Source: Bombella apis
GTDB taxonomy: Bacteria > Pseudomonadota > Alphaproteobacteria > Acetobacterales > Acetobacteraceae
Length of the DNA stretch: 64,000 nucleotides
Reading direction: 5' to 3'
Assembly (NCBI RefSeq): GCF_018221685.1
Contig: NZ_JAGJTM010000004.1
Span: forward strand, 248,001 to 312,000
How positions within the stretch are numbered: the first letter of the stretch is position 1; the number at the start of each line of letters is the position of its first letter. Shown in pieces: positions 1 through 64,000 of the stretch. The notes under the pieces were generated by a model that was given only the letters and a program-made list of their open reading frames with translations, was not told the DNA's origin and did not search any database. The translations under genes and the position numbers were made by a program.

Positions 1-45
1 GGCCAGCATGGTGAGGAGAAAACAGCCTGCAAAATAGGGATTCAT
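1..45 (-). CDS. Start of a small membrane or exported phage protein (partial)
   Basis: An ATG at 45 opens a minus-strand frame that runs out of the window after 15 codons. The visible residues (MNPYFAGCFLLTMLA) are hydrophobic, like a signal peptide or transmembrane start. The gene begins only 8 bp after the stop of the upstream gene (54-530), so it looks like the next cistron of the late operon. At this place, after the fibre genes, phages often carry lysis genes, but nothing visible proves that. Confidence 0.5.
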   Translation of the reverse strand, partial: MNPYFAGCFLLTMLA

Positions 46-53
46 GGGGGCTC

Positions 54-530
54 TCAATCTGTTGGTCTTGCGGGTAACGTGGGGAGGGACGTTGGTGTGT
101 CAGAACCATCCAGGATGGCTCTCAGTGTGCTGACACAGGCCCGCATTTTGGGGCCGAAGGTTTCGCCCATGGCGGTAGTCATGGCTGCCTGTTGCTGAAC
201 CTGCAGCATCATGGCGGCGGCCTGGTCCCGCAGGGTGGTGGAGGGTGTTTTTCCCTGTGTGATGCCCCCCTTGGAGAGAACTGGATTTACAACAGGGCGG
301 GCGTTCCAGTCCTCATCCGTGACATGCAGGCGGATGGCCCGGCTTCCCGCAGGCATGTGCGGTGTGACCTGCTGGAGCAGCTCTTCTTCCGTCAGGCTGT
401 GGGCGGTTATGGTGCCATCGGCCTGTTTCCTGTCCTGCGTGAGGGGAATGATGGTCCAGCCACGGATGGGGACAGGCTCCATGGCGGCTCCTTCATCAAT
501 TATGGCGAAATAGGCCATGTTCTGGGTCAT
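54..530 (-). CDS. Phage protein following the tailspike, possible fibre-assembly protein
   Basis: A 158-residue protein whose ATG overlaps the tailspike stop by 4 bp (ATGA), implying translational coupling. The N-terminal third is a small mixed domain that accommodates a short peptide-like segment around W25. The middle contains a conserved-looking W-N-A-R-P patch, and the C-terminal half is Ala/Gln/Met-rich and probably helical. Position and size resemble tail-fibre assembly chaperones or short tail proteins encoded after a host-recognition protein. I do not recognise the family. M5 (position 518) is an alternative start. Confidence 0.6.
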   Translation of the reverse strand: MTQNMAYFAIIDEGAAMEPVPIRGWTIIPLTQDRKQADGTITAHSLTEEELLQQVTPHMPAGSRAIRLHVTDEDWNARPVVNPVLSKGGITQGKTPSTTLRDQAAAMMLQVQQQAAMTTAMGETFGPKMRACVSTLRAILDGSDTPTSLPTLPARPTD

Positions 531-2536
531 GACGAAAGCTCTCCAATGGCCATGACAGTAATGTCATCGGCCGGATCAATATTGGCACCTCCCAGTCCGA
601 CCCAGAATTTTCCAACCGTGAAGCCGGTGCGGTCCGGTGGGGAGAGGGTTGAGGGGCCACCAACAATCATGTTGGTTCCGTTATGGAATGGCGGAACCAT
701 TATCGACACGGTGTCGCTGGTGAAGGATTGCGGAAAGGTGACCCTGTCTCCATGGGCTGCCTTTATGGTGAAAACCTGCATCATGAGCGGTGCGCCGGAT
801 GGGCTGCGTATGTTCAGCAGGACGTGGCCGTTCGGTGTGGTGATGGCCCCGTTCAGTGAGAGGGAAAAGACCCGGAAGATGTTGCCCTTGTTCAGGACAA
901 TATCGCCGGAAACGGCTCCCGTGGTCTGGTTCCGTGCTGTCTGGAGGAAGAGGCCCGTATCATCGGTCGTGGCACCGATCTGCCTGCTCAGTGTACGGCC
1001 ATCATAGTCATAATGGCCTGATGCCACGATGTTGCTGCTTCGGGGGAGGGTATCCAGCAGTCCGCCCATGCCATCTGGCTGGCTGATGAAAGCTGTATCA
1101 GTCTGCCATGCCAGAGCCAGCAGGGGGCCGGCCATTGGTCCGGCTGCTACATTGCCGCTGATGAGGCCAGCAGCACCGACCGTTCCGCCAAGGCCTGTAC
1201 GGAGCGGGCCGGAGGTACCGGCCGTGTTGGCAAATATGTTGTTGCGGATGATGGCGCCAGTGGGCCTGTTGAGATAGATGGCCGTTCCCGGATTGGCAGT
1301 GGAGCCGATATCCTCAAAATGATTGCCTTCAATTTCGACAAACTGGCAGCTGTCCGAGACATAGGCGGCATAGACCGGGTTGCCCGTTCTGGCGGTTGAT
1401 CCATCACGGGATACAAGGTTGTTGCGGACCTGTACGCCATGAGCCGCCACGATGCCGATGGATCCACCCCCGTTGCGTCCGTGCGTATTGTTGTTGGAGA
1501 GGATGTTTCCCGTAATGAGGATGTTCCGCTGGATCAGCCCGTCTGCACTTTTCTGGTCTGTCGTCGTGATGCCAATGCCCCCGTCGGCATTGTCGTGGAC
1601 ATGATTGTTGGCGATCAGGATGTTCTCGTTGGCGGGCTGGTCGGAACTGTCGGCATAGACGCCGATCCCGTCATGGTTGCCGGAGACCGTATTACCTGTG
1701 GCCCCGCAGCGGCGGCAGCCCATGTAGAAGACGAAACCGCCATCGGTGTGACCGGTTGATAGGCTGTCCGTGAACCAGCAGTTGTCAGCCGACCAGATGA
1801 ACTGGGGGCTGTTGCCGCCATCCAGCAGCGTGACGTTGGTAATGAGGCTGTTGCTGATGAACCCCAGAGAAAGCGGCCAGTTGAAGGTGTTGCGGATCGT
1901 GATTCCGGAAATCAGCAGATTGTCGATCCGTGTTGGAAATGAAGGCATATCAGGCGTATTGTCTGTATGGCTCAGCGTGTTGGCGCATATGCCGCCACTT
2001 ACGGCGGTCTGTCCCCCCTGCTGGCCGGACCGGTTTCCGTCAATGATTCCCTGTCCCGTGATGGAAATCCGCTCCAGAGACTGGCCGGGGGCATAGATGT
2101 CCAGACAGTTCGTGTTGCTGTCTGGCGCCAGGGTGATGATACCATCCAGGACGAGATGCGTATCCGGGCGGGTGATGCGGAGCGTTCCAAGCATGACGGA
2201 CAGCCCGGCAGGGTGCACCAGCCGGAAGGTGCCTGCACAGTCATTGATGGCGGCCTGATAGGCGGCACTGTTGGCGGCTGTGTGCTGGCCGTCCGGGTCG
2301 TGGGTGACACCGTAGCTGGTCACCAGTTTTTCCGGGAAGCGGGCCAGAACATCCCGGACTTTTTCTCCTGCAAGGGTACTGTCACCATCAATGGTCAGCC
2401 CCGCTGCCTGGCCGTTGATGGCGTCAATCTTGCCGCCAATTTCCCTGGCAACGGTTGTGGAGGGGACGATGTCTGTCGGGTTTCCCGTTGCCGTGTAGGA
2501 GCGCCAGGCAGGAACCCTGTTTGCTGGTTGTGTCAT
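527..2536 (-). CDS. Tailspike/fibre protein with right-handed beta-helix
   Basis: A 669-residue protein. The first 100 residues look like a particle-binding region. From about residue 90 there is a pectate-lyase-like region with many repeated N-N, G-N and I-x-I-x-N steps (residues 130-440) typical of right-handed parallel beta-helices. The region after 480 is beta-rich and may be a trimerisation or carbohydrate-binding cap. Such proteins bind, and often depolymerise, surface polysaccharide. Catalytic residues cannot be assigned by eye. It lies after the glycine-rich fibre gene and is coupled to the downstream gene by a 4-bp overlap, so it probably sets host range. Confidence 0.8.
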   Translation of the reverse strand: MTQPANRVPAWRSYTATGNPTDIVPSTTVAREIGGKIDAINGQAAGLTIDGDSTLAGEKVRDVLARFPEKLVTSYGVTHDPDGQHTAANSAAYQAAINDCAGTFRLVHPAGLSVMLGTLRITRPDTHLVLDGIITLAPDSNTNCLDIYAPGQSLERISITGQGIIDGNRSGQQGGQTAVSGGICANTLSHTDNTPDMPSFPTRIDNLLISGITIRNTFNWPLSLGFISNSLITNVTLLDGGNSPQFIWSADNCWFTDSLSTGHTDGGFVFYMGCRRCGATGNTVSGNHDGIGVYADSSDQPANENILIANNHVHDNADGGIGITTTDQKSADGLIQRNILITGNILSNNNTHGRNGGGSIGIVAAHGVQVRNNLVSRDGSTARTGNPVYAAYVSDSCQFVEIEGNHFEDIGSTANPGTAIYLNRPTGAIIRNNIFANTAGTSGPLRTGLGGTVGAAGLISGNVAAGPMAGPLLALAWQTDTAFISQPDGMGGLLDTLPRSSNIVASGHYDYDGRTLSRQIGATTDDTGLFLQTARNQTTGAVSGDIVLNKGNIFRVFSLSLNGAITTPNGHVLLNIRSPSGAPLMMQVFTIKAAHGDRVTFPQSFTSDTVSIMVPPFHNGTNMIVGGPSTLSPPDRTGFTVGKFWVGLGGANIDPADDITVMAIGELSS

Positions 2537-2596
2537 GGTTTCCTCATGCTGGTTTCATTGCGCCGCCTGCGGGCGGTCCCAAAGGCTGGATGACGC

Positions 2597-3700
2597 TCAG
2601 ACCAGCCAGCGATAGCGGATCAGGCCGTTGCCTCCTGTGCCGCCAGAAAAGAGTGTGTTTTTGGAGAAGGCATCATAGGCTCCACCTCCTCCCGCACCGA
2701 AGGAGGAGGCATCCAGTCCTCCCTGTGCACCGGCCCGTCCACCGCCCCCGAAAGCAGAGTCGCCTCCGTTGCCAACAAGAATGAACGGGCCGTTCTGCCC
2801 GTCTGACCCTGGGGCACCGGACTGCATGAGGATGTTTCCTCCATGTGCGGAACCGCCAGGGGCCCCAGCACTGGAGGCCTTTGCCTGCCATGAGGCTCCT
2901 CTGCCGCCACCTGCCGTCATGACGGCAGTTCCGTTGATGAACAGTACGGTATCGCCGCCAGGCTGTTCTGTGGCGCCCCCCCGACCGACCCTGACGGACA
3001 GGGTATCGGCAGGAGAGATGGAGAAGATACCCTCTGCATAGGCGCCAGCTCCACCGCCACCGCCTGAAGAATTGGTGTTGGAGAATTCGCCCCATGCCTG
3101 GCAGTTGGCACCTCCCCCTCCTGCCCCCAGTGCCACGACATGAAGGCGTGTGGCCCATGCTGGGGGAGCGGGCATTGATCCGTCCTGATAGAGCGAGGCG
3201 AACAGGAGATTGGCTGAGGCTCCATCAAGACGGCTGAGCCTGCTGTCCAGACGGTCGGAGAGGGCCCCCAGTGTGTGCTGGAGTGCCTCATCATTGCCGA
3301 TGCGCCGCCAGTATGTTCCGTCAGGGTCGGTCGCGGGGTTGGTCATGTTGCCATCCTGCTGGCTGATGAGCAGAATGGTCGGATCCGTGGTGGATCGCAG
3401 AACAGCTCCCAGCGGGTAGCCTCCGACATCATGGGCGAATGATGCATCGAATGTCATCGTGGTGCCTGCACACCATGCCCGTGCGATGGATGAGAGGGCA
3501 AACAGGATGCCGTTCATGTCCCGGCCATCTGGTGGTGTGCCCCCAGCCCCCGTAGGCTGAAAGGTCAGCGCAGGGAAACCCAGCATGAAAGAGGCCGCCC
3601 CTGCATCACTGCTCTGGAGAGGGATGTCACGCCGATAGGCCAGACCTGCATTCTGGGCAAAAGGAACGGTAATTTTCTCTGGAAGGTCGGAAGTCTTCAT
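2597..3700 (-). CDS. Tail fibre protein with glycine-rich C-terminal adhesin
   Basis: A 367-residue protein. The N-terminal part (1-150) resembles the baseplate-attachment region of phage collar/fibre proteins, with a typical stretch ending near D-G-T-Y-W-R-R. From residue 185 the sequence is strongly glycine-rich (G-A-G-G-G-G, S-G-G-G-G-G-A-G, F-G-G-G-G-R), ending in L-I-R-Y-R-W. Glycine-rich polyproline-II sandwiches of this kind form receptor-binding tips in T4 gp38-like adhesins. The start overlaps the DUF2612 gene stop by 4 bp. Together with the tailspike it forms the host-recognition module. Confidence 0.8.
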   Translation of the reverse strand: MKTSDLPEKITVPFAQNAGLAYRRDIPLQSSDAGAASFMLGFPALTFQPTGAGGTPPDGRDMNGILFALSSIARAWCAGTTMTFDASFAHDVGGYPLGAVLRSTTDPTILLISQQDGNMTNPATDPDGTYWRRIGNDEALQHTLGALSDRLDSRLSRLDGASANLLFASLYQDGSMPAPPAWATRLHVVALGAGGGGANCQAWGEFSNTNSSGGGGGAGAYAEGIFSISPADTLSVRVGRGGATEQPGGDTVLFINGTAVMTAGGGRGASWQAKASSAGAPGGSAHGGNILMQSGAPGSDGQNGPFILVGNGGDSAFGGGGRAGAQGGLDASSFGAGGGGAYDAFSKNTLFSGGTGGNGLIRYRWLV

Positions 3701-4293
3701 AGAATGTCATTCCCGAAATCATTTTTGGCAGGGGGGATGAAGGTGTAGCGGTACTGCACGCCAGAGGGGCGGGGCAGCACACCGGATGCGATGATGGAAA
3801 CGTCAATGGCTGTGGGGCGGAAGGAGAAAACGAGCATCATGGTGTGGTCGCTCGTATCGGCCAAGTAGCAGTTGCCACGGTTGCCGAAGAGGATCATGAG
3901 GATGCGGTTGATGTCAGCGATGGACCCGGCAGAAATGTTTGCTGCTGCCTTGGCCAGGATCAGCTGGCGGTAGTTTTCGTCTGTCAGGCGGTAATTGGCT
4001 GTTGCTCCACGCCCGGAATACCAGATGCCTTCACCAAAGGTTCTGGAGGTCGGATAGCCTTGTGCAAATCCCCAATAGCCTGTCGTGTCAATGCGTAGAA
4101 CCCGCCCGACCCCGACAATCCTCCCCCACACGTCCAGCCCCCAGCCTTTGGCCGTGGCCGGGTTCCAGACATCATGCAGGAAGGTCTCGATAGACCGTTG
4201 CGGGTCCACCGCCGCATTGAAGCGCTCGAGGATGCCGGTGAGGGCAGGGCTGTTGGCATACTGGGCGAGGATGGTCTCCCGTATGTCGATCAT
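3697..4293 (-). CDS. DUF2612 baseplate protein (gpI-like)
   Basis: A 198-residue protein beginning with an I-L-x-Q-Y-A-N-S-P-x-L helix. It carries the D-x-W-N-x-x-T-A-x-G-x-G-L-D-x-W-G-R-I-V-G-V-G-R block (about residues 40-65) characteristic of DUF2612. This family sits beside gpJ and connects baseplate wedge to fibre, in the position of P2 gpI. Start and stop each overlap a neighbour by 4 bp, so gpJ, this protein and the fibre are translationally coupled. Confidence 0.85.
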   Translation of the reverse strand: MIDIRETILAQYANSPALTGILERFNAAVDPQRSIETFLHDVWNPATAKGWGLDVWGRIVGVGRVLRIDTTGYWGFAQGYPTSRTFGEGIWYSGRGATANYRLTDENYRQLILAKAAANISAGSIADINRILMILFGNRGNCYLADTSDHTMMLVFSFRPTAIDVSIIASGVLPRPSGVQYRYTFIPPAKNDFGNDIL

Positions 4294-5516
4294 GTCACCA
4301 CCTGCACGCTGATCGTGTCCGCCGTCACCGTGGGAAGCTGGTTGATCGGCAGTGTGAGCCTGTTCTGGCCCGCATTGCCATCAGTGCCGATGGACAGGGT
4401 GAGCACCTCTGCCCAGTCCCCCAGCCCGTCCACCACGGCAGAAAGGCGGGAGGCATAGACGGTTCTGCCCAGCCGGATGCGGTTGGCCCCCGTCGTCAGG
4501 TAGGAGACGATGGCCTGCTGGATGAGCTGTGCCGCATTGGATGGCACGGCATCCGAGGCCGCAATCTCCATGACCACATGGAGAGCAACCGGCGTTGGCC
4601 TGTCATAGCGGAATGAGTAGGACGGCTGGTTGCCCGCATAAACAGGGTTTGTGTCCTGCACCGTGACGATCTGGGTACCAACGGTGGGGATGCCCGGGGG
4701 CTTCTTGTGCAGGATGGCCTGGCCGATGTCCTGCGGGTTGCCTCCTTCGACAAGGATGTACTGCGCCCCCGCCGGGATGGTCACGCCCTGCTGCACTGTC
4801 GGAGCCTGTGCCGGATTGTCCGTCACATAAGCATCCGTCACGCCGGGCAGCTCCAGCAGTGCCCCCATGAGGGAAGCATTCTGCCCGATGCTGTTGGCCG
4901 CCACGCTGGCCTGCCGCCGGGCCTCGAAGTCGGTGCGGCTTTCGGCATCAGCGCCCGTGGCGCCGGGGGCAGGATTGGTGAGGGACGCCAGCCCCAGCCC
5001 CGCCTGATAGAGCGTCAGGCTGCTGGCGGGGCAGGTGATGGCCCCGGCGGTCTGGCAGGAGAGGTCGATGCTGGCCGTGGCGGACTGGGGAAGCGTGATG
5101 ACCTGCGGAGCCACATAGAGGCTGCCATCCGTTCCCTGCGCCACGACCGTACCGGCAGCGATGGTCTGGCCGGGGGCGTTCACGCTGGCCTGCACCGTGA
5201 CGGTCGTTGCCGTGGCGGGGCGGCGTTCGATGAAGTAGATGCGCCCGATGGCCTCCTGCATCCGCCCGGAAGAAGAGGCCGGGTCCACGCCATTGAAGAT
5301 GGCGATCATCGCCCCCAGAAAGTCGCCAAGGATGGCGGTCTCGGAAAGGGCGATCTGCCCCTGCGGGGTGGAAAGGGCCGTGTTGGCCCCACCGCCCAGG
5401 GCGGCGTTCATGTCGGCCAGAACCCCGGCAAGGATGTCCTGCTCGGAAGGGGCGGTGAAGCCCGCATCGGTGAGGATGGGGGCCGGGACGTTGGTCGTGG
5501 CGTCAGAACTGGGCAT
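4290..5516 (-). CDS. Baseplate J-like protein
   Basis: A gpJ/gp47-type wedge protein of 408 residues. Early in the protein is a D-I-L-A-G-V-L-A-D-M-N segment followed by an S-x-P-x-G-Q helix, then beta-domains with A-x-G-T-V-x-x-x-G-x-D-G. The R-T-D-x-E-A-R-R-Q-A-S-x-A block (near residue 200) and the G-V-T-D-A-Y-V block are family hallmarks. I chose the ATG at 5516 because GGAG lies 8 nt upstream; the ATG at 5531 lacks a good ribosome site. It overlaps gp25 by 14 bp. It assembles the baseplate wedge with gp25 and the DUF2612 protein. Confidence 0.9.
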   Translation of the reverse strand: MPSSDATTNVPAPILTDAGFTAPSEQDILAGVLADMNAALGGGANTALSTPQGQIALSETAILGDFLGAMIAIFNGVDPASSSGRMQEAIGRIYFIERRPATATTVTVQASVNAPGQTIAAGTVVAQGTDGSLYVAPQVITLPQSATASIDLSCQTAGAITCPASSLTLYQAGLGLASLTNPAPGATGADAESRTDFEARRQASVAANSIGQNASLMGALLELPGVTDAYVTDNPAQAPTVQQGVTIPAGAQYILVEGGNPQDIGQAILHKKPPGIPTVGTQIVTVQDTNPVYAGNQPSYSFRYDRPTPVALHVVMEIAASDAVPSNAAQLIQQAIVSYLTTGANRIRLGRTVYASRLSAVVDGLGDWAEVLTLSIGTDGNAGQNRLTLPINQLPTVTADTISVQVVT

Positions 5517-5853
5517 GGTCCGTGCTCCCATCGCTGAAGGTTACGAGAATGACGCCGGTGAGCTGGCGTTCCCTGGTGGGATTGGCGAGGTGGCAGGTGG
5601 CCGCCGCCACGCCGGGAACAGACGTGGCGGCATCCTCGATCTCCGAGGCATAGAAGGAGAGGTCCACGTCCGAGCGGAGGATGTCCGTGTCGTAGGGGAT
5701 GCCCTGCCCGGTGTCGTAGAGCACCTCGCCCAGCCATGTGCGGGCGGCTGAGCATACGTCCTGAAGGATGGCCGCCTTGTCCGTCAGCACGACCAGATTG
5801 CCCGTGCTGTCCAGTGTCAGGTCCCAGTCAGGGGTGAGGGAGAGGGTTTTCAT
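5503..5853 (-). CDS. Baseplate wedge protein gp25/gpW-like
   Basis: A 116-residue protein with the gp25/W lysozyme-like fold pattern. It has an N-terminal L-T-P-D-W-D-L-x-L-D-x-x-G-N-L strand pair, a central W-L-G-E-V-L-Y-D-T-x-x-G-I-P-Y segment, and a C-terminal T-G-V-I-L-V-T-F-S-D-G strand. GGAG 6 nt before the ATG at 5853 fixes the start; a TTG 15 bp upstream is less likely. The next upstream structural gene is the spike at 10574, so a 4.7-kb cargo block separates two genes normally close together. A terminator lies 17 bp before the start codon. Confidence 0.85.
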   Translation of the reverse strand: MKTLSLTPDWDLTLDSTGNLVVLTDKAAILQDVCSAARTWLGEVLYDTGQGIPYDTDILRSDVDLSFYASEIEDAATSVPGVAAATCHLANPTRERQLTGVILVTFSDGSTDHAQF

Positions 5854-5869
5854 GAGAACTCCGGGCAAT

Positions 5870-5897
5870 AAAAAACCCTCCCGGTGGGGGGAGGGTT
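5870..5897 (-). terminator. Rho-independent terminator after the ATPase-nuclease gene
   Basis: On the minus strand a 9-bp stem (AACCCTCCC pairing with GGGAGGGTT, 6-nt loop) runs straight into six T residues (complement of A 5870-5875). It lies 35 bp after the stop of the gene at 5932-8010 and just before the gp25 ribosome site. It would therefore also block late transcripts coming from the right unless they are antiterminated. Confidence 0.8.
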
Positions 5898-5931
5898 GGA
5901 TGATCTCCAGTGAAGACTGGGCCTGTTGGTA

Positions 5932-8010
5932 TCAAAAGTTGTTGATCCCCAGTTTTTCAAAGAATGGCTTGTTGCGCATTTTCGCATCATCAAGTAGACG
6001 GTCCCATTCGATGAGTTCAATGGAGCCTTTGTAACTGTCACCAGGGGCCAGCCAGCGTCCTTTCTTGGGGTTGGGGAACCAACCATCTGTCCATTCCTCA
6101 AGCTTTCCTAAACGGTCGGCGATGATGAAGCAGTCAAAGATGCAATTTTCACTTATTTCTACAGGCCGACCATTTGGGCCTTTGACTTTCTGGCCAGCTA
6201 GGGAGCGTCGGTAGTTTATGATCTGCTGTACAGGACTGTCCTCAGATGTATAGATTTCCCGGCCCGGCCTTTTGAACTCCACAATCATGATGCGGTTCGG
6301 AGTTTTCGGATCATCCATGAATCCCATGACCTGATCGAAGACAATCAGATCGGGCCGTTTTTTGCTGTTGCTACCCTGCACGATGTCTTTCTGAGGGACA
6401 TCCGAAGACAGGAACTGTGTGAAGGTCAGCCGCTCATCAATCACCCAGAGATCATGAGAGAAAAAGGCAGGTTTTGGTCCTATGGATGTTTCTCGCATCG
6501 GGCAAAGAAGGGAGTGGAGAATTTCTTCCTTGGCGTAGTCGGCATCACGGCCTGTCTGGTGTCTGGTCACATAGGTCAGACTCTCTTCCATCAGGTTGAG
6601 GAGGGCCTTTCTGCGTGTGACATATTCGCACAGGCTGTTCCTGTCTGCTTTGCTTTCCTGCGCGCGTATGGCCGAAATTCTTTCCGACAGATCGGAAACA
6701 GGGCCATCGCACCGCATATCTGCGATGACCTTTTTTAGTTCTTTTGAGCGGTTCTTGTCACGAATGAAGCGCCTGCGGGAAAACTCTCCATAAACATGAT
6801 TGGGGTCATCGTAGCCGTATCCCTGTTCTGCAAGAATTTTCAGCATTTGGTCGATGCTGCCTTCCAGCACGGAAGGGTACATGTTCACGACATCTTTGAT
6901 AGCGTCCCTCTGTTTCTTTCTCAGGTCAGCCAAGGGGACTTGTAGAAACGTGGTAAGAGGCTCGTGGAACATCTCTACAATATCTTTACCCTGCAGTTTA
7001 GCTGCGTCTCCAGTAAAGTCTGTCCGCTCCTGATTTACATTCCTGTCAAGAATAGGAGAGGTGAGGATGGCCCGGAACTTCACTCTTTTTCCGTCAGTTC
7101 TATGGTAGGCATTTTTAATGCCCATGACGGTGTCGATATCTTCCTGCTTTACGATGCGGTCATTGCCCGCAAGGTAGATGAGGTTATTGCGCTTCCCTGA
7201 TGATGGAACATTTTCTGCCAAGCATTCCATCATCAGCAGGGTGTAGGGTTGTCCATTCACCTCTGTAGTAACTTTTTCTTTCCTGACGATGCTGTTCTGT
7301 ACCTTTTCGGAAAGGTCGGTGTTCTGGCCGTCAATTTCCAGTATGAGGCGGCCCATTTCTTTATTGAGAAGATAGGGGAAGAATTGGCTGCAGATGATAT
7401 CCTCCACAGCTTTTCGATTAAGTTGCTTTTGGGCTGGTTTACTTGCCTTTGTTAGCGGAATTTTCTCGGCATATTCAGGTAATATGCCGCTGAATGAGAT
7501 TTTCGTTTCTGTTTCGTCAAAGAGACGGTCAAGGGGCTCTTCTATAAAGTCCGTAATCGGTTCACTTTCTCCCAGCCCGAACTTGAACGAACGCTTCGAA
7601 AAGGTGATGCTTTTTCCTTCGGCGGTGTTGTCTACTTCGTATGTGCTTTCAATGGCTGTTTTTTTAAAGGCAGCCAGCCACAGTAAGCGACCAACACCTT
7701 TCCGGCCTTTCCCGACGCCATGTAGGGTATCGACCATGCAGAATGCGTCAAAATTTTCCTCTGTCATGCCAGTACCGTTGTCGGTTACTGAGCAGGAAAA
7801 TCTTTTGTCGGCCCCTGACATTTTTACTGTGATACGCCCCTTTTTCTCTGTTTTTTCCTTAAATAGCTCTTCTATGGAAATGAAGGAGTTACTTATGGCC
7901 TCGAGCACGGGCAAGAGGGCGGTGTGGCCGTTATGGGGCGCAGGTAAACGCCGGACACGGGCAGCAAGGTTGAAGCTCATTGCCTTGTTCTGTTGTGTCT
8001 GTGCCTTCAT
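5932..8010 (-). CDS. GHKL ATPase with C-terminal PD-(D/E)XK nuclease domain, candidate phage-defence cargo
   Basis: A 692-residue protein. The N-terminal GHKL (HSP90/MutL/MORC-like) ATPase shows the N-box E37-A-I-S-N41, D77-N-G-T-G-M82 and a glycine-rich lid (G98 to R108). The middle (about 200-540) is a long, mostly helical region with many charged residues. Near the C-terminus R-P-D554-L, then V-E578-F-K580-R-P and Q595 match the D...E-x-K core of PD-(D/E)XK nucleases. ATP-driven clamping plus DNA cleavage is the expected activity; such fusions are common in defence islands. The gene is AT-richer than its neighbours, has a GGGGA ribosome site and its own terminator, and interrupts the baseplate genes, all pointing to recently acquired cargo. 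No closer family can be named by eye. Confidence 0.75.
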   Translation of the reverse strand: MKAQTQQNKAMSFNLAARVRRLPAPHNGHTALLPVLEAISNSFISIEELFKEKTEKKGRITVKMSGADKRFSCSVTDNGTGMTEENFDAFCMVDTLHGVGKGRKGVGRLLWLAAFKKTAIESTYEVDNTAEGKSITFSKRSFKFGLGESEPITDFIEEPLDRLFDETETKISFSGILPEYAEKIPLTKASKPAQKQLNRKAVEDIICSQFFPYLLNKEMGRLILEIDGQNTDLSEKVQNSIVRKEKVTTEVNGQPYTLLMMECLAENVPSSGKRNNLIYLAGNDRIVKQEDIDTVMGIKNAYHRTDGKRVKFRAILTSPILDRNVNQERTDFTGDAAKLQGKDIVEMFHEPLTTFLQVPLADLRKKQRDAIKDVVNMYPSVLEGSIDQMLKILAEQGYGYDDPNHVYGEFSRRRFIRDKNRSKELKKVIADMRCDGPVSDLSERISAIRAQESKADRNSLCEYVTRRKALLNLMEESLTYVTRHQTGRDADYAKEEILHSLLCPMRETSIGPKPAFFSHDLWVIDERLTFTQFLSSDVPQKDIVQGSNSKKRPDLIVFDQVMGFMDDPKTPNRIMIVEFKRPGREIYTSEDSPVQQIINYRRSLAGQKVKGPNGRPVEISENCIFDCFIIADRLGKLEEWTDGWFPNPKKGRWLAPGDSYKGSIELIEWDRLLDDAKMRNKPFFEKLGINNF

Positions 8011-8111
8011 ACCATGTCCCCGCTTAAGTAGTGCGAAAGTTATGACATGAAGGTCGTTGTTTGTGAATGGGAGGGAAGGGGGGGGTGCATTTCTGCACAG
8101 GCCCCCAGTGT

Positions 8112-8140
8112 CGGGCCATCCCCGCTAGGGCGGGGAACAC
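8112..8140 (-). CRISPR. Solitary type I-E-like CRISPR repeat (no array)
   Basis: Read on the minus strand, these 29 nt begin GTGTTCCCCGC, continue CCTA, and end GCGGGGATGGCCCG. Length, the CCCCGC/GCGGGG stem and the GTGTT start match type I-E repeats; against the E. coli repeat as I recall it, 24 of 29 positions agree. No second copy occurs within several hundred bases on either side. Immediately 3' lies a hairpin with stem GTGCA/TGCAC and a GAAA tetraloop, extended by outer G5/C5 pairing. The element is in the sense of, and about 100 bp upstream of, the ATPase-nuclease gene. The 340-bp gap 8011-8350 holds nothing else I recognise beyond promoters that must drive the divergent genes. Confidence 0.65.
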
Positions 8141-8350
8141 CCAATGCTCATGCCTGCATGGGAGACAATCGCCGCAAGAGTGTTTTTGTTTGATTTGGCG
8201 TCACCCATGATTGAAGTACTTTTTCAGTCAGAGGTTGGGGAGGTTGTGCGGGTTGTAGACACATGGGGGTCACCTGTGCCGAAACGATCCTCCTTCTGAT
8301 CCAGCAGGTATTGGAGGCAGAAAAAGAGGAGTAGTTACGTGGAGGAGATC

Positions 8351-8509
8351 ATGAAGAAATTAGGCGTTGCTTTTGTTCTGGCTTCTGGGCTTTTGGGATA
8401 CTCTCTTTCGGCGAGAGCTGAGGAGAATGAGGATCAGGTCAACCAGTTGATGCAATCCATGACGGCTCAAGACTTCCTGAAAGTTCTGGACCAGTTCTAC
8501 GGGAAGTAA
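8351..8509 (+). CDS. Small exported protein (52 aa)
   Basis: The ATG follows a strong GGAGGAG site (8341-8347). The 52-residue product has a clear signal peptide: MKK start, hydrophobic core to about residue 18, and A-R-A-E cleavage motif at 22-24. The mature part is about 29 residues, acidic then helical (E-N-E-D-Q-V-N-Q-L start, F-L-K-V-L-D-Q-F-Y-G-K end). Function unknown. It is the first of five plus-strand cargo genes inside the prophage and is transcribed divergently from the ATPase-nuclease gene. Confidence 0.65.
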   Translation: MKKLGVAFVLASGLLGYSLSARAEENEDQVNQLMQSMTAQDFLKVLDQFYGK

Positions 8510-8519
8510 AGAGGTAAGG

Positions 8520-8545
8520 GGGAGGAAGCAAAAAATTCCTCCTTT
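8520..8545 (+). terminator. Possible weak terminator after the 52-aa gene
   Basis: GGAGGAA pairs with TTCCTCC across an A-rich 8-nt loop and is followed only by TTT. The stem is good but the T-tract is short, so termination may be partial. The following 8546-8790 stretch shows no convincing gene. Confidence 0.35.
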
Positions 8546-8790
8546 ACTGCCGACACGCCATATTTCATCTGTTGCCTGGATGAACTGGTCCAGCCCGTTG
8601 TGCGGCTCTCTTTTTCTTTTTTGGAAAAACCGATCGCCACAGGTTTGTGGTAGAAGCAGGCTCTTCCACAGGTCCGTTGAGTGTGGTTTTCATATGTGGC
8701 CCTGATGGATCAGGATGTGGTTGTCAGAGTCGGTGGCTGCACCCGGTAGGGTGGGTGCCGTCAATTTCAGGAATGAACAGGATTATGGGC

Positions 8791-9126
8791 ATGAAACATC
8801 TGGTGCTGTGCGCCGTGTTCGCACTGGCTCTGCCCGGTGTGGCACGGGCGGAGGCTGTGTATCTGAAAAATGAGGATGGGTCTTTCGCCATAGACCCTCC
8901 AAAACTGTACGAATTTCTTCACAAGGCTTATTCCAGCAAGCGGGTGGCGGATAATGCCTATGATGTGCTCATCAACAAACGGCGGGGCAATTGCTACGAT
9001 GCTGTTGTCCATGTGCTTAGATATTTTGATGATGGGCCAGGAAATGTGCCGAAATATTGTTACAGGCCGGATCTGGCCAGTGATGATGCCGTTACGGACG
9101 AGCCGCAGGGCCTGAGAGCGCCCTGA
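8791..9126 (+). CDS. Exported two-cysteine protein of unknown function
   Basis: A 111-residue protein with a signal peptide (M-K-H-L-V-L start, hydrophobic core, A-R-A-E-A cleavage at about 20). The mature part has a helical start (Y-E-F-L-H-K-A-Y) and two cysteines, one in R-G-N-C-Y-D and one in K-Y-C-Y-R-P, which could form a disulfide. The acidic tail is probably disordered. I placed the start at 8791, AGGA 9 nt upstream; ATGs at 8773 and 8785 are possible. Spacing of a helix, cysteines and C-Y-R-P loosely recalls Rap1a/Tai-type periplasmic immunity proteins, but this is weak. Its signal peptide resembles that of the gene at 9249. Confidence 0.65.
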   Translation: MKHLVLCAVFALALPGVARAEAVYLKNEDGSFAIDPPKLYEFLHKAYSSKRVADNAYDVLINKRRGNCYDAVVHVLRYFDDGPGNVPKYCYRPDLASDDAVTDEPQGLRAP

Positions 9127-9248
9127 AAGCAACACCCGGCCAGAAAATTGTCTGATTGCCAGCGCATGGGGTGAAACCACATTGGAGAGGTTGTCGGGAT
9201 GCGCTATTTTCTCCGTAGCCTATGGGGCGTAATGCAGGAATCCTGTCC

Positions 9249-9617
9249 ATGAAACACGTTCTTTTTGTAATTGCAGCCGTTTCTGTCTGGGGCGGAGTAG
9301 CCCGTGCGGATGCATTGAGTCACATGCCCGAAACCAGAGGCACCCTCTCTCAGGCGCTGCATAGTGCCAAGGTGCAGGCGCATCAGGGGGTGAATCATCA
9401 GGAGCAGCGGACGGATGAGGAGAATTTGCGCCGCATCGGCCTTTCCGCCGAGACGGTGAGGGATGGTCTCTGGGCCGTATCACACCGCCCCCATTCGCCC
9501 TGTGCCCAGTATATCCGTCAGCTGACAGCCGATGCAAAGGGCAGTTCGGCGGCCCTGTTGCAGAGTGACCAGCGGCTTGTCACTTACGTCGAGAATTCTG
9601 GAATCTGCGAACGCTAA
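9249..9617 (+). CDS. Exported two-cysteine protein of unknown function, paralogue-like neighbour
   Basis: A 122-residue protein. It has a signal peptide (M-K-H-V-L-F, cleavage after A-R-A near residue 20) very like that of the gene at 8791. The mature part is mostly helical and charged, with cysteines in S-P-C-A-Q-Y and at the very end in S-G-I-C-E-R, suggesting an oxidised periplasmic protein. AGGA lies 9 nt before the ATG. It sits 122 bp after the previous exported gene, same strand. No family recognised. Confidence 0.65.
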   Translation: MKHVLFVIAAVSVWGGVARADALSHMPETRGTLSQALHSAKVQAHQGVNHQEQRTDEENLRRIGLSAETVRDGLWAVSHRPHSPCAQYIRQLTADAKGSSAALLQSDQRLVTYVENSGICER

Positions 9618-9765
9618 CCGGCTGGAGCAGTGGTTTCTCTGCAAGGCAGTCGTGCAGTGATAGAGGGGCCGTGCGCTTGATCGACCGTTCCTGATGGTTC
9701 AGTGCTGGGCTGCGCCCTTCTGGAAAAGAGGGCGTCCGATAGTGAATGACTGGAAAGGGAGTATC

Positions 9766-9921
9766 ATGTCCGAGAAGGAAGAACCGGCTGCAAACCCTGT
9801 GAAGGCAGTACATGACGTGATCAGGAACATGCCAGCTGAGGAACGTGAAAAGGCTCATGAGCGCCATCATGAAGTGCTCGATGAAGTCTCCAGTGATGAA
9901 TCCGAAACTGTAACTGACTGA
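9766..9921 (+). CDS. Small acidic cytoplasmic protein (51 aa)
   Basis: The ATG at 9766 follows an AAAGGGAG ribosome site. The product is 51 residues, very rich in Glu/Asp/His/Lys, without signal peptide or membrane segment. It is probably one long helix (residues 10-40) with an acidic tail. It is the only non-exported member of the plus-strand cargo set. Small acidic phage proteins of this kind include DNA mimics and anti-defence inhibitors, but nothing specific supports that here beyond the CRISPR-repeat-like element nearby. Confidence 0.55.
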   Translation: MSEKEEPAANPVKAVHDVIRNMPAEEREKAHERHHEVLDEVSSDESETVTD

Positions 9922-9931
9922 AATCTGTTAC

Positions 9932-9971
9932 GGGCGGGGGCAGGCGGGCCTGTTCCGTCCTGCCCCCGCCC
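9932..9971 (+). terminator. Perfect 13-bp hairpin between cargo genes
   Basis: GGGCGGGGGCAGG (9932-9944) pairs perfectly with CCTGCCCCCGCCC (9959-9971) around a 14-nt loop. It follows the 51-aa gene stop by 10 nt. No T-tract follows, so it may be a 3'-end stabiliser or a Rho-assisted stop. Confidence 0.45.
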
Positions 9972-9996
9972 CTGTATCGTGAGGGAAAGGAAAGTG

Positions 9997-10569
9997 ATGA
10001 TGCGGACGACACTGTGCATGACAGGCCTGAGTCTGATGCTGCTGGCGGGCAGTCTGACAGATGCCCGGGCCCAGACCCCGCTGGATGTGGCGCAGGATGG
10101 AACGGTGACAACAAGCGGTCTGGCCGCTCTTGGTGTATCTCCCAATGGGGGGCAGCGCTTGGGGCAGACCGGTAAATGGCAGATGCTGGAGCTGGACCAC
10201 ACGCTTACGGCTCTTCTGGCAGAAAATGATGTCATGTTGTCCGCATCGCCACGTCGGGGTGGTGATGTCTTTCTCATGTTCGTCCTGAAGAATCATGAGA
10301 TTCACCAGCCAGAACTGGAGGTCCGTTTCTCCAACGGATACGAGGTGAAAGGCTTCCATTATACAGGCATCATCAACCGGGGCACGCAATGGGGATGTTA
10401 TGTCTCCGAAGCTGAGGGGCACGCCCTGTTTGATGCCCTGGCAGGCAGTACGTCTGTCAGCATGTCCTGGGCAGGGGGCGCAGCCCACATCGATTTCGAT
10501 CACGGGGATGAGTTCGTCCGCACACTGGCCGAGACAGCCTGGCGTGGAAATATGCCGTTTCCGAAATGA
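9997..10569 (+). CDS. Exported protein of unknown function (190 aa)
   Basis: The ATG at 9997 (AGGAAAG upstream) gives a signal peptide with a hydrophobic stretch M-T-G-L-S-L-M-L-L-A-G and A-R-A-Q cleavage near residue 25. The mature 165 residues are a mixed alpha/beta domain with one cysteine (W-G-C-Y-V) and repeated beta-strand-like stretches. Secretion implies a periplasmic or surface role. It ends 4 bp from the stop of the convergent spike gene, so its transcript opposes the late operon. No family recognised. Confidence 0.6.
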   Translation: MMRTTLCMTGLSLMLLAGSLTDARAQTPLDVAQDGTVTTSGLAALGVSPNGGQRLGQTGKWQMLELDHTLTALLAENDVMLSASPRRGGDVFLMFVLKNHEIHQPELEVRFSNGYEVKGFHYTGIINRGTQWGCYVSEAEGHALFDALAGSTSVSMSWAGGAAHIDFDHGDEFVRTLAETAWRGNMPFPK

Positions 10570-10573
10570 TATT

Positions 10574-11227
10574 TCATTGAGGGGGAGCGCTTGTGCCCGG
10601 ACCGGTCTGCACGCCGCCGTGAGTATGCTGTTTTAGCGAGATGCCACCCGCCTGAACGTCGCCGGATGTGATAATATCGCAGGTGGCTTCAATGCGGCTG
10701 GCTTTCAGGGTGAGGGGCCCTTGTGCGTCTATGGTGACGGATCCCGGCGTCACGATCCGCCAGCCCTGATCCGTTGCCTGTATGAACTGGTCTGGCCCTT
10801 CATTGAGGAAGCCGCCCACATATACGCAGTCCTGCATGGAGAACTGTCGGAACGAGGCCGGAGGTGAGGGCTGTCGGGTCGTGATGGCATGGGTGTGGTC
10901 CCGCCCTGATATGATGATGAAGCCAATATCCCCCGGCTTGGGGTCGATGATGAAGGCGGAACGGCCGCCTTGCAAACGCAGGTAAGGAACATTGTGGATG
11001 AGGTCATGTGGCAGGGTGCGGGAGAGCGCATCCTGCTGCTGTACCATGGGACGGACCGTGACCTTGCCTGTAATGGCAGTGGCCTCGGTCGTGACTGTTT
11101 CTACCTGTACCAGCATGGAAGGGCCGATCTGGTTGATGTGGCTGGCAATGAGTGAATCCAGTGCACCTTTCAGGCTGTTTTTGCCCGCATTGGAGCGCAG
11201 GAGATAGGGCGTGGCTGTAGCTGGCAT
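10574..11227 (-). CDS. Baseplate spike, Gp138/gpV-like membrane-puncturing protein
   Basis: A 217-residue protein. It has an N-terminal helix-rich region, an OB-fold-like domain (about 40-130, with V-R-P-M-V-Q-Q and P-Y-L-R-L-Q-G-G), and a beta-helical C-terminus ending Q-H-T-H-G-G-V-Q-T-G-P-G. The H-T-H motif near the end is the iron-binding tip of central spike proteins of contractile tails. AGGA 8 nt before the ATG supports the start. It lies beside the hub gene as expected; its usual downstream partner gp25 is displaced 4.7 kb by the cargo island. Confidence 0.85.
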   Translation of the reverse strand: MPATATPYLLRSNAGKNSLKGALDSLIASHINQIGPSMLVQVETVTTEATAITGKVTVRPMVQQQDALSRTLPHDLIHNVPYLRLQGGRSAFIIDPKPGDIGFIIISGRDHTHAITTRQPSPPASFRQFSMQDCVYVGGFLNEGPDQFIQATDQGWRIVTPGSVTIDAQGPLTLKASRIEATCDIITSGDVQAGGISLKQHTHGGVQTGPGTSAPPQ

Positions 11228-11281
11228 GCTGTGATCCTTCAGGCCGTTCTGGAGGTGGTTGTTCAGGAAGGTGGCGGCCCG

Positions 11282-12301
11282 TCATCGTCTGCCAAGGGTC
11301 GTACGGATGCATTCCATATGTGTATGCCAGGATCCATGTGAGGTCTCGGTACTGATGTCGTGCCAGACAAAGGTGGCCAGCCACAGGCCGTTCCAAGGTG
11401 GGGTGCTGGTTGTGCATGTTCCGGTGACGGGTGCAAAGGTGCTTTCCAGAGCCAGTGGATGCCAGAAGGTGATGTCTGGCCGGAGGAGGGTTGTCAGGGA
11501 TATGCCGGAACTGCTGTATCGGGGATAGCCGATCATCCCCGTTGCGGCTGAGATGACAGGAACTGTTGATTCCTGCCCTGCTGGCGGGATGCCGGTAAAG
11601 GTCGGCCCCCATATTTCAAGGAGCCCCCTGTAGGGAATGGCCCCCTGGTTGCTTTCCATCACGGGGATGAAAGGTGAGAGGTTGAAGGTGCCTTTCGTCG
11701 CCGTCAGGATGGCCTGTATCTGCTCAAGAGCCGTTCCCCATCTGTAATGGTTTGTCAGGCTGGCATGGTGTTCCCACCCACCATGATCCAGCAGCTGGAA
11801 GCCTGCTTCTTTGCAGATATCCGCCATCAGGGTGATGACGTCCTGCGGTCCGGCATAGCCTTTGGCCTGTGGCAGGATGGACGCTGGAATGGTGCTGGTC
11901 ATGGCATGGATATGGAAGGGACTGTCCAGATCATCATAATCCGTCTGGGCACTGTCGACTGTTCCAGTGAACAGGTTTGTCAGCGGGCTCCCTTCATCAC
12001 CGGCCTGTAAGGTGATGAAAGTCTGGCCAGCAGTGATTGTGTTTAGGTTGTCTGGTGCAGGATGGTCGGGAAGGATGGAAAGGCTGTCTCTGTCTATCTG
12101 GGAGAGCCCCCTGATGGTGAGGTCAGCTTCGGAACCGGTGGTGAATCCCGCATGTCTTATGGTGGCCTGTATTGCATGTCCCTTGCCAATCGTGAAGCTG
12201 TCCAGGCCTCCGTTCAGCCCGGGTATGAAGAATGTGACGGTTATCTGTTTGCGGGCAAAGCTGTGTGTCGTGGTGGCATTGGGATATGTGATGGCTGTCA
12301 T
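11282..12301 (-). CDS. Baseplate hub protein (gpD/gp44-like)
   Basis: A 339-residue protein between the small baseplate gene and the spike, the usual place of the hub. It carries a beta-rich first domain (residues 15-125, with an L-F-T-G-T-V-D-S-A segment typical of hub proteins) and a central helical part beginning D-V-I-T-L-M-A-D-I-C-K-E-A-G. The start overlaps the upstream gene by 4 bp. Family assignment rests on gene order plus these patterns. Confidence 0.7.
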   Translation of the reverse strand: MTAITYPNATTTHSFARKQITVTFFIPGLNGGLDSFTIGKGHAIQATIRHAGFTTGSEADLTIRGLSQIDRDSLSILPDHPAPDNLNTITAGQTFITLQAGDEGSPLTNLFTGTVDSAQTDYDDLDSPFHIHAMTSTIPASILPQAKGYAGPQDVITLMADICKEAGFQLLDHGGWEHHASLTNHYRWGTALEQIQAILTATKGTFNLSPFIPVMESNQGAIPYRGLLEIWGPTFTGIPPAGQESTVPVISAATGMIGYPRYSSSGISLTTLLRPDITFWHPLALESTFAPVTGTCTTSTPPWNGLWLATFVWHDISTETSHGSWHTHMECIRTTLGRR

Positions 12302-12597
12302 GATGTATCATCTTCGTAATGAAGCAGGAATCGGGACCCCAGACCTGAAAATGTGGGATCATCAGCCCCTTGTGTGTCGGTGAAGTACAGGCGGCCTGGC
12401 AGCAGGCTGGCAGGGTTGCGGATGATGTTGGTCCCGTTCTGGCAGACAATGCCACGGAGAAGGGCTTCGGTACCGACGGTCAGGTCCATGTATAGTCCGG
12501 TGGAAAGCTGTCTCAGCCAGATGTGGCATTGCAGCCCGGCAATGGGGCAGGTCATGCTCTGGGCTGCTGTTGGCTGGAGCGGAACCGTGTAGATCAT
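12298..12597 (-). CDS. Small baseplate protein (plug-like)
   Basis: A 99-residue beta-rich protein beginning with an I-Y-T-V-P-L-Q-P strand and containing G-T-E-A-L-x-x-G-I-V-C-Q-N-G-x-N-I, the repeated pattern of short baseplate-plug proteins encoded next to the hub. It overlaps both neighbours by 4 bp. I infer the role from order and size. Confidence 0.65.
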   Translation of the reverse strand: MIYTVPLQPTAAQSMTCPIAGLQCHIWLRQLSTGLYMDLTVGTEALLRGIVCQNGTNIIRNPASLLPGRLYFTDTQGADDPTFSGLGSRFLLHYEDDTS

Positions 12598-13292
12598 GTC
12601 CGTTTCTCCGGCTGAAGGGTGACGGGGCCTGCATTGCGGGTTTGCGCACCCTGTGGGTGGCGGCTTCCCGTCCAGCGGGACGTGTTTCCCTGTCGGACTT
12701 CCTGAATGGTGATGTTGGCCGTTATGATGTCAACGCCGCTGTCGACCGTGCGGGTGAAGGTGTAACCGGTGATGTTGGCATTGGGGTAGATGCCCTCTGG
12801 CGTGGCGACGAAATAGAGGTTTGTGTCCTTTACGAGCCGGGAAAGCGTTTCCAGAAAATCTTTCCGCACCGTGTCAGACCCCACACCAAGGGTGCTGCGT
12901 ATGAAGTCTGGCAGCAGGTTTTCACCAAGGGAGCCTGTTTCCGACCCGTCACAGACCATGCGGATCATGGCCCGGTAGGGCAGGAATACCTTGTTGTAGC
13001 TCGTGAAGGTACCGTTTTCCTGTGGGGCGGAGCAGATGTTGGCCTGTTCATCCAGTCGCAGGGAATCGACATGGGCGGCGGAGAGGACACGTCTTGGCGC
13101 CTGGCCTGACAGGAAACTGGATGGGCCGCCAGCTGATCGGTTGAAACCGGACGATGTGAGGGAACTGAACTGGTCAGCCGTCGGGCGGCGGAAGATGCCC
13201 CATTGGCGGGCGGCACGCTGTACGGCCCAGTTTCCCAGCGTTTCACCACCGGTGGCGGAGGCTGACGCCCGGAGAGATGTCAGGATGGACAT
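12594..13292 (-). CDS. Baseplate/tail protein upstream of the plug
   Basis: A 232-residue protein with a Ser/Ala-rich N-terminus and a more ordered second half (about 90-200). That half contains a hydrophobic F-L-P-Y-R-A-M-I-R segment and a long beta stretch ending I-T-A-N-I-T-I-Q-E-V-R, similar to the C-terminal strands of LysM- or gpU-like baseplate-tail connectors. It follows the tape measure gene by 21 bp. I would call it a baseplate component without naming the family. Confidence 0.6.
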   Translation of the reverse strand: MSILTSLRASASATGGETLGNWAVQRAARQWGIFRRPTADQFSSLTSSGFNRSAGGPSSFLSGQAPRRVLSAAHVDSLRLDEQANICSAPQENGTFTSYNKVFLPYRAMIRMVCDGSETGSLGENLLPDFIRSTLGVGSDTVRKDFLETLSRLVKDTNLYFVATPEGIYPNANITGYTFTRTVDSGVDIITANITIQEVRQGNTSRWTGSRHPQGAQTRNAGPVTLQPEKRT

Positions 13293-13313
13293 GAGGACTG
13301 CTCCAGAAAGAGA

Positions 13314-14321
13314 TTATCCGGTCTGGGTGAGGGTCTGGCGGGCAAGGGCTTTTATGGTGCTGGCTTCCACGGCACGGGCAATGTCTTGCGGTCTGCCATG
13401 ACCTGCCGTCACGGTGATGTTGATGGTCGGGCTGTGCGTGGTCGTGTTGTGGGTCGTGAGAGGGTGCGGTCGTGCTGCGGTTTCGACATGCCGGGCAAGG
13501 TGGGCAAGAGCCGGCCCTGCACCGGGAGTGGGCCTGCCCGGAATGGCGGGGGAACGGGAACCCGGTGCTGCAGGAAGCATCCGTGAGAGTGTCTGATCCG
13601 TACGGGCAAGGGTCAGGGACAGGCGATGCAGCCGCTCCTGGTCCTGCTGCGGCGTGGGTGAGACGTTCAGTTCCCGTGAGGCCGTGCCGGTCAGGTATGG
13701 GATGGACATGGCAGGCAGGAGCCTGCCCGGCTGGCGAGGAGGGGGTGTCTTCTGGCGTCCGGTTTCATCATGGGGTGAGGAGAGGCCTTCAGGAGCATGA
13801 AGGTTCAGGATGCTGCGGGCCGTCATCATGGCTGAAAAACCTTGCAGGAGGGGGCCGGGGTCCGTTCCCTCCCGTGTTTCATCAGCCTGTCGTGCCTGCA
13901 GGTGAAGGACACGCTCCAGAGCCTGCTCTGCATTGTGGAGGGTTGGCTCCACGTCCTTCAGGGCCTGTCGGGCGGCAGGGGTGGACTGGGCCAGCAGGGT
14001 GGACCAGTCCCGCACGGTCTGTACCGCCGAGGGAGGCATGGGCTGGGGTGAAGGGGCTTTCGCTTCGGGAGTTGTGGCATCGCTCTGGCGGACCGGTGGC
14101 TCCGGCGTTGGCATCATGGCGGGCAGAGGGCGTGCCATGACAGGGACATCTGTTCCGTCTGTGTCCTGCTGTTTCAGACCAGTGAGTGATCGCCCCCCGG
14201 TGAAAAGGGCCAGTGCCCCCATGACATTCCGCCGGAAGGCTGCCGTGCCCTGTTTCAGGGGGAGATGGGTCGGGGGACGTATCAGGTCCGACTGGGCAAT
14301 GAGTGTATCAAGAATGGCCAT
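13314..14321 (-). CDS. Short tail tape measure protein
   Basis: At 335 residues this is the only gene in tape-measure position, between the tail chaperones and the baseplate. It is Pro/Gln/Ala-rich with long helical stretches and ends in a hydrophobic I-N-I-T-V-T-A strand and an R-A-V-E-A-S helix as tape measures do. At about 1.5 Angstrom per residue this implies a tail near 50 nm, unusually short for a contractile tail. No transmembrane stretch is obvious. Its start overlaps the chaperone -1 frame extension by 14 bp. Confidence 0.65.
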   Translation of the reverse strand: MAILDTLIAQSDLIRPPTHLPLKQGTAAFRRNVMGALALFTGGRSLTGLKQQDTDGTDVPVMARPLPAMMPTPEPPVRQSDATTPEAKAPSPQPMPPSAVQTVRDWSTLLAQSTPAARQALKDVEPTLHNAEQALERVLHLQARQADETREGTDPGPLLQGFSAMMTARSILNLHAPEGLSSPHDETGRQKTPPPRQPGRLLPAMSIPYLTGTASRELNVSPTPQQDQERLHRLSLTLARTDQTLSRMLPAAPGSRSPAIPGRPTPGAGPALAHLARHVETAARPHPLTTHNTTTHSPTINITVTAGHGRPQDIARAVEASTIKALARQTLTQTG

Positions 14322-14529
14322 TCATGCGCTCCACGGCCGCAATTTCCCAGAGAAGCCACATGTCTTCGCTGTCATAGAGGGTTTTCAGCTCATGCAGTGT
14401 GGCCAGCCCCGCCCCGATGACAAAGGCCATCGGACTGGAGAGATTCACGCAGCGGGCGGGAGGTCCCCGTCCGGCTGTGTCTCCCTCAAGATGGCGATGA
14501 GGGGGTATATCTGGTAAATTGCGGCCTTG
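14308..14529 (-). CDS. -1 frameshift extension of the tail assembly chaperone
   Basis: Reading the minus strand in the -1 frame from 14529, 73 codons stay open to a TGA at 14308-14310. The last 46 codons could also start alone at the GTG at 14448, which overlaps the upstream stop (GTGA). The tail of the product, L-H-E-L-K-T-L-Y and M-W-L-L-W-E-I-A-A-V, resembles the GpE/gpT extension encoded just before tape measures. Frameshifting at 14529-14535 would give a fusion of about 200 residues (127 plus 73). Confidence 0.7.
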   Translation of the reverse strand, partial: QGRNLPDIPPHRHLEGDTAGRGPPARCVNLSSPMAFVIGAGLATLHELKTLYDSEDMWLLWEIAAVERMNGHS

Positions 14530-14909
14530 AAAAAATCCACGTTCAGCCGGAAGGCCTCTGCCCGTAAGGCAGGCAACGTGTTGGGGTCCGTTATGTCCGC
14601 CTCGATGAGCGGGGCAGGCTCAAGGGCCCGGTTCGTGGGGTCCCGGCGGATTGTCACACAGTCCAGAAGGCCGGAGAAAGCCCGGTCACAGTCTTCATCG
14701 CTCATGTGCCCGAACAGGGCCATGCTCTGGCCGGAGAGACCGGCAATGCCGCTGTGCAGGGCCTCCCGTGGGGTGTTGGCTCCGGCACGGGCCAGGGCAC
14801 GGACGACATGCCGTGCCCAGCGGTCCGCCGTGAAGGCCGACATGCGGGAAATGACAAAACATTTGCCTGCATCAGGGCCTTCGGCAGGGGTCCATTCGAT
14901 GGTTTTCAT
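14445..14909 (-). CDS. Tail assembly chaperone (zero-frame product)
   Basis: A 154-residue protein starting at ATG 14909 (M-K-T-I-E-W), 12 bp after the tube gene. The ATG at 14951 would overlap that gene and is less likely. It is mostly helical, with an R-M-S-A-F-T-A-D-R-W-A-R motif and a helical C-terminus where frameshifting occurs. Tail chaperones located between tube and tape measure coat the tape measure until tube assembly. Order and the -1 signal are the main evidence. Confidence 0.75.
   Translation of the reverse strand: MKTIEWTPAEGPDAGKCFVISRMSAFTADRWARHVVRALARAGANTPREALHSGIAGLSGQSMALFGHMSDEDCDRAFSGLLDCVTIRRDPTNRALEPAPLIEADITDPNTLPALRAEAFRLNVDFFKAAIYQIYPLIAILRETQPDGDLPPAA
14529..14535 (-). 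promoter_or_regulatory. Slippery heptamer T TTT TTC for programmed -1 frameshifting
   Basis: On the minus strand the zero-frame codons are GAT TTT TTC AAG, giving the canonical X-XXY-YYZ heptamer with X=Y=T. It lies 26 codons before the zero-frame stop, upstream of the open -1 frame. Both Phe tRNAs can re-pair after the slip. Confidence 0.7.
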
Positions 14910-14920
14910 GGTGGGTTGCC

Positions 14921-15364
14921 TTACAGCCCTGCCGGGAGGACATTTTCCCATGTGATGTTCACGGTCCGGTTGCCCAGCGTTGTATCCCCCGCCGGAACGG
15001 GGTCATAATCCGTCAGGCAGCCATTGGTGAAGGTGAAACGCTGTCCCAGCCCGTGCAGCAGAAGCTCGCCGTTCAGTTCATAGACTGTCCGGGCCTGCCG
15101 GGAGGCCGTGGCGATGGCATCGAAGACGGGAAGGGAGCGTGATCCGGCAGAGAAATGCAGGGCCATGTGATAGGCTGAAGGGACAAATCCCTTGTTGAGA
15201 CGGCCATCAATGGAGAGGCTCGTCGTGGCCAGCTTCAGCTTCTGGGAGCCACTCCAGCCATGGTCGGTTGCCCAGTTCTCCAGCGTGATGGGCGCATTGA
15301 ACAGGGTCTTGACCGTGAGGGTGAAAACGGCGTCAGCCGAGGTGATGAGCGCAGTGCGGGACAT
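14921..15364 (-). CDS. Tail tube protein (DUF3277-like)
   Basis: A 147-residue beta-rich protein between sheath and chaperone. Features include L-E-N-W-A-T-D-x-x-W near residue 30, L-S-I-D-G-R-L-N-K-G-F-V-P, and the C-terminal T-L-G-N-R-T-V-N-I-T-W. Size and order match the DUF3277 inner-tube proteins that follow DUF3383 sheaths. It starts 3 bp after the sheath stop. Confidence 0.8.
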   Translation of the reverse strand: MSRTALITSADAVFTLTVKTLFNAPITLENWATDHGWSGSQKLKLATTSLSIDGRLNKGFVPSAYHMALHFSAGSRSLPVFDAIATASRQARTVYELNGELLLHGLGQRFTFTNGCLTDYDPVPAGDTTLGNRTVNITWENVLPAGL

Positions 15365-15367
15365 GAC

Positions 15368-16537
15368 TTACTGGACCTCGATGGATGCAAGATGAATGGA
15401 CTGGACGGACTGGCCATCCGTGTACCAGAAGCGGCACGGGGGACTTCTGCGGGCGGCCCGGATGTCGGCTGCGGCGGTGGAGGCATTGGGCTGGAAGTAC
15501 CAGCCCCGGCTCTGCACCGTGTCGCTGATGGTGGTTCCGGCAGCCTGGTCGATCTGCTGTTTCTGAAGGGATGTCAGCTGGATTCCGGGGCGGATGGCCC
15601 CGAAGCGCAGGGCCTGGTTGATGGTGTCCTGCACGCTGGCCGAGATCAGCCCATCCCCGAGGCTGTCATACGGAATCTGCCCGGTCTGGAGCAGAAGCGT
15701 GGTCAGGGCGGACTGGAAGGACGCATTGAGCCATATCTGGTTGATGTAGCTGTCCGCCCAGAGGAAAGCCCCCGAGACATGCCCGTCCTCCAGCCACTGG
15801 AAGCGGCCCAGCCCGTTGGCATAGGCCCCGTAGAAATTGTAGCCATTGGCCCGGAGAGTGGCGGCTGTCGTGGCATCGGTCACGCTGGGGGTGAGCAGCC
15901 CGCTGCGGCGAAAGCAGAGCGTGGTGCGCCCGTCCGTTGCGCTGAAATCGAGCGAGGCCAGCCAGCCGAGACAGAAGGCGGCAGCTAGAGGGTCCTGATA
16001 GATCAGGGTGGTGCCATCAATGTTCCGGTTTTGCAACCATGTGCCGAAGCTGGCACTGTTCTGCGGGTTGAGGGCCTGCTCGTCCGTGTCCCATGGGACA
16101 TACCAGTAACGGTCCGTCGTGCCGGCCACCCATGTGGCGAAGGCCTGTTTCTGTGTCAGGGTGGGTTCCCATGTGGTGGTGAAGCCGGTGAAAGCCTGAT
16201 TCTGGCTGGTGATGAGGTCCATCAGGCTGGCAGGATCGGCCTGGTGGGCCGGGTCCGCCATATGGATCAGCAGGGTGGGCGGTATCTGGGCTGCATCGTC
16301 ATGGCTGGCGAAATAGACGGCGGCCATGCGGGCTTCCGGGCTGTTGGCGGGGAAGTCTTTCGTCACGTCTGCCAGGGAGCCGTAGGATTTCAGCTGACCT
16401 GTACCGAGAGCGGCTGAATCCGAAGGGGTTGTGATGAGCAGCCCGTTCATGAAAGGAACGCCACTGGCGGTGCCGAGTGTGACGGGATTGATGCTGACAG
16501 TCTGGGCAAGAGGGATGGTGCCGGTCAGGGAGGCCAT
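15368..16537 (-). CDS. Contractile tail sheath protein (DUF3383-like)
   Basis: A 389-residue protein beginning I-P-L-A-Q-T-V-S-I-N-P, with F-x-S-x-S-P-E-A-like A-N-S-P-E-A-R-M-A-A-V-Y-F near residue 65. Later it has W-V-A-G-T-T-D-R-Y-W-Y-V and N-G-Y-N-F-Y-G-A-Y, both family-typical. DUF3383 proteins are the sheath subunits of this myovirus group. A contractile sheath together with the spike fixes the phage morphotype. Confidence 0.85.
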   Translation of the reverse strand: MASLTGTIPLAQTVSINPVTLGTASGVPFMNGLLITTPSDSAALGTGQLKSYGSLADVTKDFPANSPEARMAAVYFASHDDAAQIPPTLLIHMADPAHQADPASLMDLITSQNQAFTGFTTTWEPTLTQKQAFATWVAGTTDRYWYVPWDTDEQALNPQNSASFGTWLQNRNIDGTTLIYQDPLAAAFCLGWLASLDFSATDGRTTLCFRRSGLLTPSVTDATTAATLRANGYNFYGAYANGLGRFQWLEDGHVSGAFLWADSYINQIWLNASFQSALTTLLLQTGQIPYDSLGDGLISASVQDTINQALRFGAIRPGIQLTSLQKQQIDQAAGTTISDTVQSRGWYFQPNASTAAADIRAARRSPPCRFWYTDGQSVQSIHLASIEVQ

Positions 16538-16567
16538 GATGGAGTGTCCTTGTCTGTGAAAAAGGAA

Positions 16568-17149
16568 TCAGTGGTCGGCAGATGGGAGGGGAGTGGCCAG
16601 GGTGGCTTCCACCATGGAGGCCATGCCGAGGGCTGTGGCCGTCTCGGCCGGGCGTTTCAGGGTGGTCATGATGACGAGACGCAGTGTCAGGGTGGCGGAG
16701 GCCTCATACTGCTGTTCTGCACTGGTGAAGTCCTGCTGCGTGAGGGGCCCGGTGTCTATGGGGGCGATGTCAGGCCGTCTGTGGCGGAACCACGCCACGG
16801 TCCGCCGGTCCCGCCACAGGGTGCTGACACCGCCCAGAACCGTCAGGGATTCAGGCCCACGGGCGGTGAGCCGGATGGACAGTTCCATGGGCTGGGAGAT
16901 GGTGACGCCTTCTTCATCATGGTCATGGCTGTTGGTGGCGAGCGGACGGCGTGTGGTTGGCTGCATGACGAGATGGCTGCCTGAAGGCATGGGCAGACGG
17001 TTCTGCTGGCCCTGGAAGAGGCCCCAGCCTTCAGGCAGAATTTCTGCTTTTAGCCAGTCTCCCAGCATCTGCATGACCGTGCTGTCTGTCGGGGTCAGCT
17101 GGAACTCTGCCGGCATGGAATCTGGCGGGTGACGATCAGGCGGCACCAT
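16568..17149 (-). CDS. Tail completion/neck protein
   Basis: A 193-residue protein between the connectors and the sheath. The ATG at 17149 has GGAG 7 nt upstream, although it overlaps the previous gene by 55 bp; M12 at 17116 would shorten the overlap. The body has a helix M-L-G-D-W-L-K-A-E-I-L-P-E and a beta domain ending in T-L-R-L-V-I. Position suggests a neck terminator (gp12/gpU class). No confident family call. Confidence 0.6.
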   Translation of the reverse strand: MVPPDRHPPDSMPAEFQLTPTDSTVMQMLGDWLKAEILPEGWGLFQGQQNRLPMPSGSHLVMQPTTRRPLATNSHDHDEEGVTISQPMELSIRLTARGPESLTVLGGVSTLWRDRRTVAWFRHRRPDIAPIDTGPLTQQDFTSAEQQYEASATLTLRLVIMTTLKRPAETATALGMASMVEATLATPLPSADH

Positions 17150-17484
17150 TCATTGGCTCCCCATTGTTCGAGTATTTTCGTGACCAGCCATTCCGATCCT
17201 TCAAACAGGAGGCTGTCGCCCCCGCTCTGCAGAGGGCGACTGAGAGTATGGGCGCTGCCTTGCAGAAAGACGGTGCGGCTTTCTCCCTGCTGGGCGATGT
17301 CGCCAATGAGCTGGAGGAGAGTGGCCGGGGCGGGCTGGATGTCGATCAGCATAGGGATGTCCTCATGAAGCGGGGTCGTGCTGTAATCGGCGGCAATCTG
17401 GCTGCCTGTCATGCGGCGGAGAATGGCAGGCTGAAGCGGGTTGATGGTGGTTGTCACGCTGCTGGCGAGAGAGAAGAGATTCAT
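17095..17484 (-). CDS. Head-tail joining protein (small beta protein)
   Basis: A 129-residue protein with AAGG about 9 nt upstream. It has T-I-N-P-L-Q-P-A-I-L near residue 14, a D-I-P-M-L-I-D-I-Q-P strand, and L-L-F-E-G-S-E-W-L-V-T-K-I-L, a pattern seen in small head-closure or stopper proteins. It lies between the cargo gene at 17622 and the neck gene. Function by order only. Confidence 0.55.
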   Translation of the reverse strand: MNLFSLASSVTTTINPLQPAILRRMTGSQIAADYSTTPLHEDIPMLIDIQPAPATLLQLIGDIAQQGESRTVFLQGSAHTLSRPLQSGGDSLLFEGSEWLVTKILEQWGANEWCRLIVTRQIPCRQSSS

Positions 17485-17621
17485 GCTGTCTGGCCTTCCA
17501 TCAGGTGGTGAAACCGGTCAGGCGGGACTGGATTGACGAAAGCGCATGACTGCGCCACTTTACGGCCAGTTCTGGCTGGTTGCGGATGCGTGTTCAGCCA
17601 GTGAGACAGGAGTAAGATCGT

Positions 17622-17813
17622 ATGTATGGTGCTGTAACCGGCAAGGCCGTGCTGTTTGCCGTGGTGCTGATCCTGTGTCTGCTTTCTCTGACACGGACCA
17701 TTTTCCTGATGATGCGGGCCGGTGATGGCAAGCGTATCACCTTCGGTACGCTGGTCCATCTCGTGGTGCCTTTCCTGTTCGCCTATGTTGTCTGGAAGCT
17801 GCTCTGGCACTGA
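17622..17813 (+). CDS. Small two-helix membrane protein on the opposite strand
   Basis: A 63-residue protein with a clear AGGAG site 9 nt before the ATG. Two hydrophobic segments (about 9-30 and 43-60) are separated by a charged R-A-G-D-G-K-R turn. It lies antisense between two structural genes of the late operon and is followed by its own hairpin terminator. This is typical of a moron gene expressed during lysogeny. A holin is possible by topology, but holins are rarely antisense to the late genes. Confidence 0.65.
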   Translation: MYGAVTGKAVLFAVVLILCLLSLTRTIFLMMRAGDGKRITFGTLVHLVVPFLFAYVVWKLLWH

Positions 17814-17835
17814 GAGCGTCAGGTGATGATGGAAG

Positions 17836-17864
17836 ACGGCCCACCCTTCTGGGGTGGGCCGTTT
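17836..17864. terminator. Hairpin after the small membrane gene
   Basis: An 11-bp perfect stem (ACGGCCCACCC with GGGTGGGCCGT, 5-nt loop TTCTG) is followed by a short T run on the plus strand. It separates the plus-strand gene at 17622 from the end of the minus-strand DUF4054 gene. Termination could act mainly on the plus strand. Confidence 0.6.
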
Positions 17865-17869
17865 CCGTA

Positions 17870-18815
<946 letters not shown>

Positions 18816-18818
18816 GGT

Positions 18819-19844
18819 TCAGATTCCTGTCATGGTGACGCAGGCCACCGGGTAGAACCAGATGGTTCCCCATGTGCCCTGGGATTTTTTCTGGCGGATG
18901 TAGGAGCTGTAGCGTTCGACCGCATGGGCACGCAGCTTCTCGGTAAAGGCGGTGGTGACACTTTCCTGCCCGTCCACCTCCCGCAGGAAGAGCTGCATCT
19001 GCGTGACCTTGCTGAGACCACCAGACAGCGTACTGCCGGCTTCCGGCAGGGTCTCGATCTTCAGGTTGGGCAGGTTCTCCCGCAGCAGTTCACGAAGGGA
19101 GACACGGAACTGGTTCGTGTACAGCAGGCACTGCTGCCGCTCCGTCGGAATGACGAGGGTCAGGGGGCTTTCCAGCGTGACATTTCCGCCCATCTGTTCG
19201 GAAAGCTGCTGGAAGGCCTTGAGAATGTCGGCATAGACCTGCATCGGGTCGGTCATGCTCAGCCAGTCGCTGCTGCCCGTTGCCGCTCCGGAAGGAGCAA
19301 TCTTCGGGGTGGGCTGGATGGCCGGTGGCAGGGCCGTGTCATTGAGGGCACCACGCAGCTGGAGACCTTCCATTCCGAAGAGGCTGATGCGGTTGCTCGT
19401 CTTGTTCAGGATGGAGATGGACGCCTCATTCTTGCGGGAGACCCAGTCCAGCCGTGCCGCCCCCATGCGTTCCGCCTCCCGTTCTCCCCAGCGGGTCCAT
19501 GTCTGGAAATGGAAGGACTGCCTCTGCACCCAGTTGGCGTTGACGTCACTGTCCCCGGAGCTGTCATAGTCCCCGTAGGAAGCTGTCTGGCCGGAAAGTT
19601 CGACAAAGGGGAATTGTGCCGTGTCCGTCAGCCAGTCGCCTTTCTGGCCCTGGCCATAGATGGCCTCGGCCCGGATGGGTGTGATGAGAGCCTTGATGGT
19701 GCGAGGGTCGGCATAGGTGGAAAAGATGGACGGAATGCCGGAATTGGGAGCCGTCACGGCGCTGTCGAAGGCCATGGCGTGGTCAAGCACGCCATGAATG
19801 CCGAAGTCACGTTTCAGCATGGCGGAAGAAATGGAGTGGGGCAT
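18819..19844 (-). CDS. Major capsid protein (DUF2184)
   Basis: A 341-residue protein with an I-x-S-I-F-S-T-Y-x-D-P-R-T near residue 38, the conserved G-Q-G-Q-K-G-D-W block, and S-G-D-S-D-V-N-A-N-W. These match DUF2184 HK97-fold capsid proteins. The cement gene is upstream and the connectors downstream. Length is normal for the family, so the head is likely built from an intact gene. Confidence 0.85.
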   Translation of the reverse strand: MPHSISSAMLKRDFGIHGVLDHAMAFDSAVTAPNSGIPSIFSTYADPRTIKALITPIRAEAIYGQGQKGDWLTDTAQFPFVELSGQTASYGDYDSSGDSDVNANWVQRQSFHFQTWTRWGEREAERMGAARLDWVSRKNEASISILNKTSNRISLFGMEGLQLRGALNDTALPPAIQPTPKIAPSGAATGSSDWLSMTDPMQVYADILKAFQQLSEQMGGNVTLESPLTLVIPTERQQCLLYTNQFRVSLRELLRENLPNLKIETLPEAGSTLSGGLSKVTQMQLFLREVDGQESVTTAFTEKLRAHAVERYSSYIRQKKSQGTWGTIWFYPVACVTMTGI

Positions 19845-19900
19845 GGTGATACCTTGCTTGTGGTCGGGAGCGGAGAAGGGGCGGGCGGGTTGAAGAGGGG

Positions 19901-20401
19901 TCAGGCCGTCATGGGGTGCATGGGGCCGGAAATGATGATCAGTTCTCCCGCACTGCCGCCACGGGAGACCGTCCAGCCTGTGGCCACGGTTCCCTGCGGT
20001 GTGTTGCCTGCCGGGGCCGTCTGGAGGCTGCCGTCACCTGTGGAGGCATAGACGGCCTGTCCCGCCGTGGCTGCCGTGCTGGCCACGGCCCAGAAGTCTC
20101 CGCCCTCAGCAAGGCTGGCCATGAAGCCCTGCGGCAGGGTCATGGTGGCGGACTGGAGATACTGCGTCGTCAGCCCCTGCTGCGAACGGTAGAGGAAGCC
20201 CGCCGGGGTGGTGGTGCCGGTGTGGCTCAGGCTCACGCCGTCTTCATGACGCCAGACGAAACGGGCAATGGTCAGCCCGCCCTCTCTGGCGATGAATCCG
20301 CCTTCCGGGGCGATGGCCGTGCGGATGGGGTTGGCACTGGCCGGGGCTCCGGGAAAACCCTGCGGCCATGTGTAGGAGACAGTCTGCTGGAAATCGGACA
20401 T
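19901..20401 (-). CDS. Capsid cement/decoration protein (gp24-like)
   Basis: A 166-residue protein with repeated short beta-segments. Y-T-W-P-Q-G-F-P-G opens it, A-G-Q-A-V-Y-A-S-T-G-D-G sits near 115, and the end reads G-W-T-V-S-R-G-G-S-A-G-E-L-I-I-I-S. This is the pattern of structural cement proteins that stabilise HK97-fold heads. It is directly upstream of the capsid gene. Confidence 0.75.
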   Translation of the reverse strand: MSDFQQTVSYTWPQGFPGAPASANPIRTAIAPEGGFIAREGGLTIARFVWRHEDGVSLSHTGTTTPAGFLYRSQQGLTTQYLQSATMTLPQGFMASLAEGGDFWAVASTAATAGQAVYASTGDGSLQTAPAGNTPQGTVATGWTVSRGGSAGELIIISGPMHPMTA

Positions 20402-20436
20402 GGATGTGCTTTCTGTAAATCTGGGCAGGGATGGGG

Positions 20437-21366
20437 TCAGTAACGGCGTGGGGCCGTATACCCGGTGGCGGTTTCATCAGCGGCAGGAGCGTGCGTGATG
20501 GGTGGAGTCATGGCCTCCAGACGGGTCTGGACGAGGGCATGAAGACCGGCCTGATTGATGGCGGCGAGACTGTCCGCTGCCATGCCGGACTGCCGGAGGG
20601 CATAGCGGTAGACGTCATCGGCACTTTCCATGCCATGAACCTCTCCGACCAGGGGGCGGACAAGGCGGCGTGCCTCCTCCGTGGCCTGGCGCAGGGTACG
20701 GTCGGCGGAAAGGGCCTTCTGGATGGCCTCGTTCAGGGCAGATTCCGCCTCTTCATGGTGGGGTACCTCGGCGGTGGGCGTGTCGTCTTTCCGTGTCATG
20801 GTGGTGGCTGCTTTCCCTGTGGCTGAAGAATCATGGACCAGCACGTCAGGGCCGGCCCGTCCTTTTGTTACGAGAGCAATATGGTTTCCCCGGATGTTGA
20901 CCATGCGTCCGTCATAGGGCTGGCCCTCATGGGTGCCCGGTGTCATGTCCGCCTCATAGGCGTAGCCGCAGGACAGTTCCTTCTGGTCGCCGGACTGGAT
21001 GCGGGTGATGGCAGGACCATCAAAGATGACCATGCCGACCGTCAGGTAGGGGCTTTCGAAGCGGGCATTGTCCATGGTGGAGCCGACCGTCAGTTCCCTT
21101 GGGTGGGCATCCGCACTGGTGGGGACGTGTTCCTCCAGAACAGGCAGGGAGTTGAAACTGTCTGCCGCCTTTTCCAGTTCTTTCGGGTCCCGCAGGAGGC
21201 GGTAGGACTGGTCCGGGTTCAGGCCCAGCCGGGCATGGTCGGGAATTTCCCGCCCCTGATAGAGGCAGATGTTGGCCTTGCTGATGGGGGTCCGTTCCAC
21301 ACGGAGGCGTCCGTTGTCATCAAAACTGCGGACGGACCCGGTGCGGTCATAGGCGAGAATGGTCAT
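20437..21366 (-). CDS. DUF2213 putative prohead protease/scaffold
   Basis: A 309-residue protein. The N-terminal 190 residues match DUF2213, with G-R-E-I-P, L-P-V-L-E-E-H-V, K-E-L-S-C-G-Y and M-V-N-I-R-G-N-H-I-A-L-V. The Ser in L-S-C-G-Y and His in G-N-H-I are candidates for a serine-protease pair. The C-terminal 100 residues are helical and charged like a scaffold. It overlaps the portal stop by 4 bp. I infer that one chain supplies protease and scaffold for capsid maturation. Confidence 0.75.
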   Translation of the reverse strand: MTILAYDRTGSVRSFDDNGRLRVERTPISKANICLYQGREIPDHARLGLNPDQSYRLLRDPKELEKAADSFNSLPVLEEHVPTSADAHPRELTVGSTMDNARFESPYLTVGMVIFDGPAITRIQSGDQKELSCGYAYEADMTPGTHEGQPYDGRMVNIRGNHIALVTKGRAGPDVLVHDSSATGKAATTMTRKDDTPTAEVPHHEEAESALNEAIQKALSADRTLRQATEEARRLVRPLVGEVHGMESADDVYRYALRQSGMAADSLAAINQAGLHALVQTRLEAMTPPITHAPAADETATGYTAPRRY

Positions 21367-22805
21367 GAGGCCTCGGATGGCTGTGGTTGTGTGGTCTGCT
21401 GCCAGAGGGGCTTGAAGGTGATCTCCAGCGCAGGGTCGGTGTCTCCCCAGAGGTTGAGCTGGATCAGGGTGAGCAGGCGGCTCAGCACGGGCCGCATGTG
21501 GGCTTCCTGAAAGGCGGCGATCTCATCGTAGAACACCCTGATTTCTCCAGCGGAGGAGGCGTTCAGCCCGTTGGGGGTGATGCCGAAGAGCTTCACGAGC
21601 GGTATGCCGGGTATGGAGGCCATGGCTTCCATGGCCTGGGACTGGAGGTCGGCAAGCCCTGTCAGGGGTGTGGCCACGATGGATACATCCTCGTTCTGCC
21701 GGTCGGCCACGATGATGTCCTGTCCTTCGGAAATTTTCTGCATGAAGGAGGCCCGCCCCGTGATGGAGGCTGTCGGGTCGGCCTCGTCGCTGGTGCCGGT
21801 GGCCATCAGGCCGCCCATGTCGGTCTTCAGGACAAGCCTGGAGAAATTGGTCGTGATGTTGCTGATGCTGTTGCGGGTCCGCAGGAAGTTGTGGACATAG
21901 GGGCGCAGCTGCTGTGTCAGGCTCATCCCGCCGAAATTGAATGACGGTTTGAAGAGGTCGGATACGCCATAAGGCACCATGCTGATGAGCCTGTCCCGAT
22001 GGACAAGGCTGCCCTGCACCCACCAGTTGCGGGGCCGGTAATAGTCATCCTGCAGGGGAGAGTCGGCATTGTAGGCGTTGGGCGTGGTCCAGACCGGTTC
22101 GATGTTTTTCAGCCCGGCCAGAGTTCCCCTGCGGACCCCGTGGGGGGTGAGGGGCAGCGGGAGTGTCTGCCCATAGGTCGTGCGGGGCGTGTCAGCCATG
22201 TTGAGCCAGATATGGCCGATGCCGTAGAGCAGGCTGTCCAGAATCTGCTGGTGCAGAAGCTCGCGGACATTCAGCCGTTTCATCTCCACATCCAGCGCAT
22301 GAAGGCGGGCTGCGGGATCCGACGGAAGAGCCGGAGAGGGATGGTCTGGGTTGTGCGTGCTGAGGCTGATCCATTCCCGTGTGGCTTCCCGTGCGATGAC
22401 ATCACAGGGTTTGCGGAACTCCGCCCGCTGGGCCATCTGGGCGAGGGTCGGATACCCCAGAAAACCAAGCCCGTCGGCCATCCATGATGGCTGGGCTGCC
22501 GTCTGTCCCATGGCCCAGCAGGCCATGTCCATCATGGCCGTGGGGGCAGAATCCATGCCGGGCTGGTCATGCCCTTCCGGCACGACGCCCGGTGGTGGCC
22601 GGTAGGGGGAGAATGGCGTGGCTGTCTCTCTGTCATCGGGTGTAGGGATGGTGTGGGAGGCCCGCCACAGGCGGGTCAGCCAGTGGGGACTTGTCTTCCC
22701 GGCCATACTGGTGTGACGTGGAGCGGCGGGTTCCTGCCGGGGGCGTGCGGTTGTTGTGGGCTGTTTTTCAAACAGACGGGTGAGAGAAAAACCGGGCATG
22801 GGCAA
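21363..22805 (-). CDS. Portal protein (DUF1073)
   Basis: A 480-residue protein with DUF1073 signs. These are L-x-x-F-L-G-Y-P-T-L-A-Q-M-A-Q-R-A-E-F-R-K-P near 110, L-L-Y-G-I-G-H-I-W-L (near 195), R-x-x-N-W-W-V-Q-G, and the helix-rich stem with L-F-G-I-T-P-N-G-L-N-A-S and R-V-F-Y-D. The portal dodecamer sits at the capsid vertex and docks terminase. The gene starts 174 bp after the terminase stop; the gap contains a small opposite-strand gene. Confidence 0.85.
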   Translation of the reverse strand: MPMPGFSLTRLFEKQPTTTARPRQEPAAPRHTSMAGKTSPHWLTRLWRASHTIPTPDDRETATPFSPYRPPPGVVPEGHDQPGMDSAPTAMMDMACWAMGQTAAQPSWMADGLGFLGYPTLAQMAQRAEFRKPCDVIAREATREWISLSTHNPDHPSPALPSDPAARLHALDVEMKRLNVRELLHQQILDSLLYGIGHIWLNMADTPRTTYGQTLPLPLTPHGVRRGTLAGLKNIEPVWTTPNAYNADSPLQDDYYRPRNWWVQGSLVHRDRLISMVPYGVSDLFKPSFNFGGMSLTQQLRPYVHNFLRTRNSISNITTNFSRLVLKTDMGGLMATGTSDEADPTASITGRASFMQKISEGQDIIVADRQNEDVSIVATPLTGLADLQSQAMEAMASIPGIPLVKLFGITPNGLNASSAGEIRVFYDEIAAFQEAHMRPVLSRLLTLIQLNLWGDTDPALEITFKPLWQQTTQPQPSEAS

Positions 22806-22835
22806 GGCCTATCTGTAACGGAAAGGAGACGTGTC

Positions 22836-22967
22836 ATGAGATGGATCGACTGGAAGGCATCATCACAGCGTATTGCCGGACGGATGCTTCTGCTGGCCCT
22901 TCTGGGTGGGCTGATACTGGGGGGAGCCGTAGGGGGATGGCTGGTCTGGGCGCTGGGTCATCCGTGA
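22836..22967 (+). CDS. Small one-helix membrane protein on the opposite strand
   Basis: A 43-residue protein with AGGAG upstream of the ATG. An amphipathic N-terminus (W-I-D-W-K-A-S-S-Q-R) is followed by one transmembrane segment rich in glycine (G-G-L-I-L-G-G-A-V-G-G), a glycine-zipper pattern that favours oligomers. It is antisense in the terminase-portal gap. Together with the gene at 17622 it suggests small membrane cargo genes placed at operon junctions. Confidence 0.6.
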   Translation: MRWIDWKASSQRIAGRMLLLALLGGLILGGAVGGWLVWALGHP

Positions 22968-22979
22968 GAGCCATGTCCA

Positions 22980-24209
22980 TCAGGTAGGTGGTGCAAACCG
23001 TGAGAAATCCGGCAGAGGGGACTGGTTGGTGATGAGGCCATCCAGAGCGTAACGCAGGGCGTCGATGTAATGGTTGTTCGCATCTTCCACCTGCGGGAGG
23101 ACATCGCCTGTCAGCGGGTCCGACCTGTAACGGTAGAGGCGGAATTCACGGACTGTCTGCTGGCAGCGGGGATGGATGCGGATGGACCGGAAGGAGCGCA
23201 GCCTCTCGATGCCATCCTGTACGCTTCCGGGCCATTTTCGGGCAGCACTGATGCGGAAATGATGGCGGGTGCGAAGGTAACTGATCGTTTCCGGCCGGGC
23301 ACCGTCTGCCCGGATGGGCCAGTGGCGGATGCCCGGTATCCTGTCGAACAGGGCAGGCAGGTGGTCCAGTGGAATGTGGGTGCCGCCTGCCTCATGGTCG
23401 ATATGGAGGATGTCCTCGTGAATGAAGCAGCGTATGACGGCTGTGGGGTCCCGTGAGAAGCCCCAGTCCACTCCAAAATGGAAGCGGCAGCTGCTGGGAG
23501 GCCGGAACTCTTCAACCGTGATGCGGTCGGGGAAGATGAGGGCTTCGTGATGCAGCTGATAGCCTCCCTCCCAGATATGGCCATAGTCCTGTGGTCGCAG
23601 ATGTTGATCCCGTTTTCGTTCCTGGTCCAGAATATTTGGGAACCACGGATTGTCTGACCAGTTCGCCCGGATCGTGATGAAGGAGGGGTCACCTTCCGTG
23701 GCAGGATCACGCATGAAGGCATCCACAGGGTCGGAGGGATGATTGGGATTCCAGCTGAACCAGAGTTCGGAACCGGGCTGGCGGATGGTCGGGCGCAGGA
23801 GTTTCAGGGACCTGGCCGAGAGGGACTGCGCTTCCTCTACCCAGGCGATGTTCATTCCTTCCAGGGATTTTATGGTTTCGGCATTGTGGGACTGCATCCC
23901 CTGGAAGCGGATGACACCGCCGCCGGGTGTACGGATTTCCCTGTCCAAAACTGTGAAGAGGTGGGACAGGTTCAGGCGTGCGATGGTGTCCCGGAGCAGC
24001 TGGTGAACGGAAACAGTCAGGGATTTCTGGATTTCCCGGATGCAGACCGCCCGCAACCCGGGGCGCAGTGTGGCCTGTTCGATCAGCATTCCGGCAAAGA
24101 AACAGGACTTCCCGGAACCTCGTCCTCCCCAGATGCCTTTATAGCGGGCAGGCTGTAGAAGGGGCGCAAAGGCCCGGGGTGTCATGATGGTGACCCGGTC
24201 TGTTGTCAT
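22980..24209 (-). CDS. terL: Terminase large subunit
   Basis: A 409-residue packaging ATPase-nuclease. Walker A is G28-G-R-G-S-G-K-S35. Walker B is I-A-W-V-E-E-A (121-127). Coupling residues follow in F-S-W-N-P (151-155). The RNase H-like nuclease shows G-V-D248-W-G and the late acidic D-A-N-N-H-Y-I-D-A. All motifs are intact, so packaging should be functional. The PBSX/P22-like class is suggested by length and motif order. Confidence 0.93.
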   Translation of the reverse strand: MTTDRVTIMTPRAFAPLLQPARYKGIWGGRGSGKSCFFAGMLIEQATLRPGLRAVCIREIQKSLTVSVHQLLRDTIARLNLSHLFTVLDREIRTPGGGVIRFQGMQSHNAETIKSLEGMNIAWVEEAQSLSARSLKLLRPTIRQPGSELWFSWNPNHPSDPVDAFMRDPATEGDPSFITIRANWSDNPWFPNILDQERKRDQHLRPQDYGHIWEGGYQLHHEALIFPDRITVEEFRPPSSCRFHFGVDWGFSRDPTAVIRCFIHEDILHIDHEAGGTHIPLDHLPALFDRIPGIRHWPIRADGARPETISYLRTRHHFRISAARKWPGSVQDGIERLRSFRSIRIHPRCQQTVREFRLYRYRSDPLTGDVLPQVEDANNHYIDALRYALDGLITNQSPLPDFSRFAPPT

Positions 24210-24223
24210 GAGGCCCCTGCATT

Positions 24224-24691
24224 TTATTGCGGTGATGTGTCCGGTGGTGTTGTGCCCGGAGCAGCGGGATCAATGATGAGCCGCTGGATGGTGTGTACGG
24301 GGCCGCCATCATGCCCGGCATGTTCCATGGTCTGCCGGTCGCCATACCGCTTTGGGGCACGGCGGGCCATGATCCAGCGGAGCATGTCGAACCTCAGCTT
24401 GTGGAAATTGACCGTGGCCGCATCAGCTTTTTCTGGCATGGCCCTGATATGGGAGAGGATGGTGCTTTCCAGACTGTCGGCAGACAGTTCCCGTGCCCGG
24501 CGATAACGGGGCAGGAGGGCCGGATGTTTCTGGAGCCAACGATAGAAGCTGCGCAGGGTGGGGCGCTGTGCGCCGGAGCAGATGTCATGCAGGGGAGTGC
24601 CGAGCATGAGGTCTTCCATCATTTCATCAAAGAGTTTCTGCGAGAAGGAGACAGGCTTTTTGCGGGGCGTGTCATGAGACATGGGTCGCAT
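24224..24691 (-). CDS. terS: Terminase small subunit
   Basis: About 155 residues from M at 24691 (or 24682). The N-terminus (S-F-S-Q-K-L-F-D-E-M-M-E-D-L) leads into a helix-turn-helix, P-T-L-R-S-F-Y-R-W-L-Q-K, and then a K-R-Y-G-D-R-Q motif near 115, which is typical of terminase small subunits. It binds the pac/cos site and recruits the large subunit, whose gene starts 14 bp downstream. It overlaps the stop of the upstream gene by up to 20 bp. Confidence 0.8.
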   Translation of the reverse strand: MRPMSHDTPRKKPVSFSQKLFDEMMEDLMLGTPLHDICSGAQRPTLRSFYRWLQKHPALLPRYRRARELSADSLESTILSHIRAMPEKADAATVNFHKLRFDMLRWIMARRAPKRYGDRQTMEHAGHDGGPVHTIQRLIIDPAAPGTTPPDTSPQ

Positions 24692-25076
24692 GAAGGCGGT
24701 TGCGGGCATGTCTGCCAGAGAAGAAGGGCAGCCTGTCACTTTCCAGAGCGTTGACCTGCAGTTCCCGGTGTGTCCGGAGGCGGAGCTGGGTGAGGGTGAA
24801 GGCGGAGAGACTTGCAGGCTGGGGGGTGACGGCCTGACGCTGCTTGAGGAAGGGAATGGCCCTGACGACCGCATTTTGTTTCAGTCCCAGAATGAGTTCA
24901 TCCCTCCATGTCAGAGGAATGTCGGCCCTGTGTGTCAGGGCTGGAGCTTCGTGGATCGGGCAGAGAACAAGACTGTTGCCCTCTTCGGCAAGAACGGTGC
25001 AGAGGCCGCGTCTGGTCAGAACGATGCGGCCGCGGCCGAGCGGCTGCCCGGCGGGGGAGGAAGGCATGTGAGCCAT
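24672..25076 (-). CDS. Phage protein upstream of terminase, unknown function
   Basis: A 134-residue product from ATG 25076 (25067 is an alternative). It is a small beta-rich domain with G-R-G-R-I-V-L-T-R-R-G, L-V-L-C-P-I-H-E-A-P and L-T-W-R-D-E-L-I-L-G-L-K-Q-N-A-V-V-R near 60. The last 40 residues are basic. It resembles a compact nucleic-acid-associated beta-barrel, but no family is recognised. It is the first gene of the late operon and so a possible regulator. Confidence 0.5.
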   Translation of the reverse strand: MAHMPSSPAGQPLGRGRIVLTRRGLCTVLAEEGNSLVLCPIHEAPALTHRADIPLTWRDELILGLKQNAVVRAIPFLKQRQAVTPQPASLSAFTLTQLRLRTHRELQVNALESDRLPFFSGRHARNRLHATHVS

Positions 25077-25270
25077 GGAAGAAAGTCCGTTTTTAATGAA
25101 TGCAGGTGCCGGGCATGGAAGCCGGATCATGCATGTCCGGCAGGATGGGCCTCGGTGGTGCAGTGGAGGTGGATCATGGCGCATGGGGTCGCACCGCCGG
25201 GAAGGGCGGTGGTTTGCGGAATCCATCCTGAAGGGAAAGAAAAGCTGTCTGTCTTGGAACAGCAGTCATG
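25077..25270 (-). promoter_or_regulatory. Leader/promoter region of the phage late operon
   Basis: The 299-bp gap 25077-25375 holds the terminator at 25271-25303 and, nearer the late operon, a perfect 7-bp hairpin (CACCGCC 25192-25198 with GGCGGTG 25206-25212). No gene was found. Because the strong terminator precedes it, the late operon must start its own transcript here. No convincing -35/-10 pair is visible, as expected for an activator-dependent late promoter. Confidence 0.4.
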
Positions 25271-25303
25271 AAAAAAGCCGTACACCCCTCTGGGCGCACG
25301 GCT
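25271..25303 (-). terminator. Strong terminator after the gene at 25376
   Basis: On the minus strand a 12-bp stem with two G-T pairs and an AGAG loop (AGCCGTGCGCCC with GGGTGTACGGCT) is followed by six T residues. It insulates the late operon from the upstream gene. Confidence 0.85.
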
Positions 25304-25375
25304 CGTGATGATGTCATTTTTATAGGCTAAAGCGGGTAAGCTGTCAACAGGAAAAAAGCAATCCGGGTGCCATGG

Positions 25376-26023
25376 TCAGTTGCGGAGTTCCGCAGCCGTG
25401 ATCTTCTGGGGTTTGTTCAGGATGATCTCGCCATGCCGGATGATCTTCTCAAGACCTTCAGGGGCCAGATGATAGCGTCTGGACAGGGTCATCATGTCGA
25501 GCCCTTTGCGATGTTCCCGGGCAATGGTGACAGCCTGTCTGGCTTTTTCGCGTCTCTGTCCCTGCCAGAAGGCGGCTAGCATTTCCAGTGTGGCGGCGCA
25601 CTCTTCCGAAGCCTTTTTGCGGGCACTGTCCGGGTGCAGATCGGGATAGAGTTTGGAGCCGAGGGAAGAAAAGGACCAGCCGAGTCCCAGCATGTTCACG
25701 AGCAGCTGGTGTCGGGCCCGTCCCGCATGGCGGCGGAAGGCGTTCAGCCGCCCCCAGGCTTTGCCCTGCAATGCATTGAAGGTGAAGACATTCCCCGCCT
25801 GTGCGGGGGCGCCGCCATTTTTCATGATGTCGAGATAGCCGTGTTCGGCCAGCATCCAGTCCTTGACCCACTGTTCTGCTTCAGAAATGACATCAGCAGT
25901 CAGACGTGAGGAGAGGGCACCAAGAGTGTTGGCACGGCGGCGCCTGCGGCCGATGATTTCATAATCGGGCTTGCGGGTCCGCTCCCGGGTCGGGGTGGTC
26001 GTGATGTGCGTGATGCGAGACAA
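25376..26023 (-). CDS. Phage regulatory-like protein with C-terminal helix-turn-helix
   Basis: A TTG start at 26023 preceded by GGGAG 7 nt upstream gives 215 residues. The N-terminus is very basic (R-E-R-T-R-K-P-D, G-R-R-R-R-R-A). A W-V-K-D-W segment lies near 55, and the end (H-R-K-G-L-D-M-M-T-L-S-R-R-Y-H-L-A-P-E-G-L-E-K-I) reads as a helix-turn-helix. It is divergent from the S24 repressor at 26269, the place where early regulators or late activators sit. The family is not recognised. Confidence 0.55.
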   Translation of the reverse strand: MSRITHITTTPTRERTRKPDYEIIGRRRRRANTLGALSSRLTADVISEAEQWVKDWMLAEHGYLDIMKNGGAPAQAGNVFTFNALQGKAWGRLNAFRRHAGRARHQLLVNMLGLGWSFSSLGSKLYPDLHPDSARKKASEECAATLEMLAAFWQGQRREKARQAVTIAREHRKGLDMMTLSRRYHLAPEGLEKIIRHGEIILNKPQKITAAELRN

Positions 26024-26220
26024 AGGAATTCTCCCGGAAAACTGCGTTATGGTCCGTAATGGGGCATGGCCCCATGACAATCAGGTCATATGGAGAGGAT
26101 GAAAGCAGTGAGGGTATTTCTTCCTTGGCAGATTGAGTGTCGGAGAGCCTCCTGTAAGGAATTGCTCTGAGGATGCGGGGATATACCCTTAACTGTCAAG
26201 AAAAATTAACAGGACCTAGG

Positions 26221-26239
26221 GTGTCCCCTGTCTGGACAC
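26221..26239. promoter_or_regulatory. Candidate repressor operator
   Basis: A perfect inverted repeat, GTGTCC-N7-GGACAC, lies 29 bp before the repressor start, between it and the divergent gene at 25376. Just upstream two direct TTAAC copies lie 13 nt apart within the sequence TTAACTGTCAAG...TTAAC. Autoregulation by the S24 repressor is the simple reading. Confidence 0.45.
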
Positions 26240-26268
26240 ACGCAGGAAAGAGGGATAATCCCCGTACT

Positions 26269-27033
26269 ATGTCTATTGAATCGTTGTTGTCGCATCTGGA
26301 TTCCCTTCTGGCGGCCCAGGGATTGTCCGACAGGCGGGCCTGTCTGAAAGCCCGTGAGATCAATCCTGCTGTTGGTGTGGATTTTTTGCGGGACATGCGT
26401 CGGCGCAAACATCTCCCCCGTACGGACAAACTGGCAGCCCTGGCCCAGGTGCTGGGTGTGCCGGTTGGTCCGCTGGTAGCAGAGATCAGCAGGTCTGAAG
26501 AGCAGAAGACAGTCGAACAGCCAGCGCCGTCTCCTAATCTGCCTGTTTCGCAGGTGCAGGTCTGTGGTGAGGTGCAGGCCGGGGTCTGGAAGGAGGCACA
26601 TGAATGGCCTCTTCCAGACCAGTATGCGATCACCATTCCTTACGATGCAGCCTATCCCGGTCTGAAGCGATACGGGTTGATGGTGAAGGGGCAGTCCATG
26701 AACCGTGTGTTTCAGGATGGTTCGGTGGTTATCGTCATCAATTTTTCCGAGCTGGGACGCCGGCCCCGTAATGGGGATTATGTGGTCGCCATGCAACGTT
26801 CCAGAGTGTCGGATGGTTTCGAGGCCACCATAAAGGCGGTTCAGGTCAAGGAAAGCGGACAGATGGTTCTCTGGCCCCAGAGTACCGAGCCGGAGTTTCA
26901 GTCACCGATCATCCTGCCTGCACCGGGTGATACGGTCTGCCACAGCGCTGCTGAGAGCCCGGATGTAACCATCCTTGCGCTGGTTGTCGGCAGTTATGTG
27001 CCGATGCCAACGGCATCTTTTCAGGGATCGTGA
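26269..27033 (+). CDS. S24 (CI/LexA-like) self-cleaving repressor
   Basis: A 254-residue protein. The N-terminal helix-turn-helix (about 5-70) is XRE-like. The linker is Pro-rich (P-A-P-S-P-N). The S24 domain has a candidate autocleavage bond A104-G105 (Q-A-G-V-W), catalytic S143 (G-Q-S-M) and K189 (T-I-K-A). RecA-stimulated self-cleavage would relieve repression on DNA damage. The N-terminal domain differs from LexA, so it is more like a phage CI. The start was chosen at the first codon of the DNA-binding domain. dinB follows 17 bp after its stop, an SOS-like pairing. Confidence 0.8.
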   Translation: MSIESLLSHLDSLLAAQGLSDRRACLKAREINPAVGVDFLRDMRRRKHLPRTDKLAALAQVLGVPVGPLVAEISRSEEQKTVEQPAPSPNLPVSQVQVCGEVQAGVWKEAHEWPLPDQYAITIPYDAAYPGLKRYGLMVKGQSMNRVFQDGSVVIVINFSELGRRPRNGDYVVAMQRSRVSDGFEATIKAVQVKESGQMVLWPQSTEPEFQSPIILPAPGDTVCHSAAESPDVTILALVVGSYVPMPTASFQGS

Positions 27034-27050
27034 GAGGGGCTGAGGCAGGC

Positions 27051-28181
27051 ATGTCCCATCCGGCGGGGTTGGAAAGGGTGAAAGAGGGTAGGGCTGATGA
27101 CGCTGCGAGGCGGATCCTGCATGTGGACATGGATGCGTTTTATGCTTCCATCGAGCAGCGGGACAATCCGGCTTTACGGGGCAGGCCAGTGGCTGTGGGG
27201 CGTGGGTCAGGTAGAGGTGTCGTGGCCGCTGCCAGTTATGAGGCCCGTGTCTTTGGTGTACGTTCCGCTTTGCCCTCGCACATGGCACTGGAACGTTGCC
27301 CGGAGCTGATCTTCGTTCCTCCCCGTTTTGACGTCTATCGTGCTGTCTCGGCTCAGATTCATGCCATTTTCCGGCATTATACGGCGCTCATACAGCCGCT
27401 GGCGCTGGATGAGGCCTATCTGGATGTTACGGAACAGTGGCCTCCTTATGGATCTGCTACAGCCGTTGCTGAAGCCATCCGGCGGGATATTCGGCAGCAG
27501 ACAGGGCTGACGGCCTCAGCGGGGGTATCGTATAACCGTTTTCTGGCCAAACTGGCTTCGGGGCAGCGAAAGCCCGACGGGCTTTTTGTGATTTCCCCCC
27601 GGCAGGGCGCTGCTTTCGTGGCGGATCTGCCTGTGGAGAAATTCCATGGTGTGGGGCCGGCGACCACGCGGCGGATGCATGGTCTGGGAATCCACACGGG
27701 AGCGGACCTCAGAAAATGGACAGTACCGGAGTTGAGGCAGCATTTTGGCAGTTCAGCCCAGTTCTATCATGATATCGCCAGAGGTCAGGATCATCGCCCG
27801 GTAGAGGCCAACCGGCCCAGGAAGTCATTGGGAACGGAGACAACTTTTCCGCATGACGTGGCTGAATGGGACAGGCTGGCAGCGACGTTGAAAGCGATTG
27901 TCAGCAAACTGGCTGCTGGCTGTGCGCAGAAGCGCCTTGCCGGACGGACCGTTACGCTCAAGTTGCGCTATGCCGGATTTCATACGGTAACCCGGGCTCG
28001 CTCAATGGCTTTCCCTGCCGCCGATGAGTGCGTATTGCTGCCAGTGGCTCTGGAAATTCTGCGCAGTTTCTTTCCGCTGGACCGGCCAGTGCGACTGCTG
28101 GGACTGACCATTTCCTCGCTGGTGTCGTATGAGGACCGTTCCCTGCCGGTACAGATGGGTCTGTTTGAGCAGACTGTCTGA
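27051..28181 (+). CDS. dinB: DNA polymerase IV (Y-family)
   Basis: A 376-residue polymerase from ATG 27051 (GAGG upstream); a GTG at 27030 overlaps the repressor stop by 4 bp and would add 7 residues. The catalytic carboxylates are H-V-D26-M-D28 and L-D120-E121. The Y-family S-Y-E-A-R, G-V-R-S and little-finger R-K-S-L-G-T-E-T motifs are present. It inserts bases past damaged templates. Placement behind an S24 repressor suggests damage induction. Confidence 0.9.
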   Translation: MSHPAGLERVKEGRADDAARRILHVDMDAFYASIEQRDNPALRGRPVAVGRGSGRGVVAAASYEARVFGVRSALPSHMALERCPELIFVPPRFDVYRAVSAQIHAIFRHYTALIQPLALDEAYLDVTEQWPPYGSATAVAEAIRRDIRQQTGLTASAGVSYNRFLAKLASGQRKPDGLFVISPRQGAAFVADLPVEKFHGVGPATTRRMHGLGIHTGADLRKWTVPELRQHFGSSAQFYHDIARGQDHRPVEANRPRKSLGTETTFPHDVAEWDRLAATLKAIVSKLAAGCAQKRLAGRTVTLKLRYAGFHTVTRARSMAFPAADECVLLPVALEILRSFFPLDRPVRLLGLTISSLVSYEDRSLPVQMGLFEQTV

Positions 28182-28297
28182 TTTCCCGGGAGTGCATGGA
28201 GAATGGCTTGCCTGATCTTTCGGGAAGAGCGAGGATGAACGAACCGGCGGCACTGGCTGGTGGTCAGTGCCGTGTCGCCCAGAATCAGGGAGGGAAC

Positions 28298-29134
28298 ATG
28301 AGTGATTTTCCCAAGGATGCTGCATCCTGTGTACAGCTGAATGATGGTCATGCCATGCCGTGGATCGGGCTTGGTGTCTGGGAAACACCGCCTGATGAAA
28401 CGGCTGATGTTGTCAGAACAGCCATAGAGCTGGGCTACAGGGCCGTGGATACGGCCCGGCTGTATCGCAATGAGGCGGGAGTTGGCGAGGGGCTGAAAGG
28501 GCACCCCGCCATGTTTGTCACAACCAAGGTCTGGAATGACGAGCAGGGTTATGATTCGACCCTGAAAGCTTTTGATGAGAGTGCCCGTCTGTTGCAGCGT
28601 GATGTGGTGGATCTCTACCTCATTCATTGGGCAATGCCGCAGCAGGGACTGTATGTGGAGACGTGGAAGGCTCTGATCGACCTTCAGAAACAGGGGCGTG
28701 TCCGGTCTATCGGCGTGGCCAATTTTGAGAAAGATCACCTCCAGCGAATCATGGATGAGACAGGTGTTGTGCCTGCCGTCAATCAGATCGAGATTCATCC
28801 TTTCTTCCAGCAGGAGGAGTTGCGGGCTTTTCATAAAAGCGTGGGAATTCAGACCGAAGCGTGGCGTCCTCTGGGCAAGGGGACTGTACTGAACAACGAG
28901 CTGATCGGTGATATTGCCAGACGCCACGGCAAAAGCCCGGCACAGGTGATTCTGCGCTGGCACCTCCAGAATGGGGTGATCGTGATTCCCAAATCAGTTC
29001 ATCGGGAGCGCATGGCAGAGAATCTGGACCTGTTCGATTTTGTCCTGCCCGAGCAGGAGATGGCGGCGATCGCCACGCTCCATAGGGCGGATGGCCGCAT
29101 GGGAGAGAATCCGGCGAATCCGGTATTCGGCTGA
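28298..29134 (+). CDS. Aldo/keto reductase (DkgA-like)
   Basis: A 278-residue NADPH-dependent reductase starting after a GGGAGGGAA site. The catalytic tetrad is D51 (V-D-T-A), Y56 (L-Y-R-N-E), K77 (T-T-K-V-W) and H110 (L-I-H-W). The cofactor end R-R-H-G-K-S-P-A-Q-V, I-P-K-S and R-M-A-E-N are in order. The closest known class is 2,5-diketo-D-gluconate reductase, sensible for a sugar-oxidising acetic acid bacterium. The true substrate cannot be told from sequence. Confidence 0.85.
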   Translation: MSDFPKDAASCVQLNDGHAMPWIGLGVWETPPDETADVVRTAIELGYRAVDTARLYRNEAGVGEGLKGHPAMFVTTKVWNDEQGYDSTLKAFDESARLLQRDVVDLYLIHWAMPQQGLYVETWKALIDLQKQGRVRSIGVANFEKDHLQRIMDETGVVPAVNQIEIHPFFQQEELRAFHKSVGIQTEAWRPLGKGTVLNNELIGDIARRHGKSPAQVILRWHLQNGVIVIPKSVHRERMAENLDLFDFVLPEQEMAAIATLHRADGRMGENPANPVFG

Positions 29135-29137
29135 CAT

Positions 29138-29175
29138 GGAAGAGGCGCATCCTGTTTGTGGGATGCGCCTCTTCC
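29138..29175. terminator. Bidirectional terminator between AKR and parE
   Basis: GGAAGAGGCGCATCC (29138-29152) pairs with GGATGCGCCTCTTCC (29161-29175), a perfect 15-bp stem around TGTTTGTG. CTGTTT follows on the plus strand. It serves the convergent AKR and parE genes. Confidence 0.75.
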
Positions 29176-29199
29176 TGTTTCCGGGGATGCTCGGGCGTG

Positions 29200-31197
29200 T
29201 CAGATATCGAGAAGATTGACCGACTGGGCCTGCTCCTGAATGAACTGGAAGCGCAGCTCAGGCTTGCGGCCCATGAGGCTCTCGATCCGTCTGCGGGTCA
29301 TCAGGTTGTCTTCTGTCGGGACGGTTACACGCAGGAGTGTGCGGCGTGCAGGGGACATGGTGGTTTCCTTGAGGTCGGAAACCGGCATTTCCCCCAGCCC
29401 TTTGAAGCGTGAAATTTCAACTTTGGCATTGGGCTTGAAGTCCGTCTTCAACCTGCGGTCACGGTCGAGGTCGTTCATGGCGTAGATGGTCTTGCTGCCA
29501 TGAGTGAGCCGGTAGAGTGGTGGCTGCGCCAGGTAGAGGTGCCCCTGCCGGACGAGCTCCGGCATCTCCCGGAAGAAGAAGGTCATCAGCAGGGAGGCGA
29601 TATGGGCGCCATCCACGTCAGCATCTGTCATGATGATGATGCGGCCATAGCGCAGTTTTTCAAGGTCGAGAGTCTTGCCAAAGCCACAGCCAAGTGCCTC
29701 GATCAGGTCTTTCAACTCCGTATTGGCCAGCAGTTTTTCCTGTGTGGCAGAGGCGACATTGAGTATCTTGCCCCGCAGGGGCAGGACGGCCTGTGTTTCC
29801 CTGTCACGGGCCTGACGGGCAGACCCCCCGGCTGATTCGCCTTCCACGAGAAATATCTCCGTCTCATGGGCATTGCTGCGGGAGCAGTCTGTCAGCTTGC
29901 CGGGCAGACGCAGGCGCTTTGTCGCCGTTTTGCGGGTTGTTTCACGGGCTTCACGGCGGCGCAGGCGTTCTTCTGCCCGTTCGACCATATAGCTGACCAG
30001 ACTGTCAGCCTGCTGGGGATTGCCCCCCAGCCAGTGGTCGATCCGGTCCCGCAGGGCACCTTCCACGAGGCGACTGGCCTCCTGTGTGGTCAGTCTGTCT
30101 TTTGTCTGTCCCTGGAATTGTGGGTTGCGGATGAAGACGGACAGACGGGCATTGATGGTGCCCAGCACATCTTCCGCCGTGATGGTGCTGGAACGGCGAA
30201 TCTTGCGCTGGTCCCCCCAGTTGCGGAAGCCTTTGACGAGTGCCGCTCGCAGGCCGTTCTCATGGGTGCCACCCTGTGGTGTGGGGATGGTGTTGCAGTA
30301 GGAAATGAGAGCGCTGTTTCCCTGGTCGAGAAAGGCAACAGCCCACTCGACACGCCCACCGGGTTGGCCATCGGCAGCCACAGGCAGCTCAGCCTCACCA
30401 GCCCAGAGGGGGGTAAGCAGGGCAGGTGAGGGACCAAGATCAGCCGTCAGGGCATCTTCCAGACCATTTGGATAGGCGATGACAGCTTCGGCTGGTGGAG
30501 CATTGTCCCCTTTCAGAAGTTCCGGGGCACAGGACCATGTGATGCTGACCCCCCGGAACAGCGCTGCCTTGATCTGGCACTGGCGGTACAGGCGGGCCGG
30601 GGAGAAATGCAGGGGGCCGAAAATGTCACTGTCCGGGGTGAAACGCACCATCGTGCCACGCCGGATGGCAGGTTTTGTGCTTTCTAGCGTACTGGTTGGC
30701 AGACCACGGGAGAAAGTCTGTCGCCATCCCTTGCGGTTGCGGTAGACCTCGACTTCCAGATGGGAGGCCAGTGCGTTGACGACAGAGCTGCCCACACCAT
30801 GCAGACCGCCTGATGTGGCATAGGATTTGCCAGAGAATTTCCCTCCCGCATGGAGCGTGGTGAAAATGACCTCAAGGGCTGATTTTTTCGGGAAGCGGGG
30901 ATGGGGGTCAGTCGGAATCCCACGGCCATTGTCACGGACCATCAGGGTGTGGGCGTCTTCCAGACAGACCTCGATGGTCGTGGCATGACCCGCCACGGCT
31001 TCATCCATGGCGTTGTCAATGATTTCGGAAGCAAGATGGTGGTAGGCCGCATCGTCCGTACCCCCGATATACATGCCAGGGCGACGGCGTACCGGCTCCA
31101 GCCCTTCAAGGACCTCAATGGCCCCGGCATCATACTGTTCAGCTGGCTGTACATGGGAGGGGGCAGGTGTGGAACCCTGCTCGAACATATCGGCCAT
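29200..31197 (-). CDS. parE: DNA topoisomerase IV subunit B
   Basis: A 665-residue subunit. The GHKL ATPase has N62 in the E-x-x-x-N box (E58-I-I-D-N62), D89-N-G-R-G-I-P and G-L-H-G-V-G-S. The transducer, then a TOPRIM domain with E-G-E-S-A-G-G, P-L-R-G-K-I-L-N and D-A-D-V-D-G-A-H follow. The C-terminal I-E-S-L-M-G-R-K-P-E-x-R-F-x-F-I-Q is typical. It decatenates sister chromosomes with ParC, which is not in the window. ParE rather than GyrB is inferred from its short length. Confidence 0.93.
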   Translation of the reverse strand: MADMFEQGSTPAPSHVQPAEQYDAGAIEVLEGLEPVRRRPGMYIGGTDDAAYHHLASEIIDNAMDEAVAGHATTIEVCLEDAHTLMVRDNGRGIPTDPHPRFPKKSALEVIFTTLHAGGKFSGKSYATSGGLHGVGSSVVNALASHLEVEVYRNRKGWRQTFSRGLPTSTLESTKPAIRRGTMVRFTPDSDIFGPLHFSPARLYRQCQIKAALFRGVSITWSCAPELLKGDNAPPAEAVIAYPNGLEDALTADLGPSPALLTPLWAGEAELPVAADGQPGGRVEWAVAFLDQGNSALISYCNTIPTPQGGTHENGLRAALVKGFRNWGDQRKIRRSSTITAEDVLGTINARLSVFIRNPQFQGQTKDRLTTQEASRLVEGALRDRIDHWLGGNPQQADSLVSYMVERAEERLRRREARETTRKTATKRLRLPGKLTDCSRSNAHETEIFLVEGESAGGSARQARDRETQAVLPLRGKILNVASATQEKLLANTELKDLIEALGCGFGKTLDLEKLRYGRIIIMTDADVDGAHIASLLMTFFFREMPELVRQGHLYLAQPPLYRLTHGSKTIYAMNDLDRDRRLKTDFKPNAKVEISRFKGLGEMPVSDLKETTMSPARRTLLRVTVPTEDNLMTRRRIESLMGRKPELRFQFIQEQAQSVNLLDI

Positions 31198-31238
31198 CCT
31201 GTGATCCTGTCTGTCGGGGCGTGGGGAGGGGCGGGAGG

Positions 31239-31775
31239 TCAGCCCCGGCGCCTGCGGCGGCTCGTGGCCCGGTGGGGAGGCTGGGGTGCCGTGCAGCTTT
31301 CGTAGGAAGAAGGCTGAACAATATCCTTGGCCTCGGCATAATGGGCGAGGTCGCTGTTCGAATCGTCCAGCGCCTCGATCTCGTCATACATCGGCACACG
31401 TTGGGCACAGAAGGCCGTACCGGACTTCAGCCCCCCCAAGGACTGCACATCCGCCAGCTGCGTGATGTAATCATCATGTTTTTTCTGCGCCTGGCGGCCA
31501 AATGTCCGGTGGAAATAGGAATCCAGCCGTCTTTCCGATTCTGTCAGGATGGGGCGGAAGCGTGTGATGAACTGGTTGTAACGGTCCTGCGTCTGGCAGG
31601 AGAGAGCCGTCACCATGAGTTCCGATTTCAGACCAGCCAGATTGAAGGCTGAATGGTCTTCTGCCGAAGAGTGGCAGGCTGCTGCCCATGAGGCAGGGGC
31701 AATGGCAAAAAAAGCCGCAGTGGCAAGGGCCAGTCCAGTCCTAGAGAAGGACAGGCCGTAGGACAGAAGAGACAT
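31239..31775 (-). CDS. Exported cysteine-containing protein of unknown function
   Basis: A 178-residue product from ATG 31775 (GGGAG 8 nt upstream). It has a signal peptide to about A-S-W-A-A-A, then cysteines in A-A-C-H-S-S and L-S-C-Q-T and later F-C-A-Q and E-S-C-T-A, enough for two disulfides. The middle is helical and charged (F-R-P-I-L-T-E-S-E-R-R-L-D). The end is Arg-rich. It lies 41 bp upstream of parE and may share its transcript. Function unknown. Confidence 0.65.
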   Translation of the reverse strand: MSLLSYGLSFSRTGLALATAAFFAIAPASWAAACHSSAEDHSAFNLAGLKSELMVTALSCQTQDRYNQFITRFRPILTESERRLDSYFHRTFGRQAQKKHDDYITQLADVQSLGGLKSGTAFCAQRVPMYDEIEALDDSNSDLAHYAEAKDIVQPSSYESCTAPQPPHRATSRRRRRG

Positions 31776-32036
31776 ATGAAAACTCCCGCTGACAGGTTCT
31801 CTGCCTATATCATGGTCATTTGGGAAAGTCTGCCCTGAGACGGGCAATTCTTTGGTGGATATGGCCGTGTAATGATGAAGGAAACGTTAAACATAACTGA
31901 CAGAGAAAGAAATATGGAAGACCTCATTCTCATGATGGTGCTGAAAGCGTATCGTGCGTTCTGAAAACTGGCGGATTGCGGGCAGGGGCCTGGATGCGCC
32001 TTTTTTATCTGTTTTTAGTTTTCTCTGGAGTGGACT

Positions 32037-32645
32037 GTGCAGCAGAGCAGTTTTCTAGTGCGGGCAGGGGTTGTCGGTGCAACTCTTCTGGCCCTTGGCG
32101 GGTGTGTCGGCCAGCAGTCAAGGGGGCCGAGTGGCATCGAGATTCCTCCCAATCCTTTTGCCAACGAGAAGCGGGCTGCTCATTGTGAGGTATCGCCTGT
32201 GCAGACAGACGCCACGGGCCGCATGAGTGTGAGCATGACGGTCAGCGCTGGTGATGGCGGTACCTGCCCGTTTTCTGTCAGCAAAGGGGGTGGAGGCAGT
32301 TACGTGTCTTTTGGTGTGGTTCCTCCGCCGGAGAATGGCAGGGCCTTTCTGTATAATTATGATAACCGCACATATGTGGAATACACCCCTGCGGCGGATT
32401 ACAAGGGGGCTGACGGCTTCACCGTGGAGTTGATTCCTGCCCATGCACAGCCACGCCGTCAGCTTCAGGTCCGTGTGCAGGTCGAGCCGGCTGTCGTTGC
32501 AGCTGCCCCCGCCCCCTCTGAGGAACCGGGCAAGAAGATGGCCGAATCAACTGAGAAAAAGACGCCTCAGGCTGTCCATCATGCGACCTCCCGAACGGTG
32601 CATCATGCCGTCAGCAGGCACGCTCCGGCAGCCAAGACGAAGTAA
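32037..32645 (+). CDS. Lipoprotein with Ala/Pro-rich tail
   Basis: A GTG start with GGAG 7 nt upstream gives 202 residues. A lipobox L-A-L-G-G-C23 predicts lipidation. The mature domain (about 45-150) is beta-rich, with V-E-Y-T-P-A-A-D-Y-K-G-A-D-G-F-T-V-E-L, the pattern of Ig/cadherin-like repeats. The tail is low complexity (A-P-A-P-S-E-E-P, then His/Ser/Lys-rich). Preceded by a 260-bp gap in which I see no gene worth calling. Role unknown, probably cell-envelope structure. Confidence 0.65.
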   Translation: MQQSSFLVRAGVVGATLLALGGCVGQQSRGPSGIEIPPNPFANEKRAAHCEVSPVQTDATGRMSVSMTVSAGDGGTCPFSVSKGGGGSYVSFGVVPPPENGRAFLYNYDNRTYVEYTPAADYKGADGFTVELIPAHAQPRRQLQVRVQVEPAVVAAAPAPSEEPGKKMAESTEKKTPQAVHHATSRTVHHAVSRHAPAAKTK

Positions 32646-32666
32646 CAGGGCGTAGAGACCTGTCAG

Positions 32667-32711
32667 AAAAAACGGGCCGGACACACTGAATACGTGTCAG
32701 GCCCGTTTTTT
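32667..32711. terminator. Bidirectional terminator between lipoprotein and OmpA genes
   Basis: AAAAAACGGGCC pairs with GGCCCGTTTTTT, with an inner GACAC/GTGTC stem. A-tract and T-tract on both flanks make it work in both directions for the convergent genes. Confidence 0.85.
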
Positions 32712-32773
32712 GAGAGAGCACATCAGGATGTCTGACCGGCAGGCGAAGGCCGGTCAGACTCTGAAGTACCTGT

Positions 32774-33919
32774 TTACTGGAAGTCGATTTCCACCCGGCG
32801 GTTCTGCGGTTCTGCCGTACCGGGGCGGGTGGAGACCAGTGGCTTCGAATCACCAAAACCGTGAACCTCGATGACGCCAGCCGGTACGCCATCGCGGATC
32901 AGCTCTGCCTTGATGGTCTGCGCACGGCGGAGAGACAGGGCCATGTTGTAGGCTTCAGCCTTCCGGCTGCCAGGACGGACAGCCGAAGAATCGGCATGGC
33001 CATTGACCTGGATCCGGGTGAACTGGGCTGATGTGGAGTTGCGGGCAGCTGTTTCCACGATGGCCCGCGCCCGGTCGGACAGGTTGGCACGATCCCAGTC
33101 GAAGAACACCAGATAGGTGCGGACGGGGGCAGGTGCCGGGGTGGAGAGGGTGGGGGCCTGTGTCGGTGGCGGCGGAGCCGGGTTGAACTCATAGCGCAGC
33201 CCGAGCATCAGGGAATGGTTGAAATCTGTCCGGCTGCCACGCTTGCCGCTGACGGGTCCACTGTCGGGGGCAGCGATGTTGTAGGATGCTGTCGTGAAGT
33301 GCCTGTGGCGGCCCGTGATGGTGTAGAAGCGATATTCCATTGTGGTGGAAAGGCCAACAACCCATGGCACGGGCAGTGAAACACCAAAGATGCCCTGATA
33401 GGCAAAGCCGCCTGCGCTGTCACGGGTCCGCTGCCTGTAGCCCCTGTCTGCGCCTGTCCCCTGGATTCTGGTGTTCGTGAACTGGCTTCCATAACCGATA
33501 CCAGCCCCGAAATAGGGGTAGATCCAGTTCTGGCCGATATCCATGTCAAACAGGGCATTGGCCATGCCCCCGTATTTCTGCTGGTGACCATGGGCTGTGC
33601 TGCTGAAGCCGGGGGAATGGAACCGGGAAAGGCGGTTGTTGCGGTAGTTGCCCTCCACTTCCACACGGAAACCGTTCCCCAGTCCCCAGCCGATGCTGCC
33701 CAGCCCGGTGATGCCTGTCGCAAAGTCGTCCCGACCATGCGCAAAGAGCTTCGTGTGGGGATTGACGGTCTGGGACTGGTTGAAGCTCGCCCCCGCTGCC
33801 CCGCCGACATAGAGGCCACGGACAGGCTGTGCCCGGGCCGCACCAAACGCCATGACTGACAGGCAGGCGGCACAGGCGCTGCGGGCCAGCAGTGATGTAA
33901 TGGAGGGGCGTGCGGTCAT
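32774..33919 (-). CDS. OmpA-family outer membrane protein
   Basis: A 381-residue protein. A signal peptide (to about A-R-A at 30) is followed by a beta-barrel (about 33-245) with alternating aromatic strands ending F-N-P, then a Pro/Ala linker (P-P-P-P-T-Q, A-P-A-P). The C-terminal OmpA peptidoglycan-binding domain (about 265-381) has V-F-F-D-W-D, N-G-H-A-D-S and N-R-R-V-E-I. It anchors outer membrane to cell wall. The 170-bp upstream gap shows no feature I recognise. Confidence 0.88.
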   Translation of the reverse strand: MTARPSITSLLARSACAACLSVMAFGAARAQPVRGLYVGGAAGASFNQSQTVNPHTKLFAHGRDDFATGITGLGSIGWGLGNGFRVEVEGNYRNNRLSRFHSPGFSSTAHGHQQKYGGMANALFDMDIGQNWIYPYFGAGIGYGSQFTNTRIQGTGADRGYRQRTRDSAGGFAYQGIFGVSLPVPWVVGLSTTMEYRFYTITGRHRHFTTASYNIAAPDSGPVSGKRGSRTDFNHSLMLGLRYEFNPAPPPPTQAPTLSTPAPAPVRTYLVFFDWDRANLSDRARAIVETAARNSTSAQFTRIQVNGHADSSAVRPGSRKAEAYNMALSLRRAQTIKAELIRDGVPAGVIEVHGFGDSKPLVSTRPGTAEPQNRRVEIDFQ

Positions 33920-34090
33920 GTAATTACTCTCCAGCCAGACAGGTGGCTACCCTTTTCACTGAAAGTGACAGTAAACGCAATGGATTGCCGGGACATACCT
34001 GTGCCGTTTGCGTCTGAATCGGGAAAAGATGTGTCCTATGTGTTACAGGTGGATGAGGCGTCGGTCGGCCCCCGGGGAACATGGGGCTGG

Positions 34091-34444
34091 TCAGTCTTCA
34101 TGGCTGAAGCGGCGTGTGGTGATGTCATGTTCCAGCGGGTGGGTGCTGTCTAGGACATCAACCTCCATGATCCAGAGGTCAGGGTCGTACCGTTTCTGCC
34201 GTTCCAGATAGGCATTGGCCTGCATCATGGCACTTTCCGTGTCGCTGTCCTCAAAGGTCTGGCGCAGCCATGTCGCACCCTGTTCCCGTAATATGGCGAT
34301 GCGTCCATCCCGGCCATTCAGCATGATGAAGACACTGCCAGCATCTTCGTCACCTTTACGGACCAGAGCGGCCATCAGGCCATTCTGGTTGAGGTGCCTG
34401 AGGGTGGCACGGACCCAGAATCCGGTTTTCAGGCCATGGAACAT
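34091..34444 (-). CDS. DUF1491 family protein
   Basis: A 117-residue cytoplasmic protein from ATG 34444, GGGAG 9 nt upstream. W-V-R-A-T-L-R-H opens the domain, followed by G-D-E-D-A-G-S-V-F-I-M-L-N and R-Y-D-P-D-L-W-I-M-E-V-D, all standard for DUF1491 of alphaproteobacteria. It starts 34 bp after the peptidase stop and is probably cotranscribed. Function unknown. Confidence 0.85.
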   Translation of the reverse strand: MFHGLKTGFWVRATLRHLNQNGLMAALVRKGDEDAGSVFIMLNGRDGRIAILREQGATWLRQTFEDSDTESAMMQANAYLERQKRYDPDLWIMEVDVLDSTHPLEHDITTRRFSHED

Positions 34445-34478
34445 GAGTCCGGTCTCCCTGCCAGATGGTGCATAGTCG

Positions 34479-36356
34479 TCATGGGGTGGTGTTAGCCGCC
34501 GGGTGAATTGCCGTGTTGTCTGGCAGATGCAGGAGGGCAGCACGATAGGTGTGGGGGATGATGAAAAGTGCCAGAGCGGCGGAGATGTCGGTCGGGCTGG
34601 CAGCGGCAGGGGGGCAGACCTGTCGCAGGGCACGCCGTGCCGCCTCCGGGCTGTCTGTGCTGATGAGGCGGGACTGGCGCAGGGCATCGGTCATGAGGGA
34701 CTGGTCAGCACGAAGCGCTGCCAGCTGGTCCCGGAGGGAAAACTGTCCCTGGGGGCTTGTGCAGAGCTGGGGCAGGACCCCAAGGTCCTGCAGGGCCCAG
34801 CCTTGGGGAGCGGTGATGTGTGCCCATGTCAGGGACAGGTGCCCCCCGTTGGGCAGGGTGGAAGAAATCTGGACCATGCCTTTGCCAAAGGTACTGCTGC
34901 CGGTCACAACGGCCCTTTGCTGGTCGGCCAGCGCTGCTGCCAGAACTTCGGCTGCACTGCCCGTATCCTGGTCAACCAGCAGGGCCAGCGGGGTATTGTT
35001 GGTCAGATCCCCGCCCTGGATGCTCCAGACGTGATTGGCCTCCGCCGCCCGTCCTTCGGTCGTGGCGATCACGCCGTGGTCGAGGAAGAGCGCCGCCGTC
35101 ATGACCGCCTGTTGCAGGATTCCTCCATGGTTCCCGCGCAGGTCCAGCACGAGGCCGGGCAGGGTGGGCGCTGGTGGGGTCCGGCCGTCTGGAGGGTGGG
35201 GCAGACTGCTATTTGGGGGTGTTTCTGGCAGGAGCGTGGAAAGATACTGGCTGACTTCTTCGGCCGTCCGGCTGGAAAAATGGGTGACCCGCAGGACGGG
35301 GAACCGCCCGGCCTGTTCAGGGAAGACACTTTCTTCTGCCATGCGCCCACGGGTGAAATTCCTGATGAGATGATGTCCGTCCTGGGTGCGGAATTCCAGC
35401 TCCACCGTACTGCCAGCAGGGCCAGTCAGCATGGCCTGGAGGGCGGGCAGGGCCATCTGGCGTGTGCTCTGGTGGTCGAGGCTGGTCAGGCTGTCTCCCG
35501 GTATGATTCCGGCATCCCACAGAGGGCTGTCGAGGTTGAGGGCTGCCACGACAGGGAAATGGGCTCGTGTCCGGCGGAGGGTCAGCCCGACGCTTGCTGC
35601 GGGTTCGGGTGGGGGCTGGGCAGGCGTGACGGCATCAGACTGGCTGGGCGGCGGTGGAGGAGACTGATAGCGGGAATAGGGGTCCAGCCTGGCCAGAAGG
35701 CCATTGAGAAAACGGCTCAGCAGGGTTTCATCATTCATGAGCTGGTAGGATGGCACATCACGTCGCAGGAGCGTGATGAGCTGGAGGCTCAGATGGCTCC
35801 AGCCGGTCACGTCGTCCTTGCCGGGTGTCCGGACAGACAGCAGAGGGTGCCTGTCATGGAGCAGGCTCATGTGAGCCGGGCTGAACATGGTTCCGGGCTG
35901 GACGGCGAGGGTGAAGCTGGATGATGGCGCCTGCCCATGATCCGGCTGTTGTAAAGGCTGGGGGACTTCCAGCAGGGCCTGCATCCCCCAGAGGCAGAGT
36001 TCCTGCGGTGTGTGCGCAGTCAGCATCCGGGGAAGCATGAATGTAAGGGCGGTTGATAATGTCAGCTCTGCCAGCCGGTCTTCATCCGTGAATTCCGGGA
36101 GAGCCGGAGCGGTGGGCACGGGGGTGGATCGGGAGGAGCTGCCTGTCCCTGCGGGTTGGGATGTTGTGGTGGCGATGGATCCGACCGGGGTGGAGGAGGG
36201 TGCTCCAGGGCGGCCGGCAAAATGGTGGAGCAGCCGGTTCCAGAAAGGATGGGCCTGAACAGGCTGGGCGATGGCAGAGCCGACTGTCAGCACGCCGGAC
36301 AGGGCAACCCCGGTGAAGGCTGTGCAGACGGGACGCAGGAGGCGAACTGGCATCAT
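34479..36356 (-). CDS. ctpA: S41 C-terminal processing peptidase (CtpA-like)
   Basis: A 625-residue periplasmic protease. It has a signal peptide to about A-I-A-Q, a Ser/Pro-rich linker (50-90), a helical region, a PDZ domain (about 255-330), then the S41 core. Catalytic S467 sits in D-T-G-S-A-A-E and K492 in F-G-K-G-M-V-Q; L-D-L-R-G-N-H-G-G precedes them. It is larger than most CtpA proteins, with extra low-complexity Pro/Gln segments near 240 and 385. Likely substrates are tail-processed envelope proteins. DUF1491 lies directly downstream. Confidence 0.88.
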   Translation of the reverse strand: MMPVRLLRPVCTAFTGVALSGVLTVGSAIAQPVQAHPFWNRLLHHFAGRPGAPSSTPVGSIATTTSQPAGTGSSSRSTPVPTAPALPEFTDEDRLAELTLSTALTFMLPRMLTAHTPQELCLWGMQALLEVPQPLQQPDHGQAPSSSFTLAVQPGTMFSPAHMSLLHDRHPLLSVRTPGKDDVTGWSHLSLQLITLLRRDVPSYQLMNDETLLSRFLNGLLARLDPYSRYQSPPPPPSQSDAVTPAQPPPEPAASVGLTLRRTRAHFPVVAALNLDSPLWDAGIIPGDSLTSLDHQSTRQMALPALQAMLTGPAGSTVELEFRTQDGHHLIRNFTRGRMAEESVFPEQAGRFPVLRVTHFSSRTAEEVSQYLSTLLPETPPNSSLPHPPDGRTPPAPTLPGLVLDLRGNHGGILQQAVMTAALFLDHGVIATTEGRAAEANHVWSIQGGDLTNNTPLALLVDQDTGSAAEVLAAALADQQRAVVTGSSTFGKGMVQISSTLPNGGHLSLTWAHITAPQGWALQDLGVLPQLCTSPQGQFSLRDQLAALRADQSLMTDALRQSRLISTDSPEAARRALRQVCPPAAASPTDISAALALFIIPHTYRAALLHLPDNTAIHPAANTTP

Positions 36357-36534
36357 GAAGGCGATGGACCGGACTGGTAAGAAAAAGGGAAGATGAAAAG
36401 CCGGGACACTGTCACATGGTTTCTTTCGGGGACAGAGGCCGGGCAGGGCGGATCGTGCCCGTTGCGGGCCGGGGGCGTGCCATCATGGAAGACACATCCC
36501 CCGCTATTATGCCGCATTCATGGAAGAAGGGAAA

Positions 36535-39267
36535 TCAGAAAGGAAGGTCATCCTTGCTGATGGGCGCCTCTGGTGAGGTTTTGCTGCGGCTGCCGGTTTT
36601 TGTGGTTCCGCTTTTTGTTGTTTTGGCTCTGCTGGTTGCCTTCCCTGTCGCTGCCTTTTTGGTGGCCGTTTTTCTGGTCGTGCTCTTCGCCGTAGTGGTT
36701 TTTCTGGTCGTGGTCTTTTTGGCGGCCGTTTTTTTCGTGGTTGTCTTGCGGCCACCTTTCAGCGGTTTGCCTTTTTCATCCAGCAGGGTGAGGGCCTCTT
36801 CCAGCGTGACGTCATCCATCGAGTCCCCTTTGGGGAGAGTGGCAATGGTCTGGCCATGCTGCACATAGGGACCAAAACGTCCCTTGCGGACCATGACGAC
36901 CTCACCATCCTTGGGGTGCGTACCCAACGTGCGGATGGAGGCCAGCTTTTTGGCCAGAGCATCAACGGCCCGGTTCAGGCCGATGGTCAGCACGTCATCA
37001 TCCTTGCTGAGCGTGCCGTAGATGCTGCCCATCTTGACGAACGGTCCGAAACGGCCAAGACCGGCCGTGATCATCTCGCCCGTTTCCGGGTGGGGGCCAA
37101 CCTCACGGGGGAGGGAGAGAAGGCCGATGGCTTCCTCAAGGGTGAGCGTTTCGCCGTTACGGTCCTTGGGGATGGTGGCCCGTTTTGGTTTGGCCTTCCT
37201 GTCTTCAGGGTCCGGCTCGCCACGCTGGACATACAGCCCGTAAGGCCCACGACGGAGGGTGATGTCCTCGCCCGTGGCAGGGTCATGGCCAAGCAGGCGC
37301 ATACCGTCCGGTAGGGCAGTCTCCTCGCCATTATCAACCGCCAGGGGGCGGGTGACACGGCATTCCGGATAGTTGGAGCATCCCAGGAAGGCTCCATGCC
37401 GCCCCAGCTTGAGGCCCAGCCGTCCATCAGTGCAGGACGGGCAGCTGCGTGGATCACTGCCATCCGGTCGGGGTGGGAAGAAATGGTTGCCGAGGTCCTG
37501 GTCCAGCGCATCAATGACATCAGAGATTTTCAGGTCTTTTGTCTTGGCAACCGTGGCCGAGAAGTCGTTCCAGAAGGCGGACATGACATCATGCCAGTCA
37601 GCCCGGCCATCCGAGATGTCATCCAGCTGCGTCTCCAGCGAGGCCGTGAAGCCCGTATCTACATAACGCTGGAAAAAAGAGGTGAGAAAAGCCGTGACCA
37701 GCCGCCCCCTGTCTTCCGGCACGAAGCGTCGGGCATCAAGGCGCACATAATTGCGGTCCCGCAGGACGCTGAGGATGGAGGCATAGGTGGAAGGCCGCCC
37801 GATGCCGATTTCTTCCATCTTCTTGACCAGTGATGCTTCGGAATAGCGGGGCGGTGGCTGGGTGAAGTGCTGTTCGGCTGTCACGTCCTTCGTGCCCAGC
37901 TGGTCGCCTTCCTTCATGGCGGGGAGAAGGCGGTTCTGGTCATCATCCCCGCCTTTTTCCTTGTCATCATGGCCTTCGATATAGAGCTTCAGAAAGCCGT
38001 CAAAGGCGATGATGGAGCCGGTGGCCCGCATCAGGGTCTGCTCCTGTTCATCACCGATGGTGACGGCTGTCTGGTCCAGCTCGGCAGACTGCATCTGTGA
38101 AGCAACGGAGCGCTTCCAGATCAGCTCATAAAGGCGTTTCTGGTCCGCCGTGAGCACGGAGGCGACAGAAGAAGGTGTACGGGACACATCGGTAGGGCGG
38201 ATGGCCTCGTGGGCTTCCTGTGCGTTTTTTGCCTTCGTGGTGTAGGAGCGTGGCTTGCCCGGGCAGTAATCTTTGCCAAAGGATGAGCTGATATGGGAGC
38301 GGATGGCCTGCACGGCCTCCGAGGCCATGGTGACGCCATCGGTACGCATGTAGGTGATCAGGCCGAACGTCTCGCCATTCAGGTCCACACCCTCATAAAG
38401 CTGCTGGGCGGTGCGCATGGTGGTCTGTGCACTCATGCCCAGCTTGCGGGAGGCTTCCTGCTGGAGGGTGGAGGTGGTGAAAGGCGGTGCCGGATTGCGG
38501 CGTGTCCGCTTCCGCTCGATCTTCCGTACGCTGAGGGCGGAGGAGCGGACCAGATCACGGGCCCTGTGGGCCATGTCCTCATTGGTCAGGGCGAACTGGT
38601 CGAGTTTTCTGCCTTCAAGATGGGTCAGTTTTGCGGTGAAGTCCGCCTTGGCGGGAGTTGTGAAGAGACCTTCCACACTCCAGTATTCCCGGGGTTTGAA
38701 GACCTCGATTTCCGCTTCCCGTTCGCAGATCAGCCGCAGGGCGACAGACTGCACACGCCCTGCACTGCGGCTGCCGGGCAGCTTGCGCCAGAGAACGGGA
38801 GACAGGGTGAAGCCGACCAGATAGTCCAGCGCACGGCGGGCCAGATAGGCATCAATCAGGGGGCGGTCCAGCGTACGGGGGGCCTTCATGGCCGCAGCGA
38901 TGGCGTTTTTGGTGATCTCGTTGAAGGTGACCCGCTCGACCTCAATATCCTTGAGGAGCTTTTTTTCCTCGAGGGCACTGCGGACATGCCACGAGATGGC
39001 CTCACCTTCCCTGTCCGGGTCGGTGGCGAGAATCAGTTTGCTGGCCCCTTTGAGAGCCTTGGCAATGGTGGCAATCTGTTTCGAGCCACGATCATCGGTC
39101 TGCCACGACATGGCGAAATTCTCGTCAGGGCGCACGCTTCCATCCTTGGGAGGAAGGTCCCGCACATGGCCGAAGGAGGCGATAACGGTATAATCGCTGC
39201 CGAGATAACGGTTGATGGTCTTTGCCTTGGCAGGGCTTTCTACAACCACAACATTCTTCACTGCCAT
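36535..39267 (-). CDS. topA: DNA topoisomerase I
   Basis: A 910-residue type IA enzyme. The TOPRIM domain shows E10-S-P-A-K-A and D83-P-D85-R-E. The active-site Tyr is Y306 in L-I-T-Y-M-R-T-D. One zinc-ribbon (C-P-S-C...C-S-N-Y-P-E-C) is followed by three or four topo-C repeats (G-P-Y-V-Q, G-P-F-V-K). The last 80 residues are a Lys/Thr/Ala repeat (K-K-T-A-A-K-K, T-T-R-K), a DNA-binding tail common in alphaproteobacteria. Last gene of the gltX-pyrB-pyrC-plsY-dprA-topA series, 54 bp after dprA. Confidence 0.95.
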   Translation of the reverse strand: MAVKNVVVVESPAKAKTINRYLGSDYTVIASFGHVRDLPPKDGSVRPDENFAMSWQTDDRGSKQIATIAKALKGASKLILATDPDREGEAISWHVRSALEEKKLLKDIEVERVTFNEITKNAIAAAMKAPRTLDRPLIDAYLARRALDYLVGFTLSPVLWRKLPGSRSAGRVQSVALRLICEREAEIEVFKPREYWSVEGLFTTPAKADFTAKLTHLEGRKLDQFALTNEDMAHRARDLVRSSALSVRKIERKRTRRNPAPPFTTSTLQQEASRKLGMSAQTTMRTAQQLYEGVDLNGETFGLITYMRTDGVTMASEAVQAIRSHISSSFGKDYCPGKPRSYTTKAKNAQEAHEAIRPTDVSRTPSSVASVLTADQKRLYELIWKRSVASQMQSAELDQTAVTIGDEQEQTLMRATGSIIAFDGFLKLYIEGHDDKEKGGDDDQNRLLPAMKEGDQLGTKDVTAEQHFTQPPPRYSEASLVKKMEEIGIGRPSTYASILSVLRDRNYVRLDARRFVPEDRGRLVTAFLTSFFQRYVDTGFTASLETQLDDISDGRADWHDVMSAFWNDFSATVAKTKDLKISDVIDALDQDLGNHFFPPRPDGSDPRSCPSCTDGRLGLKLGRHGAFLGCSNYPECRVTRPLAVDNGEETALPDGMRLLGHDPATGEDITLRRGPYGLYVQRGEPDPEDRKAKPKRATIPKDRNGETLTLEEAIGLLSLPREVGPHPETGEMITAGLGRFGPFVKMGSIYGTLSKDDDVLTIGLNRAVDALAKKLASIRTLGTHPKDGEVVMVRKGRFGPYVQHGQTIATLPKGDSMDDVTLEEALTLLDEKGKPLKGGRKTTTKKTAAKKTTTRKTTTAKSTTRKTATKKAATGKATSRAKTTKSGTTKTGSRSKTSPEAPISKDDLPF

Positions 39268-39321
39268 GAGTCTTTCCCGGTCTCTGGTGTCCTGGTGGTA
39301 AGGCTGTCTGGCCGATGCCCG

Positions 39322-40560
39322 CTAGCTGGGAAGTGTGATCTGCCCATCGTCGTGGCGTTGGACAGCTCCGTTCATTTCCAGCTCGATGAGTATTGCCGCA
39401 ACTGCTGAGATGGACAACTGACAGCGTGATGCAATCTCGTCAACAGTGGAGGGGGTATGCGCCAGCAGGGAGAGAATATTTTTTTCGTCAGATTCCGGTA
39501 ATGATTGACTGGCCGCAGGGGCTTTCCGGGGGGCAGCTGGCGGGGCGGTCGGTACTTTTTCAGTGGGTGTGAAAAGGGATGGCTGGCGTGAGGGAGGCCT
39601 GCTCCATGGGGCCAGTCCGGGGTCTGGTGAGGGCGTGTCTGCCAGGGTGGACAGGATGTCCTGAACCTGCTCGACCAGTATGGCCTGATTCTGTTTCAGC
39701 AGGTCATTCCCGCCGCTGGAACGTGGATCGCCGGGAAAGCCAGGCACGGCAAAGAGCAGACGCTGGAAGGTTGCAGCGAGTCGGGCCGTGATGAGTGTGC
39801 CGGAGCGTCTGGCTGCCTCAACCAGCAGGCAGCCACGGGCCAGACCGGCAATGAGAAGGTTGCGCCGTGGAAAATGGCGGGCATTGGCCGGCATGCCGGG
39901 AGGATATTCCGTAATCAGGCAGCCCTGCTGGGCTATGGCGGCCTGCAAGCCTGCATGTTCGGGAGGGTAGGTAATGTCCAGCCCGCCGGGCAGGGCGGCG
40001 ATGGTCCGTCCAGAGGGCAGGGCTCCCCGGTGGGCCGCTCCATCAACTCCACGGGCCAGACCGGAAACGACAGTCAGGCCGGCTTCTGCCAGACCGGCGG
40101 CGAATTCCTCTGTCAGTTTCAGGGCCGGATTGGAGGCCTTGCGGGCCCCGACAATGGCCAGGGAGGGCGTGGAGAGCAGGTCTGTATTGCCTTGGGTGAA
40201 TAGAAGTACGGGAGCATTCGGCAGTCCGGCCAGCAGGCGGGGATAGGCAGGGTCGGAGCGTAGCAGATGGTGGCCTCCCCGTTTTCCCAGCCAGGCAATT
40301 TCGTCTTCCATGCGGGATGCGGAGGGAATGGCTGGCGCCGGACGGCCGGAAAGGCGGGCACGGGCAGGCAGCGCTGCAATGGCCTGCTCTGCCGTGCCGT
40401 AAAGGCCCATCAACCGGCTGAATGTGGCGTTGCCAATGCCCTTTGTGCGGGCCAGCCGCAATCGAGCCAGACGTTCCGTTGCTGTCAGGTTGGCTTCTGA
40501 TAATGCAGCTGGCTCATTTCTGTCCGACACGGGGTTCCGTTCCGCTACAGAGGCGGGCAA
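39322..40560 (-). CDS. dprA: DNA processing protein A (single-strand DNA loader)
   Basis: A 412-residue protein. The Rossmann core has S-G-L-A-R-G-V-D-G-A-A-H, A-A-L-P-G-G-L-D-I-T-Y-P-P and F-P-R-R-N-L-L-I-A-G. A helix-hairpin-helix-like N-terminus (T-K-G-I-G-N-A-T-F) and a winged-helix C-terminus (about 350-412, after a Pro/Ala linker) complete it. It loads RecA on incoming single strands during transformation. The start overlaps plsY by 47 bp; a GTG at 40530 is an alternative. Confidence 0.9.
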   Translation of the reverse strand: MPASVAERNPVSDRNEPAALSEANLTATERLARLRLARTKGIGNATFSRLMGLYGTAEQAIAALPARARLSGRPAPAIPSASRMEDEIAWLGKRGGHHLLRSDPAYPRLLAGLPNAPVLLFTQGNTDLLSTPSLAIVGARKASNPALKLTEEFAAGLAEAGLTVVSGLARGVDGAAHRGALPSGRTIAALPGGLDITYPPEHAGLQAAIAQQGCLITEYPPGMPANARHFPRRNLLIAGLARGCLLVEAARRSGTLITARLAATFQRLLFAVPGFPGDPRSSGGNDLLKQNQAILVEQVQDILSTLADTPSPDPGLAPWSRPPSRQPSLFTPTEKVPTAPPAAPRKAPAASQSLPESDEKNILSLLAHTPSTVDEIASRCQLSISAVAAILIELEMNGAVQRHDDGQITLPS

Positions 40561-41149
40561 TGTTGCCGTAATGGCGCAGGAGGATCAGCAGGGTGATGCA
40601 TGCTGCTGCAATGGGACGGGCCGACATGATGGGTGCCAGAGAGAAGGCCACCATCAGGAACGGTGCTGCCAGAAAAGCCAGAAGCGCCCCCACGGAAGAA
40701 ATCCTGCTCAGACGGACACCAGCCAGCCAGAGCAGGGTGCAGAGCAGCCCGACCGGCCAGCACATGCCCCAGAAAACACCGATGCCTGTAGCAACGCCCT
40801 TGCCGCCACGAAACCTGAGCCATATGGGGAAGCAGTGCCCCACGACAGCGGCACACCCTGCTACGGAGAGGCACAGGGCCGTGTCGTGAGGGGAGAGGGC
40901 CTCCGCCAGCAGGACGGCCAGAAGCCCCTTGAAGGCATCCAGAAGCAGGGTTGCCGCAGCGAGGCCTTTGCGGCCTGTCCGCAGCACGTTGGTGGCCCCG
41001 ATGTTGCCGGAACCGATGCGCCGGATGTCACCCTGCCCACTGAGTGCGGTAAGCAGGAGGCCGAAAGGGATGCTCCCCAGAAGATAGGCCCCCAGAGCGA
41101 TGACAGGCAGGCTGGGGGGCATGAGGGACCAGGTCAGGATGCCGCTCAT
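40514..41149 (-). CDS. plsY: Glycerol-3-phosphate acyltransferase PlsY
   Basis: A 211-residue membrane enzyme. It uses acyl-phosphate to make lysophosphatidate. The three conserved loops are visible: G-S-I-P-F-G, G-S-G-N-I-G-A-T-N-V-L-R and G-H-C-F-P-I-W-L-R-F-R-G-G-K-G-V-A-T. Five or six hydrophobic spans. It overlaps pyrC by 4 bp and dprA by 47 bp, a tight operon. Confidence 0.93.
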   Translation of the reverse strand: MSGILTWSLMPPSLPVIALGAYLLGSIPFGLLLTALSGQGDIRRIGSGNIGATNVLRTGRKGLAAATLLLDAFKGLLAVLLAEALSPHDTALCLSVAGCAAVVGHCFPIWLRFRGGKGVATGIGVFWGMCWPVGLLCTLLWLAGVRLSRISSVGALLAFLAAPFLMVAFSLAPIMSARPIAAACITLLILLRHYGNIARLCSGTEPRVGQK

Positions 41150-42423
41150 GCAGGGAGACCTTTGGCAGTGAAGACTTCACGACCCTGACGGAAGGTCCGC
41201 AGGACACGTCCTTTGAGGTTTCGGCCATCAAAGGGGGTATTCTGTGCCCGGCCGGGCAGGCTGCCCGCGGTGACGGTCCATTCTTCTTCCGGGTCAAACA
41301 GGCAGAGGTCTGCCGGGGCACCGACGGCCAGCGTCCCGGCTTCCAGCCCCAGAAGACGGGCCGGAGCCACGGTGAGCAGGCGCAGGGCCTCCAGCAGCGG
41401 CAGGCCAGCCTGAAGCGTGACACCCAGCAGGGTGACGAGGCCGGTCCCGCCAGCCCGGGCCTGGGCAAAGGGAAGACGCTTGTCATCCGCATCGGCCGGG
41501 CTGTGATCGGAGGCGATGGCATCAATGGTGCCGTCTGCCAGACCCGCCAGAACGGCCTGCCGGTCAGCTTCCAGCCGCAGCGGCGGGGAGAGCTTGGCGT
41601 AGGTGCGGAAATCCCCGATATCCGCCTCCGTCATGGCGAAATAGGGCGGTGCCGTGTCGCAGGTGACCCGGATGCCCCGCTTTTTGGCATCAGCAATCAG
41701 GCCGAGGGCTTCCCCGGTGGAAACATGCCCGAAATGGATGCGTGCGCCCGTCAGTTCGGCAAGGCGAAGGTCACGGGCGATCATCATGGCCTCGGCGCAG
41801 GCGGGAATCTGTGGCAGGCCCATTTTCACGGCCTGCGGGCTGGCAGTGGCGCAGCCCCCTTTGGCCAGGGAGGGATCTTCCGGGTGGAGGACAATGACGG
41901 TATCCAGAAAGCCGGAATAGGCCAGCAGGTTGCGCATCTGCTTGGTGTCGGCAATGGCCCGGGCACCGTCGGTGAAGCCGATGGCCCCGGCTTTTTTCAG
42001 CAGGCCGATTTCGGCCATGTCCGTTCCGGCGCAGCCTTTTGTCAGGGCTCCATAGGGATAGATGGAGACAAGACCAGTCTCTTCCCCACGGCGGCGGATG
42101 TAATGGACGAGTGCCGGGTTGTCGATGGCAGGCTCGGTATCGGGAAGCAGGGCCAGGGAGGTGATGCCTCCTGCCACGGCAGCCTGAATACCGGAATCAA
42201 TGCTCTCCCGGTATTCAGCTCCGGGTTCGCCAAAGCTGGCCCGCATGTCCACGAGGCCGGGGCAGAGGACGGCCCCTTTGCCATCCACGATGCGGGCAGC
42301 CTTGGAGGTCTCCTTGGGGTCGAGGGCGGCAATGCGCCCTTTCTCGACCAGCAGGCTCCCTTTGCCATCCCGCCCGGAGGCAGGGTCAATCAGCCGGACA
42401 TTTTCAAAAAGGATGCTGCTCAT
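41146..42423 (-). CDS. pyrC: Dihydroorotase-like protein lacking the metal H-x-H (PyrX-like)
   Basis: A 425-residue amidohydrolase-fold protein. The place of the D-x-H-x-H metal motif reads G-L-V-D-M60-R61-A-S63-F-G-E-P-G, so both histidines are gone. Later motifs are partly kept: H in G-H-V-S-T and D in A-S-D-H-S-P-A-D. Non-catalytic dihydroorotase homologues encoded next to pyrB (PyrX/PyrC') support aspartate carbamoyltransferase assembly in other bacteria, so this may be structural; an active enzyme would then be elsewhere. The start overlaps pyrB by 4 bp. Confidence 0.8.
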
Positions 42424-43358
42424 GCGGGATTCTTCATGCGGGAAAGACGGTCGAGGACAGCCATGCGGACGGCCACGCCCATCTCGACCTGTTCAGAAAT
42501 GACGCTTTGTGGCGAATCGGCGACATCGGAGGCAATTTCAACACCCCGGTTCATCGGGCCGGGATGCATCACCAAGGCTCCTGGCTTGGCCAGAGCGAGG
42601 CGGCGGCGGTCCAGCCCGAAGAGGGAGAAATATTCCCGTGCGCTGGGGACAAGGCCGCTGCCCATGCGTTCCCGCTGGACACGGAGACACATGGCCACGT
42701 CCGCATCCTTCAGGGCTTCATCAATGTCATGATGCAGGGTGACGCCTTCCAGCGTGCCGAGGGCACCGGGCAGCAGGGTGGGGGGGCCTGCCAGATGGAT
42801 GTCGTTGCCCATGGCCCGCAGGAGGTGAATGTCCGACCGGGCCACACGGCTGTGGGCGATGTCGCCGCATATGGCGATTTTCAGCCCGCTGAGGCGGCCG
42901 AAATGCCGCCGGATGGTCAGGCCGTCCAGCAGGGCCTGCGTGGGGTGCTCGTGCATCCCGTCCCCGGCATTGACGACACTGGCCTCGACCTTCTGCGAGA
43001 GCAGGGCCGGGGCACCGCTCTGGGCATGGCGGACCACCAGCAGGTCGCAGTGCATGGCGTTGAGGGTGGAGGCCGTGTCCAGCAGGGTTTCGCCCTTGTT
43101 GACCGAGCTTGTGGCGACGGTCATGTTCACCACATCGGCACCCAGCCGCTTGGCGGCCAGCTCGAAGCTGGTGCGCGTGCGCGTGCTGTCCTCAAAGAAG
43201 AGATTGATGACGGTACGGCCCTGTAGCACGTCCCGTGGTGCATTGCGGGAACGGCTGAGCAGGGCATAGCTCTCGGCGAGGTCCAGAAAAGGCGTGATGT
43301 CCTTTTCTGTCATGCCTTCAATGCCGAGAAGATGGGGCGTGTGGTGTGTGGGGTTCAT
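42420..43358 (-). CDS. pyrB: Aspartate carbamoyltransferase catalytic chain
   Basis: A 312-residue enzyme forming carbamoyl-aspartate for pyrimidines. The carbamoyl-phosphate loop [12 protein letters not shown], the S-S-V-N-K-G-E-T loop, H-P-T-Q-A-L-L-D and H-P-G-P-M-N-R-G are all intact. Stop and start overlap neighbours by 4 bp. With the inactive-looking PyrC partner it probably forms the dodecameric class A complex. Confidence 0.95.
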
Positions 43359-44758
43359 GCGGACAGGACACTCCGGATGCGGGCGAGAACCTCATCCCGG
43401 CCCAATGCGGCGAGCGTGAGGTCGATTCCGGGCGATGTCGTGGTACCTGTCATGGCAGCACGGAGCGGCTGGGCGACGGCACCCAGTTTCAGCTCATGCT
43501 CGGCAGCGAAGGCCCGCAGCGTGCTGTCGATCCCTTCTGCCGTGAAAGGTTCCAGCCCGGCGAGTTTTTCCTCCAGCCCGGCGAGAACCTTCCGGCCTTC
43601 CTCGCCCAGATGCTTTTCCGCCTTGGGGGTGATGGTCAGCGGCAGGCGCAGCCCGGCGAAGGCGGCGTTGTCGGCCAGCTCCACGACCGTCTTTGCCCGT
43701 TCCTTCAGCCCCGGCATGAGGGCAAGCACACGGGCACGGACCGTCTCGTCATGGTCAAGGTCATCACGTCGCTCCAGACGCTGCATGACAAGGGCCGTCA
43801 GCCGCTCGTCATCGGCACGGCGCATCCAGATGCCGTTGAGGTGGCTGAGCTTGACGTAATCCATCCGGGAGGGAGAGCGGCCGATGCCGTCCATGTCGAA
43901 AAGCCTGATCTGTTCCTCACGGTCCAGCACCTCGGCATCGCCATGCCCCCAGCCGAGGCGCAGCAGATAGTTGCAGAGGGCCTCCGGCAGGATGCCTTCC
44001 TCACGGAAGTCCACGACGGATTGTGCACCATGACGTTTGGAGAGCTTGGCTCCATCCGGCCCGTGGATGAGGGGCAGATGGGCGAATTCTGGCAGGTCCC
44101 AGCCCATGGCCCGATAGATCATGGCCTGACGGAAGGTGTTTGTCAGGTGGTCGTCACCCCGCATGACGTGCGTGATGCCCATGTCGTGGTCATCCACCAC
44201 CACGGCGAGCAGATAGGTCGGTGTCCCGTCGGAGCGGAGCAGGATGAGGTCATCCATTTCTGCATTGGCGACACGGACCTCGCCCTGCACATGGTCCCTG
44301 ATGATGGTCTCGCCTTCCTTCGGAGCCCTGAGGCGGATGGCATAAGGCACGCCTTCCGGGGCTTCGGACGGGTCACGGTCACGCCATGTGCCATCATAGC
44401 GGGGCGGGCGTTTCTCGGCCCGGGCCTTCTCCCGCATGGCGGCCAGCTCTTCGGGCGTGCAGTAGCAGCGGTAGGCCATGCCCTTTTCCATGAGCTGGGC
44501 CACGACCTCGGCATGACGGTCCTGCCGGCTGGCCTGGAAGACAGGCTCTCCATCCCAGTCCAGTCCCATCCATTTCAGGCCATCAAAAATGACGTCCACG
44601 GCGTGCTGGGTGGAGCGTTCCCGGTCTGTATCCTCGATGCGCAGGACAAATTCTCCACCGTGATGACGGGCGAAGAGATAGTTGAACAGGGCAGCACGGG
44701 CGTTGCCGATATGGAGCAGGCCGGTGGGCGAGGGGGCAAAACGGGTACGGATCTTCAT
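43355..44758 (-). CDS. gltX: Glutamyl-tRNA synthetase
   Basis: A 467-residue class I synthetase. HIGH-like H-I-G-N-A-R-A-A-L sits near residue 17, and K-L-S-K-R-H-G replaces KMSKS. R-I-E-D-T-D and the anticodon-binding helices are standard. It overlaps pyrB by 4 bp and begins 24 bp from divergent comEC. The acetic acid bacteria often have two gltX genes; whether this one is the discriminating form cannot be told here. Confidence 0.94.
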
Positions 44759-44782
44759 GAGCAGGCCTTATAACATGCCGGG

Positions 44783-47107
44783 ATGGGTCGGGCCATCCAC
44801 TTCAATGTGTCATCATGGGCTTTATCACAGGCAGCGGCACTTGTGGAATGGACGGGCCAGGGGTGGATGCAGGAGGCGGCAGAGCGGAGGATGATGGGGC
44901 AGGCTGTACTCAGGATGGTAGCGTCGGGGCTGGCCCGTCAGGGCAGTCGCCTGACCTGCTGGCTGCCTGTCGGTGTAGCCTTGGGCATTGTGGGGTATTT
45001 TGCCCTGCCGGCAGAACCTGCGTGGAGCACAGGCCTGATGATGGGTGGTTTGGCGGGCATGGGGCTGGTGTTGCTGGCCTGCTGCCGCTGGATGGTGGCC
45101 GGGACGGAACAGGCGGCACACTGGCAGGTATTGGGGCATTGTCTGGGAAGTGGCCTCCTGGCGATTGGCCTGGGGTTTCTGTTGGCCTGGGGGCAGGCTG
45201 TCCGGCAGTCCCCCATGCCGTTCCTGCCCATGGAATCGGTCTGGCTGGAAGGACGGCTGGCGGCTCTGGAACCTGTTCCAGGCCGACATGAAGGGCAGAA
45301 GCCCAGCTGGCATGTGGTGGTGGAGGGGGCCGTGTTCGACTCTCCATGGTGGAATGGCATGGCGCCCCTGCAACGGCGGGTGACTGTCACCTTTCTGCCC
45401 AGAGAGGGGCAGGAAGATGGCCTGATGGCGTTGGTGACAGGCCAGCCTGTGCGGATACGGGCGCTTCTGCGCTCTCCGCCCCCACCGCTCTGGCCAGGAG
45501 GGCATGATGGGCAGCGTGCGGCCTGGTTTGCTGGACGTGCCGGAGCGGGACTGGCCCTCTCACCGCCCTTGCCGCTGAGAGCTGCACCGGCAGGTGGTGT
45601 TGTGGGCCGTCTGGAGGACAGGCTGGTCCATCTGCGGCAGACAATGGCCTGGATGATCGGAGCGGCCCTGCCGGGGCAGGTGGGAGCGGTGGCATCCGCC
45701 GTGCTGTGTGGCGAAACGGGCCGTCTTTCTGCCGAGACGAGGCAGAGCTATGCGGCTGCCGGGCTGGCGCATCTTCTGGCCGTGGCGGGCCTGCATCTGG
45801 GGCTGGTGATGGGGCTGGTGTTTGCCACGGTCAGACGTTGCCTCAGCCTGTCGCAGCGCCTGTCGGCCTACTGGCCCTGTCGTGAGGTTGCCATGCTGGT
45901 CTCTTTTGGGGCCGGGGTGGTTTATGTGGTGCTGACAGGGTTGCATGTGCCGGGGCTGAGAGCGCTGGGCATGGCGGGGTTGGCCGTGTTGGCCCTGCTG
46001 CTGGGGCGGCGGGCCGTTTCCATGCGGGGGCTGGCTCTGGTCTGCCTGATGCTGGAGGTGATGTCTCCTGTTCTGGTGCTGGATGTTTCCTTCCAGATGT
46101 CTTTCGCAGCTGTGATGGCTCTGATTGCGGGTCACGAATCATGGCGGAACTGGCTGTTTCGGTTGGGAGGGCATCATGGGCAGCAGGCCCCGGCTCTCTG
46201 GCGGCGGGGGGCAGCTCTGCTGGTGGCCCTTGTTCTGACCTCCCTGCTGGCCGGACTGGCGACCCTGCCGCTCAGCATGGCGTATTTCGGCGCCTTCCAG
46301 CCATGGTTTGTCATGGCCAATCTTCTGGCAGTCCCCTTGATGGGTGTCTGGGTGATGCCTGCCGGGATTGTGGCCCTGCTGCTGATGCCATTTGGCCTTT
46401 CTTCGGGGCCACTGCACGTGATGGGGTGGGGCATAAAGGGTATCGGCTGGCTGGCAGGGTGTGTGGCGGCGGCTCCGCTTGCATCATTGCCGGTGCCGTC
46501 TTTTCCGGCCTGGGGGGTGGGGCTGTATCTGCTGGGGCTGACCGTGATGTGTCTGTGGCGGGGATGGGGCCGGTTTGCTGGCGTGGGTGTGATGGCTGTG
46601 GCGCTTTCAGCACCCTGGCTGGTGGACCGGCCCGTGATGCTGCTGGTGGAGCAGGGTGCCGTTTTGGCTGTCCGGCAGGAAGGGGCCATGAGGGTGATGG
46701 AGGGGCGCCCTGGTAGCGGGCTGGTCCGACAGGAGATGCAGCGTGCCTTGGGCTGGAATGGCAGAGGGCCGGGGCAGCCGGACTGTGCGGCAGGTCTCTG
46801 TCATCTACGCCTTGGGAATGATCGGCTGGTTTTGTGGCGTGGGGTTGCCGGGCCGGAGCGTGGTGGAGAGGCATCATGCCGGGATGTTGTGTTGGAGATA
46901 CGTATGGGCGGACAGCATCCTCTCTGTCCGTCTGTCCGGCAGCTTGGTCCGGCTGATCTGCGGCGGGAAGGAAGCTGGGCCGTTTATGGGACGGGGGCGG
47001 GTGGTATCAGGCTCGTGTCGGACAGAATGGTGCAGGGGGATCGCCTCTGGACCGGCGAAGGAGCGTTCCAGAATGTCGTGCCCCTGCCACCAGCTCCGGC
47101 TGAGTGA
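44783..47107 (+). CDS. comEC: DNA uptake channel ComEC/Rec2
   Basis: A 774-residue membrane protein with ten or more hydrophobic spans. The Competence domain motif A-A-G-L-A-H-L-L-A-V-A-G-L-H-L-G is present near residue 330, as is G-A-G-V-V-Y-V-V-L-T-G-L-H-V-P-G-L-R-A. A short DUF4131-like N-terminal region precedes it. The beta-lactamase-like C-terminal domain looks reduced. It would translocate single strands for DprA. The start is uncertain; ATGs to about 44891 fit equally. Ends 7 bp from a convergent gene. Confidence 0.88.
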   Translation: MGRAIHFNVSSWALSQAAALVEWTGQGWMQEAAERRMMGQAVLRMVASGLARQGSRLTCWLPVGVALGIVGYFALPAEPAWSTGLMMGGLAGMGLVLLACCRWMVAGTEQAAHWQVLGHCLGSGLLAIGLGFLLAWGQAVRQSPMPFLPMESVWLEGRLAALEPVPGRHEGQKPSWHVVVEGAVFDSPWWNGMAPLQRRVTVTFLPREGQEDGLMALVTGQPVRIRALLRSPPPPLWPGGHDGQRAAWFAGRAGAGLALSPPLPLRAAPAGGVVGRLEDRLVHLRQTMAWMIGAALPGQVGAVASAVLCGETGRLSAETRQSYAAAGLAHLLAVAGLHLGLVMGLVFATVRRCLSLSQRLSAYWPCREVAMLVSFGAGVVYVVLTGLHVPGLRALGMAGLAVLALLLGRRAVSMRGLALVCLMLEVMSPVLVLDVSFQMSFAAVMALIAGHESWRNWLFRLGGHHGQQAPALWRRGAALLVALVLTSLLAGLATLPLSMAYFGAFQPWFVMANLLAVPLMGVWVMPAGIVALLLMPFGLSSGPLHVMGWGIKGIGWLAGCVAAAPLASLPVPSFPAWGVGLYLLGLTVMCLWRGWGRFAGVGVMAVALSAPWLVDRPVMLLVEQGAVLAVRQEGAMRVMEGRPGSGLVRQEMQRALGWNGRGPGQPDCAAGLCHLRLGNDRLVLWRGVAGPERGGEASCRDVVLEIRMGGQHPLCPSVRQLGPADLRREGSWAVYGTGAGGIRLVSDRMVQGDRLWTGEGAFQNVVPLPPAPAE

Positions 47108-47114
47108 AGGGGAA

Positions 47115-48059
47115 TCAGGACCCGCACAATGTACGGATCAGTGGCGGGGCAATGCGGCTGAGGCGCTGCTCCAGGGCAGCGGAGAGGCGCCGGTAATGGC
47201 TGGCACCAGGCAATGCCGGGTCTTCCCACGGTTTGGTCCCCTCGGGGAACTGGATGATGCAGCGTTTCAGCCGTTCGCTTTCCCGGCGTTTCTTCCATGG
47301 TTCCGGGAGATGCAGGCAGAGATTTTCCGTCAGCTTGCCGGTCAGGAAGTTCCAGCGTTCGGGCAGGAGATGGACATGGTCGTGGAAGACCTGATTGAGG
47401 ATGTCTGTCCCCGGGCAGAGATAGGGGCGTGTGGCAAGGGTGAAGCAGCGGTTTATCTGCGACGGTGAGATGAGCCGGGGGCGGAGCAGCATCATGCTGC
47501 TGTTGAAGTAGTCTTCCGGCCGGGCAAGGGAGAGATGCTGGCGGGTATAGTCGGGCAGGGAGACATCGGGCAGCCCGGCAGCGGGAGCATCGCCCAGCAG
47601 GGTATGGATGGGCACTTCATGCTGGCGGAGAATCTGGGCGACAGGGTCGGCCACGGCACCGATGGCGGCCTGCCGGGGAAAACGGTTCAGCAGGGGGGGC
47701 AATGGTCCGGTAACGAGCAGGGCACTGTCCAGCCAGAGCACATGGACATCATCCCGGAACAGCACCGGGAGATAGCAGCGATAGAAACATTCATTGCGCC
47801 ATCGTTGATGGGTGTGCAGGCGCAGGGCTGCGGCTTTCTGTCCGACATCGTGAAAGGTCAGCAGGCTGTATTCTGTTCGGAACAGGTCACTGATGATGAG
47901 CTGGAGGGCTGGCGCCACATTGGTGTGGAGGATGTGGAAATCGAGCTTCGTGCGGGGATTGTGATCCACGACGGACTGGATGGCACAGAGCGTGGCCCAG
48001 AGGTCTTTGCCATTCGTGCCAAAAACGATGGCCGTCTCTTCCAGTCGAGGCGATGGCAT
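47115..48059 (-). CDS. GT8-like glycosyltransferase with altered DxD
   Basis: A 314-residue protein of GT8 shape. F-G-T-N-G-K-D-L (13-20), Y-R-C-Y-L-P-V-L near 97, the acceptor-metal site W-L-D111-S-A113, Y-F-N-S-S-M-M-L-L, and K-P-W-E-D in the late segment are aligned to the family. The canonical D-x-D is here D-S-A, and the family His before G-x-x-K-P-W is Gln, so metal binding or catalysis may be changed. The role, perhaps in polysaccharide synthesis, is unknown. It stands alone, convergent with comEC. Confidence 0.75.
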   Translation of the reverse strand: MPSPRLEETAIVFGTNGKDLWATLCAIQSVVDHNPRTKLDFHILHTNVAPALQLIISDLFRTEYSLLTFHDVGQKAAALRLHTHQRWRNECFYRCYLPVLFRDDVHVLWLDSALLVTGPLPPLLNRFPRQAAIGAVADPVAQILRQHEVPIHTLLGDAPAAGLPDVSLPDYTRQHLSLARPEDYFNSSMMLLRPRLISPSQINRCFTLATRPYLCPGTDILNQVFHDHVHLLPERWNFLTGKLTENLCLHLPEPWKKRRESERLKRCIIQFPEGTKPWEDPALPGASHYRRLSAALEQRLSRIAPPLIRTLCGS

Positions 48060-48077
48060 GGTCTATCTCATGGTTTG

Positions 48078-48121
48078 ATCGTAAAATTAGACACAAAAGG
48101 TCTTTTATAGACTTTTACGAT
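48078..48121. repeat. AT-rich inverted repeat upstream of the GT8 gene
   Basis: ATCGTAAAA (48078-48086) and TTTTACGAT (48113-48121) form perfect 9-bp arms around an inner GTC-N7-GAC. The stretch is far AT-richer than its surroundings. It may be an operator or RNA stem-loop just upstream of the GT8 start. Confidence 0.4.
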
Positions 48122-48130
48122 AAAATAAAG

Positions 48131-48153
48131 GCCTTGATATTAAGGCTTTTTTT
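48131..48153. terminator. Terminator in the GT8-nth gap
   Basis: GCCTT-GATATT-AAGGC is followed by seven T residues on the plus strand; the complement has C-T-T-T-A-T-T-T-T-A after the same stem. It can end nth transcripts, but the better T-tract faces the plus strand where no gene precedes it. Confidence 0.6.
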
Positions 48154-48175
48154 GGAGGAGAAGCTTGTGGCCTGC

Positions 48176-48874
48176 TCAGCGCTTGGGGGGTATTTTGTTC
48201 TTTTCCCTGTAGAGACACCATTCAGTGACGGGGCAGCGCCAGCATTCCGGTGTGCGGGCCTTGCAGACATAGCGGCCATGCAGGATGAGCCAGTGATGGG
48301 CAGGGCGGAGCATCTCTTTGGGGATGCGGCGGACCAGCTCATCCTCCACGGCACGGACGGTCTTGCCCGGTGCGAGGCCAGTACGGTTGCCGAGGCGGAA
48401 AATATGGGTATCGACAGCCATGGTTGGCTGGTCGAAGGCGATGTTGAGGACGACATTGGCTGTTTTCCGACCCACGCCGGGCAGGGCTTCCAGCTCTTCC
48501 CGGCTTCCGGGGACCTGCCCGTCATGTTTTTCCAGCAGCTGCTGGCAGAGCAGGGCCACGTTATGGGCTTTTGAGCGCCAGAGGCCTATGGTGCGGATAT
48601 GTCTGGCGATGCCTTCTTCACCCAGTGCGGCCATGCTGGCAGGGTCGGGGGCTTCTTCGTACAGGGCACGGGTGGCCTTGTTGACGGAAACATCCGTCGC
48701 CTGTGCTGAAAGCACGACACTGACGAGCAGCTCGAACGTGTTGTGATAGATCAGCTCGCTGCGGGCGTCCGGGTGTGCTTTCTCCAGCGCGGCCAGAAAG
48801 GCGCGGACGGCCTTCAGGCTCATGCGGGGCTGGGAGCTGGTCGAGCGTGTGCGGGGCGTGCTGGTAGAAGCCAT
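48176..48874 (-). CDS. nth: Endonuclease III
   Basis: A 232-residue DNA glycosylase/AP lyase for oxidised pyrimidines. The HhH motif L-P-G-V-G-R-K137-T-A-N-V-V carries the catalytic Lys, D155 in A-V-D-T-H-I-F-R is the second catalytic residue, and the iron-sulfur cluster is C-x6-C-x2-C-x5-C. The N-terminal 17 residues are Ser/Thr-rich and may not be translated: M18 is another start. No shared operon. Confidence 0.93.
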   Translation of the reverse strand: MASTSTPRTRSTSSQPRMSLKAVRAFLAALEKAHPDARSELIYHNTFELLVSVVLSAQATDVSVNKATRALYEEAPDPASMAALGEEGIARHIRTIGLWRSKAHNVALLCQQLLEKHDGQVPGSREELEALPGVGRKTANVVLNIAFDQPTMAVDTHIFRLGNRTGLAPGKTVRAVEDELVRRIPKEMLRPAHHWLILHGRYVCKARTPECWRCPVTEWCLYREKNKIPPKR

Positions 48875-48997
48875 GAGGGTATGGTGGGTCCGGCCATTAT
48901 GGGAAAAACTCTGTCCGTTCCTAAGGGGAGTCGGGTTTTTCTTCAAGCGGAGGGGCCGGGTGTGGTCTGACAGTTTTTGAAGGAGGAAAAGGCAGAC

Positions 48998-50821
48998 GTG
49001 GCAGAGAATGGGGATGGACGGGACAGCATGAAGAAACTCTCCTTTGGGGCGATACTGGCTTTTGTGGTGAAGCGCTGGCTGGGCCAGCCTGCCATGCTGG
49101 CATGGACGCTTGGCGGTGTGGCCTTGGCCACGGTAGCTGATATATGCACTCCTCTTCTGGCTGGTCGCCTGGTGGGTGATATTTCCACGACGACATCTGC
49201 CTCATCGGCTGCTGGTGGCCGGGAGGCTTTGCTGCATGATGCCCTGCTCATGGTCAGCGGGCTGCTGGTTCTGGGGCTGGTGGGCGTCATGGGCCGGCGG
49301 TCTTCCTATCTGGGGATCAGCAAACTCAGCCTTGCTGTCATGCGCCGGGTGCTGGATGATGCTTTCGCCCGGGTGCAGCGTTTCTCGTCAGACTGGCACG
49401 CCAACAATTTTGCGGGCTCTACCGTGCGGCGGATCACCCGGGGAATCTGGGCCATTGATACGCTGGATGACACGCTTCTCCTGCTCATTACGCCAGAGGT
49501 TCTGGTCCTGCTGGGGACGACCCTGGTCCTGCTGGTGCGGGCGCCCCTCATGGGGCTGGTGCTGGCCGTGATGGTCGGGCTGTTTGCCTGCATGTCCATC
49601 TGGCTGGCTCTGCGTTATGTGGCGCCAACAGCCCGGATATCCAACGCCTGTGATTCCAGGATGGGTGCCGTGCTGGGGGATGCCATTACCTGCAATGCGG
49701 TGGTGAAGAGCTTCGGGGCGGAGGAACGGGAGGAGCGGCAGCTCCATGCCGTAGCCCGCACGTGGGCGGACAAGACCTATTACAGCTGGTATCGGGGGAC
49801 GAACAGCGCCAACTTTCAGGCGTCCTATACGCTGCTGATGCGTGTGGTGATGATTGGTCTGGCTGTGCTGCTCTGGTGGCGTGGTATGGCCGGGCCGGGT
49901 GATGTGGCCTATGTGCTGACGATGATGTTCCTCATCCAGGGTTATCTGCGGGATCTGGGGCAGCAGGTGAGCCAGGTTCAGCGGTCGGTCAATGAGATGG
50001 AAGAACTCGTCGGGCTGTTCTCGAGCGAACCGGCCATCCGGGATATCCCCGGTGCCATTCCGTTGGAGGTGACGGCGGGGGAGATTGTCCTTCTGGATGT
50101 GAGTTTCCGGTATCCATCCCAGGAAAAGCCGATCTATCAGGGGCTGTCGCTGAGGATCGCACCGGGGAGCCGTGTGGCCCTGGTCGGGGCGTCCGGGTCG
50201 GGCAAGACGACGCTGACACGGTTGTTGCAGCGTCTGTATGATGTGGATGGTGGCAATATTCTGATTGATGGGCAGGATATTGCTTACGTCACCCAGCAGA
50301 GCCTGCGGCGCCAGATTGCGCTTGTCCCGCAGGAACCCATGCTGTTCCATCGAACATTGGCTGAGAACATTGCCTATGGTCGGCCTGATGCCACCCGGGA
50401 GGAGATCGAGCAGGCGGCACGGCTTGCCAATGCTGATGGATTCATTACCCGTCTTGCCGAAGGGTATGAGACGCTGGTTGGTGAACGTGGCGTGAAGCTC
50501 TCCGGGGGAGAGCGCCAGCGCGTGGCGATTGCCCGGGCTTTTCTGGTTGATGCGCCGATTGTGATTTTTGATGAAGCCACGGCAAGCCTCGATTCTGAAT
50601 CAGAAATGCTGGTGCAGGAGGCCATGACCCGCCTGATGGAAACACGCACCGTACTGGTTGTGGCGCACCGTCTGGCCACCGTGCGTGACCTGGACAGGAT
50701 TCTGGTATTTCATCAGGGGCAGATCGTTGAGGATGGCACGCACGAGAGTCTGATGGCTCTGAAGGACGGGGCCTATCGGCGGCTCGTGTCGCTGCAATCG
50801 CTTGATGCAGCCAGCCCGTAA
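48998..50821 (+). CDS. ABC exporter (fused membrane and ATPase domains)
   Basis: A 607-residue half-transporter of the MsbA/ATM1 class, GTG start after AGGAGG. Six transmembrane spans (about 30-320) precede an ATPase with Walker A G-A-S-G-S-G-K-T, Q-loop V-P-Q-E-P, signature L-S-G-G-E-R-Q, and Walker B I-V-I-F-D-E-A. It works as a homodimer. Substrate unknown: lipid, peptide and drug exporters share this layout. The ATG at 49028 is another start. No companion gene is adjacent. Confidence 0.88.
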   Translation: MAENGDGRDSMKKLSFGAILAFVVKRWLGQPAMLAWTLGGVALATVADICTPLLAGRLVGDISTTTSASSAAGGREALLHDALLMVSGLLVLGLVGVMGRRSSYLGISKLSLAVMRRVLDDAFARVQRFSSDWHANNFAGSTVRRITRGIWAIDTLDDTLLLLITPEVLVLLGTTLVLLVRAPLMGLVLAVMVGLFACMSIWLALRYVAPTARISNACDSRMGAVLGDAITCNAVVKSFGAEEREERQLHAVARTWADKTYYSWYRGTNSANFQASYTLLMRVVMIGLAVLLWWRGMAGPGDVAYVLTMMFLIQGYLRDLGQQVSQVQRSVNEMEELVGLFSSEPAIRDIPGAIPLEVTAGEIVLLDVSFRYPSQEKPIYQGLSLRIAPGSRVALVGASGSGKTTLTRLLQRLYDVDGGNILIDGQDIAYVTQQSLRRQIALVPQEPMLFHRTLAENIAYGRPDATREEIEQAARLANADGFITRLAEGYETLVGERGVKLSGGERQRVAIARAFLVDAPIVIFDEATASLDSESEMLVQEAMTRLMETRTVLVVAHRLATVRDLDRILVFHQGQIVEDGTHESLMALKDGAYRRLVSLQSLDAASP

Positions 50822-50832
50822 CGGGCTGGCTG
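50808..50832. repeat. Perfect 11-bp hairpin with the ABC stop codon in its loop
   Basis: CAGCCAGCCCG and CGGGCTGGCTG flank TAA, which is the stop codon. Neither side carries a T-tract, so it is a strong mRNA 3' structure rather than a clear intrinsic terminator. Convergent to the decarboxylase gene end at 50867. Confidence 0.5.
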
Positions 50833-50866
50833 ATGCTGGATGGTCGTCTCCTGCCCTGCGGAAGGG

Positions 50867-52015
50867 TCAGATGTAATGTTCATCCAGTGGTGGAAAGCCA
50901 TTGAACCCGGTCGAGCAGTAAGTGGACACATAGGCACCAGTGGCGAGGATGTTGATCCTGTCTCCTGCCTTGAGCTCTTCTGGCAGGGGAACGGGATTTT
51001 TCTCGTATAGCACGTCCATGCTGTCGCATGTCGGCCCGGCCAGGATGCAGGGTGAGCGGCTGCTCGTGGTGTCGTCATGGGGTGTCTGGAAGACATAGCG
51101 GATGGATTCGCCTTCTGTTTCCGCCAGACCACCAAAGCGGCCGATATCCAGATAGACCCAGCGGGGAGTGTTGTCCTCACCGCCCCGCCTGCTGGCCAGC
51201 ACGACCTCGGTATGCACGATTCCCGCACTGCCAACCATGTAGCGGCCCGGCTCCAGCAGAATGCGGGGGGCCCCTTGTGGGAAATGCGCTGCCATGGCCT
51301 CCGTTATGGTCGTGCCGAACTGGTCGATGCTGGGGATGGGGCTGTTGTAATAGGTTGGAAAGCCCCCGCCCATATTGATGAAGTCCAGCGTGATGCCCTG
51401 CTTCTGGAGGCGGTGGCAGATTTCGGCAGCCTGAGCAATGGCGTCGGCATAGGCTGTCGTGCTGGTCTGCTGGCTACCGACATGGAAAGACAGGCCAGCT
51501 GGTTTCAGGCCCAGCTCACGGGCTTTCTGCAACAGGGTAAAAGCGCTTTCCGGCGTCGTGCCAAACTTGCGGGAGAGCGGCCACTGTGCCCCGGTATTGA
51601 GAACTCCCAGCCGACAGAAAACCTCACAGCCGGGGGCGTGTTCTGCCAGTTTTTCCAGCTCCTCCATGCAGTCGAATGCATAGAGTGTCAGGCCTTTCTG
51701 ATGGGCATAGGCAATGGAGCGCACTGTCTTGACGGTGTGGCCGAAAGAAAGCTTCTGCGCCGGAATGCCTGCTTGCAGGCAGATGTCGATCTCTCCGGGG
51801 GATGCGATGTCGAAGAACGAGCCGAGGGCATGCAGCTCCTTCAGGATCGCTGGTGCCGGATTGGCCTTTACGGCGTAATGGATCCGGGCGGAGGGAAGGG
51901 CATCGTGCAGGGCGTGGTACTGCGTACGTACGCAGTCCAGGTCCACGACAAGGCAAGGGGTGGCGGGTTTTTGTTCGGTGAGAAAACGGGCGATTCTGGG
52001 AGTCATGATACTCAC
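50867..52015 (-). CDS. Ornithine/lysine decarboxylase (alanine-racemase fold)
   Basis: A 382-residue type III PLP decarboxylase. Y-A-V-K50-A-N-P holds the PLP lysine. H-V-G-S-Q and N-M-G-G-G-F-P bind the cofactor phosphate. G-P-T-C330-D331-S-M-D supplies the substrate-site Cys and Asp across the dimer. This form decarboxylates ornithine to putrescine in most alphaproteobacteria, sometimes lysine too. Length is standard. An unusually long, structured leader precedes it. Confidence 0.9.
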   Translation of the reverse strand: MSIMTPRIARFLTEQKPATPCLVVDLDCVRTQYHALHDALPSARIHYAVKANPAPAILKELHALGSFFDIASPGEIDICLQAGIPAQKLSFGHTVKTVRSIAYAHQKGLTLYAFDCMEELEKLAEHAPGCEVFCRLGVLNTGAQWPLSRKFGTTPESAFTLLQKARELGLKPAGLSFHVGSQQTSTTAYADAIAQAAEICHRLQKQGITLDFINMGGGFPTYYNSPIPSIDQFGTTITEAMAAHFPQGAPRILLEPGRYMVGSAGIVHTEVVLASRRGGEDNTPRWVYLDIGRFGGLAETEGESIRYVFQTPHDDTTSSRSPCILAGPTCDSMDVLYEKNPVPLPEELKAGDRINILATGAYVSTYCSTGFNGFPPLDEHYI

Positions 52016-52270
52016 GTCCCCTATAAATTCTCCCCGGTCGGGGGAGATGTTGCGAAACGGTCGAACGGACCGGCGGGATTCCGCCTGCCCCCTGCAGGCA
52101 AGGGGATACGGGGCCAGAGCGCTTGACGTCGTTGCGTAACCTCATGAGGGCCAGTGGCACGTGCGTTGCTGCGTGGAGTGCGTGACAATGCCCAGATTTT
52201 TTTTCAATGCAAGGGGAAACTGAAGGGTGGCCTCCGGGTAAGGTTTTTATCACAAAAAAGTGATGTCAAG
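52016..52270 (-). promoter_or_regulatory. Structured leader and promoter of the decarboxylase gene
   Basis: On the minus strand a consensus -35 TTGACA (52269-52264) lies about 250 bp before the ATG, with a weak -10. A 5-bp stem (ATCAC/GTGAT) overlaps it. Below, GCCTGC/GCAGGC (52083-52099) and GGCGG/CCGCC (52072-52085) share 52083-52085 and exclude each other. A third stem, CTCCCC/GGGGAG (52030-52046), lies just before the ribosome site. Alphaproteobacterial ornithine decarboxylase genes carry a speF leader RNA; this could be one, but I cannot confirm its consensus. Confidence 0.5.
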
Positions 52271-52371
52271 TCAGCAATTCAGCAGGAGGGGGCGGGAAGG
52301 GAGCGTCCTGTTCAGGAAGGATTTTTATTAAAATTCAGTGTGTTGTTGAATGGAGGCAGTCATGGTGGTTG

Positions 52372-52386
52372 ATATCATATTGATAT
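52372..52386. promoter_or_regulatory. Inverted repeat upstream of the hydroxylase gene
   Basis: ATATCA-TAT-TGATAT is a perfect 6-bp inverted repeat in an AT-rich stretch 85 bp before the gene at 52471. It may be an operator. Nothing else is recognisable in the rest of the 52271-52470 gap. Confidence 0.35.
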
Positions 52387-52470
52387 GTGACTTTCTTTTG
52401 AGAGAACTGTTCTGGTAACAGTGTAGCGTCTGCGTGGACTGGTTTGATGTGTTTTCTGCTAGTGGAGGAC

Positions 52471-53229
52471 ATGATGGCGGCAGGTCATGATGATAAGAAA
52501 AAACGCCCCTTTCTTGTACGGGTTGGCAAGGCGCTACGCCCCTTGTTCAATGCCCTGATTGCCAGAGGGTCACTGGTCCCCAATACACCTTTGCTGGACA
52601 ATGGCCTGTTTCCCTGGGCGGTGGCCCTGGAGAAGGCTGCCCCGCTGATGCAGAAAGAGTTTCAGGCCATCATGGCTGAGCGTGAGAAAATTCCGCCCCT
52701 GCGTGACCTTTCGCCCGATCATGAGCGCATTGCGCCGGACAGCCGCTGGAAGTCATTTTTTCTGTATGGCTACGGCATTCCTGTTCCAGAGAATTGTGCC
52801 AAGGCCCCTGTTACGGCCCAGCTTGTGGCCGGGATTCCCGGTCTCTGTTCCGCCCTGTTCTCCGTTCTGGAGCCCGGTGGGGAAATTCCACCCCATAAAG
52901 GGGTTACCAAAGGGATGCTGAATGCACATCAGGGCTTGGGGGTTCCACGAGATCGTGATAATTGCTGGATCAAGGTCGCAGATCACACGCTGCACTGGGA
53001 TGATGGCAGGCTGTTCATCTTTGATGATACCTACCGGCATACGGTGCAGAACAACACCGATGAGGTGCGTGGCATACTGTTCATTCAGTTTGAGCGGCCT
53101 ACCCGTGGTCTGGGATGGTTGATGCAGCGTATTTTCCTTGGAGGGGTGAAAAAATCCGCCTTTGTCAGGGATGCCCAGAACAATATCGAACGCTGGAACC
53201 GTATTCAGGCTGAACTGGAGAAAGTGTGA
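52471..53229 (+). CDS. Aspartyl/asparaginyl beta-hydroxylase-like dioxygenase
   Basis: A 252-residue protein. GGAGG precedes adjacent ATGs at 52471 and 52474. The fold is that of Fe(II)/2-oxoglutarate enzymes: P-H-K-G-V-T-K-G near residue 145 gives the first His, V-A-D-H-T-L-H-W and F-D-D-T-Y-R-H-T-V (near 195) the second, and G-I-L-F-I-Q-F-E the last strand. LpxO (lipid A) and OlsC/OlsD (ornithine lipid) hydroxylases share this family, so a lipid-modifying role is likely. It stands alone between divergent and same-strand genes. Confidence 0.8.
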   Translation: MMAAGHDDKKKRPFLVRVGKALRPLFNALIARGSLVPNTPLLDNGLFPWAVALEKAAPLMQKEFQAIMAEREKIPPLRDLSPDHERIAPDSRWKSFFLYGYGIPVPENCAKAPVTAQLVAGIPGLCSALFSVLEPGGEIPPHKGVTKGMLNAHQGLGVPRDRDNCWIKVADHTLHWDDGRLFIFDDTYRHTVQNNTDEVRGILFIQFERPTRGLGWLMQRIFLGGVKKSAFVRDAQNNIERWNRIQAELEKV

Positions 53230-53285
53230 TGATGGAGCCGTGATCTTGCTGTCACGGCCTCGCAGGGAGAGGAAAAGCGCACCCC

Positions 53286-54263
53286 GTGCCCGACAAGATC
53301 GAGATGCCATTGGAGCCTCCGCCACCACCAAAAGGCCTCTGGGCCACGTTCAGGCAGGTCCTGAGCAACAGCGGAGACAGCCAGACGTCCCTCAGTGCGG
53401 CGGGATGCGCCTTCTTTGCAACCCTGTCGCTGTTTCCCGCCCTGACGGCGCTGATCTCTGTCTATGGGCTGGCTTTTGACGTACAGACGGCAGAAGAGCA
53501 GCTGCGTGTCGTCAGGCACATGCTCCCTCCTGCCGCCTATGAGATGATCTTCGACAGGATCCATGCGCTGGTGACTCAGCCTCAGTCCTCACTGACCCTG
53601 GGGCTGGTTTTTTCCCTGCTGGTGGCTCTCTGGTCCGTCACGGCCAGCAGCAAGTCCATCCTGTCTGCCCTGAACATCGTCTATCATGCCAGGGAAACTC
53701 GTGGTTTCCTGCATTTTCAGGTTCTGGCCTTCGGCACAACTCTTCTGGCCGTGATAGGGGCCTGCCTGACGTTGGCGCTCATGGTGGCGGCTCCGGCCAT
53801 CGTGGATTATCTGCCACGCTATCTGAGTTATGTGGGGGTGACGATAGATAGCCTGCCGCCATCGCTCCATTTTCTGGTGGAGCAGGGCACGCCCGTTCTC
53901 GTTCACTGGCTGGCCCCTTCCATCATGCTCTGTTTCGTCTTCATGGCGCTGATCGTGCTGTATCGTATCGCCCCGTGCCGGGAGCGCATGACATCATGGC
54001 GCTGGATCCTGCCCGGTGCGTTTCTGGCGACCCTGCTCTGGGTTGGCGTGTCCATTGGTTTTTCGTGGTACGTCTCGCACTTTGCCAGTTATGGCACGAC
54101 GTATGGGCCACTGGGTGCCGTGGCGGCTGTCATGATGTGGCTTTTTGTCAGTGCGTATGTCGTGCTGTTTGGCGCCGTGCTGAATGCCGAGCTGGAGGAG
54201 CGGGGCTACCGGCGGATCGTTCGCAAGGAAATGGGAATCCCCGTCAGGCCAGCGGATCACTGA
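53286..54263 (+). CDS. YihY/BrkB family inner-membrane protein
   Basis: A 325-residue membrane protein, GTG start. Six hydrophobic spans are visible. A-A-G-C-A-F-F-A-T-L-S-L-F-P-A-L (about 38-53) and Y-G-P-L-G-A-V-A-A-V-M-M-W-L-F (near 275) are YihY signatures. Function is unknown; early claims of RNase BN activity were wrong. The N-terminus is Pro-rich. It runs 56 bp behind the hydroxylase gene and ends 11 bp from convergent rlpA. Confidence 0.85.
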   Translation: MPDKIEMPLEPPPPPKGLWATFRQVLSNSGDSQTSLSAAGCAFFATLSLFPALTALISVYGLAFDVQTAEEQLRVVRHMLPPAAYEMIFDRIHALVTQPQSSLTLGLVFSLLVALWSVTASSKSILSALNIVYHARETRGFLHFQVLAFGTTLLAVIGACLTLALMVAAPAIVDYLPRYLSYVGVTIDSLPPSLHFLVEQGTPVLVHWLAPSIMLCFVFMALIVLYRIAPCRERMTSWRWILPGAFLATLLWVGVSIGFSWYVSHFASYGTTYGPLGAVAAVMMWLFVSAYVVLFGAVLNAELEERGYRRIVRKEMGIPVRPADH

Positions 54264-54274
54264 GGAGCTGTCGG

Positions 54275-54865
54275 CTACCGGAGCGGGCTGTCCTGTGCGA
54301 TTTTTTCGGCCTGACGGGCCTGGTCCTGAAGAATCTCGTGCATGTCGGTAGGGTGGCGGAAACGGGAGCGGCGGCGGGGTAGGACCGTTATGGTGATGTG
54401 GCTGACACCGTGATTCATGATTCCCAGGCTGGCCGCAGCCCCCTGCGAGAGGTCGATGATGCGGTCGCCGTCGGCTGGCCCGCGGTCATTGACCCTAACG
54501 ATGACAGATCGGCCCGTGACGGATGAATGGACCAGCAGTTTCGTTCCCAGAGGGAGGGACGGATGGGCGGCCGTCAGCGCGTCGGGGCTGAAGCGTTCGC
54601 CGCTGGCAGTCCGTTTTCCGATCAGCTCTTTGCCGCCATACCAGCTGGCCAGCCCGCTTTGCGTGGGAGGGAGTGCAGCTGCTTCCGTCTTCTCCACGTC
54701 TGATGACATCCCGGCCGCCAGGGCGGATGGGCTGGAGGCGACATGCCCCAGACATGCAAGAATGATCAGACACGGCAGGGTAGAGGCTGTGAAGGGGAAC
54801 CGCCTGTTCCGCCCATGAGGGACGACAGCTTCCATGGAAGCAGGGAAAGGTGTGTTTGCCTTCAT
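54275..54865 (-). CDS. rlpA: RlpA-type septal lytic transglycosylase
   Basis: A 196-residue exported protein. After a long signal or anchor segment, the double-psi beta-barrel (about 70-160) has G-L-A-S-W-Y-G-G, K-R-T-A-S-G-E-R-F, A-A-H-P-S-L-P-L-G-T and V-R-V-N-D-R-G-P, with R-I-I-D-L-S. The catalytic Asp is in N-D-R-G. No SPOR domain, so septal targeting would need another partner. Divergent from aroQ. Confidence 0.88.
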   Translation of the reverse strand: MKANTPFPASMEAVVPHGRNRRFPFTASTLPCLIILACLGHVASSPSALAAGMSSDVEKTEAAALPPTQSGLASWYGGKELIGKRTASGERFSPDALTAAHPSLPLGTKLLVHSSVTGRSVIVRVNDRGPADGDRIIDLSQGAAASLGIMNHGVSHITITVLPRRRSRFRHPTDMHEILQDQARQAEKIAQDSPLR

Positions 54866-55009
54866 GTTACCCACGGATATTGTTGATGGTCATCCCGAGT
54901 GTGTCACAACTTGAACAGATGGGCCAGCGTGGGCGTCCAGATGATTGTAAACTATTGGATAACATATGAAGATTGCGGTGCCAGACTGTAAAAGAAGTGG
55001 CTTTACCTG

Positions 55010-55489
55010 ATGAAGATGAAGGTGCTATCAGCCGTTCGGATGAAGCGACCTCTTATTGTTGTCCTGAACGGACCGAACCTGAATATGCTGGGGCTGCGGC
55101 AGCCTGAGATTTACGGCGAAGCCACACTGGATGATGTGGAGCAGCTGTGCCTTCAGGCTGCGGAGCGGCTCGATGTGACGATCGACTTCCGCCAGACCAA
55201 TGGCGAGGGGGAGCTTGTGTCATGGGTGCAGGAATGCCGGGGCCGTGCAAGCGGTATTGTCATAAATCCTGCGGCCTATGGGCACACATCGATTGCTTTG
55301 CTTGATGCGCTGCTGGCTGTTGAGCTGCCAGTGATTGAGGTGCATATGTCTAACATTCATCGCCGGGAAGCATTTCGTCATCACACGTATGTTTCACAGG
55401 CAGCCCGTGGAGTCATCTGCGGGCTGGGGATACGCGGGTATGCCCATGCTCTCCAGGCGGTGGCAGATATGATTGAGGATGAAGGATGA
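55010..55489 (+). CDS. aroQ: Type II 3-dehydroquinate dehydratase
   Basis: A 159-residue shikimate enzyme. N-G-P-N-L-N-M-L-G-L-R holds the base site and Y35 in E-I-Y-G is catalytic. V-H-M-S-N-I-H-R-R-E and R-H-H-T-Y complete the site. The ATG at 55040 may be the true start. Its stop overlaps accB by 4 bp (ATGA); aroQ-accB-accC is a standard alphaproteobacterial operon. Confidence 0.93.
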   Translation: MKMKVLSAVRMKRPLIVVLNGPNLNMLGLRQPEIYGEATLDDVEQLCLQAAERLDVTIDFRQTNGEGELVSWVQECRGRASGIVINPAAYGHTSIALLDALLAVELPVIEVHMSNIHRREAFRHHTYVSQAARGVICGLGIRGYAHALQAVADMIEDEG

Positions 55490-55941
55490 GCCGTATGCTC
55501 GTGGACAAGGAGGCCATTCGGGCACTGGCCGATATCCTGACGGATACAGGCCTGACCGAGATTGAAGTTTCCGAAGGCGACAGCCGCCTTCGTGTTGCCC
55601 GGAATGTGACCGTACAGGCTGCGGCTGCTCCCGTGGCCGCTGCTCCTGCTGCGGCTCCCGCCCCCGTGGCGGAAGAGGCCGTGGCCCCGGCAGACCCGTC
55701 ATCCCATCCTGGCGCTGTTCCCAGCCCGATGGTGGGCGTGGCCTATCTGACACCGGACCCCTCCTCCCCTCCGTTCGTGCAGGAAGGAGGCCAGGTCGCT
55801 GCCGGGCAGACCATCATGCTCATCGAGGCGATGAAGACCTTCAACCAGATCAAGGCACCGCGTGCAGGCAAGCTGGTCCGCTACTGCGTGGCATCTGGCG
55901 ATCCGGTTGAATTCGGGGCAACATTGGCGATCATCGAGTGA
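55486..55941 (+). CDS. accB: Biotin carboxyl carrier protein
   Basis: A 151-residue carrier. The N-terminal helices (1-30) and an Ala/Pro linker (45-75) lead to a biotinyl domain with the modified K117 in I-E-A-M-K117-T-F-N. V-P-S-P-M-V-G and the thumb loop are standard. It carries CO2 between AccC and AccAD. Overlaps aroQ by 4 bp and its TGA shares the A with the accC ATG. Confidence 0.95.
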
Positions 55942-57296
55942 TGTTTTCCAAGATCCTGATAGCCAATCGTGGCGAGATTGCCCTGAGGGTGCTGCGCGCC
56001 TGCCGGGAGATGGGCATCAAGACGGTGGCGGTGCATTCCACGGCAGATGCTGACGCCATGCATGTGCGTCTGGCCGATGAGGCTGTCTGCATCGGGCCGC
56101 CAAGCTCCCGTGATTCTTACCTGAATGTGGCGGCTATTCTTTCTGCCGCCACCATCACCGGAGCAGAGGCCATCCATCCGGGCTATGGCTTCCTTTCCGA
56201 AAATGCGGAATTCGCCGAAACGGTGGAGGAGCACGGCATCGCCTTCATTGGCCCGACAGCCGAGCACATCCGCATGATGGGTGACAAGATCACCGCCAAA
56301 ACGACCATGGAGGCCCTCGGCGTGCCGCTGGTGCCCGGGTCGGACGGGGCCCTGCGGAGCCTGGACGAGGCCCGGGAAGTTGCGGCCCGTGTCGGGTATC
56401 CGGTGCTCATCAAGGCCGCTGCCGGTGGTGGTGGTCGTGGCATGAAGGTAGCCCAGACAGCTGATGAGCTGGAGGAAGCCTGGAGCGTGGCCCGGACGGA
56501 AGCCCGTGCCGCTTTTGGCAATGACGAGGTCTATCTGGAGAAATATCTCGACAAGCCCCGTCATATCGAGCTTCAGATCATGGGTGACACGCACGGCAAT
56601 GTCGTGCATTTCGGGGAGCGTGACTGCTCCCTCCAGCGTCGCCATCAGAAGCTGCTGGAGGAAGCCGGTTCCCCCGTCATCACGCCAGAGCAGCGCAACG
56701 AGATTGGCAAAACAGTTACGGATGCCCTGTCACGCATGGGGTATCGCAATGCCGGTACGCTCGAGTTCCTGTATCAGGACGGGCAGTTCTGCTTCATTGA
56801 GATGAATACCCGCCTTCAGGTGGAACATCCGGTGACGGAAATGGTCTGCGATGTGGACCTCGTGCGGGAGCAGATCCGTGTGGCCGCTGGTGAAAAGCTG
56901 AGCTACCGGCAGGAAGACATCGTGATGAACGGCCATGCCATCGAGTGCCGCATCAACGCCGAGGACCCGGAAACCTTTGCGCCCAACCCGGGGACGGTCA
57001 AGGTGTTCCATGCTCCCGGTGGTCTTGGTGTCCGTATGGACAGTGCGCTCTTTGCCGGTTACAGGGTGCCTCCCTATTACGACAGCATGATTGCCAAGCT
57101 GATCGTTCATGCTCCCACCCGTGCGCTGGCCATCAGCCGCATGCAGCGGGCCCTGACGGAGTGTGTGGTGGAGGGGGTGAAGACGGTCATCCCTTTGCAT
57201 CAGAAAATTCTGGCAGACCCGGAGTTCCAGAAGGGTGAATATACCATTCACTGGCTGGAGAATTTCGTGGCGAAACTTCAGGCCGCTAAAGCCTGA
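55941..57296 (+). CDS. accC: Biotin carboxylase
   Basis: A 451-residue ATP-grasp enzyme. I-A-N-R-G-E-I-A opens it, [11 protein letters not shown] is the glycine loop, and [12 protein letters not shown] is the metal and catalytic block. Carboxylates biotin on AccB with bicarbonate. ATG at 55941 shares one base with the accB stop; the GTG at 55938 is not needed. Confidence 0.95.
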
Positions 57297-57326
57297 AGAT
57301 TTCTGCTTCGGCCTGTCCGTTCAGAA

Positions 57327-57358
57327 AGCCGTTCCCGTAGCAGGGAGCGGCTTTTTTT
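57327..57358 (+). terminator. Terminator of the aroQ-accBC operon
   Basis: A 10-bp stem (AGCCGTTCCC with GGGAGCGGCT, 6-nt loop) is followed by seven T residues. It lies 30 bp after accC and just before the convergent Ccm gene end. Confidence 0.9.
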
Positions 57359-57362
57359 ATGG

Positions 57363-58703
57363 TCAGCCCCGTGCTTCTTTTAGGCTGGCTCCAGCGATGA
57401 GGGGGCAGCTCGGCAGGGCCAGAAGGAAAAGGGCCGCCAGAAGGCTCAGATTGGCCGTACAGGCTGTTCCTGTCGGGGTGGTGCAGGCCAGTGTGCCGAA
57501 GATGAGACCAGGAGTCATCAGCGGCAGTGTCAGCACGGGGAGCAGAAGGCTGTTGCGGCGTGCTCCCAGTGTTATGGCCGCTGTCATGCCCCCTGTGAGA
57601 GAGAGGGTCAGGCTGCCCAGAGTAAGGCTGAGCATGAGCACCGTCAGGTTATGGGCTGGCAGCTGGAAGAACGGGGCCAGCAGAGGGGTGGCCAGCAGGA
57701 TGGGCAGTCCACCTGTCACCCAGTGGGCGAACATTTTTCCCAGCGCAATGAAGGCAGGGTGCAGGGTGATCTGGAGCATGTCCAGTGATCCGTCTTCCGC
57801 ATCTTCATCATAGAGGCGCTCCAGTGGCAGGAGTGAGGCCAGCAGGGTACAGACCCACAGAATGGCCGGGCCGGTCTGCTGGAGCAGGGCGGGGGTGGGG
57901 CCGAGGGCAAGAGGAAAAAGTGTGCTGCAGACTGTCAGGAACAGCAGCCCCCCTACGGTTTCGGCACCGTTCAGGCGGGCCAGATGCAGCTCCCGGCGCA
58001 GATGCAGGAGCAATGGATGAAGGGTCTCTTTCGAGGCTGGCTTCTCCTGCACTGGCGGGGTTTGCATGGCCATGTCTGGCGTGATGGATGGTGCCACCAT
58101 GCCGGGTGTGAGGTGCTGGCTGCCCGGTAGGGATAGTGGCGCATGGGAGGCAATGGCTACGGCCCCCCCACGGGCACGATGCTCCGCCAGCAGGGTCTCC
58201 AGTAGGGCAAGGCTGGCAGCATCCAGACCATTGGCAGGCTCATCCAGCAGCCACAGCCGGGCATCGGGAAGGAGCAGCAGGCGGCTCAGGGCTACACGAC
58301 GTTTTTGCCCCAGCGAGAGCAGGCGGACAGGGCAGTCCAGAAGATGGGCCAGCGCCAGACGCTTCAGGGCAGCATGGATGGTTTCTGTCCCATGAGGCAT
58401 GAAGAGACAGAGATTCTGCTCGACCGTCAGGGTGGATTTCAGGGCGTCAGCAGGGCCAAGCCAGGCAATGTCGGCCCGGCGGGTCACTGTGCCTCCAGCA
58501 GGGGGACACAGCCCTGCCATCAGCCGCAGAAGTGATGACTTGCCCGTACCATTTGGCCCGGTAAGGAGTAGGGCATCACCGGTAGCGAGGTTCAGGGAGA
58601 GATCAGGGACCAGACAGCGTCCTGCCCGCTCCAGCCGGACATGATCCAGCCGGAGAAGGGATTGTGGTGGAGAGGCAGGCGGGCATGAGGTGCTGGAGGC
58701 CAT
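57363..58703 (-). CDS. ccmA/ccmB: Fused CcmA-CcmB haem-handling ABC transporter
   Basis: A 446-residue fusion. The CcmA ATPase (about 15-200) has G49-P-N-G-T-G-K-S56, signature L-S-L-G-Q (129-133) and W-L-L-D-E-P (151-156). A Pro-rich linker (205-225) joins it to CcmB (230-446), six membrane spans with E-x-x-L-A-R-L and Y-D-E-D-x-x-D-G-S-L-D near 300. CcmAB powers release of haem-loaded CcmE in cytochrome c maturation. The two are normally separate genes. The rest of the ccm set is not nearby. Confidence 0.88.
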   Translation of the reverse strand: MASSTSCPPASPPQSLLRLDHVRLERAGRCLVPDLSLNLATGDALLLTGPNGTGKSSLLRLMAGLCPPAGGTVTRRADIAWLGPADALKSTLTVEQNLCLFMPHGTETIHAALKRLALAHLLDCPVRLLSLGQKRRVALSRLLLLPDARLWLLDEPANGLDAASLALLETLLAEHRARGGAVAIASHAPLSLPGSQHLTPGMVAPSITPDMAMQTPPVQEKPASKETLHPLLLHLRRELHLARLNGAETVGGLLFLTVCSTLFPLALGPTPALLQQTGPAILWVCTLLASLLPLERLYDEDAEDGSLDMLQITLHPAFIALGKMFAHWVTGGLPILLATPLLAPFFQLPAHNLTVLMLSLTLGSLTLSLTGGMTAAITLGARRNSLLLPVLTLPLMTPGLIFGTLACTTPTGTACTANLSLLAALFLLALPSCPLIAGASLKEARG

Positions 58704-58896
58704 GGTGATGTTTCATGTGGAGCTGGAAGGGGCCTAGGGAAGGTCCGGGAGAAAAATATGCCCTTCCGGGTGGAAAATACAGAAAAGGATGTTTTGCTTG
58801 AAGGGTGGTTATGGTTAAGAAAGCGCATGGTGAATGACTACAGGATGGTTGTCCATGTTGTAGCGTGCAGGAGGATGTTCGGAACTGACTGACTGG

Positions 58897-59640
58897 GTGC
58901 TGAAGGCGACCGGTATCGCCAAGTCTTTCGCCGGGAATGAAATTCTGCGGGGAATTTCTCTGGAAGTGGAACGTGGGGAGCTGATTTCCATCATCGGGCC
59001 GTCCGGCTGTGGGAAATCAACGTTCCTCCGCTGTCTCAATTTTCTGGAACATCCCGATGCCGGAGAGGTGCGGGTTGAGGATGTGACCGTGGCCAGTACG
59101 GGCTCATGGCGCCGTGCGGACGAGGTTCAGGCCCACCGTCTGCGCAGCCATGTGGGCATGGTCTTCCAGTCCTTCAACCTGTTTCCACATCGCACGGTGC
59201 TGGAGAACGTCATGCTGGCCCCCATGCAGGTCAAACGCATGAGTGAGACGCAGGCGAAGCATGTTGCCTGCGAACTGCTGGAGAAGGTTGGCCTTGCCGC
59301 CGTGAAGAACCGTTACCCGGACCGTCTGTCCGGCGGGCAGCAGCAGCGTGCGGCCATTGCCCGGGCTCTGGCGATGAAGCCTTCCGTCATGCTGTATGAT
59401 GAGCCGACATCCGCTCTGGACCCGGAACTTTCCGAAGAGGTGCTGTCTGTCATGAGGGCGCTGGATGCAGAAGGCATGACCCAGCTCGTCGTGACGCACG
59501 ACATGCGTTTCGCCCGGGCGGCCTCGGATCGTGTGCTGTTCATGGAAGCTGGACAGATTGTGGAAAGTGGCGACCCCGATGTGATGTTCGCCAACCCGCG
59601 TGAGGCAGGAACCCGGCGTTTCCTGCGGACACTCCTTTGA
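58897..59640 (+). CDS. Amino-acid ABC transporter ATPase
   Basis: A 247-residue ATPase of the polar amino-acid importer class. Walker A G-P-S-G-C-G-K-S-T, Q-loop F-Q-S-F-N-L-F-P, signature L-S-G-G-Q-Q-Q-R and Walker B V-M-L-Y-D-E-P are intact. GTG start without a strong ribosome site; the 193-bp gap upstream should hold the promoter. The stop lies 18 bp before the partner gene start. Confidence 0.92.
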   Translation: MLKATGIAKSFAGNEILRGISLEVERGELISIIGPSGCGKSTFLRCLNFLEHPDAGEVRVEDVTVASTGSWRRADEVQAHRLRSHVGMVFQSFNLFPHRTVLENVMLAPMQVKRMSETQAKHVACELLEKVGLAAVKNRYPDRLSGGQQQRAAIARALAMKPSVMLYDEPTSALDPELSEEVLSVMRALDAEGMTQLVVTHDMRFARAASDRVLFMEAGQIVESGDPDVMFANPREAGTRRFLRTLL

Positions 59641-59657
59641 TGAATGGGGGCACGGTG

Positions 59658-61229
59658 ATGAAGCGTGTGAGGTTTGCGCTGGCTCTGGCCCTGTTCGGGC
59701 TGTGGGGTATGGCAGGTCTGTCCGCTCCTGCCTGGGCTGAAGGCGGTACTCCAGCAGTAGCTTCCCTGCGGGTTCCCGGTGCTACGGATGACAGGGACCT
59801 TCCCTGGGCGTCGGACGGAGAGGCCAACGTGCCTTACGTCTTTCACGATCCAGCCCATGAAGGGCGGATGACAGGTTTTGAATATGACCTGATGCAGACC
59901 ATCAGCGCCCGGATGGGACGGCATGGGCGTTTCGTACAGAATGGCTGGGACGGGCTGATCCCCGGCCTCTCACGGGACCTGTATGCCCTGGTCATTGATG
60001 GTATCGAGATGACGCCGGAGCATAAGGCTGCCGTGCTTTTTTCCCGGCCCTATTATGTGACGGTGGATCGGATTGTCCTGCGGAATGATGAAAAAGGGCT
60101 GGACACGCTTGATGCCCTGAAAGGCCATGTGGTCGGGACCATCAAGAGCACGGCTGCCGAGCGTCTTCTGCTGGATCACGATCCGGCCAATGTGCGTTCT
60201 TATGATGAAGAGACAAATCTGTTTTCTGACCTGAAGAACGGACGTCTTGATGCCATTCTGATTGATGAGCCTATTGCCCTTTATTACCGGTCGGATGATC
60301 TGAAGCTCGTTGGGCCGCCGATCGGTCGTGTGGCTTATGGAATTGCCTTCCCTAAGAACAATCCCGGCCTGCGTGATGCTGTGGATTCCGTTCTGGGTGA
60401 TCTCATGAGCGATGGCACCCTGCATCAGATTCTGGCCCGCTGGAATCTCTGGACGCCGCAGATGGCCGATTACACGGGGGATCAGACTCTCTCAACAGTC
60501 CAGCCAACGGCCTGGGTGGATTACCGCCAGACGATGGAGCGGATGTCCGGCAGCAGTGTGCAGGCCATGGTTCACCGTTATGTCAGTTTTCTGCCTCTGA
60601 TAGGCAGTGGGGCGTTGATGACGCTGGGCGTGTCGGCTCTGGCGATGGTGCTTGCCGTGGCGATGGGGCTGGTGCTGGCTCTGGCCCGGGCCTACGGGGT
60701 GGCACCGTTACGCTGGCTGGCCGGGCTGTATGTGGAGATCGTGCGGGGCACGCCGTTGCTGATACAGGTGCTGTTCATTTTCTATGGACTGCCTGCTTTT
60801 GGTCTGCGTCTGTCGCCTTTTGCGGCGGGCGTGCTGTCGCTGGGGCTGAATTATGCGGCCTATGAGGCGGAAAATTACCGGGCGGGGCTGCTTTCTGTTC
60901 CCCGTGGGCAGATGGAAGCGGCCATCGCCCTGAACATGACCCACATGCAGGCCCTCCGGCTCGTGATCGTTCCGCAGGCCTTCCGCACGGTCGTACCCGT
61001 CATGACGAACGATTTCATTGCCCTGCTCAAGGACAGTTCCCTCGTTTCCGTTATCACGCTGACAGAGCTGAGCCAGACCTATATCCGTCTCTCGTCAACC
61101 TATTATGACTATATCGGCACGGGGCTCATGGTCGGTCTGGCCTATCTTCTGGTTGGCCTGCCTTTTGTGCGCCTCGCCCGCATGGCGGAGAAGCGCATGG
61201 GGCGCGTCGTCGCCAAGGGGCATCACTGA
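59658..61229 (+). CDS. Amino-acid ABC transporter, fused binding protein and permease
   Basis: A 523-residue fusion. A signal peptide (A-W-A-E) is followed by a type II solute-binding domain (about 30-265, with G-F-E-Y-D-L-M and D-A-I-L-I-D-E-P), then a HisMQ-type permease (about 300-515) with E-I-V-R-G-T-P-L-L-I-Q and the EAA-like A-A-I-A-L-N-M-T. GGGGG 8 nt before ATG 59658; ATG 59640 is an alternative. GlnP-like fusions are known. One ATPase gene upstream completes it. Substrate: probably a polar amino acid. Confidence 0.9.
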   Translation: MKRVRFALALALFGLWGMAGLSAPAWAEGGTPAVASLRVPGATDDRDLPWASDGEANVPYVFHDPAHEGRMTGFEYDLMQTISARMGRHGRFVQNGWDGLIPGLSRDLYALVIDGIEMTPEHKAAVLFSRPYYVTVDRIVLRNDEKGLDTLDALKGHVVGTIKSTAAERLLLDHDPANVRSYDEETNLFSDLKNGRLDAILIDEPIALYYRSDDLKLVGPPIGRVAYGIAFPKNNPGLRDAVDSVLGDLMSDGTLHQILARWNLWTPQMADYTGDQTLSTVQPTAWVDYRQTMERMSGSSVQAMVHRYVSFLPLIGSGALMTLGVSALAMVLAVAMGLVLALARAYGVAPLRWLAGLYVEIVRGTPLLIQVLFIFYGLPAFGLRLSPFAAGVLSLGLNYAAYEAENYRAGLLSVPRGQMEAAIALNMTHMQALRLVIVPQAFRTVVPVMTNDFIALLKDSSLVSVITLTELSQTYIRLSSTYYDYIGTGLMVGLAYLLVGLPFVRLARMAEKRMGRVVAKGHH

Positions 61230-61237
61230 AGGCCCCA

Positions 61238-62173
61238 TCAGGGGATCAGCGGGTCCGGTGGCGGGGTGTGACCCTGCAACTGGTTCCCGAACCCCAGCTG
61301 CAGGGCCTTTTGCCACTCCAGCGCCCAGCTGCGCATCCTGGTCAGGAATGTTCTGGCCTCGGGGTAGGGTGACAGCGCATCCCTGGACCAGACGGGAATG
61401 GGGGCAAGCAGCTGGTGGGTCTGCTGGTCCAGTGGTGGAATCAGCGTGTCCACAAGGCCAACCTGGGCCTGACCATCCGTCGTGGTAGCGACGTGTCGCC
61501 ATTGGACAGCCAGAAACAGGGGGGGGATGGGCGTGACGCCGAGGGCCTGCAAGCGGGCGATGGACTGGTTGATGAGTGGATTGGTGCTGACATCATTGCC
61601 CTGTATCACCACAGTACCAGAGCCGATGCAGTCTTCTCCTGCTGGAGAGACCGGCAGGCTGTGATTGAGGAAGTTGCGGTCATCATGGCAGATGCCCGTC
61701 ACGTTCCCAGCCCGGTCCAGAGCAATGGGCTGCTGGGTTGCCTGGGCGATGATGAGGCCGGTAATGGCCCCCTGATGTGTACGGACAAGAGCCAGAAAAG
61801 AGAGGGGGGACTCGTTGCTGATCTGGGCGGAGAGAATGGGGTGCCACTCTCCTTTGGGTAGAGGAATGGTATGGCCACCCAGGATAACACGATCCCGTAC
61901 AATCTCAGACATGCTGGGATATTGCAGATGCACCGGCATCGGCCCGGAGGGTGTATTGTCAGCATCGCCCGGGCCGCCGTCTGCATGAGCTGAATCGTGA
62001 GGAGCGTGCGTTGCTGTCGGCGCCATGCCGGGGAGCCAGGGAGCCTGTTTTTTCAGCCAGGGGGTTGGGAAAAAGGCTGCCATCACCAGCCCGCCAAGCC
62101 CGATCATGAAGGAGAGGCGCCACAGGGGGGCCTGCTTCCAAAGGGAGATGCAGGTACGGAGGAGATGCTTCAC
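61238..62173 (-). CDS. Membrane-anchored protein of unknown function next to an AAA+ unfoldase
   Basis: A 311-residue protein. One N-terminal transmembrane segment (about 18-38) is followed by a His/Asp/Pro-rich linker and a periplasmic domain (about 80-290). The domain contains V-I-L-G-G-H-T-I-P-L-P and two cysteines, I-C-H-D-D and D-C-I-G-S, which could pair. The gene overlaps the AAA+ gene by 4 bp (62170-62173), so the two are translationally coupled. No known family is recognised; a partner or regulator of the unfoldase is the plain inference. Confidence 0.65.
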   Translation of the reverse strand: MKHLLRTCISLWKQAPLWRLSFMIGLGGLVMAAFFPTPWLKKQAPWLPGMAPTATHAPHDSAHADGGPGDADNTPSGPMPVHLQYPSMSEIVRDRVILGGHTIPLPKGEWHPILSAQISNESPLSFLALVRTHQGAITGLIIAQATQQPIALDRAGNVTGICHDDRNFLNHSLPVSPAGEDCIGSGTVVIQGNDVSTNPLINQSIARLQALGVTPIPPLFLAVQWRHVATTTDGQAQVGLVDTLIPPLDQQTHQLLAPIPVWSRDALSPYPEARTFLTRMRSWALEWQKALQLGFGNQLQGHTPPPDPLIP

Positions 62174-63498
62174 AGGCTGGCCTTGTTCATTCTTTCCTGA
62201 GGCTCTTCGCTTGTTTCAGCCCGGATGCGTCCTTCTCCTTCCATGACGAGGTGGACATGGGTGCGTCCCTGCTGGCGGGCCGTGATGAGGCTGTCGCTGA
62301 TCATGTCTTCAATGGACCGGAGAATATCCCGGGCACTGGCCATGCTGCCCAGTTTCTGCTGGCGCTGAAGGATTTCGAAGAGAAGGGCAGGGTCGATGCC
62401 ACCGGCTTCAACATTCAGCCCGTAGCCACGGATCATCTGCTCAATTTCCAGAGCAGCCACACGGGCGAGGTCCAGCCCCCGCAGCGCACGGAATACGAAG
62501 ATGCGGTCCAGCCTGTTCAGGACCTCCGGCGCAAACCCGGCCCGACGCAGGGCTTCGGTCGATTCGGCCCGCATTTTCTCGGGCTCGTCAGCCAGCCTGT
62601 CCGCAATGGCACTGAGAGCATCCGTGGCAATGTTTGATGTCAGAACAAAGATGGCCCGTGTGGTTGGTACCAGCTCGTTGGTGGAGGCTTCCGTTACATG
62701 GCCGTCATTCCAGGCCGTAAGGAATTTCTTGAAGACGTCCGGGTGGGCCTTTTCGATCTCATCCAGCAGGACGACGGCATCGGGATTTTCCTTCAGGCCA
62801 CCTGTCAGCCGCCCGAACGTGTCAGACCCAACATAGCCTTTGGGAGAGCCGAAAAGCTGTGTGGCAGCATGCGGGCTGGACATCTGGGTCATGTCGAAAT
62901 GCAGCAGCGGGCGCTCCGTCTGGTTGGCAATCTGCTTGGCCAGATAGGTCTTGCCGGTACCGGGCGGCCCAGCAAGGAGGAAGACCCCGACGGGACGGTC
63001 ACGGTTCTGGAGAGCCAGCCGGCGGCGCAGCTGCTGGGCAATATCCTCGCAGACCTGGTCCTGCCCGATGACACGGGCACGCAGGGCAGCGGCCAGCTCC
63101 TCAGCATTGATGGCACTCTCACGCTGCTGGCGTGCCAGCATTTCCTCCAGAGCGGTGCGGTTGGTCAGACGGCTGAGAACATCCATGAGAAGACTCTTTC
63201 TGTGGCGCAGGCCACGGCGGGCCAGACGGTCGGACGAGAGACAGTAGAACACCCCGGCAAGAGAGAGGGCAAGCCCGGCGATCCCGGCGGGAAGATAGCC
63301 GGGGCGGGCCCAGTTGGCAGCAACGAGCAGCGCATGCAGCAGGGTTGTGGGGGAGAGATGGACCATGAGAGCCAGCTGGACAGCCGCCAGTATCAGGAAG
63401 GCCGCCATCATCAGGGGCATCATGCGGGAGAGCCAGGGGATCAGGGATTTCATCATGGGCTTCTGCATCCTGCCGGGAGGGGAACCCCCTGTTTTCAC
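62170..63498 (-). CDS. Membrane-anchored Clp/ClpB-like AAA+ unfoldase
   Basis: A 442-residue protein. Two N-terminal transmembrane segments (about 26-48 and 70-88) anchor a cytoplasmic AAA+ module. Walker A is G177-P-P-G-T-G-K-T184, the pore loop G-Y-V-G (221-224), Walker B L-L-D-E (244-247), and A-I-F-V-L-T-S-N-I is sensor I. The D2-like C-domain follows. No Clp N-domain, M-domain or ClpP loop is evident. The start is uncertain (63498 GTG, 63468 or 63456 ATG). A membrane-tethered unfoldase suggests extraction or secretion of proteins. Confidence 0.75.
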   Translation of the reverse strand: MKTGGSPPGRMQKPMMKSLIPWLSRMMPLMMAAFLILAAVQLALMVHLSPTTLLHALLVAANWARPGYLPAGIAGLALSLAGVFYCLSSDRLARRGLRHRKSLLMDVLSRLTNRTALEEMLARQQRESAINAEELAAALRARVIGQDQVCEDIAQQLRRRLALQNRDRPVGVFLLAGPPGTGKTYLAKQIANQTERPLLHFDMTQMSSPHAATQLFGSPKGYVGSDTFGRLTGGLKENPDAVVLLDEIEKAHPDVFKKFLTAWNDGHVTEASTNELVPTTRAIFVLTSNIATDALSAIADRLADEPEKMRAESTEALRRAGFAPEVLNRLDRIFVFRALRGLDLARVAALEIEQMIRGYGLNVEAGGIDPALLFEILQRQQKLGSMASARDILRSIEDMISDSLITARQQGRTHVHLVMEGEGRIRAETSEEPQERMNKASL

Positions 63499-63536
63499 TG
63501 GCAGGCCGGGATGGGGTCAAGTCCTTTTCCTGACAG

Positions 63537-64000
63537 CTACTGGACAACCACCGGGATGGCGAAGGAAGGGCTGGCAGGGGTAAGGGGAGGCAGGACCACG
63601 ACATTATGGAACATGTCCAGCGTTGCAATGGATACGGGGCCCATGCCTGCTGGACTGGTGCGTGTCAGTGTGACGATGCCTTCCCGGGCGATGGGGAGCA
63701 GCACGGCCTGTGCTCTGGGGCCGAGGATGATCTGCTGGCTGATGCCACTGCTGCTTACGGTCAGCATCTGTCCCGCATGGCCTGCCGCATCGGCCAGGGG
63801 GAGGGCTGCCAGCCGGATGCGGTTGTCCTTGAGTGCGGCCAGAAGGGCAGGTTTCTGCTGGGCAGGGATTGTGCTGCGGGCAATGGCCCGGGCTGCATCA
63901 TCTGGGGGAAGCATGGAGAGCGGGAGTGAGCCTGCCGCCATGGGAATGGCCTGTTCCGCCGCCTGGGGTTGTGGTGTTGGCTGGGCGGCATCATGCGGAG
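63537..64000 (-). CDS. Partial gene upstream of the AAA+ unfoldase
   Basis: The frame is open from its TAG at 63537 to the window edge, so the N-terminus is missing. The visible part starts with a Pro/Gln/Ala-rich linker (P-Q-P-Q-A-A), then a helical A-A-R-A-I-A-R-S stretch and a beta-rich end (I-I-L-G-P-R-A-Q-A-V-L-L, V-T-L-T-R-T). It is probably the third member of this cluster, 38 bp upstream of the AAA+ gene. No family recognised. Confidence 0.6.
   Translation of the reverse strand, partial: PHDAAQPTPQPQAAEQAIPMAAGSLPLSMLPPDDAARAIARSTIPAQQKPALLAALKDNRIRLAALPLADAAGHAGQMLTVSSSGISQQIILGPRAQAVLLPIAREGIVTLTRTSPAGMGPVSIATLDMFHNVVVLPPLTPASPSFAIPVVVQ

Follow-up and report, generated by a model that had tools for sequence, protein, structure and literature searches.

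A solitary type I-E CRISPR repeat in a Bombella apis prophage: a candidate RNA anti-CRISPR related to cas-less phage arrays

The 64-kb stretch of Bombella apis DNA analysed here as a whole (the window) carries at positions 8112-8140 a full 29-nt type I-E CRISPR repeat, which on the minus strand, from 8140 to 8112, has the sequence GTGTTCCCCGCCCTAGCGGGGATGGCCCG. As a solitary repeat unit it falls into the class to which the RNA anti-CRISPRs (Racr) belong, and it is best read as the zero-spacer form in a series of arrays that are carried, without cas genes, by Bombella phages. That it descends from those arrays and works as an RNA anti-CRISPR is the reading favoured here, tentatively and at slightly less than even chances. 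The phage arrays, which share a leader-like sequence, are a stronger find than the window element, and the preliminary description of this DNA had missed them.

The repeat, the hairpin behind it and the prophage pocket

At up to three mismatches the repeat has a single match in the window (itself) and none in 100 shuffles, its predicted stem is perfectly paired, and it is intergenic, inside a prophage and away from cas genes (C4:256112 in the coordinates of its own genome; Table 1). No second or decayed repeat was found by ungapped comparison within 150 nt on either side: the best upstream match (15/29) was equalled in 83 of 500 shuffles and the best downstream match (13/29) in 385 of 500, and a real one-spacer array, taken as positive control, gave 21/29. 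Two would-be decayed repeats were thus rejected, both with a flank match no better than shuffles: one downstream, and a 13-nt candidate upstream (8180-8168), 9 nt of which lie past a recombination junction in DNA shared with sister prophages.

The hairpin that follows in sense orientation is formed by GUGCA-GAAA-UGCAC plus an outer GGGGG/CCCCC stem. For the 71 nt that span both elements (8145-8075), the predicted structure has two hairpins and an energy of -40.9 kcal/mol, where shuffles give -27.6 (z = -3.9); a 61-nt version is predicted to fold differently between the hairpins, with the repeat stem and the GAAA hairpin retained. Another phage locus, L100, has the 24-nt core of this hairpin without a mismatch, in a terminator-like hairpin that follows one of its small genes. 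The 40 nt 3' of the repeat reach -17.2 kcal/mol, a value matched by 2.4% of random 40-mers in the window, whereas in viral contigs 19 distinct lone I-E repeats reach -12.2 at best, and as a group these 19 have 3' sides no more structured than random places. That sample was drawn by searching two repeat endings, GAACCG and GATGGCCCG; it covers 80 of 87 and 12 of 12 stretches from two lists, and four lone repeats at contig ends were dropped. The idea that GATGGCCCG is a general mark of phage repeats was discarded, as 18 of the 19 end in GAACCG. A scan confined to sigma-70-like promoters returned none in 7800-8700, where shuffles would lead one to expect just 0.4, and an Rfam search gave nothing useful.

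Table 1. Positions of the features in the window and of the related units in other Bombella genomes.
Feature	Position	Strand	Remarks
Solitary type I-E CRISPR repeat	8112..8140	(-)	7-bp stem UCCCCGC/GCGGGGA, handle AUGGCCCG
GC-rich hairpin, GAAA loop	8078..8106	(-)	begins 5 nt downstream of the repeat
Cargo cassette (ATPase/nuclease-like gene, repeat, hairpin)	5903..8171		two sister prophages compared
692-aa protein	5932..8010	(-)	N-terminal GHKL-type ATPase domain, Pfam matches just below cut-off
Gene remnant, last 63 bp	8272..8334	(+)	complete in G007 beside a lone repeat; ribbon-helix-helix regulator by eye
Short ORF, signal-peptide-like start	8351..8509	(+)	shortened relative to its G007 counterpart
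Baseplate wedge protein, gp25/gpW-like	5503..5868	(-)	left border of the cargo pocket
gpV-like baseplate spike, Apex motif	10574..11227	(-)	right border of the cargo pocket
G004:C21 (L087/L088) array	12628		one spacer
G004:C21 array	23687-24081		six spacers
G004:C21 array	26535-27050		seven spacers, eight counting the degenerate last repeat
G004:C21 lone repeat	37155		zero spacers, with terminator-like hairpin
G003 one-spacer unit	L086 8582-8671

The preliminary description thus stands in what it said of the element itself (a lone I-E-like 29-nt repeat with a GAAA-loop hairpin directly 3' of it) and also in placing it among prophage cargo, given the baseplate genes on both sides. Its nuclease and exported-protein neighbours are likewise recovered, the former as weak GHKL-ATPase matches with a nuclease assigned by eye and the latter as signal-peptide-like starts, also by eye. 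The limits of the cargo were set by two sister viral contigs, which from 8172 to the end of the query at 12000 share 98.9% and 98.4% identity with the window and are divergent beyond the 8171/8172 junction; the left edge lies at about 5902. Since the identity of the sisters stops there and both prophages carry other cargo, without the repeat, 5903-8171 is a swapped cassette, and the repeat sits 31 nt from its edge, a recombination junction.

The 692-aa protein of the cassette, whose C-terminus looks nuclease-like by eye (EFKRP motif), is encoded on the same strand as the repeat, with 101 nt between the repeat and its start codon. It has no PADLOC match, and nothing useful came from searching the PDB sequences or the viral contigs with the ATPase, NCBIfam with the cargo genes, or phage and plasmid collections with the cassette DNA. 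Its C-terminus does match an unnamed phage family (phrog_6203), and distant relatives of the protein occur in 5 of 149 other Acetobacteraceae genomes and in one phage; it is possibly a defence gene not described before.

The wedge protein that borders the pocket was matched in all 11 Bombella genomes compared (one per species), partially in G010, where the contig ends, and with one internal stop in G008. Because G007 has two loci, these genomes provide 12 loci, and the pocket holds a lone repeat in four of them (the window, G007 contigs 27 and 26, and G010), always on the tail-gene strand; it holds none in 10 viral-contig loci, several of which are probably the same prophages as the genus loci. 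Weaker matches, with five to six mismatches and no intact stem, were not counted as lone repeats; these include one in L118/L126, one in L128 and one in L121, in each case inside the pocket. The copy on G007 contig 27 is at the corresponding place, with related genes alongside (196 bp at 80% identity), and is identical to the window repeat at 26 of 29 positions; it has lost one stem pair, the standard fold is not predicted in its flanks, and a different ORF lies 243 nt downstream. At 80% identity some six differences would be expected instead of the three seen; the shortfall is, by estimate, not significant, and so the comparison is no proof of selection on the repeat.

As for the rest of the pocket, in the window (8272-10569), L044, L113 and L124 it contains small genes that run divergently from the tail genes and whose products begin like signal peptides; a ribbon-helix-helix-like regulator adjoins them in some of the loci (labels by eye). 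L114 and L115 (9322-9949) have there, beside the wedge gene, a second gpV-like spike gene that is about 65% identical.

The host type I-E system and the cas-less arrays of Bombella phages

The host has the complete machinery with which such a repeat could interact. An operon of cas3, cse1, cse2, cas7, cas5, cas6e, cas1 and cas2e (C4:17657-26192) lies about 230 kb from the window repeat, and all eight scanned Cas proteins match the expected NCBIfam models above the curated cut-off, Cas3 through its two domain models only and Cse1 (495 aa) in a scan of its last 296 residues. The I-E consensus occurs at 30 places in this genome at up to three mismatches (reversed control, 0), namely the window repeat, 27 repeats of one array, one repeat beside cas2, with two decayed copies alongside, and one in a two-repeat remnant at C2:13063. 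The array, on another contig (C1:74747-76361), counts 27 spacers, which with 27 matched repeats implies one additional, less perfect repeat.

Comparing the window repeat with those of the same genome and of relatives, as the preliminary description had proposed, places it closer to phages than to its host: it is identical at 27 of 29 positions to the phage-array repeats of a Bombella relative (G004) and at 26 of 29 to those of G003, and at only 23-24 of 29 to the host's own repeats. An origin from a phage array is therefore likelier than the capture of a repeat from the host array.

The phage arrays are seen best in G004, on contig 21 (45.9 kb), the first 38 kb of which hold integrase-, terminase-, portal- and tail-like ORFs (a reading of the translations). 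That contig has four cas-less I-E loci, ranging from a multi-spacer array to a single repeat (Table 1), and one-spacer units also occur in G003 and in the viral contig L075. A leader-like sequence, GGAAAYAGGACYARA-YRGAARAGT, is common to the four spacer-bearing units of G003 and G004; it was found at 5 places in 3 of the 11 genomes (controls, 0) and by eye is unlike that of the host. A trailer, which contains a terminator-like hairpin, was found at 6 places in 4 of the 11 genomes (controls, 0), including a second lone repeat of the host genome (C4:805421), in what looks like another prophage. That repeat (L149 3436-3464) lies 21 nt past a stop codon, fused to its terminator-like hairpin in a phage-like region; the same arrangement was observed in G010 (L132 9709), 6 nt behind an antirepressor-like gene.

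Further along the series, L089 and L100 show the leader with just one, broken, repeat behind it, and L095 has the trailer with half a repeat. Of nine units without spacers, these three are decayed and six keep the stem (those of the window, L124, L132, L149, G004:C21:37155 and, with one broken pair, L044). The window repeat has neither the shared phage leader nor the trailer, the phage leader has no match in its own genome at up to three mismatches, and no host leader was seen in front of it by eye. Since Bombella, a genus of cultivable bee symbionts, presents forms that run from arrays down to single repeats, the question of how RNA anti-CRISPRs originate can be tested there.

What do the phage arrays target? 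Five of the 14 spacers of the G004 phage arrays match other phage loci compared at 25/32 or better, the best site being preceded by AAG or ATG in four cases and by AAA in one; the other nine have no such match in those loci. The targets include antirepressor-like genes and a homologue of the small gene adjoining the second array (both by eye), and one of the 14 also matches its own phage's copy (26/32, behind AGT). For the G003 spacer, matches lie in an antirepressor-like gene (KilA-N by eye) of three viral contigs (L142-L144); the site is preceded by AAG in L143 and L144 and by CGG in L142 (by eye). The palindromic look of this spacer was dropped as a design feature, since it matches a gene in other phages. 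Among the host spacers, 3 of 27 match phage loci compared at 25/32 or better.

None of 679 distinct spacers, taken from the loci compared and in part from outside the genus, matches the window, which makes it less likely that an anti-CRISPR is strongly needed there at present. Against the same spacers, 13 of 23 other phage loci have one to eight matches and 10 have none; reversed spacers gave 2 matches over the 24 loci (for the window, 0 real and 1 reversed in the first run). Self-targeting was considered as a sign of an active inhibitor and set aside, as the host's 27 spacers yielded only two matches, both short and weak (E 0.5 and 0.9). The prophage type of the window has matches in all 11 Bombella genomes, and the window, unlike other Bombella phages, is hit by none of the 679 spacers; perhaps this is a domesticated or otherwise tolerated prophage.

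Anti-CRISPR RNA, relic or other roles

Under the favoured reading, the repeat would derive from the cas-less arrays of Bombella phages and would now travel with a cargo cassette in a resident prophage. It would be transcribed on the strand of the tail operon, for which, given a P2-type gene order, read-through from the tail genes on that same strand is a possible source. The host Cas6e would then bind and cut the repeat hairpin, and the resulting short structured RNA, a mimic of the repeat, would tie up Cas6e and Cas7e in dead-end complexes, lowering the type I-E activity of the host while the prophage is active. In favour of an anti-CRISPR are the perfect stem, the complete I-E operon of the host and the solitary, intergenic position in a prophage cargo pocket; against it, both sister prophages lack the repeat, as do 8 of the 12 genus loci and all 10 viral-contig loci. 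No anti-CRISPR protein gene was recognised among the annotated neighbours of the repeat. A broader and rather unlikely proposal would have Bombella phages use both ends of the series, their arrays turning the host Cascade on rivals and the zero-spacer descendants jamming that same Cascade. If true, anti-CRISPR RNAs would arise from collapsed phage arrays, with the intermediate stages visible in one small genus.

Almost as likely as an anti-CRISPR is an inert relic, i.e., a phage array that, through deletion or recombination, lost its leader, its spacers and its end repeat, leaving one functionless repeat to be carried in a swapped cassette. What brings the relic nearly level is that the sister prophages do without the repeat, that it has no recognised promoter, that the leader is gone and that other single repeats are decaying. 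Phage arrays are indeed found at many stages (seven to eight, six, one and zero spacers, plus the decayed singles of L089, L100 and L095), and the window copy, which has lost the shared leader and trailer, lies next to a recombination junction and near a truncated gene; nor has it, at three differences from its G007 counterpart, plainly been conserved better than the DNA nearby, which is 80% identical. Decay alone, however, sits less well with a stem that is perfect while the immediate flanks fail to align with those of G007, and with the majority of zero-spacer units that keep theirs.

Could the repeat instead serve the genes around it? As an element of the mRNA leader of the ATPase/nuclease gene, or of the tail-operon mRNA, the repeat and its hairpin might tune expression, through their structure or through cutting by Cas6e, and so let the cassette sense the host CRISPR system. 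It has the right strand and stands shortly upstream of the start codon, and other zero-spacer units lie just past stop codons (those of L132 and L149 directly before the terminator-like hairpin), so that repeat hairpins may well end up in transcripts; in G007 contig 27, though, both the distance and the downstream gene differ, and we regard this role as improbable. A landing pad, on which a single repeat is kept for seeding phage-borne spacers through the host Cas1-Cas2 or recombination, would fit the existence of multi-spacer phage arrays in the genus, but with the phage leader unmatched in this genome and no host leader seen at the repeat it is very improbable.

The least probable role, to which we give hardly any weight, is that of a CreA-like guide, in which a crRNA-like RNA from the repeat would direct Cascade to a nearby promoter. 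A repeat with a complete 3' handle does lie upstream of a gene, but a second repeat is absent, the cas operon is remote, and the 32 nt after the handle fold at -15.4 kcal/mol, being more structured than all 43 real spacers compared (mean -5.5, best -12.6), which makes a usable guide unlikely. These 32 nt were also rejected as a spacer, both for folding tighter than any real one and for resembling the terminator region of L100 (27/32, by eye) with neither an AAG nor an ATG PAM. Moreover, a scan of about 120 kb (6%) of the own genome (the window, L148, L010, L009, L011 and L149; PAMs AAG, ATG, AGG, GAG and TAG) gave no full seed match (1-5/7-11) with a PAM, and the 10 partial matches are within the range of ten shuffled guides (2-20).

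Comparison with known systems

Viral sequences are reported to contain 2,103 solitary repeat units, some of which are RNA anti-CRISPRs, and prophage units in hosts with cas operons match the subtype of the host in 82.9% of cases (PMC10651486). In the part of that report drawn on here, inhibition of CRISPR is described for nine tested candidates, including two of type I-E, and a position just downstream of a predicted promoter is typical of these units and not required. SRUFinder, the tool used there, sets a minimum of 90% both for the identity to a known CRISPR repeat and for the share of that repeat covered; the window repeat reaches this level with the phage-array repeats of G004 (27/29) and falls short of it with those of the host (23-24/29). 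It also has no full or partial repeat within 100 bp (ungapped comparison of 150-nt flanks), it is intergenic in a viral genome away from cas genes, and the CRISPR-Cas system of its host is likewise of subtype I-E. With RacrIE1 and RacrIE2 (PMC10651486) it has in common the single repeat of the host subtype, the intergenic prophage location off the cas genes and the intact Cas6-type hairpin; it differs from them in having no recognised promoter or nearby acr gene, in that its inhibition is a prediction, and in the strong hairpin that follows it, which exceeds those of the 19 other lone repeats from viral contigs. In the library searched, no paper on Bombella mentions anti-CRISPRs, and the window element would extend the list of candidate RNA anti-CRISPRs to this genus of bee symbionts.

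CreTA, the other comparison drawn in the preliminary description, fares worse. A genuine solitary I-E repeat in prophage cargo, in a host with a complete I-E operon and I-E arrays, is supported and fits the profile of the solitary repeat units among which RNA anti-CRISPRs were found (PMC10651486). The suggestion of a CreTA-type guide is not supported, given the single repeat, the highly stable hairpin after the handle and the lack of a full seed match in the 120 kb scanned. An ectopic CRISPR-like repeat and possible processing by Cas6 are what the two have in common; most CreA genes, as far as PMC8501985 is drawn on here, have two pseudo-repeats, and in the two studied CreA nucleotides 1-5 and 7-11 pair to a site with a PAM, whereas the window has one repeat, no guide seed match found and a distant cas operon.

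Type I-E repeats off the cas genes are already described from this genus in the form of chromosomal orphan arrays (PMC12282179), but these are multi-spacer arrays, with 30.9 spacers on average; for Aristophania vespae, the same work gives four orphan arrays of 3-6 spacers. Its main text contains neither 'single repeat' nor 'anti-CRISPR', and the portion drawn on here mentions neither prophage-borne arrays nor solitary repeats. A parallel to the phage arrays is found in the virus-borne mini-CRISPR arrays of SPV1 and SPV2 (PMC6858448), since the Bombella phages, too, bear arrays that lack cas genes and have spacers matching related phages. The window lone repeat belongs to the same repeat family as the Bombella phage arrays, yet it has no spacer, second repeat or leader, and it is the relatives G003 and G004 that have the features of mini-arrays, namely a leader, two or more repeats and a spacer directed at a related virus. 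Their spacer targeting is the pattern described for virus-borne mini-arrays in that work, and, unlike the phage mini-arrays cited there as leaderless, the Bombella arrays share a leader-like sequence.
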